A DNA stretch of 64,000 nt from Mycobacterium sp. BK086 (GTDB lineage: Bacteria; Actinomycetota; Actinomycetes; Mycobacteriales; Mycobacteriaceae). Below, piece after piece: positions 1-64,000 of the stretch (position 1 is its first letter; each line of letters begins with the position of its first letter). Both the position numbers and the translations under genes were made by a program. The DNA is taken from positions 2,069,526 through 2,133,525 of the forward strand of contig SNWL01000003.1 in assembly GCA_004362315.1 (NCBI GenBank), given 5' to 3'. Below the pieces are notes generated by a model, which worked only from the letters and a program-made list of their open reading frames with translations, did not search any database and was not told the origin of the DNA.

Positions 1-977
1 GTGGCGGCGGCGACGCCGCAGACTCGCTGATCATCTGCGAGGAGTTGCACGAAGCAGGCACTCCCGGTGGGGTTTTCGCCTCACTGTTCACCTGCGGTAT
101 CGCAGTGCCGCACATGGTGGCCTCCGGCGACGAGCGGCTGATCGAGAAATTCGTCCGGCCGACGTTGCGCGGTGAGCTGATCGGGTCGCTGGCCATCACC
201 GAGCCGGGCGGCGGCTCCGACGTCGGCCACTTGCGGACAACGGCGACCCGCGCCGGCGACGAGTACGTCGTCAACGGTGCCAAGACCTACATCACGTCGG
301 GGGTGCGTGCCGACTACGTCGTCACCGCGGTACGCACCGGCGGCACCGAAAATACTGGCGCATCCGGCGTTTCGCTGCTCGTCGTGGAGAAGGGCACACC
401 GGGCTTTGAAGTCACCCGCAGGCTAGACAAGATGGGCTGGCGGTCCTCGGACACCGCCGAGCTTGCCTACTCCGAGGCTCGGGTACCGGCCGCCAACCTG
501 GTGGGTGCCGAGAACACCGGCTTCGCCCAGATCGCCTCGGCCTTCGTGTCCGAGCGGATCGGTCTTGCGGCCCAGGCATATTCGTCGGCGCAACGGTGCC
601 TGGACCTGACCGTGCAATGGTGCCGCGACCGGGAGACATTCGGCCGTCCGCTGATCTCCCGGCAGTCGGTGCAGAACACGCTGTCCGAGATGGCCCGCCG
701 GATCGATGTGGCGCGGGTGTACTCGCGCAGTGTGGTCGAGCGGCAATTAGCGGGTGAGGCCGACCTGATCGCGACGGTGTGCTTCGCCAAGAACACCGCG
801 GTCGAGGCCGGTGAATGGGTGGCGCACCAGGCGGTTCAACTGTTCGGAGGGATGGGCTACATGACCGAGTGCGAAGTCGAACGCCAATACCGGGACATGC
901 GGATCCTGGGCATCGGCGGGGGCACCAACGAAATCCTCACCAGCCTGGCCGCGAAAGCACTGGGATATCAGGCATGA
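1..977 (+). CDS. fadE13: Acyl-CoA dehydrogenase, 5' end outside window (FadE13-like)
   Basis: This frame is open from base 3, so the start lies upstream; about 324 residues of a roughly 385-residue flavoprotein are visible. The family oxidises acyl-CoA to 2-enoyl-CoA using FAD and passes electrons to ETF. The middle domain carries AITEPGGGSDVG, and the C-terminal domain carries LFGGMGYMTE and QYRDMRI. The C-terminal motif reads GGGTNEI, with Gly where medium-chain enzymes have the catalytic Glu. Isovaleryl-CoA and long-chain enzymes share this and keep their base elsewhere. The stop overlaps the accD2 start (ATGA), so the genes are translationally coupled. The name rests on synteny with Rv0975c. 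Confidence 0.93.
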   Translation, partial: GGGDAADSLIICEELHEAGTPGGVFASLFTCGIAVPHMVASGDERLIEKFVRPTLRGELIGSLAITEPGGGSDVGHLRTTATRAGDEYVVNGAKTYITSGVRADYVVTAVRTGGTENTGASGVSLLVVEKGTPGFEVTRRLDKMGWRSSDTAELAYSEARVPAANLVGAENTGFAQIASAFVSERIGLAAQAYSSAQRCLDLTVQWCRDRETFGRPLISRQSVQNTLSEMARRIDVARVYSRSVVERQLAGEADLIATVCFAKNTAVEAGEWVAHQAVQLFGGMGYMTECEVERQYRDMRILGIGGGTNEILTSLAAKALGYQA

Positions 978-2569
978 CCGTCTTGAACAGCGTCATCGAC
1001 CCCAAGGCGCCGACGTATATCGAGGCGGCCGAGGCCATGACGGCCAAGCTCGCCGAAATCGACGGCGAACTGGCCAAGGCGCTGGCCGGCGGTGGTGCGA
1101 AATATGTTGACCGGCACCACAATCGGGGCAAGCTCACGGCCCGCGAACGTATCGAGCTGCTGGTCGACCCCGATTCCCCGTTTCTGGAACTGTGTCCACT
1201 GGCCGCCTATGGCAGCGACTTCCAGGTCGGCGCCAGCCTGGTGACGGGCATTGGTGTGGTCGAGGGCGTCGAGTGTCTGCTGATCGCCAACGATCCCACC
1301 GTCAAGGGCGGCACCAGTAACCCCTGGACGCTGAAGAAGATGCTGCGGGCCAACCAGGTTGCCCTCGAGAACCGGCTGCCGGTGATCTCGCTGGTGGAAT
1401 CCGGCGGTGCGGATCTGCCCACGCAGAAGGAGATCTTCATCCCGGGTGGACGGATGTTCCGGGACCTGACGCAACTCTCGGCCGCAGGCATTCCCACGAT
1501 CGCGCTGGTATTCGGCAACTCGACAGCTGGTGGCGCCTACATCCCTGGGATGTCCGATCACGTCGTGATGATCAAGGAACGCTCGAAGGTCTTCCTGGCC
1601 GGTCCGCCGCTGGTGAAGATGGCCACCGGCGAGGAGGCCGACGACGAATCGCTCGGTGGCGCCGAAATGCACGCCAGGGTATCGGGTTTGGCGGACTACT
1701 TCGCCGTCGACGAGCTCGACGCCATCCGCATCGGCCGTCGCATCGTGGCCCGGCTGAACTGGGCCAAACAGGGGCCCACACCCCGCCCGGTGATCGCCCC
1801 GCTGGCCGACCCCGAAGAACTGCTCGGCATCGTCTCGGCCGATCTGCGGATTCCCTTCGACCCCCGGGAAGTGATCGCCCGGGTCGTCGACGGCTCCGAC
1901 TTCGACGAGTTCAAGGCGATGTACGGCGCATCCCTGGTGACCGGCTGGGCCACCCTGCACGGCTACCCGGTCGGCATCCTCGCCAACGCCCGCGGTGTGC
2001 TGTTCAGCGAGGAATCCCAGAAGGCCACCCAGTTCATCCAGCTGGCCAACCGCTCCAATACACCACTGTTGTTCCTGCACAACACGACCGGCTACATGGT
2101 CGGCAAAGCCTATGAGGAAGGCGGGATGGTCAAGCACGGCTCGATGATGATCAACGCCGTCTCCAACTCGCGGGTCCCGCACATCTCGCTGCTGATCGGC
2201 GCGTCCTACGGCGCAGGCCACTACGGCATGTGTGGCCGCGCCTACGATCCGCGGTTCCTCTTCGCCTGGCCCAGCGCCAAATCCGCGGTGATGGGCGGCG
2301 CGCAGCTGGCCGGCGTGTTGTCGATCGTCAACCGCGCGGCCACCGAAGCCCGCGGCGGAACGGTCGACGAACAAGCCGACGCCGCCCTACGGGCAGCCGT
2401 CGAGGCGCAGATCGAAGCCGAGTCGCTACCGATGTTCCTGTCCGGGCGGATCTACGACGACGGGGTGATCGATCCCCGCGACACCCGCACCGTGCTCGGA
2501 ATGTGCCTGTCCGCCATAGCCAATGCACCGATCGAGGGGACGTCGAACTTCGGCGTCTTCCGGATGTGA
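974..2569 (+). CDS. accD2: Acyl-CoA carboxylase beta (carboxyltransferase) subunit, AccD2-like
   Basis: This 531-residue protein has the length and two-domain crotonase-like layout of MCC/PCC-type carboxyltransferase subunits, which move CO2 from carboxybiotin to an acyl-CoA. The N-terminal half contains NSTAGGAYIPGMSDH. The C-terminal half contains GASYGAGHYGMCGRAYDP. Both are glycine-rich turns of the type that form oxyanion holes. The ATG at 974 overlaps the preceding stop and begins MTVLNSVID. An upstream in-frame extension runs through the fadE13 gene and was discarded. The biotin-carrying partner follows six bases later. Substrate is not settled by sequence: branched enoyl-CoA such as methylcrotonyl-CoA fits the flanking dehydrogenases and hydratase. 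Confidence 0.94.
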   Translation: MTVLNSVIDPKAPTYIEAAEAMTAKLAEIDGELAKALAGGGAKYVDRHHNRGKLTARERIELLVDPDSPFLELCPLAAYGSDFQVGASLVTGIGVVEGVECLLIANDPTVKGGTSNPWTLKKMLRANQVALENRLPVISLVESGGADLPTQKEIFIPGGRMFRDLTQLSAAGIPTIALVFGNSTAGGAYIPGMSDHVVMIKERSKVFLAGPPLVKMATGEEADDESLGGAEMHARVSGLADYFAVDELDAIRIGRRIVARLNWAKQGPTPRPVIAPLADPEELLGIVSADLRIPFDPREVIARVVDGSDFDEFKAMYGASLVTGWATLHGYPVGILANARGVLFSEESQKATQFIQLANRSNTPLLFLHNTTGYMVGKAYEEGGMVKHGSMMINAVSNSRVPHISLLIGASYGAGHYGMCGRAYDPRFLFAWPSAKSAVMGGAQLAGVLSIVNRAATEARGGTVDEQADAALRAAVEAQIEAESLPMFLSGRIYDDGVIDPRDTRTVLGMCLSAIANAPIEGTSNFGVFRM

Positions 2570-2574
2570 GCCCC

Positions 2575-4551
2575 ATGATCTCTCGAGTCCTCGTTGCCAA
2601 TCGCGGTGAGATCGCCCGCCGCGTCTTCGCCACCTGCCGCCGGCTCGGCATCGCCACAGTGGCCGTGTACACCGATCCCGACGCGTCGTCCCCCCACGTC
2701 GAGGAGGCCGACGCCCGGGTACGTCTGGACGGAAATTTTGGTTACCTGGACGCCGCGCAGCTGATCTCGTCCGCGAAGGCCTCCGGTGCCGACGCCATCC
2801 ACCCCGGTTACGGATTCCTCTCCGAGAACCCCGATTTCGCCAAAGCTGTCATCGACGCCGGGCTGACCTGGATCGGGCCGCCGGTGGCCGCTGTCGCATC
2901 GATGGGCTCCAAGATCGAGGCCAAGAAGATGATGGCCGCGGCCGGGGTCCCCGTGCTCGACGAACTCGACCCCGAGGCAGTCACCCAGAATCAGCTACCG
3001 GTGCTGGTGAAGGCGTCGGCGGGTGGCGGCGGCCGTGGTATGCGGGTGGTGACCGAGCTCGCCGAGCTCGCGGCCCAGGTGCAGGCCGCAAGCCGGGAAG
3101 CTCAGTCGGCGTTCGGCGATCCGACAGTGTTCTGCGAGCGGTACCTGCCGACCGGCCACCATGTCGAGGTCCAGATACTCGCCGACGAGCACGGCACGGT
3201 CTGGGCGGTCGGCGAGCGGGAATGCTCCATTCAACGCCGGCACCAGAAGATCATCGAGGAGGCGCCCTCTCCCCTGGTGGACCGTGTTGCGGGCATGCGG
3301 GACAGGCTTTTTCAGGCCGCGCGGCTGGCAGCCGGCGCGATCGGTTACACCGGGGCGGGCACGGTGGAGTTCCTCGCCGGCGATGACGGCGAGTTCTACT
3401 TCCTCGAGATGAACACCCGCCTGCAGGTCGAGCATCCCGTCACCGAGCTCACCACTGGTCTGGACCTCGTCGAGTTGCAGCTCTCGGTGGCCGACGGAGA
3501 GCGGCTCGGCGCCGAGCCGCCTGCGGCCCGTGGGCATTCGATCGAGGCGCGGATCTACGCCGAGGACCCGGCCCGCAACTGGCAGCCCCAGGCTGGTCAC
3601 ATCCACCGGTTCGAGGTGCCCGGCACCACAACCACTTTCGGCCCGCTCAACGGCACCGGAATCCGACTCGACTCCGGTGTCGCCGACTCCTCCGTGGTGT
3701 CGATCCACTACGACCCGATGCTGGCCAAGGTCATCTCGTACGCCCCGACCCGCAGGCGCGCGGCGCAGGTGCTCGCCGACGCACTCGCAAGGACCCGGCT
3801 GCACGGGGTCCGCACCAACCGCGACCTCTTGGTCAATGTCCTTACCCACCAAGCCTTCCTGGCCGGTGCGACCGACACGGCCTTCTTCGACACGCACGGG
3901 TTGCCCGAGCTGGCCCGGCCCCTGGCAGATGAAGCGACGATCCGGCTCGCGGCGGTGGCCGCAGCGCTGGCCGACGCCGCCAACAACCGCGCCACGGCGA
4001 CGGTGCTGGGCGAGATAACCAGCGGCTGGCGCAATGTCGTCTCGGGCAACCAGCACAAGACCTACCTGGACGCGGCCGGTCAGGAACACCTCGTCGCCTA
4101 TCGATTCACCCGCGACGGCCTGGTGCTGCCCGACGACGACGGCGCGACCCTGGTATCGGCTCAGCCGGATCGGGTGGTGCTCGCAAGCGATGGCGGGGTG
4201 GCCACGGCATTCGAGGTAAGCCGTTATGGCACTGAGGTTTACGTCGACTCACCGCTGGGTCCCGTCACCCTGACTGCCGCCCCGCGGTTTCCCGAACCGG
4301 GCTCGGCTGTCGAGAAGGGTTCGCTGCTGGCACCCATGCCCGGCTCGGTCATCCGCCTCGGCGCCGCACTGGGCGACACCGTCACCCTCGGTCAGCCGCT
4401 GGTCTGGCTGGAGGCGATGAAGATGGAACACACCATCAACGCGCCGACCGACGGCGTGGTGACCCAACTTGACGTCAGCGTCGGCCAGCAGGTCGACGTC
4501 GGAACCGTCCTCGCCCGGGTGGAGAACCCGGCAGCGGGAGAAGGAGAGTAA
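2575..4551 (+). CDS. accA2: Acyl-CoA carboxylase alpha subunit (biotin carboxylase plus BCCP), AccA2-like
   Basis: The 658-residue protein starts MISRVLVANRGEIA, the classic biotin-carboxylase N-terminus. The ATP-grasp domain has the glycine-rich loop KASAGGGGRGM near residues 145-155 and EMNTRLQVEHPVTE near 278-291. The C-terminal biotinyl domain carries EAMKMEH, with the biotinylated lysine at about residue 616. It carboxylates its own biotin with ATP and bicarbonate, then hands the carboxyl to the AccD partner encoded just upstream. The ATG at 2575 is preferred over a longer frame running through accD2. The stop overlaps the next start by one base (TAATG) behind a strong AAGGAGAG ribosome site. 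Confidence 0.95.
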   Translation: MISRVLVANRGEIARRVFATCRRLGIATVAVYTDPDASSPHVEEADARVRLDGNFGYLDAAQLISSAKASGADAIHPGYGFLSENPDFAKAVIDAGLTWIGPPVAAVASMGSKIEAKKMMAAAGVPVLDELDPEAVTQNQLPVLVKASAGGGGRGMRVVTELAELAAQVQAASREAQSAFGDPTVFCERYLPTGHHVEVQILADEHGTVWAVGERECSIQRRHQKIIEEAPSPLVDRVAGMRDRLFQAARLAAGAIGYTGAGTVEFLAGDDGEFYFLEMNTRLQVEHPVTELTTGLDLVELQLSVADGERLGAEPPAARGHSIEARIYAEDPARNWQPQAGHIHRFEVPGTTTTFGPLNGTGIRLDSGVADSSVVSIHYDPMLAKVISYAPTRRRAAQVLADALARTRLHGVRTNRDLLVNVLTHQAFLAGATDTAFFDTHGLPELARPLADEATIRLAAVAAALADAANNRATATVLGEITSGWRNVVSGNQHKTYLDAAGQEHLVAYRFTRDGLVLPDDDGATLVSAQPDRVVLASDGGVATAFEVSRYGTEVYVDSPLGPVTLTAAPRFPEPGSAVEKGSLLAPMPGSVIRLGAALGDTVTLGQPLVWLEAMKMEHTINAPTDGVVTQLDVSVGQQVDVGTVLARVENPAAGEGE

Positions 4552-5717
4552 TGACCGACACCGGCTTCATCGAGAGCGAGGAACGCCAAGAGCTGCGCAA
4601 GGCGGTCGCCGCGCTGGCGTCGAGCTACGGCCAGGACTACTACCTGGCGAAGGCCCGCGCCGGTCAGTACACCGACGAATTGTGGGCGGAGGCAGGGAAA
4701 CTCGGCTTCATTGGCGTCAACCTCCCCGAGGAGTACGGCGGCGGCGGTGCGGGCATGTACGAACTCTCGCTGGTCATGGACGAGATGGCCTCCAATGGGT
4801 GTTCGCTGCTGATGATGGTGGTGTCACCGGCCATCAACGGCACGATCATCAGCAAGTTCGGCACCGACGAGCAGAAGAAGCGCTGGCTGCCGGGAATCGC
4901 CGACGGAACGACCACCATGGCGTTCGCCATCACCGAACCCGACGCCGGGTCGAACTCACATCGCATCACCACCACCGCTCGACGGGACGGCAGCGACTGG
5001 ATCCTGTCCGGTCAGAAGGTGTACATCTCCGGCGTCGATCAGGCCCAGGCGGTGCTGGTCGTCGGCCGGATGGAAGACGCCAAGACCGGCAACCTCAAGC
5101 CGGCGCTGTTCATCGTGCCCACCGACACACCGGGTTTCACGTACACCAAGATCGATATGGAGATCATCAGCCCGGAAAATCAGTTCTCGCTGTTCATCGA
5201 CGACGTCCGCCTGCCTGCCGACGCACTGGTGGGCTCGGAGGACGCCGCGATCGCACAACTCTTTGCCGGTCTGAACCCCGAGCGGATCATGGGATCCGCC
5301 AACGCGATCGGCGTCGGGCGCTTCGCGCTCACCAAGGCGGCCGACTACGTCAAGACCCGTCAGGTGTGGAAGACCCCGATCGGCGCGCATCAGGGCATCG
5401 CACATCCGCTGGCGCAGAATCACATCGAACTCGAACTGGCCCGGCTGATGATGCAGAAGGCGGCCACGCTCTATGACAACGGCGATGACTTCGGCTGCGC
5501 GGAGGCGGCGAATATGGCCAAATACGCGGCGGGCGAGGCGTCCACCCGGGCCGTCGACCAGGCCGTGCAATCGCTCGGCGGCAACGGGCTGACGAAGGAG
5601 TACGGCATCGCCTCGATGGTCACCGCCTCGCGACTGGCGCGCATCGCCCCGGTGAGCCGGGAGATGATCCTGAACTTCGTCGCCCAGACCTCGCTGGGCC
5701 TGCCGCGGTCGTACTGA
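4551..5717 (+). CDS. fadE12: Acyl-CoA dehydrogenase, FadE12-like
   Basis: This 388-residue protein spans all three acyl-CoA dehydrogenase domains: a helical N-terminus, a middle domain with AFAITEPDAGSNSH, and a C-terminal domain with AVQSLGGNGLTKEYG. It should form an alpha,beta-double bond in an acyl-CoA thioester. The C-terminus ends RLARIAPVSREM where most relatives have an IYEGT(S/N)E-type motif, so the usual catalytic Glu and GTxE turn are missing. It is coupled to accA2 upstream and echA7 downstream by one-base overlaps. A two-dehydrogenase, carboxylase and hydratase operon fits degradation of branched acyl-CoA; that assignment is inference. Confidence 0.93.
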   Translation: MTDTGFIESEERQELRKAVAALASSYGQDYYLAKARAGQYTDELWAEAGKLGFIGVNLPEEYGGGGAGMYELSLVMDEMASNGCSLLMMVVSPAINGTIISKFGTDEQKKRWLPGIADGTTTMAFAITEPDAGSNSHRITTTARRDGSDWILSGQKVYISGVDQAQAVLVVGRMEDAKTGNLKPALFIVPTDTPGFTYTKIDMEIISPENQFSLFIDDVRLPADALVGSEDAAIAQLFAGLNPERIMGSANAIGVGRFALTKAADYVKTRQVWKTPIGAHQGIAHPLAQNHIELELARLMMQKAATLYDNGDDFGCAEAANMAKYAAGEASTRAVDQAVQSLGGNGLTKEYGIASMVTASRLARIAPVSREMILNFVAQTSLGLPRSY

Positions 5718-6484
5718 TGAAGCCGCTGGTCACCTACGCCGTCGACGGACACGTCGCCCGGCTGACCCTGGACTCACCGCACAACCGCAATGCGCTGTCC
5801 ACCCGACTGGTCGAACAGCTGCATGCCGGGCTGCAGGCGGCCGCCGCCGATCCGTCGGTGCGGGCGGTGGTGCTCGGGCACACCGGCGGCACGTTCTGTG
5901 CCGGCGCCGACCTGAGCGAGGCCGCCGATGGCGATCCGTTCGAGTCGACCGCGGCCCGTGCCCGGGAGACGACGACGGTATTGCGCGCGATCGTCGAATC
6001 GCCGGTGCCGGTGGTAGGGGCGATCGACGGCCATGTCCGCGCCGGCGGGCTGGGCCTGATCGGGGCGTGCGACATCGTGGTCGCGGGCCCGCGCAGCACG
6101 TTTGCGCTGACCGAGGCGCGCATCGGTGTGGCGCCGGCGATCATCTCGCTCACCCTGCTGCCGAAACTGTCACCGCGAGCGGCTGCCCGCTACTACTTGA
6201 CGGGTGAGACGTTCACCGCGGCCACGGCCGCCGAGATCGGGCTGATCACCATCGCCGCCGACGACGTCGACACCGCAGTGGCGGGCGTCGTCGCGGACCT
6301 GGGCCGTGGCTCGCCCCAGGGGCTGGCCGCATCAAAAGCCCTGACCACGGCCGATGTCCTGGCCGGATTCGACCGCGACGCCGAGCGATTGGCGAACGAG
6401 TCGGCGCGGCTGTTCGTCTCCGAGGAAGCGCGGGAAGGGATGCTCGCGTTTCTGGAGAAACGCCAGCCTCGCTGGCTGCGATAA
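5717..6484 (+). CDS. echA7: Enoyl-CoA hydratase/isomerase family protein, EchA7-like
   Basis: A 255-residue crotonase. The oxyanion-hole segments are HTGGTFCAGADLSEA near residues 55-70 and GHVRAGGLGLIGACD near 102-116. The position that holds Glu in classical hydratases (the GGG-E helix) reads RAGGLGLIG, so hydratase chemistry is not certain and a lyase or HMG-like reaction is possible. The ATG overlaps the fadE12 stop (TGATG). It closes the carboxylase operon; the next gene has its own promoter. Synteny matches Rv0971c. Confidence 0.92.
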   Translation: MKPLVTYAVDGHVARLTLDSPHNRNALSTRLVEQLHAGLQAAAADPSVRAVVLGHTGGTFCAGADLSEAADGDPFESTAARARETTTVLRAIVESPVPVVGAIDGHVRAGGLGLIGACDIVVAGPRSTFALTEARIGVAPAIISLTLLPKLSPRAAARYYLTGETFTAATAAEIGLITIAADDVDTAVAGVVADLGRGSPQGLAASKALTTADVLAGFDRDAERLANESARLFVSEEAREGMLAFLEKRQPRWLR

Positions 6485-6512
6485 CACCACTGTGAGAGAT
6501 CAGCGAACACTC

Positions 6513-6540
6513 TTGCGGTTGTCTTCCAGAGTCGTACCCT
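6513..6540 (+). promoter_or_regulatory. Sigma-A-like promoter for the DUF1707 gene
   Basis: TTGCGG at 6513-6518 and TACCCT at 6535-6540 are separated by 16 bases. The predicted transcript starts at about 6547, two bases before the ATG at 6549, so the mRNA would be nearly leaderless. No Shine-Dalgarno sequence is seen. Confidence 0.5.
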
Positions 6541-6548
6541 CGTAGGCG

Positions 6549-7160
6549 ATGAGCAATTTGACACCACGAGACGCGACGACGCGGGCCGCTGATGCGGACC
6601 GCATCCAGGTTGCTCAGCTACTCACCGACGCCGCCTCCAAGGGACGTCTGCAGCTCGGAGAGTACGAGCAACGGCTGGCGAAGGCCTACGCCGCGCAGAC
6701 CTACGACGACCTCGATCGGCTCACCGCGGACTTGCCCGAGGCGACGGACACGTCGCACCGGCGCGGCGCATCCAAGCCCGCACCCAAGACGCTGCTGCTG
6801 GCCATCCTGAGCGGGTTCGAACGCCGGGGTCGCTGGAATGTGCCGGGCCGGATCACCACGTTCACGTTGTTCGGCGGCGGCGTCGTGGACCTGCGCTACG
6901 CCGACTTCACCTCGGCCACAGTCGAAATCCACGCATACTCGATCATGGGCGGGCAGACCATTCTGCTGCCGCCGGAGATCAATCTCGAAGTCCGCGGCAT
7001 CGGTGTGATGGGCGGGTTCGACCACAACGTCGACGGCGTCGGCACACCGGGCGCCCCGACGGTCACCATCCGGGGCTTCTCGTTGTGGGGCGGCGTGGGC
7101 GTCAAACGTAAGAACCGAAAGCCCGGCGGTTCCGAGCCGCAGGCACTCGGACCGGCCTGA
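6549..7160 (+). CDS. DUF1707 protein with LiaF-like C-terminal domain (Rv0966c-type)
   Basis: This 203-residue protein begins with a DUF1707 (SHOCT-like) helical domain at residues 10-62. It includes the typical RIQVAQLLTDAASKGRL and YDDLDRLTADLP segments. From about residue 95 it is beta-rich with repeated glycine turns (YSIMGGQTI, IGVMGGFDHN, FSLWGGVGV), like the C-terminal domain of LiaF-type proteins. No membrane segment or signal peptide is evident. In M. tuberculosis this gene is separated from echA7 by csoR and ctpV; here it follows directly. Function unknown; LiaF relatives act in cell-envelope stress sensing, so a link to envelope signalling is only a suggestion. Confidence 0.85.
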   Translation: MSNLTPRDATTRAADADRIQVAQLLTDAASKGRLQLGEYEQRLAKAYAAQTYDDLDRLTADLPEATDTSHRRGASKPAPKTLLLAILSGFERRGRWNVPGRITTFTLFGGGVVDLRYADFTSATVEIHAYSIMGGQTILLPPEINLEVRGIGVMGGFDHNVDGVGTPGAPTVTIRGFSLWGGVGVKRKNRKPGGSEPQALGPA

Positions 7161-7172
7161 GCCCAGAAAAAA

Positions 7173-7205
7173 CCTCGGCCCCTTCCTTTTCGGAAGGGGC
7201 CGAGG
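7173..7205. terminator. Strong bidirectional intrinsic terminator
   Basis: A perfect 14-bp stem (CCTCGGCCCCTTCC at 7173-7186 with its complement at 7192-7205) closes a TTTTC loop. Six A lie on the left and five T on the right. It sits between the convergent DUF1707 gene and the serine-rich protein gene, so it can end transcripts from both sides. Confidence 0.93.
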
Positions 7206-7219
7206 TTTTTCTGAGTGGA

Positions 7220-8377
7220 CTACTTGGCGCTGCCGGCCGAGCTGGAGCTGCCCGAATCGCTCGAGCTGGAGCTGCTGCTCGAATCGCTCGAGGTCTTGGT
7301 GCTGGGCTTCGACTTCTTGGTGATGCCGAGCGCGTCCGAGATCTGCTTGCCGATCTTGTTCAGCGGGTTCTGCGGAGCCTTGGCGGGCTTGGTCGCCTTG
7401 GTCGCGGGCTTGGCCGACGACGCGACACCGGTGGTGGAGGTGCTGGTGTCGGTCGAGCTGCCCTCGGTGGAGGAGCTGCTCTCGGTCGAGCTGCTCTCCG
7501 TGGTCGAGCTGCCGCCGGTCGAGGAGGTGCTCTCGGTGGACGAGCTGCTGTCGGTCGACTCGGTCTTGACTTCAGCCGCGGCCGTCTTCTTCGCAGCCGC
7601 CGAGGAGCTGGCGGTCGGGTTCAAGGCGTTCTCGACGTTCTTGACGACGCCTTCGACGGCGGCGGCGGCCGCGCTGGCGGCACCGCTCAGTGCGGCGGCC
7701 GAGGGCAGGTTGTCCGAGATCGAGGTCGAGATGTAGGCCAGGATGGCCGACAGCCCGTTGGTGCTGTAGGAGAACCCGGTGTTGGTGTCGGGGTCGTAGT
7801 CCGGGGTCTGGCCGTAGAAGAACAGGCTGGCCAGAATGCCGCCGCCGAGCTTGACCGGGCCGAGGTCGAAGGTGGGAACCAGCTGGGTTGCCGAGACCAC
7901 GATCGAGTTGATGACGTTCGGGACGCCGTAGTAGAAGACCGTCTGCGCGGCCTGGAAGATCGGCGAGCTGGTACCGAACAGCTCGCCGGCGGCCACGTAA
8001 GGCACTGCGGGCGCGCCGATTTCGAAGTAGTAGTTGTCGAGGTCGAAGCCGGGGACGAACGACTCGGCAGCGTTGTCGACGAGGTAGTACAGAACACCCG
8101 GGGCGCCGGAGAGGTAAATGTCACTCACGCCCGGGTAGTAGGTGTTGGTGTCGGTGATGTAGCCGCCCCAGCCGAACCAGTAGGCGTCGTTGATGCCCTG
8201 GATCGTGATGTCGGTGATCGCCGTCAGTGCGACCTGCGCGGTCGAGGTCCGCAGCGGGCTCGGCGCGCCGATCGCGAGATCGTGGGTCGGCACGAGTGCC
8301 GGTGTTGCGGCGACGATGGCGGCGGCGCTGGCCACTGCGGCGCCGGTCATCAGGAAAGGTCGAGTTCTTGACGCCAT
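7220..8377 (-). CDS. Exported serine-rich mycobacterial protein of unknown function
   Basis: The ATG at 8377 has a good ribosome site (AAGGGGAA, 7-8 bases upstream). The 385-residue product starts MASRTRPFLMTGAAVASAAA, a signal peptide ending near TPALVPT. Residues 40-245 form a region rich in Tyr, Gly and Phe (WFGWGGYITD, YYLVDNAAESF, LFFYGQTPDYD), probably extracellular. Residues 250-300 are Ala-rich and helical. The last 85 or so residues are a low-complexity Ser/Thr/Lys tail ending in polyserine. I do not recognise the core domain. The tail could be a cell-wall anchor or linker. A longer frame to 8491 exists but lacks the signal sequence at its start. Confidence 0.82.
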   Translation of the reverse strand: MASRTRPFLMTGAAVASAAAIVAATPALVPTHDLAIGAPSPLRTSTAQVALTAITDITIQGINDAYWFGWGGYITDTNTYYPGVSDIYLSGAPGVLYYLVDNAAESFVPGFDLDNYYFEIGAPAVPYVAAGELFGTSSPIFQAAQTVFYYGVPNVINSIVVSATQLVPTFDLGPVKLGGGILASLFFYGQTPDYDPDTNTGFSYSTNGLSAILAYISTSISDNLPSAAALSGAASAAAAAVEGVVKNVENALNPTASSSAAAKKTAAAEVKTESTDSSSSTESTSSTGGSSTTESSSTESSSSTEGSSTDTSTSTTGVASSAKPATKATKPAKAPQNPLNKIGKQISDALGITKKSKPSTKTSSDSSSSSSSSDSGSSSSAGSAK

Positions 8378-8752
8378 TGCTAGTTCCCCTTGTTGGTGCG
8401 GTTCGCCAGGGTCGTGACGAACTCGATGCTTTGCTGATACGAATCTTAGAAGATCCTGATAGATACTAAGGGGCTGTTTGCCCTTCAGCAAGCGGTATGG
8501 GCGAACTTAAGGACTAAAGTACTTCTCTTTTGCCACACCCATCACGCCAGCTCGCGCGGTGTCGGGTAGCTAATTGACGCTCGAGAAACATCCGCGTTAC
8601 CGACGTGTTGCACGTGTTCGCTAGCGCTAGGGGTTGGAGAACGTTGCCGTCAATAATAAAGAGGTTTGCCGCGCTCTTTCCGGTCCACACAATTCGGCGG
8701 GTGGCGACCAGCGGGGTGTAAAGATTTGCTGAATACCTGAGAGCTTCTCAGT
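8378..8752. other. Intergenic region, 375 bases, no gene seen
   Basis: This stretch separates two minus-strand genes. It presumably holds the promoter and leader of the serine-rich protein gene. It contains a 13-base interrupted palindrome ACGTGTTGCACGT at 8603-8615 and a perfect 10-base palindrome CTAGCGCTAG at 8621-8630, spaced six bases apart, which could be regulator sites. Base composition is lower in GC than the flanking genes, and no credible open frame was found. Confidence 0.5.
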
Positions 8753-10738
8753 TCAGCGACGTCGGCGCCGCGACCGCAGGTAGTCGCCGACGACCGCCGC
8801 GCCCAGACCGTCCAGATCGGGAACAACCACCCGCCCTTCCACCCGCCGAGCAATGTCATCGATGAACTTGGCGAGGCCGGGATCGTTTCCGAGCCGGAAG
8901 ATCGTCACCTGCGCTCCCAGTCGCGCGACCTCGTCGAAGCCGCGCACAGTGAGCCCCTTGGTCCGCGGGTGCGGCGGATAGTCGAAGAACACCGACGCGC
9001 CCCGGCCGTCGAAATCCTCCAGGTGGGCGGTCGGCTCGCCGTCGGTGACCACCAGCACCACCGGTTGGGCATTGGGGTGCCTGCGCAGATGCCGCACCGC
9101 CAGGGCCAGCGCATGGTGCAGGTTGGTGCCCTGTTCGTAGACGCCTTCGAGGCCGGTCAGCTCGGCCGCGGTCACCGTCCGCGCGTAGCGCCCGAACGCG
9201 ATGATCTCCAGCGCATCCGACCGGAACCGCGTGCTCACCAGGTGGTTGAGCGCCAGCGCGGTCCGCTTCATCGGCAGCCACCGGTTCTCCATCACCATCG
9301 AGAACGAGGTGTCGACCAGCAGTGCCACCGCCGACTGGGTACGGGTCTCGGTCTCGGAGACCTCGACGTCGTCGACGCTGATCTGCAGCGGACCGTCCAG
9401 CCTGTCCGTCCCGGCTTGCCGCAGCACCGCGTTGGTCAGCGTCCGGGTGACGTTCCACGGCTCGGTATCGCCGAATGCCCACGGCCGGGTCGCGCCCGTC
9501 AGTTCGCCCGCTGCACCCGCGCGACGGGTGTCCCGCTCGCCGTGCCTTCCCGAAAGTTGTTGGGCGACATCGCGAAGAGCTGTTTGACCGAGTTGGCGCA
9601 TCGCCTTCGGCGACAACCGCCACTGCCCATCCGAGCCGCGATCCAGGAAACCCTGATTCATCAGCGCGCGCTCCAACTCGGCCAGTGTCCGCGCGTCGAT
9701 GGCGGCCTGGTCGCCGAGCTGGCGGGCCAGCGCGTCGAGATCGACGTCGTCCATGGTGGCCCCGGCGTAGCTCTGCGACAACTGATCGGCGAGCTGCTCG
9801 AGTTCAGCGATGTCGGCGAGCGCCTGCGCCCCCTCCCCCATGCCCAGGGGGTTCTCGCCGGAGAACTCCGACGAGCCGTTCCAGTCCTCGCCGGGCCGGG
9901 CCGCCTGCAGATGGGAGTCGAGCCGGTTGAGCGCGTTCATCAACTCCTGCGATCCGAATGCCTGCTGCGCCAAGGCATCCAGCTCGGCGCGCTGGTCGGC
10001 GCTCAGGCTGTTGCGGAAGCGCTGCGCGGCCGCGGCGCGCTTGGCCAGCGAGTCCAGCAGCTCGTCGACGTTCTTCGGATTCTCCGGGAAGTACTGGCCA
10101 TGCTTTCGCATGAAGTCCTGAAAATCCTCGGCGCTGTCCTCGCCGCGAGAGTGCTTGTCCAGCAGGTCGTTGAGATCGTTGAGCATCTCGTTGACGGCTT
10201 GCCGGTCTTCGTCGGTGGCGTTCTCCAGCGCCTCCTTCATCCCGGCGAATCGCTGATCGAGCATCTCCCGGCCGAGCAGATCCTTGATCTGCTCGTACTT
10301 CTGGCGCGCCTCGGGGCTGCGCCAGTCGTAGTCCGAGAGTTCCTGGACCGCCTTGGCCGGCGACGGCGACAACGCCTCGATCTGCAGTTCGGCGAACCGG
10401 GCGTCGTCATCGAGGGCCCGCGCCAACTCCTTGCGTTCGGACAGCACCGCCTCGTCGAGCAGCTTCTTGATCTCTTGCAGAGTGCCGTCAAGGTTGTTGC
10501 GGTTCAACAGCTCTCGCCGCCGCCGGTTGACCTCGGCGGCCAGCCGGTCGGCGCCCTTGGTGTCTCTGGTGCCACGGCGCAGCAGCTCGGACAGCGCCCG
10601 CCGCGGCGAGGTGCCCTCCATGACGTCCTGCCCGATCTGTTCGAGCGCGTCGCGCAGATCCACCGGCGGGGCCAGTGGATCCGGACCGCCGGTATAAGCC
10701 GAATAGCGGGAGTCGTGCCCGTGGTGGCGTTTAGCCAT
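8753..10738 (-). CDS. VWA-domain protein partnered with MoxR-type ATPase (Rv0959-type)
   Basis: The 661-residue protein has a long, highly charged helical N-terminal two-thirds, and a C-terminal von Willebrand A domain. The metal-binding MIDAS motif DTSFS lies at about residues 476-480, with later elements GTNLHHALA and VVTDGEPTA. It ends in an Arg-rich tail. VWA proteins of this class work with AAA ATPases such as the one encoded just upstream, whose stop overlaps this start by eight bases. They form MoxR/CbbQ-like metal-insertion or remodelling machines. The resemblance to the BchD subunit of magnesium chelatase is structural; no chlorophyll pathway is expected. The client protein is unknown. 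Confidence 0.88.
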   Translation of the reverse strand: MAKRHHGHDSRYSAYTGGPDPLAPPVDLRDALEQIGQDVMEGTSPRRALSELLRRGTRDTKGADRLAAEVNRRRRELLNRNNLDGTLQEIKKLLDEAVLSERKELARALDDDARFAELQIEALSPSPAKAVQELSDYDWRSPEARQKYEQIKDLLGREMLDQRFAGMKEALENATDEDRQAVNEMLNDLNDLLDKHSRGEDSAEDFQDFMRKHGQYFPENPKNVDELLDSLAKRAAAAQRFRNSLSADQRAELDALAQQAFGSQELMNALNRLDSHLQAARPGEDWNGSSEFSGENPLGMGEGAQALADIAELEQLADQLSQSYAGATMDDVDLDALARQLGDQAAIDARTLAELERALMNQGFLDRGSDGQWRLSPKAMRQLGQTALRDVAQQLSGRHGERDTRRAGAAGELTGATRPWAFGDTEPWNVTRTLTNAVLRQAGTDRLDGPLQISVDDVEVSETETRTQSAVALLVDTSFSMVMENRWLPMKRTALALNHLVSTRFRSDALEIIAFGRYARTVTAAELTGLEGVYEQGTNLHHALALAVRHLRRHPNAQPVVLVVTDGEPTAHLEDFDGRGASVFFDYPPHPRTKGLTVRGFDEVARLGAQVTIFRLGNDPGLAKFIDDIARRVEGRVVVPDLDGLGAAVVGDYLRSRRRRR

Positions 10739-12113
10739 AGACGGTTTCGCCCTCTCCCGTCACCTTGTCGATGCGCTTGGCCAAATACAGCGCCTCCAAA
10801 GCCAATTCGAGTGCGGCGGCCCGCTCGCCCTCGGTCTCGGCATCCAGTCGCTTGGCGATCTCTTCGATCACCGGCAGGTCGGGCAGCGCGGCGAGCACGT
10901 CCTTGGCCGCCACCTGCTCGCCGGTCGTCACCGCCGAACCACCCTCGACCGCGGCCACCAATGGTCCGACATCGATGCCGCCGAGTGTGCGCTGCGCGGT
11001 ATCGGCGGTGGCTCGGCGCAGCAGGTGCTCGAGCACGGCCTGCTCGCGGCCCTCCTCACCGGACTCGAATTCCAGCTTGCCGCGCAGCACGTCGATGATC
11101 GTGCTGAGGTCGACCACCCGGGCCACGGGTTCTTCCTCGCCCAGCACCGCGCCGCGATGACGGGCCGAGGCCGCGACGGTTTCGGCGGCCGCGATCGCGA
11201 ACCGAGCCGACACCCCCGAGCGCTGGTCGACGGAACTGGACTCGCGCAGATAGCGCGCGAAGCGGGCAATGATTTGCATCAGGTAGGTCGGAACCTGCGC
11301 GGACAGGTGCGCTTCCTGGGTGATGACGCCGACCTCGGCATCGAGTTCGCGGGGGTAGTGCGTGCGGATCTCGGCGCCGAACCGGTCCTTGAGCGGGGTG
11401 ATGATGCGCCCGCGGTTGGTGTAGTCCTCGGGGTTGGCGCTGGCGACCACGAGCACGTCCAGCGGCAGCCGCAGCGTGTAGCCGCGCACCTGGATGTCGC
11501 GCTCCTCCATCACATTGAGCATCGAGACCTGAATGCGCTCGGCCAGGTCGGGCAGCTCGTTGACGGCCACGATGCCGCGGTGCGCCCGCGGGATCAGGCC
11601 GAAGGCGATGGTTTCCGGGTCACCGAGGGAACGCCCTTCGGCGACCTTGATCGGATCGATATCGCCGACCAGGTCGGCGACGCTGGTGTCCGGAGTCGCG
11701 AGCTTCTCGGTGTAGCGCTCGCTGCGGTGCCGCCACTCGACCGGCAGCGCATCGCCGGAGTCGGCCGCCCGGCGGATCGACTGCGGCGTGATCGGGCTGT
11801 AGGGGTGCTCACCGAGTTCGGATCCGGCGATCACCGGCGTCCACTCGTCGAGCAGGTTCTGCAGCGAGCGCAGCAGCCGGGTCTTGCCCTGACCGCGCTC
11901 ACCCAGCAGGACGAAGTCGTGCCCGGCGATCAGGGCCCGCTCCAACTGCGGCAAGACGGTGTCCTCGAACCCGAAAATGCCTGGCCAGACGTCATCGCCC
12001 TCGGCCAGCGCGGTGAGGAGGTTCTCCCGGATCTCCTGCTTGACGCTGCGTTCCCGGTGGCCGGATGCGCGCAGTTCGCCAAGAGTGCGGGGGAGGTTGT
12101 CAGGTGAAGTCAC
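10731..12113 (-). CDS. MoxR/ChlI-type AAA+ ATPase (Rv0958-type)
   Basis: A 460-residue ATPase similar to magnesium chelatase subunit I. Walker A is GERGQGKT at residues 71-78. The Walker B equivalent GIVAVNELPDL at 180-190 has Asn where chelatases usually have Asp before the Glu. Sensor and arginine-finger regions follow (VVASANPEDYTNRGRI, LKDRFGAEIRTHYP). The C-terminal helical domain is about 150 residues. It is the first gene of a two-gene unit with the VWA protein; the overlap implies coupled translation and a 1:1-style complex. Its start lies 26 bases from the purH stop, so co-transcription with purN-purH is possible. Confidence 0.9.
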   Translation of the reverse strand: MTSPDNLPRTLGELRASGHRERSVKQEIRENLLTALAEGDDVWPGIFGFEDTVLPQLERALIAGHDFVLLGERGQGKTRLLRSLQNLLDEWTPVIAGSELGEHPYSPITPQSIRRAADSGDALPVEWRHRSERYTEKLATPDTSVADLVGDIDPIKVAEGRSLGDPETIAFGLIPRAHRGIVAVNELPDLAERIQVSMLNVMEERDIQVRGYTLRLPLDVLVVASANPEDYTNRGRIITPLKDRFGAEIRTHYPRELDAEVGVITQEAHLSAQVPTYLMQIIARFARYLRESSSVDQRSGVSARFAIAAAETVAASARHRGAVLGEEEPVARVVDLSTIIDVLRGKLEFESGEEGREQAVLEHLLRRATADTAQRTLGGIDVGPLVAAVEGGSAVTTGEQVAAKDVLAALPDLPVIEEIAKRLDAETEGERAAALELALEALYLAKRIDKVTGEGETVYG

Positions 12114-12139
12114 CTCTCCACGCTACGACTGCCGCGTGC

Positions 12140-13723
12140 TCAGTGCGCGAAGTGTCTCGCTCCGGTGAGGTAGAGCGTGACGCCGGCCTTGGCGGCGGCC
12201 TCGGTGACCAGGTCGTCGCGCACCGAACCACCCGGGTGCACGACGGCCTTGACCCCGGCCGCCGTCAGCGTCTCCAGCCCGTCGGGGAACGGGAAGAACG
12301 CGTCGCTGGCCGCGACCGCGCCGCGAACCCGCTCGCCACCGCGCTCCACCGCGAGCCGGGCCGCGTCGACCCGGTTGACCTGGCCCATGCCGACCCCGAC
12401 CGTCGCACCGTCGGCGGCCACCACGATCGCGTTGGACTTGACCGCACGGCAGGCCCGCCAGGCGAACTGAAGATCGGACAGGGTCGCCGCGTCCGCAGGC
12501 GTTCCGGTGGCCAGCGTCCAGTTGGCCGGGTCATCGCCGGGTGCGTCGATCCCGTCGCGTTCCTGCATCAGCAGACCACCGCTGATCTGGCGCAGTTCGA
12601 CTCCGCCGACCGGCGGCTCTGAGGCCACCAGAACGCGAATGTTCTTCTTACGGGCCAAAATCTCCACCGCGCCCGGCTCGTAGGCCGGCGCGATGATCAC
12701 CTCGGTGAAGATCTCCGACACGAACTCGGCCATCTCCACGGTGACCTCCGCATTGGCGGCGATCACTCCGCCGAAGGCGCTCAGCGGATCGCATTCGTGG
12801 GCCTTGCGGTGCGCGTCGGCCACCGATACCGACGAGATGGCGATGCCACAGGGGTTGGCGTGCTTGATGATTGCCACGCACGTCTGCTCGTGGTCGAACG
12901 CCGCCCGCCAGGCCGCGTCGGCGTCGGTGAAGTTGTTGTACGACATCTCTTTTCCGTGCAGCTGCTCAGCTTGAGCCAGGCCCGGCCAGCCGACATCGTC
13001 GCTGTAGAGCGCGGCCTGCTGATGCGGGTTCTCGCCGTAGCGCAGCTGCGAGGTACGCCGCCAGGTGCGGCCGAACCACGGCGGCAGGGGTGAGCCCCCA
13101 TCTTCTTCTGCAGGCGCCAGCACCGCGTCCATCCAGCTGGCCACCGCGACGTCGTACTCGGCGGTGTGCCGAAATGCCAACGCCGCCAGCCTCTGTCGTT
13201 CGGCAAGGGTGAAGCCGCCGGACCGGACCGCGGCCAGCACACCGTCGTAGCCGAGCGGATTCACCACGACGGCCACGCTGGCGTGGTTCTTGGCCGACGC
13301 ACGCACCATCGACGGGCCGCCGATGTCGATCTGCTCGACGCACTCATCGACTTCGGCGCCCGAATCCACCGTCTCGGTGAACGGGTAGAGGTTGACCACG
13401 ACGAGATCGAACGCGGCGATCCCCAGCTCCTCGAGCGCTTTGAGGTGCTCGGGTTTGCGGGTGTCGGCGAGCAAGCCCGCGTGGATGTGCGGGTGCAGGG
13501 TCTTGACCCGGCCGTCGAGCACCTCGGGGAAGCCGGTGACATGTTCCACCGGAGTCACCGGAATACCTTTGTCGGCAATGGTTTTGGCCGTCGACCCGGT
13601 GGAGACGATATCCACGCCCGCGTCGTGCAGACCTTGCGCGAGCGGGATCAGCCCACTCTTGTCGTACACGCTGATCAGCGCGCGCCGGATCGGCCTCTTC
13701 CCGATCAATGTCCCCGCGGTCAT
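12140..13723 (-). CDS. purH: Bifunctional AICAR transformylase/IMP cyclohydrolase
   Basis: This 527-residue enzyme carries out the last two steps of IMP synthesis. The N-terminal cyclohydrolase domain (residues 12-150) has the MGS fold, with [11 protein letters not shown] and STGSTAKTI phosphate-binding segments. The C-terminal transformylase domain has [12 protein letters not shown], containing the catalytic Lys-His pair. It ends with the conserved [10 protein letters not shown] and TGARHFAH. Its ATG overlaps the purN stop by four bases, giving an operon purN-purH in pathway order. Confidence 0.97.
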
Positions 13724-14349
13724 CCTATGGTTGCCTTTCTGCCACTCCAGGTCACGCCGCGCGTCGCAAGCGCGGCCAATACGTCCACCAACAGCCGTCG
13801 CTCCACGACCTTGATCCGTTCGTGCAAGGTGTCTTCGTCGTCACCGTCCAGAATCTCGACGGCCTCCTGGGCCACGATCGGGCCGGTGTCAACGCCCGCG
13901 TCCACCAGGTGCACGGTGCAGCCGGTGACCCTGACCCCGTAGGCCAGCGCATCGGGCACAGCGTGCGCACCGGGAAAAGCAGGCAGCAGCGCCGGATGAG
14001 TGTTGACGACGCGGCCCAGGAAACGCGAAAGAAATTCCGGGCCAAGTATTTTCATGAAGCCCGCAGACACGATCAGGTCAGGGCTGTGCTCCGCGGTGGC
14101 ATCGGCGACCGCGGCATCCCAGGCGGCGCGGTCGGGATAGTCCTTGAGCCGCACGCAGAAGGTCGGGATCGACGCCGCCTGCGCGATCTCTACGGCCGGG
14201 CAGTCGCGATCCACCCCGACGGCCACCACGCGCGCGGGGTAGTCGCCCACCGCGGCTGCCAGCAGTGACTTCAACAACGATCCGGTCCCCGACGCCAGGA
14301 CGACGAGCCGGGCCGGCGCGCTCGGGGGGACGTGGATCGGTTCCTGCAC
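13720..14349 (-). CDS. purN: Phosphoribosylglycinamide formyltransferase
   Basis: The 209-residue protein transfers a formyl group from 10-formyl-THF to GAR, the third step of purine synthesis. Near the N-terminus [16 protein letters not shown] is the phosphate-binding loop. The active-site block [16 protein letters not shown] contains the Asn and His of the family. [13 protein letters not shown] supplies the conserved Asp. The loop reads GTGSLL rather than the usual GTNLQ-type sequence, a mild deviation common in actinobacteria. It is the first gene of the purNH operon and is divergent from the small cysteine-rich gene at 14430. Confidence 0.96.
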
Positions 14350-14429
14350 GGCGATGAGCCTAACGGTGTTTGTCGGTACCGGTCGCCGGGCACCCGCCCT
14401 TTTATCGTCGAGCCTTGAGGAGCACCCCG

Positions 14430-14684
14430 ATGCCGATCTGCAACACGTGCGGAAACGACTACGACAAGGCGTTCAGCGTCACATTCCACGACGGGCACAC
14501 CGCCACCTTCGACAGCGTCGAATGCGCCGCGGCCGAGCTGGCCCCGCAGTGCGCCCACTGTGGCTGCCGGATCTTGGGCCATGGAGTGGAGGACGAGGAC
14601 GCGATCTACTGTTGCGCGCACTGCGCGCGAAAGTCCAGCAACGCCGACATCAACGACCGGTTTCCGGTGCCGTCCGGCGCTTAG
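14430..14684 (+). CDS. Small cysteine-rich metal-binding (metallothionein/zinc-ribbon-like) protein
   Basis: An 84-residue protein starting [11 protein letters not shown] behind GAGGAG, six to nine bases upstream. A longer frame from 14370 lacks a ribosome site. It has nine cysteines grouped as CNTC, VEC, QCAHCGC and YCCAHC, plus several His. The last group resembles the YCC..CA segment of bacterial SmtA-type metallothioneins; the first pair resembles a zinc ribbon. It probably binds zinc or copper in the cytoplasm (no signal peptide). Its stop overlaps the stop of the convergent perM-like gene. A metal chaperone or buffer role is inference. Confidence 0.8.
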
Positions 14685-16087
14685 CGCTCGTGCGGTCCCG
14701 TCTCGATGTCGTCGTCGACGATCATCAGGTCCTCGACGTCTTCGAGGTCGGGTGCGGGCCGGACCGGCGGCGGCGGCGCCGGGGGTGGCGGCTCCGGTTC
14801 GGGCTCGGCTTCGAGTTCGGGGTCCGATTCGGCCGCGGGCTCGTTCTCGTCCGTCACGTCGGGGATCGGCAGGGTCAGCGCCTCGTCCTCGTCCGCGAGC
14901 TCGGGCTCATCGGAGAGCACCGGAGCGGGTGGCTTCACCCGCTTGGGGCGGCGCCGCAGGCCACCGGTCATCACCACCGTGACCGCGCCGATGACGAAGA
15001 ACCAGAAGAACACCGCAGGACCGAACGTGCTCTGGTCCACCCCGATCTCGCCGAAGTTACCCAGCTGGCCGCCGCCGGCGTAGCCCAGCACGACCATCGT
15101 GACGGCCGCGAGCAGCGACGCGACGGCGAGCTTGGCCATCGCGGCCGGCCAGGGCAGGGGCCGGCTGGCACACTGCTGCCCCACCGCCACCCCGGACGCT
15201 GCACCCACGATCAGCAGAGCCACCCACACCGGGCCCAGCGGTGGCGTCGGCACCGCGGCCAGGATCGGCACCGCCGGGATGTCCCCGCCGAAGACCGTGA
15301 ACGAACTGAAGGTCGCAAAACCGATGTGGGCGCTGGAGCCGACCGCCACCGCCGACGTCCCGACGATCACGTTGGGCACATACAGCGCGGACAGCAGCGT
15401 CAGGCTGAGCTGGCCGAACAGCGAATCCGTCACCGCATAGAGCTCGTGCATCGTGCCCCAGTGCACGACCAGCGACACCGCGGTGACCGCACCGGACAAA
15501 CCCAGCAGCGCCAGCACGCCGGCTGTCGCGGCGCGCACGGTGTCGCCGAGCCAGATGGGCAGCCGCAGCGCGCTCAACGCTCGCCAGCCGAGCTTGGACC
15601 CGACGCCGATCAGCGCGCCGATCGCGTGCACGGCCAGCACACCGGAGAATGCGCGCAGGGCACTGGGCGTCTGCAACTCGGTGATCACCGACGACGCGTC
15701 GTGGATGACGGCCAGGGCGATCGCAGCCAACAGCATCGGACCGCCGAGCGCCGACGCGACGATCCAGCGGGTCACGAACCACGACGCCCGTGGGGAGGTG
15801 GCCCGCGCTGTCGTGCGCGCGGTACCCCAGACCATCAGCAGCACCGGCAGCAGCGGAAGAACCGCCAGCTGATGACCCGCGATCGAGACGGGTACCTGGT
15901 GTACGGCCAGCCACATGCTGGCGATGGCACCCAGGGCGCCCGTCATATCGCTGTTGGCGATGACCAACTGCAGCAGCGTCACCGCGGCGATGACGACCAA
16001 CGCCACCAGTGACGGGCCGAACGCGACCCGCACCAGGTCCCGGGCCTGGCGCGCCCCGACAGGCCGCTTGTCCTCCATCCGTGTCAC
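14681..16087 (-). CDS. perM: Polytopic membrane protein, PerM-like (Rv0955, DUF6350)
   Basis: This 468-residue protein has about nine or ten hydrophobic segments between residues 25 and 385, starting with [20 protein letters not shown] cytoplasmic tail of about 85 residues follows that is strongly acidic and proline-rich. By position and layout it matches M. tuberculosis PerM, a divisome-associated membrane protein needed for persistence and for division under low magnesium. It is followed on the same strand, upstream in transcription, by the Rv0954-type gene. The neighbouring small cysteine-rich gene is convergent and overlaps by four bases. Confidence 0.85.
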
Positions 16088-16127
16088 TCGCCGCGCCGGT
16101 CAGACGTGCTGGGCGACGAGTGCCCGG

Positions 16128-16931
16128 TTAGGACGGGGTGGGGCCCGATGACGGCGACGATGACGGCGCCTGAGGCTGGTCCGGCTGCGCGGGGGGCTGC
16201 TGACCCGACCCGGCCGACGGCGGAGGGCTGAAACTCGGGAAACCGGTCGGCGGCGTGGGCGGTCCGCTCTGCGCACCGAAGCCACCGCTGGTCGGACCGG
16301 ACGCGTAGCCGCCGTACTGCGTGGGGTAACCCGGCCGGGGCGGAATTCCCTGTGGCGGGCCTTGCGGACCCGGCTGGCCGTAGTAACCGCCGGGCGGCGG
16401 GCCGTACTGACCGAACTGGTCGTAGCGGGGCCGAGGCGCGGGAGCGGTGATGACGCCGGCTTCCAGCAGCAGCGCCGCCACCGCGGCGACGGTCTGCAGC
16501 AGAGTGAAGGCGATCATCACCCACAGTCCCCAGCCGACCGTGAAACCGGTGGGCTTGCCGACCACCTGGGCGATCGCCGTCAACAGCGCGATCGCCGACG
16601 CCGCCGCGATGACACCGCCGTAATCGCGGGCCTTGGGCAGCAGGGCAGCCGCGGCCAACAGCGCCGCGATGAGCGTCGCGACCACCGGGTAGCCGCCGCC
16701 ACCACCGCTGAGCTCGGCACCGCCGAAGGGACCGAGCTCGGCTTTGATCGTGAGGATCGGTCCGAAGCTGGCCAGGTAGGCGACCAGGCCCAGCACGACG
16801 ACAGCGACGTTGAGGTACAGCGGCAGCTTGCTCGGCCCGGCCTCGGCGGGTGCGAACGACTGCGTCGGCGCGCCGTAGGGGCCGGCTGGCTGTGGTGGTG
16901 GGTAGCCCGGGTTGGTGGGCGGGTAAGTCAT
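16128..16931 (-). CDS. Membrane protein with proline-rich tails, Rv0954-type (DUF5336)
   Basis: The ATG at 16931 follows AAGGAGAGG by three to four bases. The 267-residue product has a Pro/Gly/Tyr-rich cytoplasmic N-terminus ([13 protein letters not shown]). Four membrane segments lie between about residues 38 and 170. The C-terminal tail is disordered and rich in Pro, Gly, Gln and Ser. The M. tuberculosis homologue is reported to belong to the cell-division network together with PerM, whose homologue is encoded 40 bases downstream. The disordered tails suggest protein-protein contacts. The exact molecular role is unknown. Confidence 0.83.
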
Positions 16932-17100
16932 GGCCTCTCCTTCAGCCTTGTCACGCCTGCGCGTCCCCGCGGGCGCTGCGTCGGTTGTGGCTCGCAATCG
17001 GACCCGCAGGTCCGGCTCGCACACCACGCTAGCGCACACCGCCGTGGCGGCCACGACCATCGGCGTGTCACACAGACAGTTGGCAATCGGCCGTCAGAGG

Positions 17101-18231
17101 TCAGGCCGTGGCCTGCAGCGGCGCCCCGATCGAATCGCTTTCGGCTGCTTCAATTTCGCGCACCAGCGGCAGCACCCGGGACCCGAAGTATTCGATCTCC
17201 TCCTGGAAGTGCAGGAAGCCACCGAGGATGAGGTCCACACCGCGTTTGCGGTACGCGGCGATGCGTTCGGCGATCTGCTCGGGTGTTCCGATCAGCTGCG
17301 TCCGGAATCCGTCGTTGTACTGAACCAGATCCTCGAATGTCGAGTCGGCCCACATGCCCCGCTTGTCCCCGGTGGAATTTCCGGCCTGCTGAACCGCGGA
17401 GTGGAAGCCTTCGACCGCAGGCCGGTTGGCCTTGGCGATGATCTCTTTCAAGGCTTCTTTCGCCTCGCGCTCGGTGTCCCTCGCGATGATGAAACCGTTG
17501 AGCCCGAAGTTGACTTCACGTCTCGCGTCGCGGGCGTGGTCGCGCACCTCGACGAGCTGTTCGGTGACGCCGTCGAAATCCTTGCCGTTGGAGAAGTACC
17601 AGTCGGCGTAGTAGCCGCCGTTGCGCCGGGCCGCGGTGGAGTTACCGCCCTGGAAGATCTCGGGGTTCGGCCGCTCCGCGGTGTTCAGCGGCTTGGGCTT
17701 GAGGGTGAAATCGTGGATGCGGTAGAAGTCGCCGCGGAAGTCCACGTTGTCCTCGGTCCAGATCTTGCGCAGCACCTGCAGGAATTCCGCGGTGCGCCGG
17801 TAGCGCTCGTCGTGCTCGAGCCAGGGCTCGCCCAGGTGGGTGAACTCGTCCTTGAACCAGCCGGAGACGACGTTGACCGCGAACCGGCCGCCGGAAAGGT
17901 GGTCGGCGGTGGCGCCCAGTTTGGCTAGGACGCCGGGCTGCCACAACCCCGGATGAACGGCGGCGATGAGCTTGAGGCGCTGGGTGGCCAACAGCAGCGC
18001 CAACGAGAAACTGGTGGATTCGTGTTGGAACTCGGCGCCGTAGCTGGCCTCGTAGCGAACCTGGGACAGCGCGTATTCGAAGCCGTTGTTCTCGGCGGTC
18101 TGCGCAAGCTTGATGTTGTAGTCGTAACTCCAGTCGGTGCGCTGTTCGATGGTGCTGGTGACAAGGCCGCCACTGACATTGGGAACCCAGTAGGCAAATT
18201 TGACTTGGTCGGCGATGCGTTCGGTCGTCAT
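17101..18231 (-). CDS. sfnG: FMN-dependent dimethylsulfone monooxygenase, SfnG-type
   Basis: A 376-residue luciferase-like monooxygenase. The segments FAYWVPNVSGGLV, QRTDWSYDYN, HESTSFSLALL, DHLSGGRFAVNVVSGWFKDEF and STFEDLVQYNDGF closely match the SfnG subfamily. That enzyme uses FMNH2 from a partner reductase to convert dimethylsulfone to methanesulfinate during sulfur scavenging. GGAAGA precedes the ATG by four bases. No reductase, SsuD-type gene or sulfur regulator lies nearby, so it would rely on a reductase encoded elsewhere. Specific substrate is by family resemblance. Confidence 0.88.
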   Translation of the reverse strand: MTTERIADQVKFAYWVPNVSGGLVTSTIEQRTDWSYDYNIKLAQTAENNGFEYALSQVRYEASYGAEFQHESTSFSLALLLATQRLKLIAAVHPGLWQPGVLAKLGATADHLSGGRFAVNVVSGWFKDEFTHLGEPWLEHDERYRRTAEFLQVLRKIWTEDNVDFRGDFYRIHDFTLKPKPLNTAERPNPEIFQGGNSTAARRNGGYYADWYFSNGKDFDGVTEQLVEVRDHARDARREVNFGLNGFIIARDTEREAKEALKEIIAKANRPAVEGFHSAVQQAGNSTGDKRGMWADSTFEDLVQYNDGFRTQLIGTPEQIAERIAAYRKRGVDLILGGFLHFQEEIEYFGSRVLPLVREIEAAESDSIGAPLQATA

Positions 18232-18272
18232 GTTCTTCCATGGTTGTGACGGCCACTGCCCGGGTCACCCTT

Positions 18273-19190
18273 TTAACTCGCCGAGAGTGCAGGTGTTACA
18301 CGCGAATCGCGAGTGGGGATGTCAACAAGTGCAGTGTCGACGCAGCCAGCTGCCCGCAGCGCCCCCACTGCGCGATGAACGACGCCGTCTGGTTGATACC
18401 GAAGGTGATTCGCGCTGACCCGCACCATGCGCCAGCCGAGGTCGGCGAAGAATTCCAGCCGATCGATATCACCCGCATGCTGAGCTGGATCAGTCCAGTG
18501 TTGCGCGCCGTCGTACTCGACCCCGACTTTCCACTGCGGCCAACCCAAGTCGATCCGTCGCACTACCCGTCCCGCAGCATTGCGGATGGGAATCTGGGTT
18601 GCGGGTCGAGGCAGTCCAGCTCGCACGAGCAGCAACCGCAACCGCGTCTCCTGTGGCGATTCCGCTCCGCCGTCAGCGATTTCGAGAACGCGACGTAGCC
18701 GCCGAATGTGGCGTGCGCCGGGGTTTCGGAGTGCAATCGCGGCGACGTCATCGACGGTGATACCGGTCGCCGCCATCACAGCGTCGACCCGAATCAGGCC
18801 AACGGTGAACGCGCAGTGCCGACCGAGGTCATATGCGGTGCGCGCCGGCGTGGTGCAGCTGATGCCTCGCGCGGTGCACACCTCGTCATCGCGGACGACT
18901 CCGGAATGCACAACGATCCCAGGCGGACAGCGGTGCTGGGCACGGACCAGTTCGGCGGGGCCGTCGTCGGGTAGCCACCGGACACCCAACAACGCGGCTG
19001 CGGAAACACCGGCAAGGGTCGCCCGCCTACCCGACCACATCCAGGCCGCGACCGCACGGTCGGCCGCGGTCAGGTCGACGCCGCGAGGCACGTAGACATT
19101 TCGATAGACCTTGACGAATCGGCTGACCAACTCGCGTCGGGTCACTGCGCCCGCGGCCATAGCTTCGTCGGCCATGATGAGCTTCGCCAC
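18273..19190 (-). CDS. DUF559 endonuclease-fold protein with AbiEi-like N-terminus
   Basis: The 305-residue protein has an N-terminal winged-helix-like region of the AbiEi/antitoxin type (MAAGAVTRRELVSRFVKVYRNVYVP and GVSAAALLGVRWLP). The C-terminal DUF559 domain resembles Vsr and other PD-(D/E)xK nucleases: VVRRIDLGWPQWKVGVEYDG supplies an Asp and a later Glu. HWTDPAQHAGDIDRLEFFADLGWRMVRV follows. Such genes occur in many copies in mycobacteria and their function is not established. Two copies of a 63-bp palindromic repeat bracket it, one inside its 3' end and one 55 bases before its start. Possible start codons near residues 6-11 are equally plausible. Confidence 0.8.
   Translation of the reverse strand: MAKLIMADEAMAAGAVTRRELVSRFVKVYRNVYVPRGVDLTAADRAVAAWMWSGRRATLAGVSAAALLGVRWLPDDGPAELVRAQHRCPPGIVVHSGVVRDDEVCTARGISCTTPARTAYDLGRHCAFTVGLIRVDAVMAATGITVDDVAAIALRNPGARHIRRLRRVLEIADGGAESPQETRLRLLLVRAGLPRPATQIPIRNAAGRVVRRIDLGWPQWKVGVEYDGAQHWTDPAQHAGDIDRLEFFADLGWRMVRVSANHLRYQPDGVVHRAVGALRAAGCVDTALVDIPTRDSRVTPALSAS
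18280..18342. repeat. 63-bp palindromic repeat, copy A (3' side of DUF559 gene)
   Basis: This copy aligns without gaps to copy B at 19245-19307: 47 of 63 bases are identical, in the same orientation. The ends GCCGAGAGTGCA and TGCAGTGTCGAC form an imperfect 12-base inverted repeat (9 of 12 pairs). Conserved blocks are GCCGAGA at the left, CGAGT in the middle, and AACAAGTGCAGT at the right. It lies inside the last codons of the DUF559 gene. Confidence 0.75.
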
Positions 19191-19244
19191 GCGGACAGGG
19201 TGTGCCCGCTTGCAGTCGAGAGCCAGTCACTGCTGTGGATACGT

Positions 19245-19307
19245 GCCGAGACTGCAGATGGTGAACACAAATTGCGAGTCGACCTGCGAACAAGTGCAGT
19301 CTCGGCG
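19245..19307. repeat. 63-bp palindromic repeat, copy B (5' side of DUF559 gene)
   Basis: The left arm GCCGAGACTGCA (19245-19256) is the exact reverse complement of the right arm TGCAGTCTCGGC (19295-19306), separated by 38 bases, so a cruciform or RNA hairpin could form. It is a direct repeat of copy A at 75% identity. The intact arms suggest this is the less degraded copy. It lies in the gap between the DUF559 gene and the divergent oxidoreductase gene. Confidence 0.78.
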
Positions 19308-19357
19308 ACTGAAACCGCGCCTTGCCCGAGGGTAGGCAACCCGTTCTAATTCAGCCC

Positions 19358-20209
19358 ATGGATTACGGGCTCGTTCTGTTCACCAGTGACCGCGGCATCG
19401 CCCCGGCGGCCGCGGCCAAACTCGCCGACGACCACGGCTTCACAACCTTCTATGTGCCCGAGCACACCCACATCCCGGTCAAGCGCGAGGCCGCCCACCC
19501 CACCACCGGCGACGAGTCGCTGCCCGACGACCGCTACATGCGCACGCTGGACCCGTGGGTCAGCCTGGGCACCGCGGCGGCGGTCACGTCCAGGGTGCGG
19601 CTGTCCACCGCGGTGGCACTACCCGTCGAGCACGATCCGATCACGTTGGCGAAATCGATTGCGACCCTTGATCATCTGTCCGGTGGCCGGGTCAGTCTCG
19701 GCGTCGGCTTCGGTTGGAACACCGACGAGCTTGCCGACCACGGCGTCCCGGCCGGACGCCGCCGCACCTGCCTGCGTGAGTATCTGGAAGCCATGCGGGC
19801 GCTGTGGACGCAGGAAGAAGCCGAATACGACGGCGAATTCGTCAAATTCGGACCGAGCTGGGCCTGGCCCAAGCCGGTGCAGTCGCACATCCCGGTGCTC
19901 GTCGGCGCGGCCGGTACCGAGAAGAACTTCAAGTGGATCGCCAAGTCCGCCGACGGCTGGATCACCACGCCGCGCGACTTCGACATTGACGAGCCGGTGA
20001 AGCTGCTGCACGACACCTGGGCGGCCGCCGGCCGCGAAGGCGCTCCGCAGATCGTGGCGCTCGACTTCAAGCCGGTGCCCGAGAAGCTGGCACACTGGCG
20101 CGATATCGGCGTCACCGAAGTACTTTTCGGTCTGCCGGACAAGCCCGAGGACGAGGTCGCCGCCTACGTCGAGCGGCTGGCCGGCAAGCTCAGCGCTCTG
20201 GACCTCTAG
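19358..20209 (+). CDS. F420-dependent LLM-class oxidoreductase (Rv0953c-type)
   Basis: A 283-residue TIM-barrel protein of the luciferase-like family, TIGR03619-like. It begins MDYGLVLFTSDRGIAP and has DHLSGGRVSLGVGFGWNTDEL, the cofactor-proximal segment, then RYMRTLDPWVSLGTAAAVTSRV before it. Members use reduced F420 or FMN as hydride donor; mycobacteria make F420, so F420 is likely. The ATG at 19358 matches the family N-terminus better than a frame start at 19322. Its stop overlaps the convergent thiolase-like gene by four bases. Substrate unknown. Confidence 0.87.
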   Translation: MDYGLVLFTSDRGIAPAAAAKLADDHGFTTFYVPEHTHIPVKREAAHPTTGDESLPDDRYMRTLDPWVSLGTAAAVTSRVRLSTAVALPVEHDPITLAKSIATLDHLSGGRVSLGVGFGWNTDELADHGVPAGRRRTCLREYLEAMRALWTQEEAEYDGEFVKFGPSWAWPKPVQSHIPVLVGAAGTEKNFKWIAKSADGWITTPRDFDIDEPVKLLHDTWAAAGREGAPQIVALDFKPVPEKLAHWRDIGVTEVLFGLPDKPEDEVAAYVERLAGKLSALDL

Positions 20210-21738
20210 GCGAGAACCGCGCGGTTGATCCCGTCCTCGCCTGCGGTGACGGTGATCGCGGCACCCAGCGGGTCGCCGTCGCTCATCAACGCCACCAGGC
20301 CGGCGTCGGTGCTGATCGCCATGAACCGGCTGTTGTCGGCGTCGAGCCTGCCGATGATGATGCCGGTCCGTTCGGGCCAGTCGTAGCGCACCGAGTAGGT
20401 CTCGATCACACCGGCGCCGTTGGCGTTTCGGGTGACGGGAATCTTGGGTAGATCGGCAATGTCCTGCTGCAGTTCCTTACTGCGGTCAGGCGACCAATCG
20501 ACGGGCGTTGTCGAATAGACGCCTACCGAGTACTTGCTCATCACTCCACCGTTGGCGCCCACCAGGCCGAAAGCTCCTGGCTTGTCCCGCATTTCGGCCA
20601 CCGTTTCGGCGATACCGTGCAGCGAGTAGCTGTTGCCCGGTCCGCCGAAGTACGGCAGACCGCCGGTGAGGGTGAGTCCGCGCGGGTCGTCCGCGGCCAG
20701 GCCGAAGTCGTCGCACACGGTGAAGACCGGGAACGGGAAGCAGCTGTACAGGTCGAAGGTGGCCACGTCGTCGATGGTGATGCCGGCGCCCCGAAGCGCT
20801 TCCGCCACAGCCTGTTTCTCCGAAAAGCTGACGCTCACGTCTTCGCGGTCCAGCAGGTCCTGCTCGCGCTGATCGGCGTGCCCGTGCAGGTATACCCACT
20901 TCTCTTCGGGCACACCGAGTTTGCGGGCTGTCTCGACCGACATCAGCAGGGCGGCAGCGCCCTGATTGACGGTGTCACGGGCCACCATCAGCCGCGGGTA
21001 CGGATCGCAGATCATCCGGTTCTCCGCGGTGACCGTGGCCAGTTCCTCGACCGAACGCTCGACCGGCGACGACGAATACGGGTTCTTGGCAGCGACTTTG
21101 GAGAACGGCGCGAACAGTTCGGCCATCTTCTGCCGGTACTCGCCGACGCTCAGGCCCAGCCGGCGGCGGCGGGCGTTGTCCAGCAGTCCGTATTGCACGG
21201 GCGCACCGGTCAGTCCGTGCTTGGCGGTGTATTCGCTCATGTACTGCTCGAAGCCGTAACCCCGGTCGTCGAGCTGCCCGCCGACGGTCTCGCTGTGGTC
21301 CGGCTTGTCGTCTTTACCCGCGAACGTCTTCAGCGTCGAGCCGTTCTCCGAGCCGAGGATCAACGCCACCTCGATGTCGCCTGCCGCGATGGCCCCGGCG
21401 AACTCGGTAACCAGCTTCTGCGGGCCGTTGCCGCCGATCGACTCGAGCACGGCGCGCTCGGGGTCGGCACCGACCCGCTGGGCGACCGACCGGATGTAGT
21501 TGTCGGACGCTCCCAGCGGCGCGCTGGCGAACGGTGTGCAGATCTCGAATTGCCGCAGACCGGCGAACACCTGAATGGCCTTGGTGACGGCATTGACGTC
21601 GGCGCCGGTGTCGGTGATTGCCGCCCGGACGGCCTCGGTGGCCAGGTCAACGGCCGACATGCCGCGATAGTCAGGATCGTCGATCCGCTCGGTGAACTGC
21701 CCGACGCCGACGATGACCGGGGTACGCGGATCAACCAT
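20206..21738 (-). CDS. Thiolase-like protein type 1 (TLP1) with extra C-terminal domain
   Basis: The 510-residue protein has a thiolase fold in residues 1-400 (TPVIVGVGQFTERID at the start) and a C-terminal beta-rich domain of about 110 residues typical of TLP1 proteins. The classical nucleophile motif NxxCxSG is replaced by ESIGGNGPQKLV. The C-terminal CxGGG motif reads GANGGVMSKY, and the GHP histidine motif is replaced by YFGGPGNSYSLHG. Normal thiolysis is therefore unlikely. TLP1 proteins bind CoA but their reaction is not established. It is divergent from nothing nearby and may share the sucCD terminator region upstream. Confidence 0.83.
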   Translation of the reverse strand: MVDPRTPVIVGVGQFTERIDDPDYRGMSAVDLATEAVRAAITDTGADVNAVTKAIQVFAGLRQFEICTPFASAPLGASDNYIRSVAQRVGADPERAVLESIGGNGPQKLVTEFAGAIAAGDIEVALILGSENGSTLKTFAGKDDKPDHSETVGGQLDDRGYGFEQYMSEYTAKHGLTGAPVQYGLLDNARRRRLGLSVGEYRQKMAELFAPFSKVAAKNPYSSSPVERSVEELATVTAENRMICDPYPRLMVARDTVNQGAAALLMSVETARKLGVPEEKWVYLHGHADQREQDLLDREDVSVSFSEKQAVAEALRGAGITIDDVATFDLYSCFPFPVFTVCDDFGLAADDPRGLTLTGGLPYFGGPGNSYSLHGIAETVAEMRDKPGAFGLVGANGGVMSKYSVGVYSTTPVDWSPDRSKELQQDIADLPKIPVTRNANGAGVIETYSVRYDWPERTGIIIGRLDADNSRFMAISTDAGLVALMSDGDPLGAAITVTAGEDGINRAVLA

Positions 21739-21780
21739 AGTTCGTCAGGCTAACCGATTTGTCGGCTGCGTCGAAATCGA

Positions 21781-21819
21781 CATCAGGGCTGTGACTCCAG
21801 TGGAATCACAGCCCTGATG
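21781..21819 (-). terminator. Hairpin downstream of sucCD
   Basis: CATCAGGGCTGTGA (21781-21794) pairs perfectly with TCACAGCCCTGATG (21806-21819) around an 11-base loop. It lies 15 bases past the sucD stop on the transcribed strand. There is no long U tract, as is usual for mycobacterial terminators. It also sits just before the thiolase-like gene and so would insulate it from sucCD. Confidence 0.72.
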
Positions 21820-21834
21820 GCGAACTCGTGGGGT

Positions 21835-22737
21835 TTACAGACCCTGAAGGATCTCCCGGGCCAGAGCGGCAGTCTCCGACGGCGTCTTGCCGACCTTGAC
21901 TCCGGCGGCCTCGAGGGCCTCCTTCTTGCCCTGCGCGGTGCCGGCGCCGTCGGACACGATGGCGCCCGCGTGGCCCATCGTCTTGCCCTCCGGCGCGGTG
22001 AAGCCCGCGACGTAGCCGACGACCGGCTTGGAGACGTTGGCCTTGATGTAGGCGCCGGCCTTCTCCTCGGCGTCGCCGCCGATCTCGCCGATCATCACGA
22101 TGATCTTGGTTTCGGGGTCCTTCTCGAACGCCTCGATGGCGTCGATGTGGGTGGTGCCGATGACCGGGTCGCCGCCGATGCCGATGGCGGTCGAGAAGCC
22201 GAGATCGCGCAGCTCGTACATCATCTGGTAGGTCAGCGTGCCGGACTTCGACACCAGGCCGATCGGGCCCTTGCCGGTGATGTTGTTCGGCGTGATGCCG
22301 ACCAGCGACTCACCGGGAGTGATGATGCCGGGGCAGTTCGGCCCGATGATGCGGGTCTTCTCGCCCTTGTCGACGTTGTAGGCCCACGCATAGGCGCTGT
22401 CCTGCACCGGGATTCCCTCGGTGATGACAACGAGCAGCGGGATCTCGGCGTCGATGGCCTCGATGATGGCGTCCTTGGAGAACGCCGGCGGCACGAAGGC
22501 GATCGACACGTCGGCGCCGGTGGCCTTCATGGCCTCGGCCACCGAACCGAACACCGGCAATTCGATGTCGTTACCGTCTTTGTCCTTGTGGGACACCGTG
22601 GTTCCGGCCTTGCGCGCGTTGACGCCGCCGACCACCTGAGTGCCGGCCTTGAGCATCAGCGCGGTGTGCTTGGTGCCCTCGCCGCCGGTGATGCCCTGGA
22701 CGATGACCTTGTTGTCCTTGTTCAGGAAGATAGCCAT
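21835..22737 (-). CDS. sucD: Succinyl-CoA ligase alpha subunit
   Basis: A 300-residue TCA-cycle subunit. It begins [21 protein letters not shown] with the CoA-binding Rossmann domain. It has [10 protein letters not shown] and [27 protein letters not shown] carries the histidine that is phosphorylated during catalysis. With SucC it interconverts succinyl-CoA and succinate with nucleotide formation. It lies 12 bases after sucC, so the two are one transcript ending at the hairpin 21781-21819. Confidence 0.97.
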
Positions 22738-22749
22738 TGGTTGTGTCCC

Positions 22750-23913
22750 TTACTTGTTGGCCAGCTCGGCGGCTTTGTCGGCGCCGGAGTCCATGGTCTC
22801 GGCCTGGATAACCAGCGGGTGGTTGGCCTCAGCCAGGATGCGGCGGCCCTCTTCGACGTTGTTGCCGTCGAGGCGAACGACGAGCGGCTTGTTGGCCTCG
22901 TCGCCCAGGATCTGCAGCGCCTTGACGATGCCGTTGGCGACCGCGTCGCACGCGGTGATGCCGCCGAACACGTTGACGAACACGCTCTTGACCTGGCTGT
23001 CGCCAAGGATGACGTCCAGACCGTTGGCCATCACCTCGGCCGACGCGCCGCCACCGATGTCCAGGAAGTTGGCGGGCTTCACGCCGCCGTGCTTCTCACC
23101 GGCGTAGGCGACGACGTCCAGGGTCGACATGACCAGGCCCGCGCCGTTGCCGATGATGCCGACCTCGCCGTCGAGCTTGACGTAGTTGAGGTCGTTCTCC
23201 TTGGCCTTGAGCTCGAGCGGATCGGTGGCGTCCTTGTCCTCGAACTCGGCGTGGCCGGGCTGCCGGAAGTCGGCGTTCGCGTCCAGGGTGACCTTGCCGT
23301 CCAGCGCCAGGATCTGATCGTCCGGCGTACGCACCAGCGGGTTGACCTCGACCAGGGTGGCGTCCTCGCCGACGAAGACCTCCCACAGCTTCTGGATGGT
23401 CACGGCGGCGGCGTCGAGCACCTCGGCGGGCAGGTGGCCCTTCTCGGCGATCTCGCGCGCGAAGGCGAGGTCGACACCCTTGACGGCGTCGACGGGCACC
23501 TTGGCCAGCCGCTCGGGCTTGGTGGCGGCGACCTCTTCGATCTCCATGCCGCCTTCGACCGAGCACATCGCCAGGTAGGTCCGGTTGGAGCGATCGAGCA
23601 GGAAGGAGATGTAGTACTCCTCGGCAATGTCACTGGCCTCGGCGACCAGCAACTTCTTCACGACGTGGCCCTTGATGTCCAGGCCGAGGATGTTCTGCGC
23701 GTGAGTGAAGGCATCGTCCGGGGTAGCGGCGTACTTGACGCCACCGGCCTTACCGCGGCCACCCACCTTGACCTGGGCCTTGACCATCACGGGCTTACCG
23801 ATTTCCTCGGCGATGGCTTTGGCGTCCTCCGGGGAGTCGGTGACCCGTCCCGGGGTGGTGGGAACGTTGTGCTTGGCGAACAGTTCCTTCGCCTGATACT
23901 CGAAAAGATCCAT
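22750..23913 (-). CDS. sucC: Succinyl-CoA ligase beta subunit
   Basis: A 387-residue subunit with an N-terminal ATP-grasp domain ([36 protein letters not shown]). The C-terminal ligase domain has [17 protein letters not shown] and the conserved [19 protein letters not shown]. It binds the nucleotide and succinate. It is the first gene of sucCD. A dyad at 24035-24050 lies about 120 bases upstream of its start. Confidence 0.97.
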
Positions 23914-24034
23914 GGGCTCACTGTCTGGTCGGCGCTGACATTTGATTGAGGAAGTCGCTCCGGGGGGAACTGTATCTAGACGGCCCCGGGACTCCGTCCT
24001 CGCCCACCACTCATGTGGTCCATCTCACCGCAGG

Positions 24035-24050
24035 GTTGAAGTGATTCAAC
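24035..24050. promoter_or_regulatory. Inverted repeat between sucC and the M23 peptidase gene
   Basis: GTTGAA GTGA TTCAAC is a perfect 6-4-6 dyad in the 246-base divergent intergenic region. It is a candidate operator for one or both genes. No regulator can be named from sequence. A CGTTAACG palindrome also occurs nearby, about 60 bases to the right. The rest of the region (23914-24159) shows no gene. Confidence 0.4.
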
Positions 24051-24159
24051 TCACAATCCCCTGTGGAATAAGCGCTTGGGTTGCCACCCTCATTAGACAT
24101 TCGTTAACGTCGTCGGGGTCCAGATAACGCTTTGGTCACGACTAAAGGGACTTTGAGTT

Positions 24160-25218
24160 TTGACGCAGCACCGGCCGACCCCGACTTCCGTCGGTGATGC
24201 ATCGGCCCCGCACGCAAAGACCAGGCCTTTCGATCGCCAAGCGGCTTCGATCCGGGCCCAGGACCCTGAGCGGCTGGACGTCACGGACATCATCCCGTTC
24301 AACGAGTTCGGCGATCTGGTCGACATCGACTTCCGCGAGAGCACTGCTTTCGACAGCCTTCAGGTAGCCCGCTGCCCCGAACTCGACGACCTGCACGACG
24401 CGGACGATCAGCAGCCGCTGCGGCTGGCCGTGCCCGCCGAGTTCGCGGGCCACGCCGATCCTCGCGCCGAGGTCCCGCGCTACAGCAACAGCGAGAACAC
24501 CGACATCCTGCCGCGCACGCCGCAGCATCGCAGGCAGCCGACCAGCGCCGCCAAGGGCCGCGTGATGATCGCTGCCATGGCCGCCGGCGCCGCCGCAGCC
24601 GCCGCGTACACCGCGGTGAAGCCGGCCACCGAGACCACCACCCAGACCGTTCTCGCCGCCGACAAGACGCCGATGGACGGCACGGTGACCACGCCTCGCG
24701 GTGTGCAGCTGATCGCCGTCAAGCCCATCGCCGACGCCACCGTGCACGGCGAGGAACTGGCCAACGGTCAGGCCTTCGCCCAGGAGCGCGCCGAGCGCGA
24801 GGCCCGGCTGCAGCGGCCGCTGTTCGTCATGCCGACCAAGGGCGTCTACACCTCGGGCTTCGGCTACCGCTGGGGTGCGCTGCACGCCGGCGTCGACCTG
24901 GCCGCTCCGATCGGGACACCCATCGTCGCCGCGTCTGACGGTGTCGTCGTCGACGCCGGGCCGACGGCCGGCTACGGCGCCTGGGTCAAGATCCGCCACT
25001 CCGACGGCACGGTCACCCTGTACGGCCACGTCAACACCTGGACGGTCCAGATCGGCCAGCGTGTCTTCGCCGGCGACCAGATCGCCACCGTCGGTAACCG
25101 CGGCAATTCCACCGGCCCGCACCTGCATTTCGAGGTTCTCCTCAACGGCACCAACCGGATTGATCCGGCGCCGTGGCTGGCGCAGCGGGGGCTGTCCGTC
25201 GGCCCCTATGTCGGCTGA
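24160..25218 (+). CDS. M23-family peptidoglycan endopeptidase (Rv0950c-type)
   Basis: A 352-residue protein with a C-terminal LytM/M23 domain. Zinc ligands are visible as HAGVD (His242, Asp246) and GPHLHFEV (His321, His323). A single hydrophobic segment near residues 138-152 (MIAAMAAGAAAAAAYT) follows about 130 cytoplasmic residues rich in acidic and polar positions. The protein is thus a type II membrane protein with the catalytic domain outside. No ATG fits: the frame opens after a TGA at 24154, and TTG at 24160 follows AAAGGGA by nine bases, so TTG is chosen. It likely cuts peptidoglycan cross-links or activates hydrolases. The next gene may be a partner. Confidence 0.88.
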   Translation: MTQHRPTPTSVGDASAPHAKTRPFDRQAASIRAQDPERLDVTDIIPFNEFGDLVDIDFRESTAFDSLQVARCPELDDLHDADDQQPLRLAVPAEFAGHADPRAEVPRYSNSENTDILPRTPQHRRQPTSAAKGRVMIAAMAAGAAAAAAYTAVKPATETTTQTVLAADKTPMDGTVTTPRGVQLIAVKPIADATVHGEELANGQAFAQERAEREARLQRPLFVMPTKGVYTSGFGYRWGALHAGVDLAAPIGTPIVAASDGVVVDAGPTAGYGAWVKIRHSDGTVTLYGHVNTWTVQIGQRVFAGDQIATVGNRGNSTGPHLHFEVLLNGTNRIDPAPWLAQRGLSVGPYVG

Positions 25219-25223
25219 CCCAA

Positions 25224-25868
25224 ATGTCTGAGGCGGACGAGCCGAACGAACCGCACACCCGCATCATCCGGCGCCAGCCGTCCGGGCCGATCCCCCAGGC
25301 CGAAGAGCCGCGCACCAGCATCATCCGCCGCGCACCGACCGGGCCAATTCCCGCAGCGCCCATTCCTGCTGGGCCAGAACTTGATTCGCACACCACGCAC
25401 ATTCCACGGCCACCCGTCGACGAGGCGCCGACCGGACTGATCCGGCGCGCCACCCCGGTCGCGGTGCCGGCCACCAGGCCGGCGCTGGTGGACGTGTCGA
25501 CCGGACGAACCGCGATCGCGGCCAGCGCCGTCAGCATCGTCAGCGGCTGGGCGACGGCCGTCGTGGCCACCGACCTGATCACCGGATGGTGGGGCACCGA
25601 TCGGCTGTTCTGCCTGGCGGTCGGATTCCTCACCCTGCTGTTCGCGGTCAGCACCATCGCCGGGGTGATCGCCCTGTTGTTACGCCGCTCGGTCGGTCGC
25701 TACCTGATCGCGTTCGGTTCGGTCATCGCGCTGCTGACATTCGGCAGCGTGTTCGTCGCCGGAGCGCGAATCCCGTTGGCGGTCTACCTGATTCCGCTGC
25801 TGCCGGTGGCAAGCCTGGCCCTGGCGCTACACCCGTCGACGCGACGGTGGTGCCGCGTCCGCGGCTAG
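25224..25868 (+). CDS. Membrane protein with repeated IIRR motif N-terminus
   Basis: The 214-residue product starts MSEADEPNEPHT six bases after the peptidase stop, so the two genes form an operon. The first 85 residues are disordered and hold three copies of a short motif: TRIIRRQPSGPIP, TSIIRRAPTGPIP and TGLIRRATPVAVP. Four hydrophobic segments follow between about residues 100 and 200. No family is recognised. The N-terminus may be a cytoplasmic docking or phospho-threonine region. Its stop overlaps the convergent helicase gene by four bases. Confidence 0.78.
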   Translation: MSEADEPNEPHTRIIRRQPSGPIPQAEEPRTSIIRRAPTGPIPAAPIPAGPELDSHTTHIPRPPVDEAPTGLIRRATPVAVPATRPALVDVSTGRTAIAASAVSIVSGWATAVVATDLITGWWGTDRLFCLAVGFLTLLFAVSTIAGVIALLLRRSVGRYLIAFGSVIALLTFGSVFVAGARIPLAVYLIPLLPVASLALALHPSTRRWCRVRG

Positions 25869-28192
25869 AGCTTGGTCAGCGGTGCGTGGTTGTGCATCAG
25901 TTTGACCCGCCCGGCACTGCCGAAATCGATCAGTGACATCGCCGACTCCCCCATCCCGGACACCTCCTCGACGCGGCCGAGACCGTACTTGTCGTGGCTG
26001 ACACGGTCACCCGGTTCGAGAACCAACAGCGGGCGCTTGCTCGCACCGGCCGAACGCATCGGCGAGGGCCGCGGCGTACCGAACCGGCCCGCCCCGCTGA
26101 CCGGCGCACTGGGCGACGGCGCGGTATCGGTACGACGCCAGTCGAGGAGATGCTCAGGGATCTCGCGCAGGAAGCGGGATTCGGGGTTGAGCATCGGCTG
26201 GCCCCACGATGAGCGGACCTTGGCGCGGGTGAGGTAAAGCCGTTGGCGCGCACGGGTTATGCCCACATAGGCCAGCCGGCGTTCCTCGGACAGCTCGGTC
26301 GGATCGCCGAGGGCGCGCATGTGCGGGAACATGCCGTCCTCCCAGCCGGTGACGAAAACCACCGGAAATTCCAGACCTTTGGCGGTGTGCAGCGTCATCA
26401 TCGTGACGACTCCTGCGCTGTGTTCGGGCAGCTCGTCGGAGTCGGCCACCAGCGACACGCGCTCCAGGAACTCGGCGAGCAGCCCGGTCTGCGGCACGTC
26501 CTCGTCGACCTCGGCATCGTCGGCCAGCGCCGCGGCGTTGGCCCGGTCGATACTGAATTCGTGTGCGACGCTGACCAGTTCGTTGAGGTTGTCCAGGCGG
26601 GCCAGATCCTGCGGGTCACTGGAGGATTCCAGTTCGTTGCGATAGCCGGTGCGGTCCAGCACCGCCTCCACCAGATCGCCGAGCTCGTCGTCGAGTTTGC
26701 CGCGCAGCTCGTCGAGCAGGTTGACGAAACTCGCGATCGCCTTCTCCGAGCGGGTGTTCAGCATCGGCACCTTGCCCGCGGCCGCGGCCACCAGCGCGTC
26801 GGCGAATGTGGCGCCGGTGTTTTCGGCGTACACCGCCACGCACGCCTCGGCCCGGTCCCCGATCCCGCGGCGCGGGGTGTTGAGGATGCGGCGCAGACTG
26901 ACGGCGTCCCCGGGGTTGTCCAGCACCCGCAGGTAGGCGACGATATCGCGAATCTCCTTGCGCTCGTAGAACCGAACGCCGCCGACCACCTTGTACGGAA
27001 TGCCGGCGCGGATGAACACCTCTTCCAGTGAGCGCGACGAGTTGTTGGTGCGGTAGAACACCGCGACGTCGTTGTAGGTGGTGTCGCCGCGGTCGGCCAG
27101 GGCGTCGATCTCCCCCGCCACGAACCGGGCCTCGTCGTGCTCGTTGTCGGCGACGTAGCCGACGATCAGCTCGCCGTCACCCTCATCGGTCCACAGCCGC
27201 TTCTCGCGCCGGTTGGCGTTGCGCGAGATGACGGAGTTGGCCGCGTTCAGGATGTTCTGGGTGGACCGGTAGTTCTGCTCGAGCAGGATCGTGGTGGCGT
27301 TGGGGAAGTCGCGTTCGAAATCCTCGATGTTGCGGATCGTCGCGCCGCGGAACGCATAGATCGACTGGTCGGCGTCACCTACCACGCACAGCTCGCTGGG
27401 CGGCACCGTGTCGGTGTCCGGGGCGGCGACCCCGACGAGCTCGCGCACCAGCACGTACTGGGCGTGGTTGGTGTCCTGGTATTCGTCGACAAGGACGTGC
27501 CGGAACCGCCTGCGGTAGTACTGGGCGATCTGCGGGAAGTTCTGCAGCACCGCCACGGTCTCGCCGATCAGGTCGTCGAAGTCCAGCGCGTTGGCGGCGC
27601 GCAGCCGGCGCTGGTACTCGCCGAACACGGTCGCGACCGTGCGAGTCAGATCATCGGAGCCCGGCTCGAGGGCGGCCACCGCATCCTCGGGCGCGATCAG
27701 CTCGTTCTTGAGGTTGGAGATCGCGTTGGCCAGCACCCGCGGCGAGTAGCGCTTGGTGTCCAGGCCCATGTCCTTGCCGATCATCAGCAGCAGGCGGCGC
27801 GAGTCGTCGGCGTCGTAGATCGAGAAGTTCGAGTTCAGCCCGGGCAGCAGCGAGGCCTGATTGCGCAGGATCCGCACACAGGTGGAGTGAAACGTCGACA
27901 CCCACATGTTGCGGGCCCGCGGCCCGACCAGCGTGACCACCCGCTCGCGCATCTCGGCGGCGGCCTTGTTGGTGAAGGTGATCGCCAGCACCTGACCCGG
28001 CCCGACATCGCGCGCCGCCAGCAGATAGGCGATCCGCCGGGTCAGCACCGCGGTCTTACCCGACCCGGCGCCGGCCACGATCAGCAGTGGGGGCCCCTCG
28101 TGCAGCACGGCCTGGCGCTGCTGCGGGTTGAGGCCCTCGAGGAGTTCGGCCGCATCGGCCGGAGGTTGGAAATCGGTCACGTGCACACTCAT
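25865..28192 (-). CDS. pcrA: UvrD1/PcrA superfamily 1A DNA helicase
   Basis: This 775-residue helicase has Walker A AGAGSGKT at residues 40-47, Walker B VLVDEYQDTNHAQY, GDADQSIYAFRGA (motif III), and VTMMTLHTAKGLEFPVVF (motif V). A C-terminal Tudor-like region ends VSHDKYGLGRVEEVSG, the RNA-polymerase-binding module of PcrA/UvrD. It unwinds DNA in repair and, in mycobacteria, is known to work with Ku, which is also encoded in this window (52037-52936). Synteny matches Rv0949. Transcription probably starts about three bases before the ATG. Confidence 0.97.
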   Translation of the reverse strand: MSVHVTDFQPPADAAELLEGLNPQQRQAVLHEGPPLLIVAGAGSGKTAVLTRRIAYLLAARDVGPGQVLAITFTNKAAAEMRERVVTLVGPRARNMWVSTFHSTCVRILRNQASLLPGLNSNFSIYDADDSRRLLLMIGKDMGLDTKRYSPRVLANAISNLKNELIAPEDAVAALEPGSDDLTRTVATVFGEYQRRLRAANALDFDDLIGETVAVLQNFPQIAQYYRRRFRHVLVDEYQDTNHAQYVLVRELVGVAAPDTDTVPPSELCVVGDADQSIYAFRGATIRNIEDFERDFPNATTILLEQNYRSTQNILNAANSVISRNANRREKRLWTDEGDGELIVGYVADNEHDEARFVAGEIDALADRGDTTYNDVAVFYRTNNSSRSLEEVFIRAGIPYKVVGGVRFYERKEIRDIVAYLRVLDNPGDAVSLRRILNTPRRGIGDRAEACVAVYAENTGATFADALVAAAAGKVPMLNTRSEKAIASFVNLLDELRGKLDDELGDLVEAVLDRTGYRNELESSSDPQDLARLDNLNELVSVAHEFSIDRANAAALADDAEVDEDVPQTGLLAEFLERVSLVADSDELPEHSAGVVTMMTLHTAKGLEFPVVFVTGWEDGMFPHMRALGDPTELSEERRLAYVGITRARQRLYLTRAKVRSSWGQPMLNPESRFLREIPEHLLDWRRTDTAPSPSAPVSGAGRFGTPRPSPMRSAGASKRPLLVLEPGDRVSHDKYGLGRVEEVSGMGESAMSLIDFGSAGRVKLMHNHAPLTKL

Positions 28193-28201
28193 GTCCGCCC
28201 C

Positions 28202-28224
28202 AACTTACCGCTGTCTGGCGACAG
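28202..28224 (-). promoter_or_regulatory. Promoter of pcrA with partial PafBC-type element
   Basis: On the minus strand CTGTCGCCA is followed after exactly eight bases by TAAGTT, then GGGGCGGAC and the ATG. The mycobacterial DNA-damage promoter consensus is TTGTCRGTG-N8-TANNNT. The TGTCR core, the spacing and the -10 agree, but the last three bases of the upstream box do not. Confidence 0.4.
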
Positions 28225-28229
28225 TTTTT

Positions 28230-28259
28230 TTGCGAAGCACGCCTTCGGAGTGGCACACT
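28230..28259 (+). promoter_or_regulatory. Promoter of the chorismate mutase leader
   Basis: TTGCGA (28230-28235) and CACACT preceded by TGG (28254-28259) are 18 bases apart. The expected transcription start is 28266, exactly the GTG of the leader peptide, giving a leaderless message. Confidence 0.5.
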
Positions 28260-28265
28260 CGATTC

Positions 28266-28328
28266 GTGCTTTCTCCGCAGCGTCGATTTTTCTACGGGTA
28301 CCGGTTCGCGGTGCCCGTGGGTATCTAG
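28266..28328 (+). CDS. Phe/Tyr-rich leader peptide of chorismate mutase attenuator
   Basis: A 20-codon frame GTG...TAG encodes a peptide with RRFFYGYRF in its centre: codons 8-14 are Phe, Phe, Tyr, Gly, Tyr, Arg, Phe. Five aromatic residues in seven is what a ribosome-sensing attenuator for Phe/Tyr supply would use. There is no strong ribosome site, but the GTG coincides with the predicted transcription start. The stop lies 13 bases before a GC-rich hairpin. It is too short for family comparison, so identification rests on content and context. Confidence 0.6.
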   Translation: MLSPQRRFFYGYRFAVPVGI

Positions 28329-28374
28329 CTGCTCAACCCGAGAGCCCCGCGGTCCGCAACCGGATCCGGGGCTC
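28294..28374 (+). promoter_or_regulatory. Transcription attenuator: pause hairpin, antiterminator and terminator
   Basis: Three competing pairings are visible. 1:2 pairs 28294-28303 with 28309-28318 (10 pairs, one of them G-U, GTTCG loop) and covers leader codons 10-18. 3:4 pairs GAGCCCCG (28342-28349) with CGGGGCTC (28367-28374), followed by a partly T-rich GTCTCTTGTGT. A 2:3 alternative pairs CGCGG (28307-28311) with CCGCG (28347-28351) and GGGT (28319-28322) with ACCC (28336-28339). A ribosome stalled on the aromatic codons would break 1:2 and favour 2:3. The rest of 28193-28435 holds no other gene. Confidence 0.55.
28342..28374 (+). terminator. Attenuator terminator hairpin
   Basis: An 8-bp all-matching stem GAGCCCCG/CGGGGCTC with a 17-base loop, 13 bases after the leader stop and 62 bases before the chorismate mutase start. 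The following tract is only moderately T-rich. Confidence 0.5.
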
Positions 28375-28435
28375 GTCTCTTGTGTGAGGCCCGGGACCGA
28401 CGAAGACCTGACCCACACATGAGGAGAACGAAGCG

Positions 28436-28708
28436 ATGACTCTGGAAATGGTTCCTGAAGCCGACAACGACATCGACAGCCTGCGCGGCGAGATCGATCA
28501 GCTCGACGCCACGATCCTGGCTGCGGTCAAGCGCCGGACCGAGGTGTCCCAGGCGATCGGCCGCGCCCGGATGGCCTCCGGCGGCACCCGCCTGGTCCAC
28601 AGCCGTGAGATGAAGGTCATCGAGCGCTACAGCGAGCTCGGCCAGGACGGCAAGGACCTCGCAATGCTGCTGCTGCGCATGGGCCGCGGCCGGCTAGGCC
28701 ACTCTTAA
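28436..28708 (+). CDS. Chorismate mutase, intracellular AroQ-delta type (Rv0948c-type)
   Basis: The 90-residue all-helical protein matches the AroQ-delta length and pattern: DIDSLRGEIDQLDATILAAVKRR, then the charged EVSQAIGRARM, and a short C-terminus GRGRLGHS. It converts chorismate to prephenate, the branch point to Phe and Tyr. In M. tuberculosis this small enzyme is weakly active alone and is stimulated by the DAHP synthase, with feedback by aromatic amino acids. GAGGAG lies nine bases before the ATG. The leader upstream suggests control by Phe/Tyr supply. The stop overlaps the convergent acyltransferase by four bases. Confidence 0.95.
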   Translation: MTLEMVPEADNDIDSLRGEIDQLDATILAAVKRRTEVSQAIGRARMASGGTRLVHSREMKVIERYSELGQDGKDLAMLLLRMGRGRLGHS

Positions 28709-30735
28709 CGCACGGCGTCCAGTAGCCACGGGGTCATCCACTTGACCGCGTTCGGCGTCGGGTGCACGCCATCGATGCGCACCTGCACGCCGTTGATCTT
28801 GTTGGTGTAGCTGCCGTTCGGCCCGAGCTTCTTGTTCAGGTCGAGCACAGTGACATTCTTGCGATCGGCTACGACCCTGCGCAGCAAGGCATTCCACTGG
28901 TCGACCCGGCTGGACTGGTCTTCGGGATACAGGTTGCCGTTCGCCTGCTCGCCGTGCCGGCTGTAGGGCTCGGTGGTCACCACCACGAGCGCCCCGGTCG
29001 AGCGCAGGATGTCCAGCGCGTGCCGCAGCTCGCTCTCCAGGTACTTGTCGAAATCGGGCTGGCCGATATGGGCCCAGTTGCCATTCCGCTTGCGGTCGAC
29101 CACTTCCCAGCGGCCGATCATCATCAGCACCACGTCGGGCTTGTCGTAGGCGATGCGCTGAGCCCAGCGCTCGGGCCACGCGTCACACTCGGGTTTCTGC
29201 TCCAGGCTCTGCCCGGAGTACCGGTACGGCCCGCCGCGCACCAGCCCGCAGCCGATCGTGGTGCGGTCCAGGAACGTGATCCCGGGGGTGGGCGGCAGGT
29301 AGCGCATCACGGTCCACCCGATGGAGTCGCCGAACACCGAGACCGTGTGCTGGCGCGGGCCCGTGTGCGAGGGCGCCGCGGCCCGCACCGTTTCCACCGG
29401 CGCGACCAGCGCCGCCTGGGTGATGTCGGGGCTCGACGGATCGATGCGGGTTCCGATCGGCACGACGGCGACCGCGACGGCGACGGCCGTGGCCATCGTG
29501 GCGGCAGCCAGCCGCAGCTGCGGGACGTGTACCGGACGCCAGCGCCGGATCGGCCGCTCGATCAGCCACCACGATCCGGCCGCCACGGCCAGCGTGACCG
29601 CACAGCGGGCGCCGAACAGCCCGTAACCACTCCACCCGGTCCGCTCGCCGGTGAGGATCAGGAAGATCGGCCAGTGCCAGAGGTAGACGCCATAGGAGAT
29701 GACGCCCAGTGCCACCAGCGGCGGGGTGGACAGCACCCACGCCACCGGCCCGTTCTGCTCGAGCGCGACGCCCGCGATCACCGCGACCGCGGCGACGGCG
29801 ACGACGATCAGCAGGCCGTTGCGGAACTCCGCGGCGCTGCCGGTCGCAACGTGTGTGATCGCCGCCAGCACGGCCACCCCGGCCAGCGGCACGCCGCCGG
29901 CCAGCCAGCGGACCCACCGCGACCGGATCGACGGCCAGCCCGCCACCATCGCCGGCCAGTCCCGCACCAGCAGCGCCGCCGCGGCGGCACCGATGAGCAG
30001 CGCCTGAGCGCGAGTGTCGGTGCCGAAGTACACCCGGTTCAGCGAGTCGTCATCGGCCATCAGGATCGCCTCGGCCGCCGAGCCCGCCGTCCCCACCACC
30101 GCGAGCGCGAGCACCGCCCACCGGACCGCGTTGATGGTCGGGGTCTTCTTGCGCCAGCGAGCGATGACCGCGAGCAGCACCGCCACCGCGACGATGAGCA
30201 CCGGCCAGATCAAGTAGTACTGCTCTTCGACGCCCAGCGACCAGGTGTGTTGCAGCGGCGACGGCGTGGCGCCCTGACTAAAGTAGTCGGTCTGGTGCGA
30301 GACGAACGCCCAGTTCGCCACCCACAGGAACGCGGCGACCGCGTCGTCGCGCAGGCCGCTGACGGCGTCGGGCGGGAACAGGATCCGCGCGGCGATCACC
30401 GCGAGCACCATGATCAGCAGGGCGGGCAGCAGGCGGCGGGCGCGCCGCACCCAGAACGAGCCGAGGTCGAGCTTTCCGGTCCTGCCGATCTCGTCGAGCA
30501 GCAATGACGTGATCAGGAAGCCGCTGAGCACGAAGAAGATGTCGACACCGATGAATCCGCCTGCGACACCTGGGATCCCGCCGTGACCGATCAGTACGAG
30601 TGCGACGGCAACACCACGGATCCCGTTCAGCGCAGGTATGCCCTCACCGCGCGGCTTCGGCCGGCGCAGCTGGCTCGACTGCGAGACGGGATCAACCCAT
30701 GGACTTTGCGCCCACAAGCGCGCCGTCACTCTCAT
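28705..30735 (-). CDS. Membrane acyltransferase (OafA family) with C-terminal SGNH domain
   Basis: Residues 30-400 form an Acyl_transf_3 membrane domain with about ten hydrophobic segments. It has the signature GFIGVDIFFVLSGFLITSLLL and RRARRLLPALL. After a final membrane segment the C-terminal 240 residues form a periplasmic SGNH hydrolase domain with VFGDSIGW and DGVHPTPNA (Ser and Asp-His of the active site). Such proteins O-acetylate or acylate cell-wall sugars or lipids. The ATG at 30735 (MRVTARLW) follows AGGAGGAC; an upstream TTG start at 30774 is possible. The acceptor is unknown. Confidence 0.88.
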   Translation of the reverse strand: MRVTARLWAQSPWVDPVSQSSQLRRPKPRGEGIPALNGIRGVAVALVLIGHGGIPGVAGGFIGVDIFFVLSGFLITSLLLDEIGRTGKLDLGSFWVRRARRLLPALLIMVLAVIAARILFPPDAVSGLRDDAVAAFLWVANWAFVSHQTDYFSQGATPSPLQHTWSLGVEEQYYLIWPVLIVAVAVLLAVIARWRKKTPTINAVRWAVLALAVVGTAGSAAEAILMADDDSLNRVYFGTDTRAQALLIGAAAAALLVRDWPAMVAGWPSIRSRWVRWLAGGVPLAGVAVLAAITHVATGSAAEFRNGLLIVVAVAAVAVIAGVALEQNGPVAWVLSTPPLVALGVISYGVYLWHWPIFLILTGERTGWSGYGLFGARCAVTLAVAAGSWWLIERPIRRWRPVHVPQLRLAAATMATAVAVAVAVVPIGTRIDPSSPDITQAALVAPVETVRAAAPSHTGPRQHTVSVFGDSIGWTVMRYLPPTPGITFLDRTTIGCGLVRGGPYRYSGQSLEQKPECDAWPERWAQRIAYDKPDVVLMMIGRWEVVDRKRNGNWAHIGQPDFDKYLESELRHALDILRSTGALVVVTTEPYSRHGEQANGNLYPEDQSSRVDQWNALLRRVVADRKNVTVLDLNKKLGPNGSYTNKINGVQVRIDGVHPTPNAVKWMTPWLLDAVR

Positions 30736-30944
30736 GTCCTCCTCGGTCTTCAATCCTGTGAATCTAGATCGCAACGACGGCCGATGGACGCAGGCGCGCG
30801 GTCATCGACGTCAAATACCTGCGTAGGTGTCCGATGGGGAGGCAAACAGACCCTGTTCGAGGGATTCCGGGCCTCCCCGGCACCGGCATACACTACGACC
30901 AGCTGATTACAGACGGGTGGACCGAAGTTGTTGAGCGCCAACGT

Positions 30945-32504
30945 ATGACCGCCGGCATGTACCTGACACAAGGGTTGCACAGGGCCGCCCGCGCCACCGG
31001 CGACGACACGATGACGGTCTGCGGTGAACGCGTCCACAGCTTCACTGAGGCCGCCGACCGCGTGGCCAGGCTGGCCGGCGCGTTCCAGGCGCTGGGAGCA
31101 CGCGAGGGTGACCGCATCGCCATGCTGTCGCTGAACTCCGATCGCTACTCGGAGTACCTGCTCGCCACCCCGTGGGCCGGGGCGGTGCTCAACCCGATCA
31201 ACATCCGCTGGAGTGCCGCCGAGATCGCGTACAGCCTGCGCGACTCCGACACCAGAATGCTGTTGATCGACGACACGTTCCTGCCGTTACTGCCCGAATT
31301 GCAGTCGCAGTCAAGCGATCTGGCGACTGTCATTCACTGTGGCGACGGCCCCACACCAGAGGGGACGCTGTCCTACGAGGAGCTGGTGGCGACGAACGAA
31401 CCGGTGCCCGACGCGCACCGCGCCGGCTCGGATCTGGCCGGCGTCTTCTACACCGGCGGCACCAGCGGGCACCCCAAGGGCGTCATGCTGACCCACGACA
31501 ACCTCATGACGTCGGCGCTGGGCAGCCTGGCGTCGGGATACTTCCTGACCTCGGGCGGGCCGCTCTTGCACGCCGCTCCGATGTTCCACCTGGCCGACCT
31601 GGCGATCTGGCTGGCGCAGATCCTCAACGGCGGCACCCACGTGTTCATCCCGGCGTTCCGGCCGGACTGGGTGCTCGAGGCCGTGCAGCGGCACGGCGTC
31701 AGCGATCTGCTGCTGGTTCCGACGATGGTGCAGATGCTCGTCGACCATCCGTCGCTACCCGACCACGACACGAGCAGCCTGCGGTCGGTGATGTACGGCG
31801 GCTCGCCGATCTCCGCGGCCCTGCTGGAACGGGCTGCCGACCGGCTGCCCACCGCGTCGTTCGTGCAGGCCTACGGCATGACCGAGGTGTCGCCGGTCGC
31901 CACGCTGCTGGGTCCGGCCGATCACCACGACCCGCGGCTGCGGATGTCGGGCGGACGCGCCGCGCCGCATTCCGAGGTCCGCATCGTCGGCGAGGACGAC
32001 GCCGAGCTCCCCCGCGGTGAGGTCGGCGAGATCGTCGTGCGCGGCAGCCACGTGATGGCGGGCTACTGGGGCAAGCCCGAGGAGACCGCGGCCGCGCTGC
32101 GGGACGGCTGGATGCACACCGGCGACGCCGGCTATATGGATGACCGCGGCTATGTCTTCGTCGTCGACCGCCTCAAGGACATGATCGTGTCCGGCGGGGA
32201 GAACGTGTACTCCGTCGAGGTGGAGAACGCGCTGGCCCGTCACCCCGCGGTGGCCACCTGCGCGGTGATCGGGATACCCGACGAGCACTGGGGCGAACGC
32301 GTGCACGCCGTGGTGGTGCTGGCCGCCGGGCAGCAGGCCGACCATGACGAGCTGCGGGAGTTCTGCAAGTCGCTCATCGGCGGTTACAAGATCCCCCGCA
32401 GCTTCGAGGTGGTCGACGCGCTGCCGACCTCGGCGGCGGGCAAGGTGCTCAAACGCGAACTGCGGGCCAAGTATTGGACGGGTTCGGACCGCTCGGTCGG
32501 CTGA
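30945..32504 (+). CDS. Fatty-acid--CoA ligase family (FadD-type) AMP-binding enzyme
   Basis: The product (about 519 residues) belongs to the ANL superfamily. The P-loop reads FYTGGTSGHPKG, with YGMTEVSPVA, DGWMHTGDAGYMDDRGYVFVVDRLKDMI and the C-terminal catalytic lysine region AAGKVLKRELR. It adenylates a carboxylic acid and transfers it to CoA. The family N-terminus MYLTQGLHRAA favours a start at 30945 or 30957 over the longer frame from 30834; no clear ribosome site decides. TACACT at 30889-30894 may be the -10. Its stop abuts the convergent aldehyde dehydrogenase gene. Substrate unknown. Confidence 0.9.
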   Translation: MTAGMYLTQGLHRAARATGDDTMTVCGERVHSFTEAADRVARLAGAFQALGAREGDRIAMLSLNSDRYSEYLLATPWAGAVLNPINIRWSAAEIAYSLRDSDTRMLLIDDTFLPLLPELQSQSSDLATVIHCGDGPTPEGTLSYEELVATNEPVPDAHRAGSDLAGVFYTGGTSGHPKGVMLTHDNLMTSALGSLASGYFLTSGGPLLHAAPMFHLADLAIWLAQILNGGTHVFIPAFRPDWVLEAVQRHGVSDLLLVPTMVQMLVDHPSLPDHDTSSLRSVMYGGSPISAALLERAADRLPTASFVQAYGMTEVSPVATLLGPADHHDPRLRMSGGRAAPHSEVRIVGEDDAELPRGEVGEIVVRGSHVMAGYWGKPEETAAALRDGWMHTGDAGYMDDRGYVFVVDRLKDMIVSGGENVYSVEVENALARHPAVATCAVIGIPDEHWGERVHAVVVLAAGQQADHDELREFCKSLIGGYKIPRSFEVVDALPTSAAGKVLKRELRAKYWTGSDRSVG

Positions 32505-33962
32505 TTACTTCGTCAGCGCGATGTACTTGGTGTCGAGGTACTCCTCGATACCTTCGTAACCACCCTCGCGGCCGAACCCGGATTCTTTGACCCCGCCGAA
32601 CGGTGCGGCCGGATCGGAGATCACGCCCCGGTTGACCCCGACCATCCCGGACTCGATGGCCTCGGCCACCCGCAGCGCCCGGTCCAGCGACTCGGTGTAG
32701 ATGTAGGACGCCAGACCGTATTCGGTGTTGTTGGCGGCGGCGACGCCGTCCTCCTCGGTGTCGAAGCCGATGATCGGCGCGACGGGACCGAACACCTCCT
32801 CGGTGAGGATGCGCGCGTTCGGCGGCACGTCGGTCAGCACGGTCGCCGGGTAAAAGTTGCCGGGGCCGCCGGGTGCCTGACCGCCGAGCGCGACGGTCGC
32901 GCCCTTGGCCACCGCGTCGTCGACGAGCTCCTGAACCTTGGCCAGCTGCTTGGTGTTGACCAGCGGGCCGAGCTTGGCCGACGGGTCGAGCCCGTTGCCG
33001 AGGTTGACCTCGCCCATCCGCTTGACGAACTTGTCGGTGAACTCCTCGATGACGGCATTGGCGACGTGGATGCGGTTGGCGGCCGTGCAGGCCTCACCGC
33101 CGTTGCGCATCTTGGCCAGCATCGCGCCGTCCACCGCGGCGTCGACGTCGGCGTCGTCGAACACCACGAACGGCGCGTTGCCGCCGAGCTCCATCGAGGT
33201 GCGCAGAAGCTTGTCTGCCGACTGGGCCACCAGCGCCTTGCCGATGCCGGTGGAGCCGGTGAACGTCAGCTTGCGCAGCCGGCCGTCGTCGATCAGGGCC
33301 TTAGTGACGTCACCGGGGTTGCTGGTGGGTAGCACCGACAGCACACCCTTGGGCAGGCCGGCGTCGGCCATCAGCTTGGCCAGCAGCAGCATGGTCAGCG
33401 GGGTTTCCTGCGCGGGCTTGACGATCATGGTGCAGCCGGCCGCGAAGGCGGGGCCGATCTTGCGAGTTCCCATGGCCAGTGGGAAGTTCCACGGCGTGAT
33501 GGCATAGCAGGGGCCGACCGGCTGCTTGGTCACGATGATGCGTCCGGTGCCTGCCGGCGACGGCGTGTACCGCCCGCCGATGCGGACCGCTTCCTCGGCG
33601 AACCAGCGGAAGAATTCGGCGCCGTACTTGACCTCGCCCAAGCTCTCGGCCACGACCTTGCCCATCTCCAGCGTCATCAAGGTGGCGAGGTCGTCGGCGC
33701 GGGCGATGATCGTCTCGAAGACCGAGCGCAGGATCTCGCCGCGGTCGCGGGCCGGCGTCGCGGCCCATTCGGCCTGTACCGCGCAGGCCGCGTCGAGCGC
33801 AGCGACGGCGTCGGCGGCCGTCGCGTCGGCCACCGTCGTGATGACGGTGTCGTTGGACGGGTCGTGAACCTCGAACGTCGACGAGCCGGGTCGCTCTTCA
33901 CCGCCGATCCACAGTCCGGTGGGAACCGACGACAACAGCCGTTCAATGTCTGGGGTGCTCAT
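32505..33962 (-). CDS. NAD(P)-dependent succinate-semialdehyde-type dehydrogenase
   Basis: A 485-residue aldehyde dehydrogenase of the GabD group. It has TPWNFPLAMGTRKIGPA (cofactor site), FTGSTGIGKAL, the general base in MELGGNAPFVVFDDAD, and the nucleophile in GGEACTAANR. The ending PFGGVKESGFGREGG and a Tyr-Leu-Asp C-terminus are typical of succinate-semialdehyde dehydrogenases. The ATG at 33962 is preceded by GGAG at four bases, better than upstream candidates. It probably feeds succinate into the TCA cycle; related aldehydes are possible substrates. It is divergent from pgi. Confidence 0.9.
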   Translation of the reverse strand: MSTPDIERLLSSVPTGLWIGGEERPGSSTFEVHDPSNDTVITTVADATAADAVAALDAACAVQAEWAATPARDRGEILRSVFETIIARADDLATLMTLEMGKVVAESLGEVKYGAEFFRWFAEEAVRIGGRYTPSPAGTGRIIVTKQPVGPCYAITPWNFPLAMGTRKIGPAFAAGCTMIVKPAQETPLTMLLLAKLMADAGLPKGVLSVLPTSNPGDVTKALIDDGRLRKLTFTGSTGIGKALVAQSADKLLRTSMELGGNAPFVVFDDADVDAAVDGAMLAKMRNGGEACTAANRIHVANAVIEEFTDKFVKRMGEVNLGNGLDPSAKLGPLVNTKQLAKVQELVDDAVAKGATVALGGQAPGGPGNFYPATVLTDVPPNARILTEEVFGPVAPIIGFDTEEDGVAAANNTEYGLASYIYTESLDRALRVAEAIESGMVGVNRGVISDPAAPFGGVKESGFGREGGYEGIEEYLDTKYIALTK

Positions 33963-34012
33963 GACTCCATCATGTACACCTTTGGCCACCTCGTCACACT
34001 AGGGTTGAGCGA

Positions 34013-35662
34013 ATGACTGGAGACATTTCCGCCACCCCCGAATGGAACGCGCTGCGTCGCCACCACGACCAGATCGCCGGGAAACATCTCCGAGAGTTTT
34101 TCGCCGACGATCCCGCCCGCGGCACCGAGCTCACCCTCACCGTCGGTGACCTCTACATCGACTACAGCAAGCACCGCGTCGACCGGGAGACGCTGACCCT
34201 GCTGGTCGACCTCGCCAGTGCCGCGGGCCTCGAAGCGCACCGCGACGCCATGCTCGCCGGCGAGCACATCAACACCTCCGAAGACCGCGCCGTGCTGCAC
34301 ACCGCGCTGCGGTTGCCGCGCGACGCCGCGCTGACCGTCGACGGCCAGAACGTGGTCGCCGACGTGCATCAGGTGCTCGACGCAATGGGCGATTTCACCG
34401 ACCGGCTGCGCAACGGCGAATGGACCGGCGCCACCGGCGAACGGATCAAGACCGTCGTCAACATCGGCATCGGCGGTTCGGATCTGGGCCCGGTCATGGT
34501 GTACCAGGCGCTTCGGCACTACGCCGACGCCGGCATCTCTGCTCGATTCGTCTCCAACGTCGACCCGGCCGATCTGGTGGCCAAACTCGACGGACTCGAC
34601 CCTGCCACAACACTTTTCATCATCGCCTCCAAGACGTTCTCGACGTTGGAGACGCTGACCAACGCCACAGCCGCCAGGCGCTGGCTCACCGACGCCCTCG
34701 GCGATGCCGCGGTGTCCAAGCACTTCGTGGCCGTCTCGACGAACAAGAAGCTGGTCGACGAGTTCGGTATCAACACCGACAACATGTTCGGCTTCTGGGA
34801 CTGGGTGGGCGGCCGCTACTCGGTGGACTCGGCGATCGGCCTTTCGGTGATGGCGGTGATCGGCCGGGAGGCGTTCGCCGACTTCCTGTCCGGCTTCCAC
34901 ATCGTCGACCGGCACTTCGCCACCGCGCCACTGGAATCCAATGCGCCTGCGCTGCTTGGCCTGATCGGGCTGTGGTACTCCGACTTCTTCGGTGCCGAAA
35001 CCCGTGCCGTGCTGCCGTACTCCAACGACCTGTCCCGGTTCGCGGCGTACCTGCAGCAGCTGACGATGGAGTCCAACGGCAAGTCGGTGAAGGCCGACGG
35101 GTCGCCGGTGACCACTCCGACCGGTGAAATCTTCTGGGGCGAGCCGGGAACCAACGGGCAGCACGCGTTCTATCAGCTGCTGCACCAGGGCACCCGGCTG
35201 GTGCCCGCGGACTTCATCGGGTTCTCCGAGCCCACCGACGACCTGCCGACCGCCGACGGCACCGGCAGCATGCACGACTTGCTGATGAGCAATTTCTTCG
35301 CCCAGACCCAGGTGCTGGCGTTCGGCAAGACCGCGGCCGAGATCTCCGCCGAGGGCACGCCGGCGAACGTCGTGCCGCACAAGGTCATGCCGGGCAACCG
35401 GCCGAGCACGTCGATCCTGGCCAACCGGCTGACCCCGTCGGTGGTCGGGCAGCTGATCGCACTCTACGAACATCAGGTGTTCACCGAGGGCGTGATCTGG
35501 GGCATCGACTCGTTCGACCAGTGGGGTGTCGAGTTGGGCAAGACGCAGGCCAAGGCGCTGCTCGGGGTGATCACCAGCGACGGCTCACCGGCCAAGCAGA
35601 CCGACAGCTCGACCGACGAGCTGGTGCGCCGGTATCGCGCTGAGAGGGGCCGGGCCCGCTAG
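34013..35662 (+). CDS. pgi: Glucose-6-phosphate isomerase
   Basis: The 549-residue enzyme interconverts glucose-6-phosphate and fructose-6-phosphate. Signature segments are visible: [14 protein letters not shown] (sugar-phosphate site), [43 protein letters not shown] with the catalytic residues, and [11 protein letters not shown] near the end. The length matches the family. TAGGGT at 34000-34005 predicts transcription from 34012, one base before the ATG, so the message is nearly leaderless. Confidence 0.98.
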
Positions 35663-36408
35663 GCGAACGGTTTGGTCAGCCGCGGCGGCAGGATCCTCAT
35701 CAAGGCCACCAGCGGGATCCACGGCCAGCCCGGCACGATCGCGCGCCCGCTCTCACGTTCGATGGCGTTGACGATGTGGCGTACACCGGTCTCGTTGTCG
35801 ACCATCAGCATGGTGGTGTTCGACTTGCCGGTCATCTCCGATTCGATGTAGCCAGGTTCGATGACGGTGACTTTGATTGGGCCGGAAGCATATTCGGCGC
35901 GCAGCGATTCGCCGAGCGAGCTGACACCGGCCTTGCTCGCGGCGTAGGCGGCCTTGACGCCGGGCACACCCTTGTTGCCGAGCACGCTCGAGATCAGCAC
36001 GAGGTGTCCCGATCCCGCTTCCTTGAACATCGCCAGCGCGGTCTCGGTCTGCACCAGTGCCGAGACGAGGTTGGTCTCGATGGTGGCCTTGTTGGCCCAC
36101 AACTTGCCCGAGCCGAGCGGGGCGCCCTTGCCGATACCGGCGTTGACGATGATCCGGTCGATCCCGCCGAGCTCATCGGAGAGTTCGGCGAACACCGTGG
36201 GCACCTGGTCGTGGTCGTTGACGTCCAGGGCCGCGACCGCGATCGTGATGTTCGGGTGGCGCTGGCTCAGTTCGGCCTTCAGCTCGTCGAGGCGGTCGAC
36301 GCGTCGCGCGCAGAGCGCCAGGTCGCGCCCCTTGGCGGCGAAGGCGCGGGCCATGCCTGCCCCGAGTCCGGAGCTGGCACCGGTGATGAGGATCTTCTGG
36401 CGGGTCAC
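35659..36408 (-). CDS. Short-chain dehydrogenase/reductase (Rv0945-type)
   Basis: A 249-residue SDR with the cofactor loop [19 protein letters not shown], catalytic Ser in [10 protein letters not shown], and YAASKAG giving Tyr and Lys. The first strand is followed by Arg-rich residues (CARRVDR), which favours NADP. The GTG start at 36408 lies exactly six bases after a TAGGGT hexamer formed by the stop codon of the glycosylase gene. It is therefore probably transcribed leaderless on its own. Substrate unknown. Confidence 0.9.
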
Positions 36409-36417
36409 CCCTGAACC

Positions 36418-37281
36418 CTATTTGAGCAGCTTCGACATCCGCCGGTCGGCCAGCACCTTGCCCCCGGTCTGACACGTCGGGCAGTACTGAAAGGACTTGT
36501 CGACGAATGAGACCTCACGCACGGTGTCACCGCACACGGGGCACGGCAACCCCGTGCGCGCGTGCACCCGCAGTCCAGATCGCTTCTCCCCCTTCAGGGT
36601 TGCCGCCTGCTGCCCGACCGAGCGCTGCACTGCATCGGTCAGCACCGAGATCATCGCGTCGTGCAGCGCGCCCAGTTGCGCGGGCGTCAGCTTGTTGGCC
36701 GTCGCGAACGGGGACAGCTTCGCGACGTGCAGGATCTCGTCGCTGTAGGCATTGCCGATTCCGGCGATCACCTTCTGGTCGGTGATCACCGTCTTGATCC
36801 GGCCGGTGTGCGGCTTGAGGATCTCGGCCAGCTGCTCGGGACCGATCTCCAGCGCGTCCGGGCCCAGGCCCGCGATGCCGGGAACCTTCGCCGGATCGTC
36901 GACGATCCACACCGCAAGGCGCTTTTGGGTGCCGGCCTCGGTGAGGTCGAAACCGGCCGCCTCGCCGGGCTTTCCGAGATGCACCCGCAGCGCGATCGGC
37001 CCCTTACCCGGTTTGAGCGGTGCGGCGGCGAGCTTGTCACTCCATTTCAGCCACCCCGCCCGCGACAGGTGGGTGATCAGCCACAGTCCGCCGGCCTGCA
37101 TCCCGAGGTACTTGCCCCAGCGCGCCGCGCCCGTCACCGGCTGCCCGTGCAACGCGGTCGGCGGCGGATCGAACGTCTTCAGCACTGAGAGCGCCGCGAC
37201 GTCGATGCGCCCGACTGTGCTGCCGACGGCATGGCGGCGCAGATGGTCAGCCAGGGCCTCGACTTCGGGCAGTTCGGGCAT
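36418..37281 (-). CDS. Fpg/Nei-family DNA glycosylase/AP lyase (full-length Rv0944 homologue)
   Basis: The 287-residue protein starts MPELPEVEALA, so the Pro nucleophile and Glu of the family are present. The helix-two-turn-helix segment includes VIAGIGNAYSDEILH. A C-terminal zinc finger CPVC...CPTC closes the protein. It should remove oxidised bases and nick the abasic site. The M. tuberculosis counterpart is known as a shortened protein lacking the N-terminal domain; here the gene is intact. TAATCT at 37288-37293 ends exactly seven bases before the ATG, so the message is probably leaderless. Confidence 0.93.
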   Translation of the reverse strand: MPELPEVEALADHLRRHAVGSTVGRIDVAALSVLKTFDPPPTALHGQPVTGAARWGKYLGMQAGGLWLITHLSRAGWLKWSDKLAAAPLKPGKGPIALRVHLGKPGEAAGFDLTEAGTQKRLAVWIVDDPAKVPGIAGLGPDALEIGPEQLAEILKPHTGRIKTVITDQKVIAGIGNAYSDEILHVAKLSPFATANKLTPAQLGALHDAMISVLTDAVQRSVGQQAATLKGEKRSGLRVHARTGLPCPVCGDTVREVSFVDKSFQYCPTCQTGGKVLADRRMSKLLK

Positions 37282-37299
37282 TCATCCAGATTAGCCGCG

Positions 37300-37692
37300 C
37301 TAGCGGCGCTCAGAGTCCTTGAACGGCAGCGAGAACAGCCAGCTGACGATCGACAGCACGATCGCGGCCCAGATGGCCGTCCACCAGAACTGGTTGATCT
37401 GCAGTCCCCAATGGGTGGTGTGCTCGGTGATCCACGCGGTGATCCACAACATCAGCGCATTGATGACGACGTGAATGAGCCCGAGCGTCAGGATGTACAG
37501 CGGTATCGACATGAACTGCACCAGTGGCTTGATGATCGCGTTCACCAGGCCGAAGATGACCGCGACCACCAGAACGATGCCCACCCGCTGCACCGCGGTG
37601 TCACCACCGACGAAACTGATACCGGGCACGATCATCGTGACGACCCACAACGCCAGTCCGGTGACTGCGGCGCGAAGCAGAAACGGTCCCAT
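37300..37692 (-). CDS. Four-helix membrane protein of the mycobacterial phage-holin-like (DUF) family
   Basis: A 130-residue protein with four hydrophobic segments (LRAAVTGLALWVVTMIV, VGIVLVVAVIFGLVNAII, YILTLGLIHVVINALMLWI, WTAIWAAIVLSIVSWLF) and a short basic-acidic tail. Databases call this family phage holin superfamily IV, but it is a core chromosomal gene in actinobacteria and is not evidence of a prophage. It lies 18 bases from cobF and the glycosylase gene on either side. Function unknown. Confidence 0.85.
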   Translation of the reverse strand: MGPFLLRAAVTGLALWVVTMIVPGISFVGGDTAVQRVGIVLVVAVIFGLVNAIIKPLVQFMSIPLYILTLGLIHVVINALMLWITAWITEHTTHWGLQINQFWWTAIWAAIVLSIVSWLFSLPFKDSERR

Positions 37693-37710
37693 GCGGGAAT
37701 CTTCGCAGAC

Positions 37711-38445
37711 CTAGGCCCGCAAGAGATAGATGTCCATGATCCAGCCGTGTTGGGCTCGGGCATCGGCCCGCAGTGCGGCGATCTGCTCGCCGACCTCGCC
37801 CACCGTGCCCGACATCAGCACTTCGTCAGGTGTGCCGAGGTAGGCGCCCCACCAAATGCGGGTCTGCGGTGGGCAACTCAGAAACGAACAGTCCCCGTCG
37901 AGCATCACGACCGCCGAACCCGTCACCCCGGTGCTCCGCAGCTGGCGTCCGGTGGTGATCAGCACGGGTTCACCGACATCGTTGAGCGGAATGCGGTGCC
38001 GCGCGGTCAGTGCCTGCACAGCGGTGATCCCGGGGATGACGTCGTAGTCGAAGTCGACATGGCGGCCGACCTCGTCGAGGATCCGCAGCGTGCTGTCGTA
38101 CAGCGATGGATCGCCCCAGGCCAGGAAGGCCCCGACCCCGTCGGGGCCGAGTTCGGTCTCGATGGCCTGCGCCCACAGTCGGGCCCGGGCATGGTGCCAG
38201 TCGGCGACGGCCTGCGTGTAATCGCCGTCGCCGGCGCGTTTCGGGTCGGGCAGTTCGACGAAGCGGTAGCGCGGCTCGGTGATGAAGCGCTGGCAGATCT
38301 CCCGGCGCAGCGCGACGAGGTCGCTCTTGGCCTCGCCCTTGTCCATCGCGAAGAACACGTCGGTGTCGTTCAGCGCACGGATCGCCTGTGATGTCACGTA
38401 GTCGGGGTCGCCGGCTCCGATGCCGATGACGTGGATGGTGCGCAC
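37711..38445 (-). CDS. cobF: Precorrin-6A synthase (deacetylating)
   Basis: This 244-residue SAM-dependent methyltransferase of aerobic cobalamin synthesis methylates C-1 and removes the acetyl group from precorrin-5. It begins with the tetrapyrrole methylase signature VIGIGAGDPDYVT and has FLAWGDPSLYDST and DVIPGITAVQALTARH. Its length fits CobF. The other cob genes are not in the window. The GTG start lies six bases after a TAGGCT hexamer whose TAG is the stop of the MFS gene, predicting a separate leaderless transcript. M. tuberculosis complex strains are known to have lost cobF at this locus. Confidence 0.93.
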   Translation of the reverse strand: MRTIHVIGIGAGDPDYVTSQAIRALNDTDVFFAMDKGEAKSDLVALRREICQRFITEPRYRFVELPDPKRAGDGDYTQAVADWHHARARLWAQAIETELGPDGVGAFLAWGDPSLYDSTLRILDEVGRHVDFDYDVIPGITAVQALTARHRIPLNDVGEPVLITTGRQLRSTGVTGSAVVMLDGDCSFLSCPPQTRIWWGAYLGTPDEVLMSGTVGEVGEQIAALRADARAQHGWIMDIYLLRA

Positions 38446-38454
38446 CGCCAGAGC

Positions 38455-39618
38455 CTAACGAAAGCTCCTGACCGCCACGGGCACCAGGAGTACCACCGCG
38501 AAGCAGCCACCGACCGCCCCGGAGATCAGCAGTGGCAGCGTGCCGTCGCTGCCCCACAGCAGCCCGGCCCACAGTCCGGCGGCCAAGACCGCGAAACCGC
38601 TGGCGCCCTGGAACACTCCCTGCGCACTGGCTTGCCGGTCGGCGCCGGCGAGCGAGGAGATCCAGGCCTTCCCGACACCGTCGGTGCACGCGGTGAAGAT
38701 CCCGTAGGCCGCGATCAGTCCCCAGGCCGCCATCGGGTCGGTTGTCAACCCCAGCCCGAGATAGCCGATGGCGAAGAAGACCAGTCCGACGCCGAACACC
38801 GCGGAACGGGGCAGTCTGTCGGCCAGCACTCCGGCTGGGAAGCTGACGACCGCATACACCAGGTTGTAGCCGACGTAGGCGAGGATCACTTCGACGACGC
38901 TGAAGCCGATCTCGTTGAGCCGCAACAGCAGTAGAGCATCCGGGAAGTTGACGGCACCGAACGCGACCAGCATCGCGGTCACCCGCCAGTACCGTCGGGG
39001 AAGCTCGCGCAGTCCGCGGAAGATCGGCTGACGTTTCAGGCGTAGCTGCGCGCGCCTGGGTTCGCGGACCAGGAAGACCAGCAGCACCGACAGCACCGCC
39101 GGGACGATCGCGACGTACAGCAGTGGCGCGATGTGGTGATCGAGCAGCTCGTAGCCGGCCAGCCCGATCAGCGGGCCGACCACCGCACCGAACGTGTCCA
39201 TCGCACGGTGGAAGCCGAACACCCTACCGCGCAAGGACTTATCGACGTCCTCGACCAGGAGCGCATCGCGGGGCACTCCGCGAATCCCCTTGCCGAGCCG
39301 GTCGACCACGCGTCCGGCGAGCACGCCGGGCCACGCGACGGCGACCGCGACGATGACCTTGCCCAAGGCCGCCATCCCGTATCCCGTTGCGATCAAAGGA
39401 CGTTTGGCGAACCGGTCACCCAGTGGACCGACCGCCAGCTTGGTCAGCGAGGCCGCCCCCTCGGCAGCCCCCTCGATGGCGCCCACCACCGCGGGCGGCG
39501 CACCCAGCACGGTGGTCAGGTAGATCGGCAACAGCGGATAGAGAAGTTCACTGGCGGTGTCCTGGAGGAATGACACCGCCGCGAGTACCCGGACATTGCG
39601 GGTCAGCCAAGAAGCCAT
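38455..39618 (-). CDS. Major facilitator superfamily transporter
   Basis: The 387-residue protein has about eleven or twelve hydrophobic segments. It shows the MFS loop motifs GPLGDRFAKRPLI between helices 2 and 3 and GVLADRLPRSAVFG in the second half. DRLGKGIRGVPRDALL after helix 4 is typical of a drug-proton-antiporter-like group with a conserved GKGxRxxPRDALL motif. The substrate is not predictable. GATAAT on the minus strand places its transcription start about two bases before the ATG; the promoter region is shared with the divergent gene at 39660. Confidence 0.88.
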   Translation of the reverse strand: MASWLTRNVRVLAAVSFLQDTASELLYPLLPIYLTTVLGAPPAVVGAIEGAAEGAASLTKLAVGPLGDRFAKRPLIATGYGMAALGKVIVAVAVAWPGVLAGRVVDRLGKGIRGVPRDALLVEDVDKSLRGRVFGFHRAMDTFGAVVGPLIGLAGYELLDHHIAPLLYVAIVPAVLSVLLVFLVREPRRAQLRLKRQPIFRGLRELPRRYWRVTAMLVAFGAVNFPDALLLLRLNEIGFSVVEVILAYVGYNLVYAVVSFPAGVLADRLPRSAVFGVGLVFFAIGYLGLGLTTDPMAAWGLIAAYGIFTACTDGVGKAWISSLAGADRQASAQGVFQGASGFAVLAAGLWAGLLWGSDGTLPLLISGAVGGCFAVVLLVPVAVRSFR

Positions 39619-39659
39619 TTGCGTCGATTATCTACCACCGCCTCGGTAACATTCGGCGC

Positions 39660-40142
39660 GTGTCCACATTCAACGGACTTCCCGCCCATGTTCTGCTGGT
39701 GCATTTCATCGTCGTGCTGGGACCGCTGACGGCGGTGTTGGCCATCGTGTGCGCGGTGTGGCCCGCGGCGCGGCAGCGCCTGGTGTGGCTAGTGCTCGCG
39801 CTGGCGCTGGGTGTCGCGGTGCTGACGCCGTTGACCACCGAGGCCGGCGAGTGGCTCGAGCACCAGGTGGGGCGTTCACCGCTCCTACACACCCACACCG
39901 AGCTCGGGGACACCATGCTCTATTTCGCGCTGGCGTTGCTCGTCGCGGCGGTGCTGCTGGCCGTGGTGCACGTTCGGGCCGACCGCGACAAGCCGCTGCC
40001 TTCGGTCCTGTCGATCCTCGTGGCCGTCTTCGTCGTGGTAGCCGGTGTGGCGACCATCGTGCAGGTGTACCGCATCGGTGACTCGGGCGCCAAGGCCACC
40101 TGGGGCGGGATTGCGCAGTCGGTATCGGGAGCTGCTGACTAG
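39660..40142 (+). CDS. DUF2231-like four-helix membrane protein
   Basis: The GTG at 39660 gives a 160-residue protein with four membrane segments (starting VLLVHFIVVLGPLTAVLAIV). It has a His-containing loop RSPLLHTHTELGDT, as in DUF2231 proteins, which resemble redox or haem-binding membrane proteins. TAACAT at 39647-39652 predicts a transcript starting at 39659, so the message is essentially leaderless. No ribosome site is seen. Upstream in-frame codons run through the divergent MFS promoter and were rejected. Confidence 0.78.
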   Translation: MSTFNGLPAHVLLVHFIVVLGPLTAVLAIVCAVWPAARQRLVWLVLALALGVAVLTPLTTEAGEWLEHQVGRSPLLHTHTELGDTMLYFALALLVAAVLLAVVHVRADRDKPLPSVLSILVAVFVVVAGVATIVQVYRIGDSGAKATWGGIAQSVSGAAD

Positions 40143-40163
40143 CCTGTCGGACAGTGCTTTTCG

Positions 40164-41129
40164 TCAGCTGTACAGGGTGACGCTGGGAGCCTCGCCGAAC
40201 TCGGCGCGGTAAGCCTGGCTGAACCGCCCGGTGTGGGCGAACCCCCAGCGGGTGGCGATCGCCGCCACGGTGTCACGGGATGGGTCGGCGGCCAACAGAT
40301 CTCGATGGGCTCGCTCCAGCCGGACGTGGCGCAGGTACGCGATCGGAGTGGTGTCGAGGTGCCTGCGGAACATGTACTGCACGGCCCTGGGCGTGACGTC
40401 GATGGCGGTGGCGACATCGGCCATCGCGATATCGCGCGCGCAGTTGTCGTGGATGTAGTCGATCGCCTGGCGCAGCAGCGGCGCGGAGACGTCGGGTTGG
40501 GTGCTGCGTTCGGCGTCGGCATAGGTGTTGGGGAAGACGTGCAACATGGTCGAGGCCAACAGTGAGATGGCGCCGCCGACGACCAACGCGACGTCCGAGG
40601 TGTCCAGAGTGCCCTGCAGTGTCGCGGTGACGTAGTCGACGGCTGTCGCCCACTGTCCGGCCGCAGCCGCCGAGCGCGGGCGGCCCGACATGAAGCGGAC
40701 CGCTGGGCCGCCGTCGGCGTCGGAGTCGCCCGTGATCCGCAGGAGCGCCTCCGGAGCAAGCGTCGCCAGCGACACCTCCGCGTCGACGGTCTGCGCCCAG
40801 CACGGCCGTCCGGGCCGCACCGCGAGCACCGCGTCACCGCTCGTGCATCGCTGCGGGCGAGCCGTGGCACCGATCTGCAGACTGCCCGACTTCAGCTGAG
40901 TCACGAGGTAACAGGGCCAGCTCTCGGTCTCGAACTCCAGCGCGCTCGGCAAGGTCGCCGTGGTGACGCAGGCATGTCCGATGGCCATTCGGGACATCCG
41001 GATCGGGTGGTCGGGGTGAAGCCCGTCGATGCGCCCCTGCGCACCCCAGGCACTGCGGAAGAACTCCGCGGCCGCATCGGGATCGGCGGTGGTGCAGGTG
41101 GAGTGTTGCGGGGGCGTGCCCATGGACAC
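40164..41129 (-). CDS. AraC-family transcriptional regulator
   Basis: A 321-residue regulator. Residues 1-200 resemble the AraC-binding-like (PF14525-type) ligand or dimerisation domain. Residues 215-321 hold two helix-turn-helix motifs: ARDIAMADVATAIDVTPRAVQYMFRRHL and DTVAAIATRWGFAHTGRFSQAYRAEFGEAPS. The start is GTG at 41129 or ATG at 41123. It is divergent from the F420 oxidoreductase gene at 41289 and may regulate it, though the palindrome between them looks like a TetR-type KstR site rather than an AraC site. Confidence 0.9.
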   Translation of the reverse strand: MSMGTPPQHSTCTTADPDAAAEFFRSAWGAQGRIDGLHPDHPIRMSRMAIGHACVTTATLPSALEFETESWPCYLVTQLKSGSLQIGATARPQRCTSGDAVLAVRPGRPCWAQTVDAEVSLATLAPEALLRITGDSDADGGPAVRFMSGRPRSAAAAGQWATAVDYVTATLQGTLDTSDVALVVGGAISLLASTMLHVFPNTYADAERSTQPDVSAPLLRQAIDYIHDNCARDIAMADVATAIDVTPRAVQYMFRRHLDTTPIAYLRHVRLERAHRDLLAADPSRDTVAAIATRWGFAHTGRFSQAYRAEFGEAPSVTLYS

Positions 41130-41263
41130 AGTGATCGTTGGTCCTGACTGATCAATGGCGGCCCCGGCCTAGCGCGAAGCGTAACCGTTAGTCGCTGCCG
41201 GCACGAGCCAGAACTGCCTTACGACGATCATTCGTGCCGATTACCTGGTTTTATAGCCAGAAA

Positions 41264-41279
41264 GTAGAACGCGTTCTAC
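41264..41279. promoter_or_regulatory. KstR-type operator overlapping the promoter of the 41289 gene
   Basis: GTAGAACGCGTTCTAC is a perfect 16-base palindrome and fits the published KstR consensus TnnAACnnGTTnnA at every fixed position. The -10 hexamer TACCAT (41277-41282) overlaps its right end and predicts a transcript starting at the ATG 41289. A bound repressor would cover the promoter. Confidence 0.68.
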
Positions 41280-41288
41280 CATCGCGAT

Positions 41289-42155
41289 ATGCGATTCACC
41301 TATGCCGAGGCCATGACCGATCCGTCGTTCTACATCCCGCTCGCGCAGGCCGCCGAGGCGGCCGGTTACCACGCCATGACGATTCCCGACAGCGTCGCGT
41401 ACCCGTTCGAATCGGACTCCACCTACCCCTACACCCCGGACGGCAACCGGGAGTTCCTGGACGGCAAGGCGTTCATCGAGACGTTCGTCATCACCGCGGC
41501 GCTCGGCGCGGTGACCACGAATCTGCACTTCAACTTCTTCGTTCTCAAGCTCCCGATCCGCCCGCCCGCCCTGGTGGCCAAGCAGGCCGGTTCACTGGCG
41601 GCGCTGATCGGAAACCGGGTCGGGCTCGGCGTGGGTACCAGCCCCTGGCCCGAGGATTACGAGCTGCTGGGCGTGCCGTTCGCCAAGCGCGGCAAACGGA
41701 TGGACGAGTGCATCGACATCATCCGCGGCCTGACCAGCGGTGACTACTTCGAATACCACGGCGAGTTCTTCGATATCCCAAAAACGAAGATGACGCCGGC
41801 GCCCACCGAACCCCTGCCGATCCTGATCGGTGGGCACGCCGACGCCGCGCTGCGCAGGGCTGCGCGCAACGACGGCTGGATGCACGGCGGCGGCACCGAA
41901 GACCTCGACGAGCTGCTGGTCAAGCTCAACCGCTACCGGGAAGAAGAGGGCAGCACCGGCGACGACTTTCAGATCCACGTGATCTCGGCCGACGCGTTCA
42001 CCGTCGACGGGGTCAAGCGCCTGGAAGACAAGGGCGTCACCGACGTCATCGTCGGCTTCCGGATCCCCTACATCAAGGGACCCGACACCGAGCCTCTCGA
42101 CTCCAAGATCCGCAACCTCGAATGGTTCGCCGAGAACGTGATGGCGAAAGTCTAA
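41289..42155 (+). CDS. F420-dependent LLM-class oxidoreductase (Rv0940c-type)
   Basis: A 288-residue TIM-barrel protein beginning MRFTYAEAMTDPSFYIPLA. It has GNRVGLGVGTSPWPEDYELLGVPF and LPILIGGHADAALRRAARNDGWMHGG as cofactor and phosphate-contact segments. Mycobacterial relatives use F420H2. Its match to Rv0940c is by position and length; that gene is, to my recollection, in the KstR cholesterol regulon, which agrees with the operator just upstream. A step in sterol or propionate-related metabolism is therefore plausible, but the substrate is unknown. Confidence 0.88.
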   Translation: MRFTYAEAMTDPSFYIPLAQAAEAAGYHAMTIPDSVAYPFESDSTYPYTPDGNREFLDGKAFIETFVITAALGAVTTNLHFNFFVLKLPIRPPALVAKQAGSLAALIGNRVGLGVGTSPWPEDYELLGVPFAKRGKRMDECIDIIRGLTSGDYFEYHGEFFDIPKTKMTPAPTEPLPILIGGHADAALRRAARNDGWMHGGGTEDLDELLVKLNRYREEEGSTGDDFQIHVISADAFTVDGVKRLEDKGVTDVIVGFRIPYIKGPDTEPLDSKIRNLEWFAENVMAKV

Positions 42156-42158
42156 CCG

Positions 42159-42959
42159 TCACAGCGGATCCCACTTCGGCGCGCGCTTCTCACGGTGCGC
42201 CATCGCGGCCTCCCGCGGGTTGTTGGTGAACCCGGTCAGGATCTGCGTCCGGTTCTCGATCTCCTTGGCGTGCCGCAGACTCGGCGCGTCCAGGGCGGCG
42301 TTGAGCCCGGTCTTGGTCTGCCACACGCCGAAAGCGTTGTTGGCGGCTATGGTTCGCGCCATCTCCAGGGCGGCATCGGCGAGCTTGTCGGCGGGCACCA
42401 CCTCGTGCACCAGCCCGATCCGGTAGGACTCCGCGGCGTCGATGATCCGGCCGGTGAGCATCATCTCCCGCGCGACGCCTGCCCCGACGATCTTGGGCAG
42501 CAGATAACTCGTCCCCATGTCCAGCGACGAGAAGCCCGCCTTGATGAACACCGACCCGAAACGCGCTGTCTCCGAGGCGATCCGGATATCACAGTGCAAG
42601 GCGTAGGCGAGTCCGCCACCGACGGCCACGCCGTTGACCGCGGCGACCACCGGGATGGGCAGTTCGTAGAGGCGGGTCAGCTGGTCGGCCAGCCTGACCT
42701 GCCCGTCATACATCGTCTTGAATTGTGCACTCGCCTGCTCCACCCACGGCTTCCCGACGCCGCTGAGATCGGCGCCGGCACAGAAGCCGCGGCCGGCCCC
42801 GGTGAGGACGGCGACCCGGTACTTCCACGAACTGAGCTCGTCGAGCACGTCGTCGAGTCCGTCCATCAACGTGCCGTCGATCGCGTTGAGCAGATCCGGC
42901 CGGTTCAGCGTGATCCCGGCGATTCCATCTTCGAGTTCTTCGAATTCCACAGCGGCCAT
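42159..42959 (-). CDS. Enoyl-CoA hydratase/isomerase family protein
   Basis: A 266-residue crotonase with oxyanion-hole segments GAGRGFCAGADLSG and AAVNGVAVGGGLAYALHCDI. The second conserved acidic region FSSLDMGTSYLLPKIVG places Asp near the position of the second catalytic Glu, as in isomerases rather than hydratases. The ending HREKRAPKWDPL is typical of mycobacterial EchA proteins. It is convergent with the F420 oxidoreductase, with three bases between the stops. Confidence 0.92.
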   Translation of the reverse strand: MAAVEFEELEDGIAGITLNRPDLLNAIDGTLMDGLDDVLDELSSWKYRVAVLTGAGRGFCAGADLSGVGKPWVEQASAQFKTMYDGQVRLADQLTRLYELPIPVVAAVNGVAVGGGLAYALHCDIRIASETARFGSVFIKAGFSSLDMGTSYLLPKIVGAGVAREMMLTGRIIDAAESYRIGLVHEVVPADKLADAALEMARTIAANNAFGVWQTKTGLNAALDAPSLRHAKEIENRTQILTGFTNNPREAAMAHREKRAPKWDPL

Positions 42960-42982
42960 GACGTGCAGATTAACTCGGCGTC

Positions 42983-43432
42983 ATGCGGGGTACTCCCGGC
43001 GCCATGGCAACCGTTGACGTGGCTGTCCCCTCTGACGTGTCCCCGCAGCGAGCGTGGGAATTGGCCTCCAATCTGCACCGCTTCGACGAATGGATGACGA
43101 TCTTCGGCGACTGGAAGAGTCCCGTGCCCCTGGTGATCCGCGAGGGCACCCAGGTGTCGTCGCAGATCAAGGTGAAGGGCTTCCGCAACACCATCCACTG
43201 GAACGTCACGAACTACGACGCGCCGCGCAAGATCGAGCTGCGCGGCTGGGGGCGCGGCGGCATCGGAATCGGCATCACGATGAATGTCGTCGATGAGCAT
43301 CCGGGCACCTGCTTTCAGCTGCTCGCCGACATCTCCGGCGGACTGCTGAACGGGCCGGTCGGCCGCCTCGTCGCCAAGGTGCTTGAAGGTGAGGTCCAGA
43401 AGTCGGTGGAGAACCTGGCCGCAATGGCCTGA
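42983..43432 (+). CDS. SRPBCC-family (START-like) small protein
   Basis: The product, 149 residues from ATG 42983 or 142 from ATG 43004 (MATVDVAVP), has the SRPBCC/polyketide-cyclase pattern. QRAWELASNLHRFDEWM is the first helix, followed by beta strands with KGFRNTIHWNV, and a long C-terminal helix VLEGEVQKSVENLAAMA. Such proteins bind hydrophobic ligands; mycobacteria have many without known ligands. No good ribosome site marks either start. It is divergent from the crotonase gene with only 23 bases between starts. Confidence 0.83.
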   Translation: MRGTPGAMATVDVAVPSDVSPQRAWELASNLHRFDEWMTIFGDWKSPVPLVIREGTQVSSQIKVKGFRNTIHWNVTNYDAPRKIELRGWGRGGIGIGITMNVVDEHPGTCFQLLADISGGLLNGPVGRLVAKVLEGEVQKSVENLAAMA

Positions 43433-43550
43433 CCGGGACCTGCCGTTCGGCGCAGATGCCGGTGCGTTCGCCGACAAACCTTGCGTAGGGGAGGTCCGCG
43501 CCACGTCGGCGCGCTACCGTGCTACCACCCAATGACGGGAGGAAGCCGGG

Positions 43551-45419
43551 ATGGTCGAGTATCGCGAACTCTTCGACGCCAGTGTCGCCGACCCCACGCA
43601 GTTCTGGGCGCAGGCCGCAGACGCGGTGTCGTGGACGCGGGCGCCGCAGCACATCCTCGACGACACGAACCCGCCGTTCTACCGGTGGTTCCCCGACGCC
43701 GAGCTGAACAGCTGCGCCAACGCACTGGACCGGCATATCGCCGACCGGGGCGACCAGGCCGCGCTGATCTACGACTCCCCGCTGACCGGGACCAAGCGGG
43801 TTTACACCTATCGCGAATTGCTCGACGAGACAGCACGATTCGCCGGCGTGCTGCGCGAGCTGGGAGTCGGCAAGGGCGACCGCGTGGTGCTGTACATGCC
43901 GATGATCCCCGAGGCGGTCATCGCGATGCTAGCCTGCGCCCGCCTGGGTGCGGTGCACTCGGTGGTGTTCGGCGGCTTCGCCGCCCACGAACTGGCGACC
44001 CGTATCGACGACGCACAGCCGGCCGTCGTCGTCTCGGCATCCTGCGGTATCGAACCGACGCGGGTGGTCGAGTACAAGCCGATGCTCGACCACGCGTTGG
44101 CGTTGGCCACCCACAAGCCCGCCGCCTGCGTGATCGTCCAGCGCGACCGGCATCGATGCGATCTGGTCGAGGGCCGCGACGTGGACTGGGCGTCGGCGAT
44201 GGCGTCGGCCGCGCCCGTCGACCCGGTGCCGGTGGCCGCCACCGATCCGCTCTACGTGCTCTACACGTCCGGGACGACGGGCAAGCCCAAGGGCATCGTT
44301 CGCGACAACGGCGGCCATGCGGTCGCCCTGCTGTGGACCATGCGGCACATCTACGACATCGATCCCGGCGACGTGTTCTGGGCGGCCTCCGATGTCGGAT
44401 GGGTGGTCGGCCACTCCTACATCGTGTACGGGCCGTTGATGGCCGGTGCCACGACAGTGCTGTACGAGGGAAAGCCCATCGGCACACCGGATCCCGGCGC
44501 GTTCTGGCGGGTGGTCGCCGAGCACGGGGTGAAGGCGTTGTTCACCGCGCCGACGGCGATCCGGGCGATCCGCAAGGAGGATCCGGACGCCTCACACGTC
44601 GACCGCTACGACCTGTCTTCGTTGAAGTATCTGTTCCAGGCCGGTGAGCGGCTGGATCCCGACACCTACGCCTGGGCGTCGGCGAAACTCGACGTGCCCG
44701 TTGTCGACCACTGGTGGCAGACCGAGACCGGCTGGGCGATCGCGGCCAATCCGATGGGCGTGCAACATCTTCCGCTGAAGGCCGGCTCCCCGACCGTTCC
44801 GATGCCGGGTTACGACGTGCAGGTGCTGCAGGCCGACGGATCGCCTTGTGCGCCAGGCCAGGAGGGCGACATCTGTATCAGCCTGCCACTGCCGCCGGGA
44901 ACATTGCCGACGCTGTGGGGCGACGACGCCCGGTACGAAGCGTCGTATCTGCGCGAGCATCCCGGCTTCTATCTGACCGGCGATGGCGGTTACCTCGACG
45001 AGGACGGCTATCTGTTCGTGATGGGCCGGATCGATGACGTGATCAACGTTGCGGGACACCGGTTGTCGACGGGATCGATCGAAGCGGTGCTCGCCGGCCA
45101 TCCGGCGGTGGCCGAGTGCGCGGTGATCGGGGTGGCCGACGAGATCAAGGGTCAGGTGCCGCGCGGCTTGGTGGTGCTCAAGGCCGGGGCGTCGGCCGAT
45201 GGGCTGGCCGAGGAACTGGTGGCCGCCGTGCGCGAAGAGATCGGCGCAGTGGCGTGCTTCCGGCTGGTCGATGTGGTGCCTGCGCTGCCGAAGACTCGCT
45301 CGGGGAAGATCCTGCGCAAGACGATGCGCGGGATCGCGCACGGCAAGGACGAACCGGTGCCGTCGACCATCGAGGATCCGGCGGTGCTCGATACCTTGCG
45401 CCCGATTCTGCAGGGGTAG
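43551..45419 (+). CDS. prpE: Propionyl-CoA synthetase (PrpE-type acyl-CoA synthetase)
   Basis: The 622-residue enzyme belongs to the acetyl/propionyl-CoA synthetase group. It has the P-loop YTSGTTGKPKGIVRDNGGH, VDHWWQTETGWAI, LTGDGGYLDEDGYLFVMGRIDDVINVAGHRLSTG and the C-terminal lysine in KTRSGKILRKTMR. PrpE proteins show this N-terminus with NPPFYRWFPDAELN. It activates propionate, and perhaps acetate, to the CoA ester. GGGAGGAAG precedes the ATG. GTG of the next gene follows two bases after the stop, so three genes (to rnhA) are likely co-transcribed. Confidence 0.9.
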   Translation: MVEYRELFDASVADPTQFWAQAADAVSWTRAPQHILDDTNPPFYRWFPDAELNSCANALDRHIADRGDQAALIYDSPLTGTKRVYTYRELLDETARFAGVLRELGVGKGDRVVLYMPMIPEAVIAMLACARLGAVHSVVFGGFAAHELATRIDDAQPAVVVSASCGIEPTRVVEYKPMLDHALALATHKPAACVIVQRDRHRCDLVEGRDVDWASAMASAAPVDPVPVAATDPLYVLYTSGTTGKPKGIVRDNGGHAVALLWTMRHIYDIDPGDVFWAASDVGWVVGHSYIVYGPLMAGATTVLYEGKPIGTPDPGAFWRVVAEHGVKALFTAPTAIRAIRKEDPDASHVDRYDLSSLKYLFQAGERLDPDTYAWASAKLDVPVVDHWWQTETGWAIAANPMGVQHLPLKAGSPTVPMPGYDVQVLQADGSPCAPGQEGDICISLPLPPGTLPTLWGDDARYEASYLREHPGFYLTGDGGYLDEDGYLFVMGRIDDVINVAGHRLSTGSIEAVLAGHPAVAECAVIGVADEIKGQVPRGLVVLKAGASADGLAEELVAAVREEIGAVACFRLVDVVPALPKTRSGKILRKTMRGIAHGKDEPVPSTIEDPAVLDTLRPILQG

Positions 45420-45421
45420 AC

Positions 45422-46048
45422 GTGTCGATCACGGTCGACTCGTTCGAGATCGGCGACGCTCCCGACGTGTGGCGGTCGGCTGGATTCACCGTAGATCCGG
45501 ATGGGCTCTGCCGGATCGGCGATGTCCGGGTCCGGCTGGTCGGGAACGGAACCGGGATTCTCGGCTGGACGCTGCGCGGGGTGCCGTCGGACGGTCCGCT
45601 CGACGGAATCCCCACCGCTGTGTCCGAAACCGTGCCTGCCGAACCCGCCACGCACCCTAACGGCGTGACGTCGATCGACCACGTCGTACTCCTGTCCCCG
45701 AACCTTGCGCGGACCGTCGCGTCGCTGGCGGCGGTCGGGCTAGAACCCCGGCGGGAACGCGACGCCGAACTGGGCGGGCAACCGATGCGGCAGATCTTCT
45801 TCCGGCTGGGGTCGGTGATCCTCGAGGTCGTCGGATCGCCGGATACGGCCACCGACGGACCGTCGTCGTTGTGGGGCATCACGTATGTCGTGACCAATAT
45901 CGACGCGACGGCGGCGTTTTTCGGCGACCGCACGCTTCCGGTGAAAGACGCTGTGCAGCGCGGACGCCGGATCACCACACTGAAGCATCGCGATCTGGGC
46001 ATGTCGGTTCGGACGGCGATGATTTCGCCGCATATTGTCGGCGCATGA
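45422..46048 (+). CDS. Glyoxalase-like (VOC) domain protein
   Basis: The GTG at 45422 starts two bases after the prpE stop. The 208-residue product has an N-terminal beta-rich half and a glyoxalase/bleomycin-resistance half from about residue 80: [21 protein letters not shown] and [18 protein letters not shown] His and a Glu in these segments could be metal ligands. The partner half of the VOC fold appears degenerate in the first 75 residues. The function is unknown. Its stop overlaps the rnhA start by four bases. Confidence 0.82.
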
Positions 46049-46506
46049 CCGATGTCGTTGTCATCCATACCGACGGCGGCTGCCGGCCCAATCCCGGTCC
46101 CGGCGGCTGGGGGGCGGTGCTGCGGATGCGCGAACACGTTCGCGAGATGTGCGGCGGCGAGCCCGGCGAGACGAGCAACAACCGGATGGAGCTGACGGCG
46201 CCGATCATGGCGCTGGAGGCCCTCACCCGCTCGGTGACGGTGCACCTGTATACCGACAGCACCTACGTGCGCAACGGCATCACCAAGTGGGTGTCCGGCT
46301 GGGAGCGCAACGGCTGGCTGACCGCCGCCAAGCAGCCGGTGAAGAACGTCGACCTGTGGCAGCGGCTCCAGATCGCTTGTGCGCGACACCAAGTCGAGTG
46401 GTTCTGGGTGAAGGGCCATTCCGGTGTCGCCGACAACGAGTTGGCCGATCAGCTGGCGACGCGGGGTTTGCAAGAAGCGGTGGCGGGCTCGGCTATCGCG
46501 ATCTGA
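46045..46506 (+). CDS. rnhA: Ribonuclease HI
   Basis: The 153-residue protein shows the RNase HI fold and catalytic acids: [20 protein letters not shown] (first Asp), [14 protein letters not shown] (Glu), LYTDSTYV (Asp), and [18 protein letters not shown] (His and last Asp). It removes RNA from RNA-DNA hybrids. The start ATG lies in the stop of the VOC gene (ATGA). A CCCC...GGGG hairpin with a T run at about 46536-46565 may end the transcript. Confidence 0.95.
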
Positions 46507-46592
46507 CGCGGCGTTATCCCCAGTCTCGCGTTCATCCCCAGCCTTAGCCGGGGTCGCTGTTTTTGTCGGTGGTTCGCACTAGTGTTCGATTC

Positions 46593-47954
46593 ATGAGTCC
46601 GATCGATGCGATCCGTGAAGGACTCACTGCTGCGGTCGACACTCTGGCTGCCCTCGACTTCGATGTGTTGTCCCCGCCGGAACGCTTCGCGGTCTTGGAA
46701 ATGATCGAAACCCAACAACGCCGTCTGACCGCGATTGCGCACGTGGGGGTGGCTCGGTTGGAGCGTTTCGAGGGTTGCCCGCCGTTGGGGATTGCGTTGG
46801 CTGATGTGCTGCGGGTCAGTCCGACTGAGGCGCGGCGACGGATTCGTAATGCTGCGCAGTTGGCGCCGCGTACGACCTTGACTGGAGAGGTGTTGCCGCC
46901 AGTACTGCCCGAGACCGCGGCTGCGTGGCGTGCCGGTGAGTTAGATGGCGAGCATCTGCGGGTGATCCAGAAGTTCTTCCGCGAGTTGCCCGATCACGTG
47001 CCGCCCACCGAGGTGGAGAAGGCCGAGAAATCGTTGGCGCAGAAGGCGGCGGTGTTGCGGCCGGATCAGTTGGAGAAGGTCGCACATCGGCTGGCGTTGC
47101 ATCTGAATCCCGACGGAAAGTTCTCCGACGAGGACCGCGCCCGCAAGCGGGGCTTCGTATGGTGCGGCGGCCAACAGGTCGACGGGATGAGTGTGGGCCG
47201 GCTGATCGCCGACCCTGAGCTGCGCTCGGAGTTGGATGCGTGGTTCGCCAAGTTCGCCGCCTCGGGCGTGTGCGACCCGGAGAACCCGACGATCACGCCA
47301 TCGGACGAGGCGGCCGAACGCGATTCGCGCAGCTATGGTCAGCGCCAGCACGACGCACTCAAAGCCTTGGTTCGCGGACAACTCGGTGATCCGAAACTCG
47401 GCCAACACAACGGCTTACCCGTCACGGTCATCGCCACCGCCACCATCCAGGATCTGCAGGCCAAGGCCGGGCACGCAGTCACCGCCGGAGGCACGCTGCT
47501 GCCGATCCCTGACTTGATCCGCATGGCCAGCCATGCCTACCACTACCTCGCTCTCTTCGACGGGGCGAACGGTCGAGCATTGTGGCTGGGCCGTACCAAA
47601 CGCATCGCCTCAGCCGATCAACGAATCATCCTGCACTCCAAGGACCTTGGCTGCACCCGTCCGGGATGTGACGCGCCGGGCTATCACAGCGTGGTCCATC
47701 ACGCCGCCCAAGACTGGAAGAACGGCGGCAACACCGATATCAACGACCTGGCACTGGCCTGCCCACCGGATAACCAACTCGTCGAAACCGGCGGCTGGGA
47801 CACCCGTAAACTGCCCAACGGCGACACCGAATGGATCCCACCACCAGGACTGCCCATGCTGAAGGGTGGTGTCAACGACTACCACCACCCAGAACGCTTG
47901 CTGGGCAACGACAGCGACCCGCCAACCGACGACGCCGGCGACCCGGCCGCCTAG
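46593..47954 (+). CDS. DUF222/HNH endonuclease-like protein (13E12 repeat family)
   Basis: A 453-residue protein with the N-terminal DUF222 helical domain (FAVLEMIETQQRRLTAIAHVGVARLE, SPTEARRRIRNAAQL). The C-terminal HNH motif is visible as CTRPGCDAPGYHSVVHHAAQDWKNGGNTDINDLALACPPDNQLVE. This is the mycobacterial 13E12 family, present in many copies. Some M. tuberculosis copies are attachment targets of the phiRv1 prophage. TAGTGT at 46580-46585 predicts a transcript from 46592, next to the ATG. Nuclease activity is not proven for this family. Confidence 0.87.
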   Translation: MSPIDAIREGLTAAVDTLAALDFDVLSPPERFAVLEMIETQQRRLTAIAHVGVARLERFEGCPPLGIALADVLRVSPTEARRRIRNAAQLAPRTTLTGEVLPPVLPETAAAWRAGELDGEHLRVIQKFFRELPDHVPPTEVEKAEKSLAQKAAVLRPDQLEKVAHRLALHLNPDGKFSDEDRARKRGFVWCGGQQVDGMSVGRLIADPELRSELDAWFAKFAASGVCDPENPTITPSDEAAERDSRSYGQRQHDALKALVRGQLGDPKLGQHNGLPVTVIATATIQDLQAKAGHAVTAGGTLLPIPDLIRMASHAYHYLALFDGANGRALWLGRTKRIASADQRIILHSKDLGCTRPGCDAPGYHSVVHHAAQDWKNGGNTDINDLALACPPDNQLVETGGWDTRKLPNGDTEWIPPPGLPMLKGGVNDYHHPERLLGNDSDPPTDDAGDPAA

Positions 47955-48082
47955 GCCGGGAGCTCCGCCGCTGCCTACACCGTGGCGAGATACCCTTCGC
48001 CCGAACTCTGATGGGCAGTAGACCCAACTACACGACGCTTACGCCGCGCTGGTCGAGGGTCTTATTCGGAATACGGCTGTTG

Positions 48083-48538
48083 TCAACGGGATTCGCTGAG
48101 AATCCTGGAACGATCATCACCGCCGCGCTCATCGCCCAATCGTGGAAATAGTGGCGCTCCCCGCAGTGGGCCGTAGTCAGCGGCGGCAAGTGCTGCTGCC
48201 GCTGCCGATATCAACGCCAGGATGAGGGCCGGTTGGGAGCTGGCTTGAGCGGGGAAATCGTAAAACAACAGCCAGGCCAACGTCATCGTGGTGATCACTC
48301 CAAGACCATCAGTCGCGCCGACAATCGAAACATCCGGTCTATTCAGGCCGATCCGGCCGCCGGTGAAAGCGGTGGTCAACGCACACACGGCCAGGGCAAC
48401 GCACAGCGGAAAAGTGAGCTTCCACAGCCCCCATGCGGTGCGATCGTCGTCCTGAAGCTGCGCCCACGGCAGGAATAGTGCGATGACGATCGCAGCGCCA
48501 CTTGCGCCGCAGACCAGCCGTCGAATCAATGTAGTCAT
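48083..48538 (-). CDS. Small membrane protein divergent from MmyB-type regulator
   Basis: The ATG at 48538 follows GAGGAGG by five bases. The 151-residue product has four hydrophobic segments: LVCGASGAAIVIALFLPW, TFPLCVALAVCALTTAF, GLGVITTMTLAWLLFYDF and ALILALISAAAAALAAA. A charged C-terminus follows. The longer open frame to 49012 runs through the divergent regulator and was rejected. No family is recognised. The divergent MmyB-like gene and the palindrome between them suggest it is regulated by that protein. Confidence 0.75.
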   Translation of the reverse strand: MTTLIRRLVCGASGAAIVIALFLPWAQLQDDDRTAWGLWKLTFPLCVALAVCALTTAFTGGRIGLNRPDVSIVGATDGLGVITTMTLAWLLFYDFPAQASSQPALILALISAAAAALAAADYGPLRGAPLFPRLGDERGGDDRSRILSESR

Positions 48539-48593
48539 GTCGTCCTCCTCACGGTCTTGGCAGTGATCGTTCCGGCGGGCGGTCATGGTGTCG

Positions 48594-48609
48594 ATTACCT
48601 GGAGGTAAT
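48594..48609. promoter_or_regulatory. Palindromic operator between divergent genes
   Basis: ATTACCT GG AGGTAAT is a perfect 7-2-7 inverted repeat in the 107-base region between the membrane protein gene and the MmyB-type regulator. It overlaps the likely -35 position of the regulator promoter (-10 TACAGT at 48632-48637). It is probably the regulator's own binding site. Confidence 0.6.
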
Positions 48610-48645
48610 GGAGTAGCGCACCCGCTACAGATACAGTCGGTGCGA

Positions 48646-49452
48646 ATGGCAACAACCCCCTCCGCCCCTCAGGTCGGGCCGCTGCTGCGGGAATGGCGGC
48701 AACGGCGTCGGCTGACGCAGCTTGAGCTTGCGCTGGATGCGGGCGTGTCGGCGCGTCACCTGAGTTTCGTGGAGACCGGCCGCTCAAAGCCGGGGCGCGA
48801 CATGTTGCTGCGTCTTGGCGAGCGGCTCGAAGTCCCGTTCCGCGAACGCAATCGCCTATTACTCGCCGCCGGACATGCACCAGCGTTTCCCGAGCGCCCT
48901 TTCGGCGCACCCGAACTCGCTCCGGTCCGCGAAGCGTTGGAGCGGATACTGAAGAGTCACGAGCCGTATCCGGCGGTCGTCTTCGACCGTTACTGGAACC
49001 TCGTCGCCGCAAATGCGGCCATACAACCGCTAGTTGCGTTCATCGATCCAGCCCTGCTGAGCCCGCCCGTCAACGTGCTGCGCGTGGCGATGGAATTGAT
49101 TCCGCAGATCATCAACGCCAACGAGGTGATGGCTTATTTTCGGGACCGCATTGCGCGCCAGCTCGCCACCACTGCCGACGAGCAGCTCGCGGAGCTCTTG
49201 GCGGAGTTCGAGACGCGCATACCCCACGAAGGTGGCAGTGCGGCAAGCGAATCCGATTTCGCCCAAAGTCTGGGTCCGGTCAGAGTCCATGCGCCAGGTG
49301 GGGGCGAGTGGTCGTTTTTCGGCATGTTCGGCACCTTCGACATGCCGTTCGAAGTGACGATTTCCGAACTGGCCATCGAAATGCTCTTTCCCGCCGATAG
49401 CGCGACTGCCGACGCGTTCACATCGTTTGCGACGGCTCGCGAAGAGCGCTAG
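48646..49452 (+). CDS. XRE-family regulator with MmyB-like ligand domain
   Basis: A 268-residue regulator. The N-terminal helix-turn-helix reads LREWRQRRRLTQLELALDAGVSARHLSFVETGRSKPG. The C-terminal MmyB-like PAS domain begins EPYPAVVFDRYWNLVAANAA and often binds fatty-acid-like ligands in this family. A GTG six bases upstream (48640) is an alternative start; TACAGT upstream places transcription at about 48644. Such regulators usually repress a divergent target, here the small membrane protein. Its stop overlaps the ligD stop by four bases. Confidence 0.9.
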   Translation: MATTPSAPQVGPLLREWRQRRRLTQLELALDAGVSARHLSFVETGRSKPGRDMLLRLGERLEVPFRERNRLLLAAGHAPAFPERPFGAPELAPVREALERILKSHEPYPAVVFDRYWNLVAANAAIQPLVAFIDPALLSPPVNVLRVAMELIPQIINANEVMAYFRDRIARQLATTADEQLAELLAEFETRIPHEGGSAASESDFAQSLGPVRVHAPGGGEWSFFGMFGTFDMPFEVTISELAIEMLFPADSATADAFTSFATAREER

Positions 49453-51740
49453 CCCGGGAGCTCCACCTCGACCTCGGTCGGCTCCTTGTCCGGTCGTAGG
49501 CCACGCCAGCTCGGATGACGCAGCCGTCCATCAGACGTCCACTCCCCAAAACGCACCTCCCCCACCAACTCGGGACGCACATACGTGACGCCCTTGGCGT
49601 CCAGCCTGGGAAGTGGTGTGTCAAAAGGCGATTCGTCGGTGTGCAGTGGTTCGAGGATCTTCTTCAAACGGGTCAGCTCCTTCTCGGAGAATCCGGTGCC
49701 CACCCGGCCGATGAACCGCAGACCGCCCTCGTCGGGGATGCCGAGCAGCAGCGCACCGATTCCACTCGAGCGTCCGCCGTTACCCTCACGCCAGCCGCCG
49801 ATCACTGCTTCCTGGGTGTTCCAGTTCTTGTCCTTGATCCACGACGCCGAGCGCCGGCCGGGCTGATACGTCGAGTCCCACTTCTTCGCGACGACGCCTT
49901 CCCACTTCTTCTTGCGGGAGAACTCGATCGCGTCCGCACCGTCGCCGTCGATCAACGGGGGCACGATCAAATCCGTTCCCTCGGCGAAGGTTTCCAGCAC
50001 CTTGCGCCGGTCGCGATACTTCGCCTTCAATAGCGACCGTCCGTCCAACCGCAGGATGTCGAACGCCCAGAACTCGATCCTGGTCGCCCGCACCCGATTC
50101 TGCATCTCGCCGAAATTCGGCACCCCGTCGGCATCCAGCGCCACCACCTCGCCATCGAGGATGACGTCATGCTCGGCGAGATCTGCTGCCAGCGAATGTA
50201 ATTGGGGGTAGTCAGCAGTGAGATCCCGCCCGCTGCGGGATTGCAGTCGCAGCTCGCCGTCAGCGATCTCGACCAGCAGCCGGTAGCCGTCGAACTTGCC
50301 CTCGAAACCGTACTGCGCGCCGGTCAGCTTCTCCACCGACCCCAACGTCGCCAGCATCGGCGCGTAGTCCGGCAATCGCGGAGTGGGCTGCTCCTTCATC
50401 CGGTGCGCCAGCCACTGATCGCCCTTGGTCTGAATCAGCGCGTACCGCCCCGAGATCCGCCGGCCGTGCAGATCGACGATCACCTCGCCACCCTTTTCAG
50501 CGCCGGAGTCCCGGAACTTCTCCGCCTCGTACGTCCCGGAGTCCCAGATGATCACCTTGCCGCCGCCGTACTCGCCCTTCGGAATAGATCCCTCGAACGT
50601 CGCGTACTCCAGAGGGTGATCCTCGGTATGCACGGCAAGATGGTTGACCGCCGGCGTGTCCGGCAGGTTCTTCGGCACCGCCCACGACACCAGCACGCCG
50701 TCGCGTTCCAGCCGGAAGTCGTAGTGCAGCCGCCGCGCGTGGTGTTCCTGGATGACGAACGTGTTGTTGTTTCCGACGGCGGGCGAGGCGTTGGGTACCG
50801 GCTCGGGCGTCTTCGCCGAATCCCGCATGCTGCGGTACGTCGTCAGGCGATCCTCACGCGGAACGTCGGCGTCCATGCCGGCCAGCAGATCCCCCTGCTC
50901 AGCCACCCGAGCCAGCACCTCGTGGTACTCCAAGTGCCGCAAGTCAGGATCGCCGATCTCCTCCCACGTCCGCGGCGCCGCGACCGTCGGGTGTTCCCGG
51001 CCGCGCAGCGAATAGGGCGCAATCGTCGTCTTCGACCCGTTGTTCTGACTCCAGTCCAGAAAGACCTTGCCGGCGCGCAAGCTCTTGGTCATCGTGGCGG
51101 TCACCAGCGTGGGCATGCTCTGCTCCAGCTGCTGAGCCACCCGGCGGGCCAGCGTCACCGCCCCCTTGCTGCTGACCGGATCAGCCAGCGGCGCATACAG
51201 ATGCAGTCCCTTGCTTCCGCTGGTGAGCGGGTAGACCGTCAGGCCGATATCGTCCATGAGTTCGCGGACGGCATTGGCCACCTCGCAGAGCTGCGGCATC
51301 GTCACGCCCTCGCCCGGATCGAGGTCGAACACCAAACGCGTTGCCGGACCGGGTTTTCCATCGCCGGCGAATCGCCATTGCGGCACATGGACTTCCAGCG
51401 CGGCCTGCTGAGCGATCCAGGCCAGACCGGTCGAGCTCTCGATGATCGGATAGGTGGTGCTGCCCGACCGGTGTACGACGGTCGCGCGGTCGAGCCAGTC
51501 CGGCGCCGAACTGGCGAGCTGTTTTTCGAAGAAGGACGGCTCGTCGACGCCGTTGGGCCAGCGTTTGCGGGTGACCGGCCTGCCGGCGATGTGCGGCAGC
51601 ATCACCTCGGCGATGGCGGTGTAGTACTCGAATACGTCGGCCTTGGTGGTGCCGGTGGCCGGATAGAGAACCTTGTCGGCGTTGGTCAGCGCGACGCGCG
51701 GTCCCCTCGTCGCGCCCGGCGGCCACACGTCATTCACCAC
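49449..51740 (-). CDS. ligD: Multifunctional NHEJ DNA ligase LigD
   Basis: From GTG 51740 the protein has 763 residues, close to the 759 of M. tuberculosis LigD and in the same order. The polymerase/primase domain (residues 1-290) has RLVFDLDPGEG acids. The 3'-phosphoesterase domain has EHHARRLHYDFRLERDG and HTEDHPLEYATFEG. The ATP-dependent ligase domain has catalytic lysine 482 in FEGKFDGYR. It fills, trims and seals double-strand breaks held by Ku. The open frame extends 39 codons further, but VALTNADKVLYP follows shortly after this GTG and TAATAC lies exactly upstream. Confidence 0.96.
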   Translation of the reverse strand: MVNDVWPPGATRGPRVALTNADKVLYPATGTTKADVFEYYTAIAEVMLPHIAGRPVTRKRWPNGVDEPSFFEKQLASSAPDWLDRATVVHRSGSTTYPIIESSTGLAWIAQQAALEVHVPQWRFAGDGKPGPATRLVFDLDPGEGVTMPQLCEVANAVRELMDDIGLTVYPLTSGSKGLHLYAPLADPVSSKGAVTLARRVAQQLEQSMPTLVTATMTKSLRAGKVFLDWSQNNGSKTTIAPYSLRGREHPTVAAPRTWEEIGDPDLRHLEYHEVLARVAEQGDLLAGMDADVPREDRLTTYRSMRDSAKTPEPVPNASPAVGNNNTFVIQEHHARRLHYDFRLERDGVLVSWAVPKNLPDTPAVNHLAVHTEDHPLEYATFEGSIPKGEYGGGKVIIWDSGTYEAEKFRDSGAEKGGEVIVDLHGRRISGRYALIQTKGDQWLAHRMKEQPTPRLPDYAPMLATLGSVEKLTGAQYGFEGKFDGYRLLVEIADGELRLQSRSGRDLTADYPQLHSLAADLAEHDVILDGEVVALDADGVPNFGEMQNRVRATRIEFWAFDILRLDGRSLLKAKYRDRRKVLETFAEGTDLIVPPLIDGDGADAIEFSRKKKWEGVVAKKWDSTYQPGRRSASWIKDKNWNTQEAVIGGWREGNGGRSSGIGALLLGIPDEGGLRFIGRVGTGFSEKELTRLKKILEPLHTDESPFDTPLPRLDAKGVTYVRPELVGEVRFGEWTSDGRLRHPSWRGLRPDKEPTEVEVELPG

Positions 51741-51747
51741 CCCAACG

Positions 51748-51767
51748 GTATTACCCGCTGCTACCGT
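51748..51767. promoter_or_regulatory. Overlapping divergent promoters for ligD and the small exported protein
   Basis: Minus-strand TAATAC (51753-51748) predicts transcription of ligD from 51741, one base before its GTG. Plus-strand TACCGT (51762-51767) predicts transcription from 51774, the GTG of the exported protein gene. The two starts are only 33 bases apart, so the polymerases must compete. Confidence 0.45.
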
Positions 51768-51773
51768 GGACCA

Positions 51774-52001
51774 GTGACCAGAATGCTGGTAGCCGCCCTT
51801 TTGGCGCTGCCCGCGTTGATCGGCGTTCCGCAGGCCGCCGCCGATCCGGAGGATCACGTCCCCTACTGCTCAGCCGGGCAGGACCCGATGAACAGCGGCT
51901 GCCGCCCGGCGCCGTATCAAGAAACGAGCGACGGAATGGCCCCCGGCGCGAATCCCGACCTCCCCACCGGGCTCAATCCGGGCGTCCAGCCCGCCATCTG
52001 A
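51774..52001 (+). CDS. Small exported protein, 75 residues
   Basis: From GTG 51774 (or ATG 51783) the product begins VTRMLVAALLALPALIGVPQ, a signal peptide ending at AAADPEDH. The mature part is about 50 residues with two cysteines (PYCSAGQDP and SGCRPAPYQE) that could form one disulfide, followed by a Pro/Asn-rich end. There is no ribosome site; the predicted start of transcription is the GTG itself. It lies between ligD and ku but shows nothing linking it to repair. Function unknown. Confidence 0.75.
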   Translation: MTRMLVAALLALPALIGVPQAAADPEDHVPYCSAGQDPMNSGCRPAPYQETSDGMAPGANPDLPTGLNPGVQPAI

Positions 52002-52036
52002 CCCGGCAAACCCGGTCAGGCCTGCATACTGGGTAG

Positions 52037-52936
52037 ATGCGTTCCATCTGGAAAGGCTCGATCGCATTCGGTCTGGTGAACGTGCCTGTCAAGGTGTACA
52101 GCGCCACCGAGGACCACGATCTCAAGTTCCACCAGGTGCACGCCAAGGACAACGGCCGCATCCGCTACAAGCGCGTCTGCGAAGTATGCGGTGAGGTGGT
52201 CGAATACCGCGATATCGCCAAGGCGTACGAGTCCGACGACGGTCAGACCGTCATCATCACCGACGACGACATCGCGACCCTGCCCGAGGAACGCAGCCAC
52301 GAGATCGAGGTGGTCCAGTTCGTTCCCGCCAGCGAGATCGACCCGCTGATGTACGACCGCAGCTACTACCTGGAGCCCGACGGTAAGTCGTCGAAGTCCT
52401 ATGTGCTGCTGGCCAAGACGCTCGCCGACACCGATCGGGTGGCGATCGTCCACTTCGCGTTGCGCAACAAAACGCGCCTGGCCGCACTGAGAGTCAAGGA
52501 CTTCTCCAAGCGTGACGTGATGATCGTCCACACCCTGCTATGGCCCGACGAGATCCGCGACCCCGATTTCCCCGTCCTCGACAAGGAGGTGGAGATCAAG
52601 CCCGCCGAGCTGAAGATGGCCGGCCAGGTCGTCGAGTCGATGGCCGACGACTTCCATCCCGAGCAGTTCCGCGACACCTATCAGGAGCAGCTGCTCGAAC
52701 TCGTCCAGGCCAAGCTCGAAGGCGGCGAGGCCTTCACCGCCGAGGAGCAGCCGGCCGAGCTGGACGAGACCGAGGACGTCTCCGACCTGCTGGCCAAGCT
52801 GGAGGCCAGCGTCCAGCGCCGCCGGGGCCAGGCAGAAGACAAGGCGCCCGCCAAAAAAGCCCCGGCCAAGAAGGCAGCGAAGAAGGCTCCCGCCAAGAAG
52901 ACCGCCGCGAAGAAGGCCGCCGCCAAGAAGGCGTGA
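52037..52936 (+). CDS. ku: NHEJ end-binding protein Ku
   Basis: A 299-residue Ku. The core barrel starts [22 protein letters not shown] and includes [27 protein letters not shown] and [22 protein letters not shown]. The C-terminus is a lysine-alanine-proline-rich tail (repeated PAKKA/KKAAA, about 40 residues). Such extended tails are known in M. smegmatis Ku and bind DNA; M. tuberculosis Ku lacks them. It recruits LigD, encoded divergently. CATACT at 52025-52030 predicts transcription from the A of the ATG. Confidence 0.96.
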
Positions 52937-52942
52937 ACAAAA

Positions 52943-52956
52943 TAGAACGTGTTTCA
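52943..52956. promoter_or_regulatory. KstR-like site upstream of the SDR/DapB-like operon
   Basis: TAGAACGTGTTTCA matches TnnAACnnGTTnnA at all fixed positions. It lies 88 bases before the SDR start, and about 55 bases upstream of a likely start of transcription (-10 TACGGT at 52999-53004). This is further than usual for a repressor site, so its role is less certain than the site at 41264. Confidence 0.42.
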
Positions 52957-53030
52957 ATTTCGTTCCGAATTCCGCGTCGTCAACGCTCACGATCTTGTTA
53001 CGGTGTTCGCGGACAACGGAAGAGGGACAC

Positions 53031-53822
53031 GTGATACTCGACAAGTTCAGACTTGATGGTCAAGTTGCAGTGGTCACCGGCGCCGGCCGTGGCCTGGGTG
53101 CGGCGATCGCCGTCGCGTTCGCCGAAGTCGGCGCCGACGTCGTCATCGGCTCGCGGACCCAGTCCGAACTGGAGTCGGTCGCCAAGCAGATCGAGGCGGT
53201 CGGACGGCGCGCACACGTCGTCGTCGGCGACCTCGCGCACCCCGAGACGACGGCCGCGCTCGCCGGCACCGCCGTCGAGGCCTTCGGCAAGCTGGACATC
53301 GTCGTCAACAATGTCGGCGGCACCATGCCCAACGCCCTGCTGAACACTAGCGTCAAGGACATGAAGGATGCGTTCACCTTCAACGTCCTCACCGCGCACG
53401 CCCTAACCCTGGCCGCGGTGCCGTTGATGCTGGAGCACTCCGGCGGCGGCAACATCATCAACATCACCTCGACGATGGGCAAGCTGGCCGGGCGTGGCTT
53501 CGCCGCCTACAGCACCGCCAAAGCCGCGCTGGCGCACTACACCCGGCTGACCTCGCTCGACCTGTCCCCCAAGATTCGGGTCAACGCGATCGCGCCGGGT
53601 TCGATCCTCACCTCAGCACTGGAGATCGTGGCCTCCAACGATGCACTGCGCGACCCTATGGAGAAGGCGACGCCGATGAAGCGGCTCGGCGATCCGCTCG
53701 ATATCGCCGCGGCCGCCGTCTATCTCGCGTCGCCCGCGGCCAGTTATCTCACCGGCAAGATGATCGAGGTCGACGGCGGCCTCATCGTGCCGAACCTCGA
53801 TCTCCCGATCCCGGACCTGTAA
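53031..53822 (+). CDS. Short-chain dehydrogenase/reductase (Rv0927c-type)
   Basis: From GTG 53031 (GAAGAGGG four bases upstream) the protein has 263 residues, the same as Rv0927c. It has the [11 protein letters not shown] cofactor loop, [17 protein letters not shown] with the catalytic Ser region, YSTAKAA with Tyr and Lys, and [16 protein letters not shown] after the second strand suggests NADP. The next gene starts nine bases after the stop, giving an operon. The likely substrate is a hydroxyacyl-CoA or steroid, unproven. Confidence 0.9.
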
Positions 53823-53830
53823 GGAGCGCC

Positions 53831-54907
53831 ATGGCCATCCGCGTCGCACAAGTCGGCACCGGCAACGTCGGAATCCACGCGCTGAGGGCGCTGATCACCA
53901 ATCCTGAATTCGAACTCACCGACGTCTGGGTGTCTTCGGATTCCAAGGCGGGCAAGGACGCTGCCGAACTGGCCGGACTTCCCGACGCCACCGGTGTCGC
54001 GGCCACCACCGATCTCGACGCGATTCTCGCGGCCAAGCCGGATTGCGTCGTCTACAACGCGTTGGCCGACAACCGGCTGCCCGAAGCGCTGGAAGACTAC
54101 CGGCGCATCCTGGCCGCCGGCGTCAACGTCGTCGGCAGCGGCCCGGTGTTCCTGCAGTGGCCGTGGCAGGTGATTCCCGACGAGATGATCCAGCCGTTGG
54201 AAGATGCTGCCCAGCAAGGCAATTCGAGCCTGTTCGTCAACGGCATCGATCCCGGCTTCGCCAACGACCTACTACCGATGGCGCTGGCCAGCACCTGCCA
54301 GAACATCCAGCAGATCCGGTGCATGGAGATCCTCGACTACGCCACCTACGACAGCGCCACCGTCATGTTCGACGTGATGGGCTTCGGCAAGCCGATGGAC
54401 GAGATCCCGATGCTGCTGCAACCCGGTGTGCTGAGCCTGGCGTGGGGCTCGGTGATCCGCCAGATCGCGGCCGGACTCGGGCTCGAACTCGACGGCATCG
54501 AAGACATGTATGTGCGCGAGCCCGCTCCGGAGGACATCGAAATCGCCGCGGGCACCATCGCCAAGGGCACCGCCGCGGGGCTGCGGTTCGAGGTGATCGG
54601 CCTGGTGGGCGGTGCACCAGTCATCGTCGTCGAGCACGTCACCCGACTGCGCGAGGATCTGTACCCGGAGTGGCCGCAGCCCGCCCAGCCGGGGGGCAAC
54701 TACCGCATCGAGATCACCGGTGAACCGTCGTACGCCATGGATCTGTGCCTGAGCTCGCCGAACGGCGACCACAACCATGCCGGCCTGGTGGCCACCGCGA
54801 TGCGGCTCGTCAACGCGATCCCGTCGGTGGTGGCCGCACCCGCAGGGATCCGCACGACGATCGACTTACCGTTCGCGACTGGCAAAGGGCTGTACGCTGC
54901 TGGATAG
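53831..54907 (+). CDS. DapB-like NAD(P)-binding dehydrogenase (Rv0926c-type)
   Basis: A 358-residue protein with an N-terminal Rossmann domain (MAIRVAQVGTGNVGIHALRAL) like dihydrodipicolinate reductase, and a longer C-terminal half resembling 2,4-diaminopentanoate dehydrogenase-type proteins (NGIDPGFANDLLPMALAS, PNGDHNHAGLVATAMRL). It is well conserved in mycobacteria, usually beside the SDR encoded upstream, and has no established substrate. GGAG lies five bases before the ATG. Confidence 0.87.
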   Translation: MAIRVAQVGTGNVGIHALRALITNPEFELTDVWVSSDSKAGKDAAELAGLPDATGVAATTDLDAILAAKPDCVVYNALADNRLPEALEDYRRILAAGVNVVGSGPVFLQWPWQVIPDEMIQPLEDAAQQGNSSLFVNGIDPGFANDLLPMALASTCQNIQQIRCMEILDYATYDSATVMFDVMGFGKPMDEIPMLLQPGVLSLAWGSVIRQIAAGLGLELDGIEDMYVREPAPEDIEIAAGTIAKGTAAGLRFEVIGLVGGAPVIVVEHVTRLREDLYPEWPQPAQPGGNYRIEITGEPSYAMDLCLSSPNGDHNHAGLVATAMRLVNAIPSVVAAPAGIRTTIDLPFATGKGLYAAG

Positions 54908-54932
54908 GGGAACTGCCAGGAAGGGAATGCCG

Positions 54933-55256
54933 ATGCGGCTCAGGCTCCGCTATGTGTTTCCGATGGTCATCGCCGCCGGTGCTGCCGCAGGCGCGTTCGC
55001 GCCGATCGCAGTCGCCGATACGACGTTGATCGCCCCGTCAGTTCCCAGCTGTGTCGATACCGGGGGAAGTTCGGTCCTCGGTGGCCAGACCACCCAATGC
55101 GCCACCCCCGGCAACGTGCAGCTCAACGCAACCCCAGAAGTCCCCGAGGATTTCGCCTATCCCTGGGGCGACGAGTTCTACGGTCCCGCACTGATTTTCG
55201 GCGGTCCCGGTCCCGCAGGCGGCGGGGGCGGCGCCCATGGCGGCGGGGGCCGCTGA
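54933..55256 (+). CDS. Small exported protein, CVDTG family (copy 1)
   Basis: From ATG 54933 (AAGGGA six bases upstream) the 107-residue product has a signal peptide (FPMVIAAGAAAGAFAPIAVA-D). The core reads CVDTGGSSVLGG then QCATPGNVQLNATP, giving two cysteines. The end is Gly-rich (GPGPAGGGGGAHGGGG). The CVDTG...C.TPG..Q pattern is repeated in the next gene, so they are paralogues. Another ATG at 54927 is possible. Function unknown; likely secreted or wall-associated. Confidence 0.75.
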   Translation: MRLRLRYVFPMVIAAGAAAGAFAPIAVADTTLIAPSVPSCVDTGGSSVLGGQTTQCATPGNVQLNATPEVPEDFAYPWGDEFYGPALIFGGPGPAGGGGGAHGGGGR

Positions 55257-55286
55257 GTTCGAGATCGCGGCCACAAGGAGGCCACC

Positions 55287-55529
55287 ATGATGACCAAGAT
55301 TGCTCTTGGCGCTCCCCTACTGATTGCGGTTGCGGCCGTCGTACTGGCCGCCCCGGCGACCGCACGTCCCGCAGAATGCGTCGACACCGGACCCAGCACC
55401 ACGATGTGCCAGACCCCCGGGCACGCCCAGATCACCACCTCACCCAACCCGGCGCTGCAGAATCCGCTGGCCGGCTGGGGCTTCGGCGGTATCGGGATCG
55501 GGCTCGGCGGAATCTTCATCGGCCTCTGA
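55287..55529 (+). CDS. Small exported protein, CVDTG family (copy 2)
   Basis: An 80-residue product with a signal peptide (MMTKIALGAPLLIAVAAVVL, cleaved after ATA or ARPA). The core ECVDTGPSTTMCQTPGHAQ is similar to copy 1, and the end is Gly/Ile-rich (GFGGIGIGLGGIFIGL). AAGGAGG lies about six bases before the ATG. It is 30 bases after copy 1 on the same strand and upstream of mntH. Function unknown. Confidence 0.78.
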   Translation: MMTKIALGAPLLIAVAAVVLAAPATARPAECVDTGPSTTMCQTPGHAQITTSPNPALQNPLAGWGFGGIGIGLGGIFIGL

Positions 55530-55544
55530 CGAGCCCCTTAAGGT

Positions 55545-55558
55545 TTCGGGTACCCTAA
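55545..55558. promoter_or_regulatory. Palindrome upstream of mntH, candidate metal-regulator site
   Basis: TTCGGGTACCCTAA is a dyad (TTnGGGTACCCnAA) about 40 bases before the mntH start. Mycobacterial mntH genes are known to be controlled by the manganese regulator MntR. The site would fit such a role, but I cannot confirm the MntR consensus from memory. Confidence 0.4.
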
Positions 55559-55595
55559 CTTTCTTGTTGGCGTATCCGGATAGAAAGCTCGTCGA

Positions 55596-56819
55596 TTGGC
55601 ACAGGTGACGCGCGCCCCCAGGGCGGGCTGGTATCTGCTCGGCCCGGCGTTCGTCGCGGCCATCGCCTACGTCGATCCGGGCAACGTCGCTGCCAACATC
55701 AGCGCGGGCGCACAGTTCGGCTTCCTGCTGGTGTGGGTGATCGTCATGGCCAACGTGATGGCCGGGCTGGTGCAATACCTGTCGGCCAAACTGGGCCTGG
55801 TCACCGGCCGCACCCTGCCCGAAGCCGTCCGCGATCACACCCGCACCCCCAGCCGCATCGGGTACTGGATCCAGGCCGAGCTGGTCGCGATCGCGACCGA
55901 CCTCGCCGAGGTGGTGGGTGGCGCGATCGCGCTCCGCCTGCTGTTCGACCTGCCGCTGCTCGTCGGCGGTGTCATCACCGGCGTCGTCTCGCTGCTGCTG
56001 CTGGTCGTGCAGGACCGGCGCGGCCAACGGGTCTTCGAGCGGGTGATCACCGGACTGCTCCTGATCATCGCGATCGGCTTTCTGTCCAGCCTGTTCGTCA
56101 AGACACCACCGGCCGCAGACGTGGTAGCCGGCCTGATCCCCCGATTCGACGGCCCAGAAAGCGTCCTGCTGGCCACCGCGATGCTCGGCGCAACGGTGAT
56201 GCCACACGCGGTCTATCTGCATTCCGGACTCGCCCGCGACCGGCATGGGCACCCCGAGGCCGGCGCCGCACGCACCCGGCTGCTGCGGATCACCCGGTGG
56301 GACGTCGGCATCGCCATGCTGGTGGCCGGCGCGGTCAACATGTCCATGCTGCTGATCGCGGCGACAAATCTGCAGGGCCGCAACGACACCGACTCGATCG
56401 AGGGTGCACACGCGGCGGTCCGCGACGCCCTCGGACCCACAGTCGCGCTGCTCTTCGCGATCGGCCTGTTGGCCTCCGGGCTGGCGTCGACGTCGGTCGG
56501 CGCCTACGCCGGGGCGATGATCATGCAAGGGCTGCTTCACAAGACCTTTCCGATGCTGGTGCGCAGGCTGGTTACGCTGATCCCCGCCCTGGCGGTGCTG
56601 GCCATCGGTGTCGATCCCAGCCGCGCGCTCGTCATCTCCCAGGTGGTGTTGTCGTTCGGCATCCCATTCGCGCTGATTCCGCTGGTGCGGTTGACCAGCA
56701 ATCGCACGCTGATGGGTGCCGATACCAACGCCCGGCTGACGACCGCCCTTGGGTGGGCAGTGGCCACGATCATTACGCTGCTGAACGTGGTCCTGATCTA
56801 CCTGACGCTCGCGCACTGA
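55596..56819 (+). CDS. mntH: Nramp-family divalent metal (Mn2+) transporter
   Basis: A 407-residue transporter with about eleven membrane segments. The metal-binding motif DPGNVAANISAGAQFG lies in the first helix and MPHAVYLHSG in the sixth, the two Nramp signatures. It imports Mn2+ or Fe2+ with protons. The TTG start at 55596 has GAAAG eight bases upstream; GTG at 55605 is an alternative. Synteny with Rv0924c is complete on the downstream side. The gene that follows begins two bases after its stop. Confidence 0.95.
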   Translation: MAQVTRAPRAGWYLLGPAFVAAIAYVDPGNVAANISAGAQFGFLLVWVIVMANVMAGLVQYLSAKLGLVTGRTLPEAVRDHTRTPSRIGYWIQAELVAIATDLAEVVGGAIALRLLFDLPLLVGGVITGVVSLLLLVVQDRRGQRVFERVITGLLLIIAIGFLSSLFVKTPPAADVVAGLIPRFDGPESVLLATAMLGATVMPHAVYLHSGLARDRHGHPEAGAARTRLLRITRWDVGIAMLVAGAVNMSMLLIAATNLQGRNDTDSIEGAHAAVRDALGPTVALLFAIGLLASGLASTSVGAYAGAMIMQGLLHKTFPMLVRRLVTLIPALAVLAIGVDPSRALVISQVVLSFGIPFALIPLVRLTSNRTLMGADTNARLTTALGWAVATIITLLNVVLIYLTLAH

Positions 56820-56821
56820 GC

Positions 56822-57871
56822 ATGCGGCACCCGTACTTCGCCTACGGGTCCAATCTCTGTGTGCAGCAGATGGCCCGGCGTTGTCCCGAGGCCGCCGACC
56901 CCCGGCCGGCGACCTTGGCCGACCATGACTGGCTGATCAACGAGCGCGGGGTGGCCACCGTCGAACCCTTCACCGGTAGCACCGTTCACGGCGTGCTGTG
57001 GTCGTTGAGCGATCACGACCTCGCGGTGCTGGACAGCGCCGAAGGGGTTCCGGTGCGGTATCGCCGGGACCGGCTGACCGTGCAGACCGCCGACGGGCCG
57101 GCCCCGGCCTGGGTCTACATCGACCACCGCACCGAACCCGGCCCGCCGCGGCCCGGCTATCTAGAGCGCATCATCGACGGCGCGCTGCACCACGGCCTGC
57201 CGCAGCGCTGGGTGGACTTCCTACGACGGTGGGACCCGGCCCATTGGCCGCGTCCACTCGCATCGAACTCCTCTGGGCCGCAATCCCTTTCCGAACTCCT
57301 CGCCGACCCGGCGATCGTGGAGGTGAGCCGGCTGCGGTCCCGCTTCGGATTTCTCGCCATTCACGGCGGCGGCCTCGAGCAGATGACCGACGTCATCGCC
57401 GAACGTGCCGCCGACGCCGCGGGAGCGTCGCTGTATCTACTGCGCCACCCCGAGCACTATCCGCACCATCTGCCCTCGGCCCGGTATCTCGCCGACGAAT
57501 CCGAGCGGCTCGCCGAGTTTTTGGACCACGTCGACGTGGCGGTGTCGGTGCACGGTTACGGCCGCATCGGGCGCAGCACCGAACTGCTGGCCGGCGGCGG
57601 CAACCGGGCGCTGGCTCGCCACCTGGCCGACACGATCGATCTGCCCGGCTACCGGATCGTCACCGACATCGGCGCCATCCCCACCGAGCTGCGCGGCCTG
57701 CACCCCGACAACCCGGTCAACCGGGTCCGCGGTGGCGGTGCGCAACTGGAGCTGCCGACCCGGGTGCGCGGTATCAGCCCACGCAGCCAGCCGCCCAGCG
57801 ACGACGGGCTTTCGCCGGCGACGTCCGCGCTGGTGCAGGGGCTGGCCGCAGCCGCCCGCTCCTGGGGTTAG
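56822..57871 (+). CDS. Fusion of gamma-glutamylcyclotransferase-like and poly-gamma-glutamate hydrolase domains (Rv0923c-type)
   Basis: A 349-residue two-domain protein. Residues 1-150 are a GGCT/AIG2-like domain with the substrate loop YFAYGSNL and a later GVPVRYRRD. Residues 160-349 resemble phage-type poly-gamma-glutamate hydrolase (PghP): GFLAIHGGGLEQMTDVIAE (His and Glu), VSVHGYGR (second His) and NRALARHLAD. Both domains would cut gamma-glutamyl bonds, so the fusion may finish the breakdown of gamma-linked peptides. The start ATG lies two bases after the mntH stop. The catalytic Glu of classic GGCT is not clearly visible, so the first domain may only bind. Confidence 0.82.
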   Translation: MRHPYFAYGSNLCVQQMARRCPEAADPRPATLADHDWLINERGVATVEPFTGSTVHGVLWSLSDHDLAVLDSAEGVPVRYRRDRLTVQTADGPAPAWVYIDHRTEPGPPRPGYLERIIDGALHHGLPQRWVDFLRRWDPAHWPRPLASNSSGPQSLSELLADPAIVEVSRLRSRFGFLAIHGGGLEQMTDVIAERAADAAGASLYLLRHPEHYPHHLPSARYLADESERLAEFLDHVDVAVSVHGYGRIGRSTELLAGGGNRALARHLADTIDLPGYRIVTDIGAIPTELRGLHPDNPVNRVRGGGAQLELPTRVRGISPRSQPPSDDGLSPATSALVQGLAAAARSWG

Positions 57872-58971
57872 AGCCCGCCGAGAAGCAGGTACTGGGCCGC
57901 GGCCTGCTGCCGGGCATCCTGGGCGTGCGCCGACGTCGTGGTGAACGCGTAGCTCCCGGTGACGCCGTGGCATCCGTATCGTGAGAGCGGATTCCCGCCG
58001 CGGTCTACGCAGGTCACGTCCGGCACACCGCCCACCGCGTCGGTGACGATCGCCCCATCGGATAGCTCATCGGAGCTGATCCTGTCGATCAACAGCGCTG
58101 CCCCGCCAGCACTTTCGGCCCGGTACACCGTCGTGCGGCCCAACGCCACGGCGGTCACCCCGGCCGCGGCGAACCTGTCCGCGGCACGTACCGGATCCGC
58201 CTCGAAGTGCAGCGCCCCCGGTGCCGAGTACACGCCGACGGCCGGCGGCAAAGTGCGCGCCATCAGGCGGCTCGCGTCGACCAGCAGCGCGGGGTCGGTC
58301 GGGATGAGCGCGTCGACCCGCGGACCCTGGAGATCCAGGATCGCCGAGACGAGGCCGGTGGCCGCCGCCAGCGTATTGCGGGTCTGCACCCACTGATAGA
58401 GGACGAAAGGCCCGCGGGGCGTGAAGCTCTCCACGATGACCCCGCGGGGCATCGTGACGACCAGTGCAAGAGTCTCGCGATGGTGTGCGATCGCGACGGG
58501 TCGCGCCGGTTCGGCGACGACCATCTCCCTGGCGGCCGCCGACGCCGCGTCGGCATTCGGGAAGCGCATCACCAGGTTGACCACCGAGGTGGTGGGCGTC
58601 GGCTCACCCTCGGTGCTGCGCGCCGAGGAGAAACCGGCGACGAAACCGTTGGCCTCGGCGATCCCGGCCCGCCGCCCCCGGATGTCAGCCCGCAATCCCT
58701 GCGCGTCTGAAACCGGACCGGTGTTGGCGCTTTCCAATCGGCGAAGGGAGGTGTCGACATCGGTGGGCAGCACCACGCTCGCCGCCATGCTCTGACTTTC
58801 GATGACGGCCCCGATAGCCGTCCCAAATGTCACCGCAACTGGTGTCGTCGGATACGGCCCGACATCCAGCGGGCTTGCCGTGACAGCCACACCGGTGACC
58901 GGGCTGCAGCCGGCGATGCCCAGCACGAATGCGGCAAGCATGGTCGCCGCCCGTCGCGGTCGCGTCATCAC
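57868..58971 (-). CDS. Lipoprotein of the mycobacterial DUF7373-like family
   Basis: The 367-residue product has a lipoprotein signal with lipobox LGIAGC (Cys22). The mature protein has two similar alpha/beta halves with Arg/Asp-rich surface segments and a final domain containing CVDRGGNPLSRYGCHG, probably a disulfide pair. Homologues are abundant in mycobacteria with no known role. Start is ATG 58971 or 58968. It is convergent with the GGCT fusion gene (stops overlap by four bases) and divergent from the EhpF-like gene. Confidence 0.82.
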   Translation of the reverse strand: MMTRPRRAATMLAAFVLGIAGCSPVTGVAVTASPLDVGPYPTTPVAVTFGTAIGAVIESQSMAASVVLPTDVDTSLRRLESANTGPVSDAQGLRADIRGRRAGIAEANGFVAGFSSARSTEGEPTPTTSVVNLVMRFPNADAASAAAREMVVAEPARPVAIAHHRETLALVVTMPRGVIVESFTPRGPFVLYQWVQTRNTLAAATGLVSAILDLQGPRVDALIPTDPALLVDASRLMARTLPPAVGVYSAPGALHFEADPVRAADRFAAAGVTAVALGRTTVYRAESAGGAALLIDRISSDELSDGAIVTDAVGGVPDVTCVDRGGNPLSRYGCHGVTGSYAFTTTSAHAQDARQQAAAQYLLLGGL

Positions 58972-59070
58972 ATCAGCATGAATACCGGATGCAAACTCCA
59001 GCAGACTTCTCGGTTAACGACAGCCTCGCCTGGTATCGCATCTGGGAAAGCTGCTACAGGATCTCACTTT

Positions 59071-60159
59071 GTGGCCGATGTCGACTTCTCCCTGCTGGAT
59101 CTCCCGCGCCAGACGCCACCGGATCCGCAGACGTTCCTGCGCGCGGCGATGGCCTGGCACTTCGGGGCCGACACCGGTTCGCCGTACTGGCTGCGCACGG
59201 CCAGGGACCTCGACTTCGATCCGCTGACCGATATCCACACCTTCGCCGACCTCCGCCGGTTCCCGAACGTCGTCAACCAACTGCGTGACACCGCGGCCGA
59301 GGACCTGATCCCGCGCGGCTACGGATCGCCACCGCCGATCCCGATGATCTTCGAGTCCGGTGGCACCACCGGCGCACCCAAGCGGACAGCCCAGCTGCCG
59401 GACTGGGTGGCCCAGGTCGCCGACTGGCAGACCGACGACTTCCGTCGCGCCGGATTCGTCGGCGGACGCGGCTTCCTGTGCATGATGCCCAGCGGTCCGC
59501 ACGGGGTGGGCCACTTCTCCCGGGTGGTGTCGGGCCGCTTGGGTTCGATCTGCCATCTCATCGATCTCGATCCCCGATGGGTGAAGAAACTCGTCGCACG
59601 CGGGGCGGCCGGCGAGATGTCGGCGTACCTGAACCACCTTCTGCAACAAGCGGAATTCGTTCTACGCACCCAGGACATCGCCAACCTGCACACCACTCCC
59701 CCGCTGCTGGACGCCATCGCCCGCAATGACACGCTCGCGCAGCTGGTCGGCGAGAAGGTGCGGTTCATTCTGCTCAGCGGCGCCCACGTGGACCCCGACA
59801 CCCTCGACGTCCTGCGTGACGTCTTCCCGGCTGCGACGATCGCGATGGTGTTCGGCAGCACGATGATCCTGTCGCAGGCCCAAACCCGCACCGACGGCGA
59901 CACATTCGTCTTCGACCCGCGCAGTCCGTACGTCTTCTTCTGGGTGGTCGACCCCGACACCGGCGAGCAGGTCGGGTATGGCGAACGCGGCCAGGTGGTG
60001 ATGAACCACATCAGCAAGGGCATGTTCATTCCGAACAATCTCGAACGTGACAGCGCGATCCGCCTGCCCGGCCCCGACGGCCAGGTCGGCGACTCGGTCG
60101 CCGAGGTCGCTCCGGTGGCCGTCCTCGACGGTGAGCCGGTGATCGAAGGCGTGTACTGA
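59071..60159 (+). CDS. EhpF/CapK-like acyl-adenylating enzyme
   Basis: From GTG 59071 the product has 362 residues (393 if ATG 58978 is used). It has the ANL adenylation loop as FESGGTTGAPKRT and a shortened body compared with full acyl-CoA synthetases, like CapK, PaaK and EhpF. The final FIPNNLERDSAIRLPG region replaces the mobile C-terminal domain. EhpF of Pantoea adenylates a phenazine acid that its partner EhpG then reduces. An EhpG-like gene follows two bases after the stop here, so a two-protein carboxylic acid reductase is likely. AGGA lies nine bases before the GTG. Confidence 0.8.
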   Translation: MADVDFSLLDLPRQTPPDPQTFLRAAMAWHFGADTGSPYWLRTARDLDFDPLTDIHTFADLRRFPNVVNQLRDTAAEDLIPRGYGSPPPIPMIFESGGTTGAPKRTAQLPDWVAQVADWQTDDFRRAGFVGGRGFLCMMPSGPHGVGHFSRVVSGRLGSICHLIDLDPRWVKKLVARGAAGEMSAYLNHLLQQAEFVLRTQDIANLHTTPPLLDAIARNDTLAQLVGEKVRFILLSGAHVDPDTLDVLRDVFPAATIAMVFGSTMILSQAQTRTDGDTFVFDPRSPYVFFWVVDPDTGEQVGYGERGQVVMNHISKGMFIPNNLERDSAIRLPGPDGQVGDSVAEVAPVAVLDGEPVIEGVY

Positions 60160-60161
60160 CC

Positions 60162-61490
60162 GTGATCGACCTCCCGGGCCTGGGCCTGAACGGCGAATAT
60201 CGTTCCCGCAAAAGGGAAGTCGTCACCGATGTGGCGGGCGCCCCGGTCGCCGAGTTGAGCATTGCCCCGCCGCTCTACATCGCGCGAACCATGGCCGGCC
60301 AGCGCAAGGCCACGCCGTTGCCCGCCGAGCAGCGCCAGGCCGCGCTGCAGAAGGCCGGCGAGATCTTCACGACATCTGAGGCGGCCGGCCTTGATTTCGA
60401 GTCGTATGTGCAACTGGCGAGCCGGGTTTCGGGCCTGCCGATCGCCGTCACCCGAGTCCAGGCCCGGGAGGTCGGCGACGCCGTCGTCGACGCGTTCGAC
60501 GCGATCCAGCCGGCCCGTCCGATCGGCGCGATTACCGACTGGCGGACGGCGCAGGGCGCCACTGCAATCTGGTCGCGCCGTGGTGACGTGTTCGGGGTGC
60601 ACGCCTCCGGCAACGCGCCGGGCGTGCACGGGCTGTGGCCGCAGGCGCTGGTCATGGGCTATCGCGTGGCGGTCCGGCCGTCGCGGCGCGAACCGTTCAC
60701 CGCGCATCGACTGGTGTCGGCCCTACGGGAGGCTGGTTTTCGCGACGACGACGTCGTCTATCTACCCACCGATCATGCCGGGGCGGACGAGATCATCGCG
60801 TCGGCCGATCTGGCCCTGGTCTACGGCCGCAGCGATGTGGTGGCCAAATACGGCGGTGATGCAACGGTCTTCGTGAACGGTCCCGGGCGCACCAAGATCG
60901 TGATCACCGCCGAGCAAGACTGGCGCGATCACCTCGACGTGATCGTCGATTCGATTGCCCGGCTGGGCGGGATGGCCTGCGTCAACACCACCGCCGTGCT
61001 GATCGAAGGTGACGCGGCGTCCCTGGCCGCGGCGATCGCAGAGCGGCTGAGCACCATCGGGGACCTGCCAACGCAATCCATCGAATCCGCCAGGGCCGTG
61101 GCCGCTTTCGTCGCCGCGCGCGCCGCCGGTACGACGGCGCTGCTGGGCGCCGACCAGATCGTCGCCGACCTGGGCGACGGACGCGCCGCGCTCCGACCGG
61201 CCGTACACCTGCTGCACGACGTGGACACCGAGAAGCTCAACACCGAACTGGCCTTCCCGTGCGTGTGGGTCGCGCCCTGGCGACGCACGAACGGGATTGG
61301 TCCGCTTCGCGATTCGCTGGTGGTCAGCGCGCTCACCGACGACGACAGCCTGATAGACGACCTGCTCGCCCAGCCGACGATCGCGAACGTCTACCGCGGG
61401 CCGGTGCCCACCTATGTCACCGCACCCGGCCTGCCGCACGACGGCTTCCTGGCCGACTTCCTGATGCGCACCAAAGGGTTCGTCACGTAA
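60162..61490 (+). CDS. EhpG/LuxC-like aldehyde-dehydrogenase-fold acyl reductase
   Basis: The 442-residue protein has an aldehyde-dehydrogenase fold. The Rossmann part includes VFGVHASGNAPGVHGLWPQAL and VVAKYGGDATVFVNGPG, and the candidate nucleophile is Cys in LGGMACVNTTAV. LuxC-type and EhpG-type proteins reduce activated acids to aldehydes with NADPH. The gene follows the EhpF-like adenylating enzyme with a two-base gap, so the pair should make an aldehyde from a carboxylic acid. The substrate is unknown; mycobacteria do not make phenazines as far as is known. Its stop overlaps the convergent YbdK-like gene. Confidence 0.8.
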   Translation: MIDLPGLGLNGEYRSRKREVVTDVAGAPVAELSIAPPLYIARTMAGQRKATPLPAEQRQAALQKAGEIFTTSEAAGLDFESYVQLASRVSGLPIAVTRVQAREVGDAVVDAFDAIQPARPIGAITDWRTAQGATAIWSRRGDVFGVHASGNAPGVHGLWPQALVMGYRVAVRPSRREPFTAHRLVSALREAGFRDDDVVYLPTDHAGADEIIASADLALVYGRSDVVAKYGGDATVFVNGPGRTKIVITAEQDWRDHLDVIVDSIARLGGMACVNTTAVLIEGDAASLAAAIAERLSTIGDLPTQSIESARAVAAFVAARAAGTTALLGADQIVADLGDGRAALRPAVHLLHDVDTEKLNTELAFPCVWVAPWRRTNGIGPLRDSLVVSALTDDDSLIDDLLAQPTIANVYRGPVPTYVTAPGLPHDGFLADFLMRTKGFVT

Positions 61491-62574
61491 GCGTGGCCTG
61501 CGCGGCGACGGCCAGAACGTCGGCGATCTCGTTGCGCTCCCGCCAGGCCGCCCGCTGCCGCATCGCACCATTGCCGTCCTTCAGCAGCCGGGTCAGCTCG
61601 TCGTGCACCCATTCGTCGTCACCGAGTTCTTGTAGTGCCGGCTGTAAGAGCTGCAGCCACTTCGCCAATACCGCCGACGTGGGCTCAGCCGTCCAACTGT
61701 CGGTGACGTCGATGGCCTGCCCGTCCAACCCATCGTGCGCGGCCTTCCAGTAGGCGGCGCGCACGATGTGGTCATCGACGCGGGGCGCGGGAGCCCCGGC
61801 GCGCTCGTCGGCCAGCGCCGTCATCACCGCGGCGCGCGTCAGCGTGGCCAGCAGGACGGTCTCGGCGGCGGTGGCGGGGACGTCGGAGACCCTGACCTCG
61901 ACAGTGGGGAACTTCTTGGACGGGCGGACATCCCAATAGACCATCCCGTCGTCGAGCATGGCCCCGGCGTCGAGCAGCATGGCCACGATCGAGTCGTAAT
62001 GCTCGGCCGAGTCGAAATGCGGCGGCGGTCCGGCACTGGGCCAACGACCCCACAGGACACTTCGCCAGCTGGCATGCCCGCTGTCGGCGTTGCGATAGAT
62101 CGCCGAGTTGGCGGTCAGTGCGAGCAGCAGCGGCAGCTGGGGCCGTAGCCGGTTGCTGACGGCGATGGCCGCGTCACGGTCGGGCACTTCGACGTGGACA
62201 TGACATCCGCAGATGCCCTGCTCGTGGGCAATCATGCCGAATTGCGCGCCGATATCCCGGTAGCGCTCGGTGTCGGTGATCGGGAAACTGTGCGGCACCG
62301 TGGGCGGTAGGCCGACCGCCAGCAGTCGCGCGCCCGCCTCCTGCGCGGCGTCCGCGGCGACCCTCCGCAGCCGGGTGATCTGTTGGCGCAGTTGCGAACT
62401 CGTCAGCGCCACCTCCGTCGCCGTCTCGACCTGGCAGGTGGTGAGTTCCAGCTGCAGGTCGACTCCGCGGGCGGCCGCGTGCTTGGCGACCTCGGCGTTG
62501 CGAGCGACCGGCTCGCCGGTGCTGGGATCGACGAGCAGGAATTCCTCCTCGACGCCGACGCTGGGCGCATTCAC
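61483..62574 (-). CDS. YbdK-type carboxylate-amine ligase (glutamate-cysteine ligase GCS2 family)
   Basis: A 363-residue ATP-dependent ligase of the GCS2/YbdK family: SVGVEEEFLLVDPSTG at the start, ELTTCQVETATEVALT, GICGCHVHVEVPDRDAAI and RPSKKFPTVEVRVSDVPATA. These give the Glu/His metal sites and the substrate-binding Arg. The family joins glutamate to an amine; in E. coli YbdK has weak Glu-Cys ligase activity. The start is GTG 62574 with a weak ribosome site. Mycobacteria use mycothiol instead of glutathione, so the true product is unknown. Confidence 0.9.
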   Translation of the reverse strand: MNAPSVGVEEEFLLVDPSTGEPVARNAEVAKHAAARGVDLQLELTTCQVETATEVALTSSQLRQQITRLRRVAADAAQEAGARLLAVGLPPTVPHSFPITDTERYRDIGAQFGMIAHEQGICGCHVHVEVPDRDAAIAVSNRLRPQLPLLLALTANSAIYRNADSGHASWRSVLWGRWPSAGPPPHFDSAEHYDSIVAMLLDAGAMLDDGMVYWDVRPSKKFPTVEVRVSDVPATAAETVLLATLTRAAVMTALADERAGAPAPRVDDHIVRAAYWKAAHDGLDGQAIDVTDSWTAEPTSAVLAKWLQLLQPALQELGDDEWVHDELTRLLKDGNGAMRQRAAWRERNEIADVLAVAAQATLT

Positions 62575-62658
62575 AATCCACGGAATTGCCGTGCTGTGGC
62601 GTCGTCAAACCGTGCCACGTACCGAGACCGACGCTGTCGGCCCCGCCCGACGCGGTCT

Positions 62659-62664
62659 TAGCAT
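62659..62664 (+). promoter_or_regulatory. -10 element of the F420 oxidoreductase gene
   Basis: TAGCAT at 62659-62664 places transcription exactly at the ATG 62671. This predicts a leaderless mRNA; no ribosome site is present. Confidence 0.5.
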
Positions 62665-62670
62665 GCCGAC

Positions 62671-63504
62671 ATGGTGAGAGATTTTCGATTCGGCATCGGC
62701 GTGCGTTCGGTCAAATCGGCGCAGAAGTTGCGCGACACGGTGCGTCGATTCGAGGACTTGGGCTTCGACGTCCTGCACGTCCCGGACCATCTGGGCCGCT
62801 TCGGGATCCCCGCACCGTTCCCGACGATGGTGGCCGCCGCGGAGTATTCCAAGACGATGCGCGTGGGCACCTTCGTGATCAACGCGGCGTTCTACAAGCC
62901 GGCGATCCTGGCGCGCGACGCCATCGCGGTCGACGTGCTGAGCGAAGGCCGGCTGGATCTCGGCCTGGGCACCGGGTACGTGCGGGAGGAATTCGAGGCC
63001 GCCGAGATGCCGTACCCGAGCGCCGGCGAGCGGGTCGATCATCTGCGGCATACCACCACGTATCTGAAGGAGACCGCGCCGTCGATCCCAATCCTGATCG
63101 CAGGCAACGGAGATCGGGTGCTGCGGATCGCGGCCCAGCACGCCGACATCATCGGCCTCACCGGCGGCGGAGTGCCCGAGTACCCGGGCCACGATCCGCT
63201 GGCCGAGCGGATCGACTTCGTCCGGGCCGCGGCCGGCGAGCGGTTCGACGACCTCGAACTCAACATCGCGATCACCGGGGTGCCGACGGATTCCTCGGGC
63301 ATCCCCGATCTCGCGCTGACCCGCGGCTACGCCCCGGACGCCACCGAGGAGCAGCTGCTGGCCCTGCCCACGGTGCTGACCGGCACACCGCGCGATATCG
63401 CCGACACCCTGCGCGCTCGCCGGGAGAACTACGGGATCAACTACTTCACCGTGCAGGACTATCACGCGGAATACTTCGCGAAGGTCATCGCCGAGCTGCG
63501 CTGA
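62671..63504 (+). CDS. F420-dependent LLM-class oxidoreductase
   Basis: A 277-residue luciferase-like TIM-barrel enzyme, TIGR03621-like: MVRDFRFGIGVRSVKS, DVLHVPDHLGRFG, GRLDLGLGTGYVREEFEAA and IPILIAGNGDRVLRIAAQHADIIGL. The segments that bind F420 in this family are conserved. A start at 62671 fits the family and the promoter. The downstream ANTAR gene begins 56 bases after the stop. Substrate unknown. It is the third F420-type enzyme of this fold in the window, beside those at 19358 and 41289. Confidence 0.87.
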   Translation: MVRDFRFGIGVRSVKSAQKLRDTVRRFEDLGFDVLHVPDHLGRFGIPAPFPTMVAAAEYSKTMRVGTFVINAAFYKPAILARDAIAVDVLSEGRLDLGLGTGYVREEFEAAEMPYPSAGERVDHLRHTTTYLKETAPSIPILIAGNGDRVLRIAAQHADIIGLTGGGVPEYPGHDPLAERIDFVRAAAGERFDDLELNIAITGVPTDSSGIPDLALTRGYAPDATEEQLLALPTVLTGTPRDIADTLRARRENYGINYFTVQDYHAEYFAKVIAELR

Positions 63505-63559
63505 GGTGTTTGCGGAGCCGTCAGTCCGGCTATCGCTTGATTCACGAGGTGAACATGCA

Positions 63560-63802
63560 ATGACGGATGACGCGAAGATGCAGGAGTGCGCACAAGGCGT
63601 GCTGGTCGGCCTGAAGCGATGCTCCCTGGACGCCGCGTCCGGGGAACTCGCCCGAGCCTCCCAGCGCCATGAACTGGACAGGCGACGGGTGGCCCAGGCG
63701 CTGGTGCGGCTGGCCCAGGACGTCGACCCCGAAGCCGACAGCATCGCCACGTCCGTCGCCCGCTACGAGTGGGGTGCGCTGCTGCCGCGACGCAGGTACT
63801 AG
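63560..63802 (+). CDS. Stand-alone ANTAR-domain protein
   Basis: The 80-residue product is essentially one ANTAR domain: MQECAQGVLVGLKRCSLDAA, then ELARASQRHELDRRRVAQALV, matching the three-helix RNA-binding antiterminator fold. There is no receiver or GAF domain, unlike most ANTAR regulators. GAGGTGA lies eight bases before the ATG. It sits directly before tRNA-Arg. Such single-domain proteins may bind paired-hexaloop leader RNAs; no such RNA was noticed in this window. Confidence 0.78.
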   Translation: MTDDAKMQECAQGVLVGLKRCSLDAASGELARASQRHELDRRRVAQALVRLAQDVDPEADSIATSVARYEWGALLPRRRY

Positions 63803-63824
63803 GCGGTAAGCTGCCAGCCGGTGC

Positions 63825-63897
63825 GCCCCCGTAGCTCAGGGGATAGAGCACGGCTCTCCTAAAGCCGGTGTCGCAGGTTCGAATCCTGCCGGGGGCA
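63825..63897 (+). tRNA. tRNA-Arg, anticodon CCT
   Basis: A complete 73-base cloverleaf. Acceptor GCCCCCG (63825-63831) pairs with CGGGGGC (63890-63896). Other parts are the D arm GCTC/GAGC, anticodon stem CGGCT/AGCCG with loop CTCCTAA, and T arm GCAGG TTCGAAT CCTGC. The anticodon CCT lies at 63858-63860. CCA is not encoded. It reads AGG codons. Confidence 0.96.
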
Positions 63898-63915
63898 CTT
63901 CAGTCCGTGTACGAC

Positions 63916-64000
63916 CTCGGCTGATGCTTGACGTTTGGTCTTCGGTTGATGGGCGACAGTGTTTCGGCTGTTGCTTTACGCCTACTTCGGTTGATCCTTG
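63916..64000 (+). repeat. Degenerate tandem repeats downstream of tRNA-Arg
   Basis: Four imperfect copies of a TTCGGYTGNTGCTTGACG-like unit begin near 63916, 63940, 63963 and 63985, spaced 22-25 bases. The last runs off the window. Lower GC than the genes. No open frame is seen. Its role is unknown. Confidence 0.45.

What the first reader, a model, noticed from the sequence alone, without database searches (positions are those of the whole stretch)
28230..28374. Complete Phe/Tyr attenuator in front of the small chorismate mutase
A 20-codon frame with codons 8-14 reading Phe-Phe-Tyr-Gly-Tyr-Arg-Phe is followed 13 bases later by a GC-rich hairpin (28342-28374). A hairpin inside the peptide (28294-28318) and an alternative pairing (28307-28311 with 28347-28351; 28319-28322 with 28336-28339) give the classic 1:2 / 2:3 / 3:4 choice. 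The regulated enzyme is chorismate mutase, the commitment step to Phe and Tyr. The known control of this enzyme in M. tuberculosis is allosteric through the DAHP synthase complex; a translation-sensing layer would add genetic control. Some amino-acid attenuators have been predicted in actinobacteria, so prior prediction here cannot be excluded.
Basis: partly seen in the sequence, partly recalled or inferred. Interest (0 to 1): 0.75.

Follow-up and report, generated by a model that had tools for sequence, protein, structure and literature searches.

The report
Phe/Tyr attenuator controlling chorismate mutase
In front of the chorismate mutase gene lies a tiny leader gene rich in phenylalanine and tyrosine codons, followed by competing RNA hairpins; by comparison among relatives it very probably lets the bacterium make this enzyme mainly when those amino acids run short, a well-preserved new case of a classic kind of switch.

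Summary
The 20-codon frame 28266-28328 (codons 8-14 FFYGYRF), the hairpin inside it and the GC-rich hairpin 28342-28374 are present and far above chance. A covariance model of the element hits upstream of chorismate mutase (CM) in 135 of 148 genomes of the genus and hits 97 of 199 genomes of the order; the 20 of those 97 that I fetched all precede CM. In 127 distinct elements Phe8 is kept in 122, Phe9 in 102, Tyr10 in 111, Tyr12 in 113. Stem 1:2 covaries across the order. Best reading: ribosome-mediated transcription attenuation by Phe/Tyr supply on a probably leaderless transcript. Start site, termination and amino-acid response are inferred, not measured; the hairpin's tail is U-poor here. 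The kind is known (E. coli pheL-pheA; C. glutamicum aroR-aroF). I found no report for actinobacterial CM in an open-licence library; a 2005 survey reported no such structures before Phe/Tyr operons. New member of a known kind.

The parts
28230..28235 (+). -35-like TTGCGA, 18 nt before the -10-like hexamer
   Evidence: Position and spacing; TTGCG[AC] recurs in the relatives by reading. Not flagged by the consensus scan.
28254..28259 (+). -10-like CACACT, 6 nt before the GTG (predicts a leaderless transcript)
   Evidence: CA[CG]ACT followed after 6-7 nt by GTG in 103 of 110 loci with the leader frame. Start site inferred.
28266..28328 (+). leader frame, 20 codons, VLSPQRRFFYGYRFAVPVGI*
   Evidence: distance start-CGATTT a multiple of 3 in 117 of 118
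28287..28301 (+). sensor codons Phe8 Phe9 Tyr10 Gly11 Tyr12
   Evidence: kept in 122, 102, 111, 122 and 113 of 127 distinct elements
28291..28321 (+). stem 1:2, arms 28291-28303 and 28309-28321
28277..28332 (+). outer closing helix GCAGC 28277-28281 with GCUGC 28328-28332
   Evidence: 82-97% of cells paired over 80 leaders
28308..28357 (+). antiterminator 2:3, 28308-28311 with 28354-28357 and 28315-28321 with 28346-28352
28342..28374 (+). stem 3:4, the presumed terminator, 28342-28349 with 28367-28374 and 28351-28356 with 28361-28366
   Evidence: 94% of cells paired over 80 leaders; followed by U-tracts in other genera
28373..28431 (+). possible helix of the terminator tail 28373-28386 with 28416-28431, which holds the ribosome-binding sequence GAGGAG 28421-28426
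   Evidence: function unknown
28436..28708 (+). chorismate mutase, AroQ type, orthologue of Rv0948c
   Evidence: Pfam CM_2, NCBIfam equivalog chorismate mutase, PDB 2qbv

Best explanation
It is a ribosome-mediated transcription attenuator that sets the level of chorismate mutase by the supply of charged tRNA-Phe and tRNA-Tyr. Inferred cycle: RNA polymerase starts at or next to the GTG at 28266, so a ribosome loads on a leaderless mRNA. With ample Phe and Tyr the ribosome runs to the stop codon and covers segment 2; segment 3 then pairs with segment 4 (28342-28374) and transcription stops. When Phe (or Tyr) is short the ribosome waits at codons 8-10, perhaps 12, and covers segment 1; segment 2 (28308-28321) is then free and pairs with segment 3 (28346-28357) before segment 4 is made, and the polymerase reads on into the gene. 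Without translation 1:2 and 3:4 form and the gene stays mostly off. Shown here: the parts, their conservation, frame keeping, covariation of stem 1:2, the predicted switch. Inferred: start site, translation, termination, amino-acid response.
For: Element upstream of CM in 135 of 148 genus genomes. Phe/Tyr codons kept. Frame kept: 117 of 118 start-to-CGATTT distances are multiples of 3, while stop-to-hairpin spacings fall in all phases, 38/35/25. Stem 1:2 across the order: 94.3% of cells paired, 13 double-change cells against 1.6 in shuffles and 0-8 in slid versions. 2:3 forms in 69, 77, 78 of 80 leaders with a ribosome at F8, F9, Y10, in 4 without and in 2 with the ribosome at the stop; shuffled linker and segment 3 give 95 of 400. 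Relatives in other genera have true U-tracts after the hairpin. The gene controlled makes the common precursor of Phe and Tyr. Twenty of 20 fetched order-level cases and 16 of 18 class-level cases lie before CM, the other 2 before DAHP synthase.
Against: The tail after the hairpin is U-poor in mycobacteria and the terminator scan did not flag it; no consensus promoter was found. In the finished transcript at equilibrium 3:4 always wins, so the switch must be kinetic. Helix 2:3 shows no double changes and equals its shuffles in covariation. In the mycobacterial set alone slid versions of the structure show as many double-change cells (3-20 against 9). 13 of 148 genomes lack the element and several carry decayed copies. 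No transcript or expression data were seen.
Confidence: 0.85

Rival explanations
1. Same sensor, different output: in mycobacteria the leader works mainly on translation of chorismate mutase, or through Rho/NusG, the hairpin being a weak terminator. The helix that joins the terminator tail to the ribosome-binding region would then be part of the switch.
For: U-poor tail. The tail can pair with the stretch before the start codon in 39 of 41 folds. Tail CTGTTG goes with CAACAG downstream in 14 of 20, other tails in 0 of 84. Cysteine leaders of mycobacteria are described as translation attenuators (PMC13236596, Discussion).
Against: That helix lies outside the 2:3/3:4 choice, so a stalled ribosome would not obviously open it. 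Its folds are hardly better than shuffles (mean z -0.8); relatedness was not corrected, which parsed 104 of 148 regions. Relatives have U-tracts after the same hairpin.
Confidence: 0.11
2. The frame encodes a small peptide that works in trans, or only feeds ribosomes to the next gene; the hairpins are incidental.
For: Peptide core is strongly conserved.
Against: RNA pairing is conserved apart from the peptide, synonymous RNA positions such as TTT at codon 8 are kept (119 of 127), the element sits before Phe/Tyr-pathway genes, and the N-terminal part of the peptide varies in length and sequence.
Confidence: 0.02
3. A metabolite- or tRNA-binding RNA (riboswitch or T-box) rather than a ribosome sensor.
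For: Strongly structured RNA before an amino-acid gene.
Against: No Rfam family but a tRNA at gathering scores in the window; conservation follows a reading frame with Phe/Tyr codons.
Confidence: 0.01

Closest known systems
Corynebacterium glutamicum aroR leader of aroF (DAHP synthase), Neshat et al. 2014, seen only as passages of the review PMC11802643
   Same: Actinobacterial leader peptide with Phe-Tyr-Phe, attenuates the entry of the aromatic pathway on Phe limitation; leaderless start (recalled, not in the passages).
   Different: Controls DAHP synthase, not chorismate mutase; the passage says Tyr supply has no effect there. Common origin not tested.
Escherichia coli pheL-pheA attenuator (passages of PMC11802643)
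   Same: Phe-rich leader peptide and attenuation of a gene with chorismate mutase activity.
   Different: Gamma-proteobacterial, pheA is a fused CM-prephenate dehydratase, leader with a ribosome-binding site (recalled), Phe only; no sequence comparison was made.
M. tuberculosis ilvB1NC attenuator (PMC13236596, passages and Discussion)
   Same: Mycobacterial uORF with regulatory codons, terminator/antiterminator choice.
   Different: Branched-chain codons, 166-nt leader with U-tract, reporter evidence; the leader here is uORF-first and has no experiment.
Polycysteine leaderless attenuators of mycobacteria (title and citations in PMC13236596 and PMC9094748; PMC1262725 passages)
   Same: Leaderless short frame before an amino-acid operon.
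   Different: Cys codons near the stop; no conserved terminator hairpins; translational attenuation.

Membership tests
Ribosome-mediated amino-acid transcription attenuator (trp/phe type) | short leader frame with a cluster of codons for the end product | tested here: met
   F8/F9/Y10/Y12 kept in 122/102/111/113 of 127 distinct elements
Ribosome-mediated amino-acid transcription attenuator (trp/phe type) | leader frame is translated | tested here: inconclusive
   frame kept in 117 of 118 is comparative evidence; no ribosome-profiling data seen
Ribosome-mediated amino-acid transcription attenuator (trp/phe type) | mutually exclusive 1:2, 2:3 and 3:4 pairings | tested here: met
   in silico and comparative; 2:3 without double changes
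Ribosome-mediated amino-acid transcription attenuator (trp/phe type) | 3:4 is an intrinsic terminator (GC stem plus U-tract) | tested here: inconclusive
   stem yes; tail U-poor and not flagged in the window; U-tracts in relatives
Ribosome-mediated amino-acid transcription attenuator (trp/phe type) | gene controlled belongs to the pathway of the sensed amino acid | tested here: met
   chorismate mutase
Ribosome-mediated amino-acid transcription attenuator (trp/phe type) | premature transcript and de-repression on amino-acid limitation | not testable with these tools
   needs RNA and reporter data
C. glutamicum aroR attenuator | lies before a DAHP synthase gene | tested here: not met
   window: chorismate mutase; two distant relatives (L303, L308) do precede DAHP synthase
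Rfam family (riboswitch, T-box, known leader) | match at gathering score | tested here: not met
   only a tRNA at 63825-63897 in the window
[quoted passage not shown]
   no Cys in the window's leader peptide

The most novel reading that the evidence does not exclude
An ancient actinobacterial Phe/Tyr attenuator family guards the entry to Phe/Tyr synthesis, chorismate mutase in most lineages and DAHP synthase in some. In mycobacteria it carries a second, translational layer: the terminator's own tail re-pairs with the ribosome-binding region in read-through transcripts, so that transcription and translation are gated by one leaderless leader.
Probability: 0.2. Interest if true: 0.72.

Novelty: new member of a known kind. 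Interest (0 to 1): 0.6.

Why it matters
Mycobacterial chorismate mutase is described as controlled by complex formation with DAHP synthase (abstracts in the listing). A conserved leader would add amino-acid-responsive gene control at the Phe/Tyr branch point of an essential pathway. It runs against the 2005 survey that saw no conserved RNA structures upstream of Phe and Tyr operons in actinobacteria (PMC1262725 passages). It predicts exact places where existing 5'-end, 3'-end and ribosome-profiling data should show signals, and a dozen species that deleted the whole unit offer a natural comparison.

Tried and rejected
Rfam at gathering scores gave nothing for the leader. Codon counts (n = 106) were replaced, because that script demanded Phe or Leu at codon 8; one search counts by the stem instead, with no demand on the codon. 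Automatic hairpin finding on distant leaders ran into downstream sequence; one search used a simpler rule and still misplaced some (for example L272, L276, L277, L286, L152), so statements on U-tracts rest on reading. The search for the same leader before this genome's own DAHP synthase and prephenate dehydratase is inconclusive: the script did not isolate the upstream regions. R1 over the own genome gave one strong hit and one at E 0.08. An M. tuberculosis genome was sought by its CM protein among 396 genomes; no identical match. D'Halluin 2023 on premature termination in M. tuberculosis is not held, so a listing there is not excluded. 'No report found' rests, in an open-licence library without supplements.

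Rows dropped: of 110 loci, 4 had no call and 3 a truncated frame (103 remain; my notebook's 104 was wrong). Of 106 rows with a call, 14 duplicates and 2 distinct truncated rows were dropped, then 5 with an unusual tail and 5 duplicates; A1 holds 80. A2 holds 40 leaders chosen by me for spread. A3 holds 41 of the 72 downstream regions; near-duplicates and regions with a doubtful CM start were left out. could parse 104 of 148. The one frame exception (L029) comes from a second -10-like match; with the -10 its frame is open.

Full report
Observation. The frame 28266-28328 reads VLSPQRRFFYGYRFAVPVGI*. Thirteen bases after the stop begins a GC-rich hairpin, 28342-28374. The RNA 28266-28390 folds at -67.1 kcal/mol, z -6.54, 0 of 200 shuffles as low. 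DNA that encodes FFYGYR occurs once in the genome. The gene behind it, 28436-28708, is chorismate mutase type II; the closest solved relative is Rv0948c. A -10-like CACACT ends 6 nt before the GTG and a -35-like TTGCGA lies 18 nt further up. This predicts a leaderless mRNA. It is inference: a simple consensus scan found no promoter there, and did not flag the hairpin as a terminator.

Conservation in the genus. CM loci were found by protein search. Of 110 loci, 103 carry a GTG frame 6-7 nt after CA[CG]ACT with the aromatic core or a variant of it. A covariance model R1 was built from 80 distinct leaders. In an even sample of 148 genomes it hits 136 at E 0.1; one of these hits lies elsewhere in its genome. 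The regions upstream of CM in the same 148 genomes hold the element in 75 of 80 and 60 of 68, together 135 of 148: 134 within about 420 nt, one at 1.4 kb (L248). These 135 include decayed copies. Aligned by the stem, with no demand on the codons, they give 127 distinct elements: codon 8 is Phe in 122, codon 9 Phe in 102, codon 10 Tyr in 111, codon 12 Tyr in 113, codon 14 Phe in only 8; all four of F8, F9, Y10, Y12 are kept in 91. Phe8 is TTT in 119 of 127, although three neighbouring genes use 3 TTT to 39 TTC. The start-to-CGATTT distance is a multiple of three in 117 of 118; the spacing from stop to hairpin falls in all phases, 38, 35 and 25. The frame is under selection as a frame, and so is the RNA beneath it.

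Structure. In the 80 mycobacterial leaders stem 1:2 pairs in 96.1% of cells with four pairs changed on both sides, stem 3:4 in 94.0%; slid versions pair 36-45% but show as many double-change cells (3-20 against 9), so here the pairing, not the double changes, carries the weight. Across the order (40 chosen leaders) stem 1:2 pairs in 94.3% of cells, with 13 double-change cells against 1.6 in shuffles and 0-8 when slid, covariation 0.179 against 0.080. From segment 2 to before segment 4 the predicted fold begins with the same 2:3 helix in 47 of 80 leaders (GCGG with CCGC, CCGUGG with CCGCGG) and with variants of it in others. It is paired in 96% of cells, 35-58% when slid, with no double changes and no excess over shuffles. 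With a 26-nt ribosome mask (the footprint used in PMC13236596) on the transcript before segment 4 is made, 2:3 dominates in 69, 77 and 78 of 80 leaders with the ribosome at F8, F9, Y10, in 49 at Y12, in 4 without a ribosome and in 2 at the stop. With shuffled linker and segment 3 it does so in 95 of 400. In the finished transcript at equilibrium 3:4 always wins, so the choice must be made while the RNA is being made.

Beyond the genus. In 201 genomes of the family R1 hits 84 at E 0.1; hits at E 1e-6 or better fall in 6 of 30 genera. Six leaders of other genera that I read keep RFFYGYR(T/P)PVPV, and in five of them the hairpin is followed by four or more U. Ten of 16 fetched CM loci of other genera show no such frame. 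In 199 genomes of the order 97 have a hit at E 0.001. I fetched 20 of the 97, from eight other families. All 20 have a short frame with at least one Phe and one Tyr before a CM gene: 18 by the window's CM, two by more distant CM proteins and Pfam. A wider model R2 hits 29 of 196 genomes of the class. Of the 18 loci outside the genus, 16 precede CM and two a DAHP synthase. One unnamed genus with genomes of 6-11 Mb carries a similar leader with FTYG. The element is probably old; common origin was not tested with a tree.

Losses. Of the 13 genus genomes without the element, 12 have by reading lost the whole unit, so that CM begins at a GTG or a fused frame close behind the same promoter region, and one has a truncated unit. 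Others keep a decayed frame (for example RFICGC) or a changed or missing hairpin.

A further helix. In mycobacteria the terminator tail can pair with the stretch before the start codon in 39 of 41 folds, with energies hardly below shuffles (mean z -0.8). Tails with CTGTTG go with CAACAG downstream in 14 of 20, other tails in 0 of 84 (relatedness not corrected). This may be a second, translational layer or only a spacer.

Comparison. E. coli pheA has the pheL attenuator, and in C. glutamicum the AroR leader (Phe-Tyr-Phe) attenuates the operon with DAHP synthase under Phe limitation (PMC11802643, passages, citing Neshat 2014, which I did not see). The 2005 survey of actinobacteria saw no conserved RNA structures upstream of phenylalanine and tyrosine operons (PMC1262725, passages). 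A Streptomyces lividans study lists eight leader peptides, none for Phe or Tyr (PMC8079986, passages). The 2026 M. tuberculosis attenuation paper does not contain the words chorismate, Rv0948c or phenylalanin; the genes of its Extended Data Fig. 5 are not named in the legend. Ten searches of the open-licence library found no report of a CM attenuator in actinobacteria; subscription papers and supplements are not covered.

Verdict. It is a new member of a known kind, notable for its depth of conservation and its probable leaderless start.

Noticed in passing
28373-28431: Possible conserved helix between the terminator tail and the ribosome-binding region of chorismate mutase, with an apparent co-change CTGTTG/CAACAG among relatives.
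   Followed up: partly
L303:1501-1693 and L308 (reverse strand): In two distant class members the same kind of Phe/Tyr leader lies before a DAHP synthase gene.
   Followed up: partly
L019, L169, L176, L213, L221, L222, L239, L259, L260, L261, L263, L265: The whole leader unit is deleted and chorismate mutase starts at a GTG or fused frame close behind the same promoter region.
   Followed up: partly
28284-28289: CGA TTT, two codons rare in three neighbouring genes (CGA 1 of 130 CGN, TTT 3 of 42 Phe), is nearly invariant before the sensor codons.
   Followed up: no
28210-28225: A short hairpin followed by a run of T between the divergent uvrD-like gene and the CM promoter, the only terminator-like site flagged in 28150-28720.
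   Followed up: no
L248: In one genome the leader lies about 1.4 kb from chorismate mutase, as if something had been inserted between them.
   Followed up: no
L120, L123, L125, L127: CM loci of another genus of the family without the FFYG frame have a different conserved-looking upstream region.
   Followed up: no
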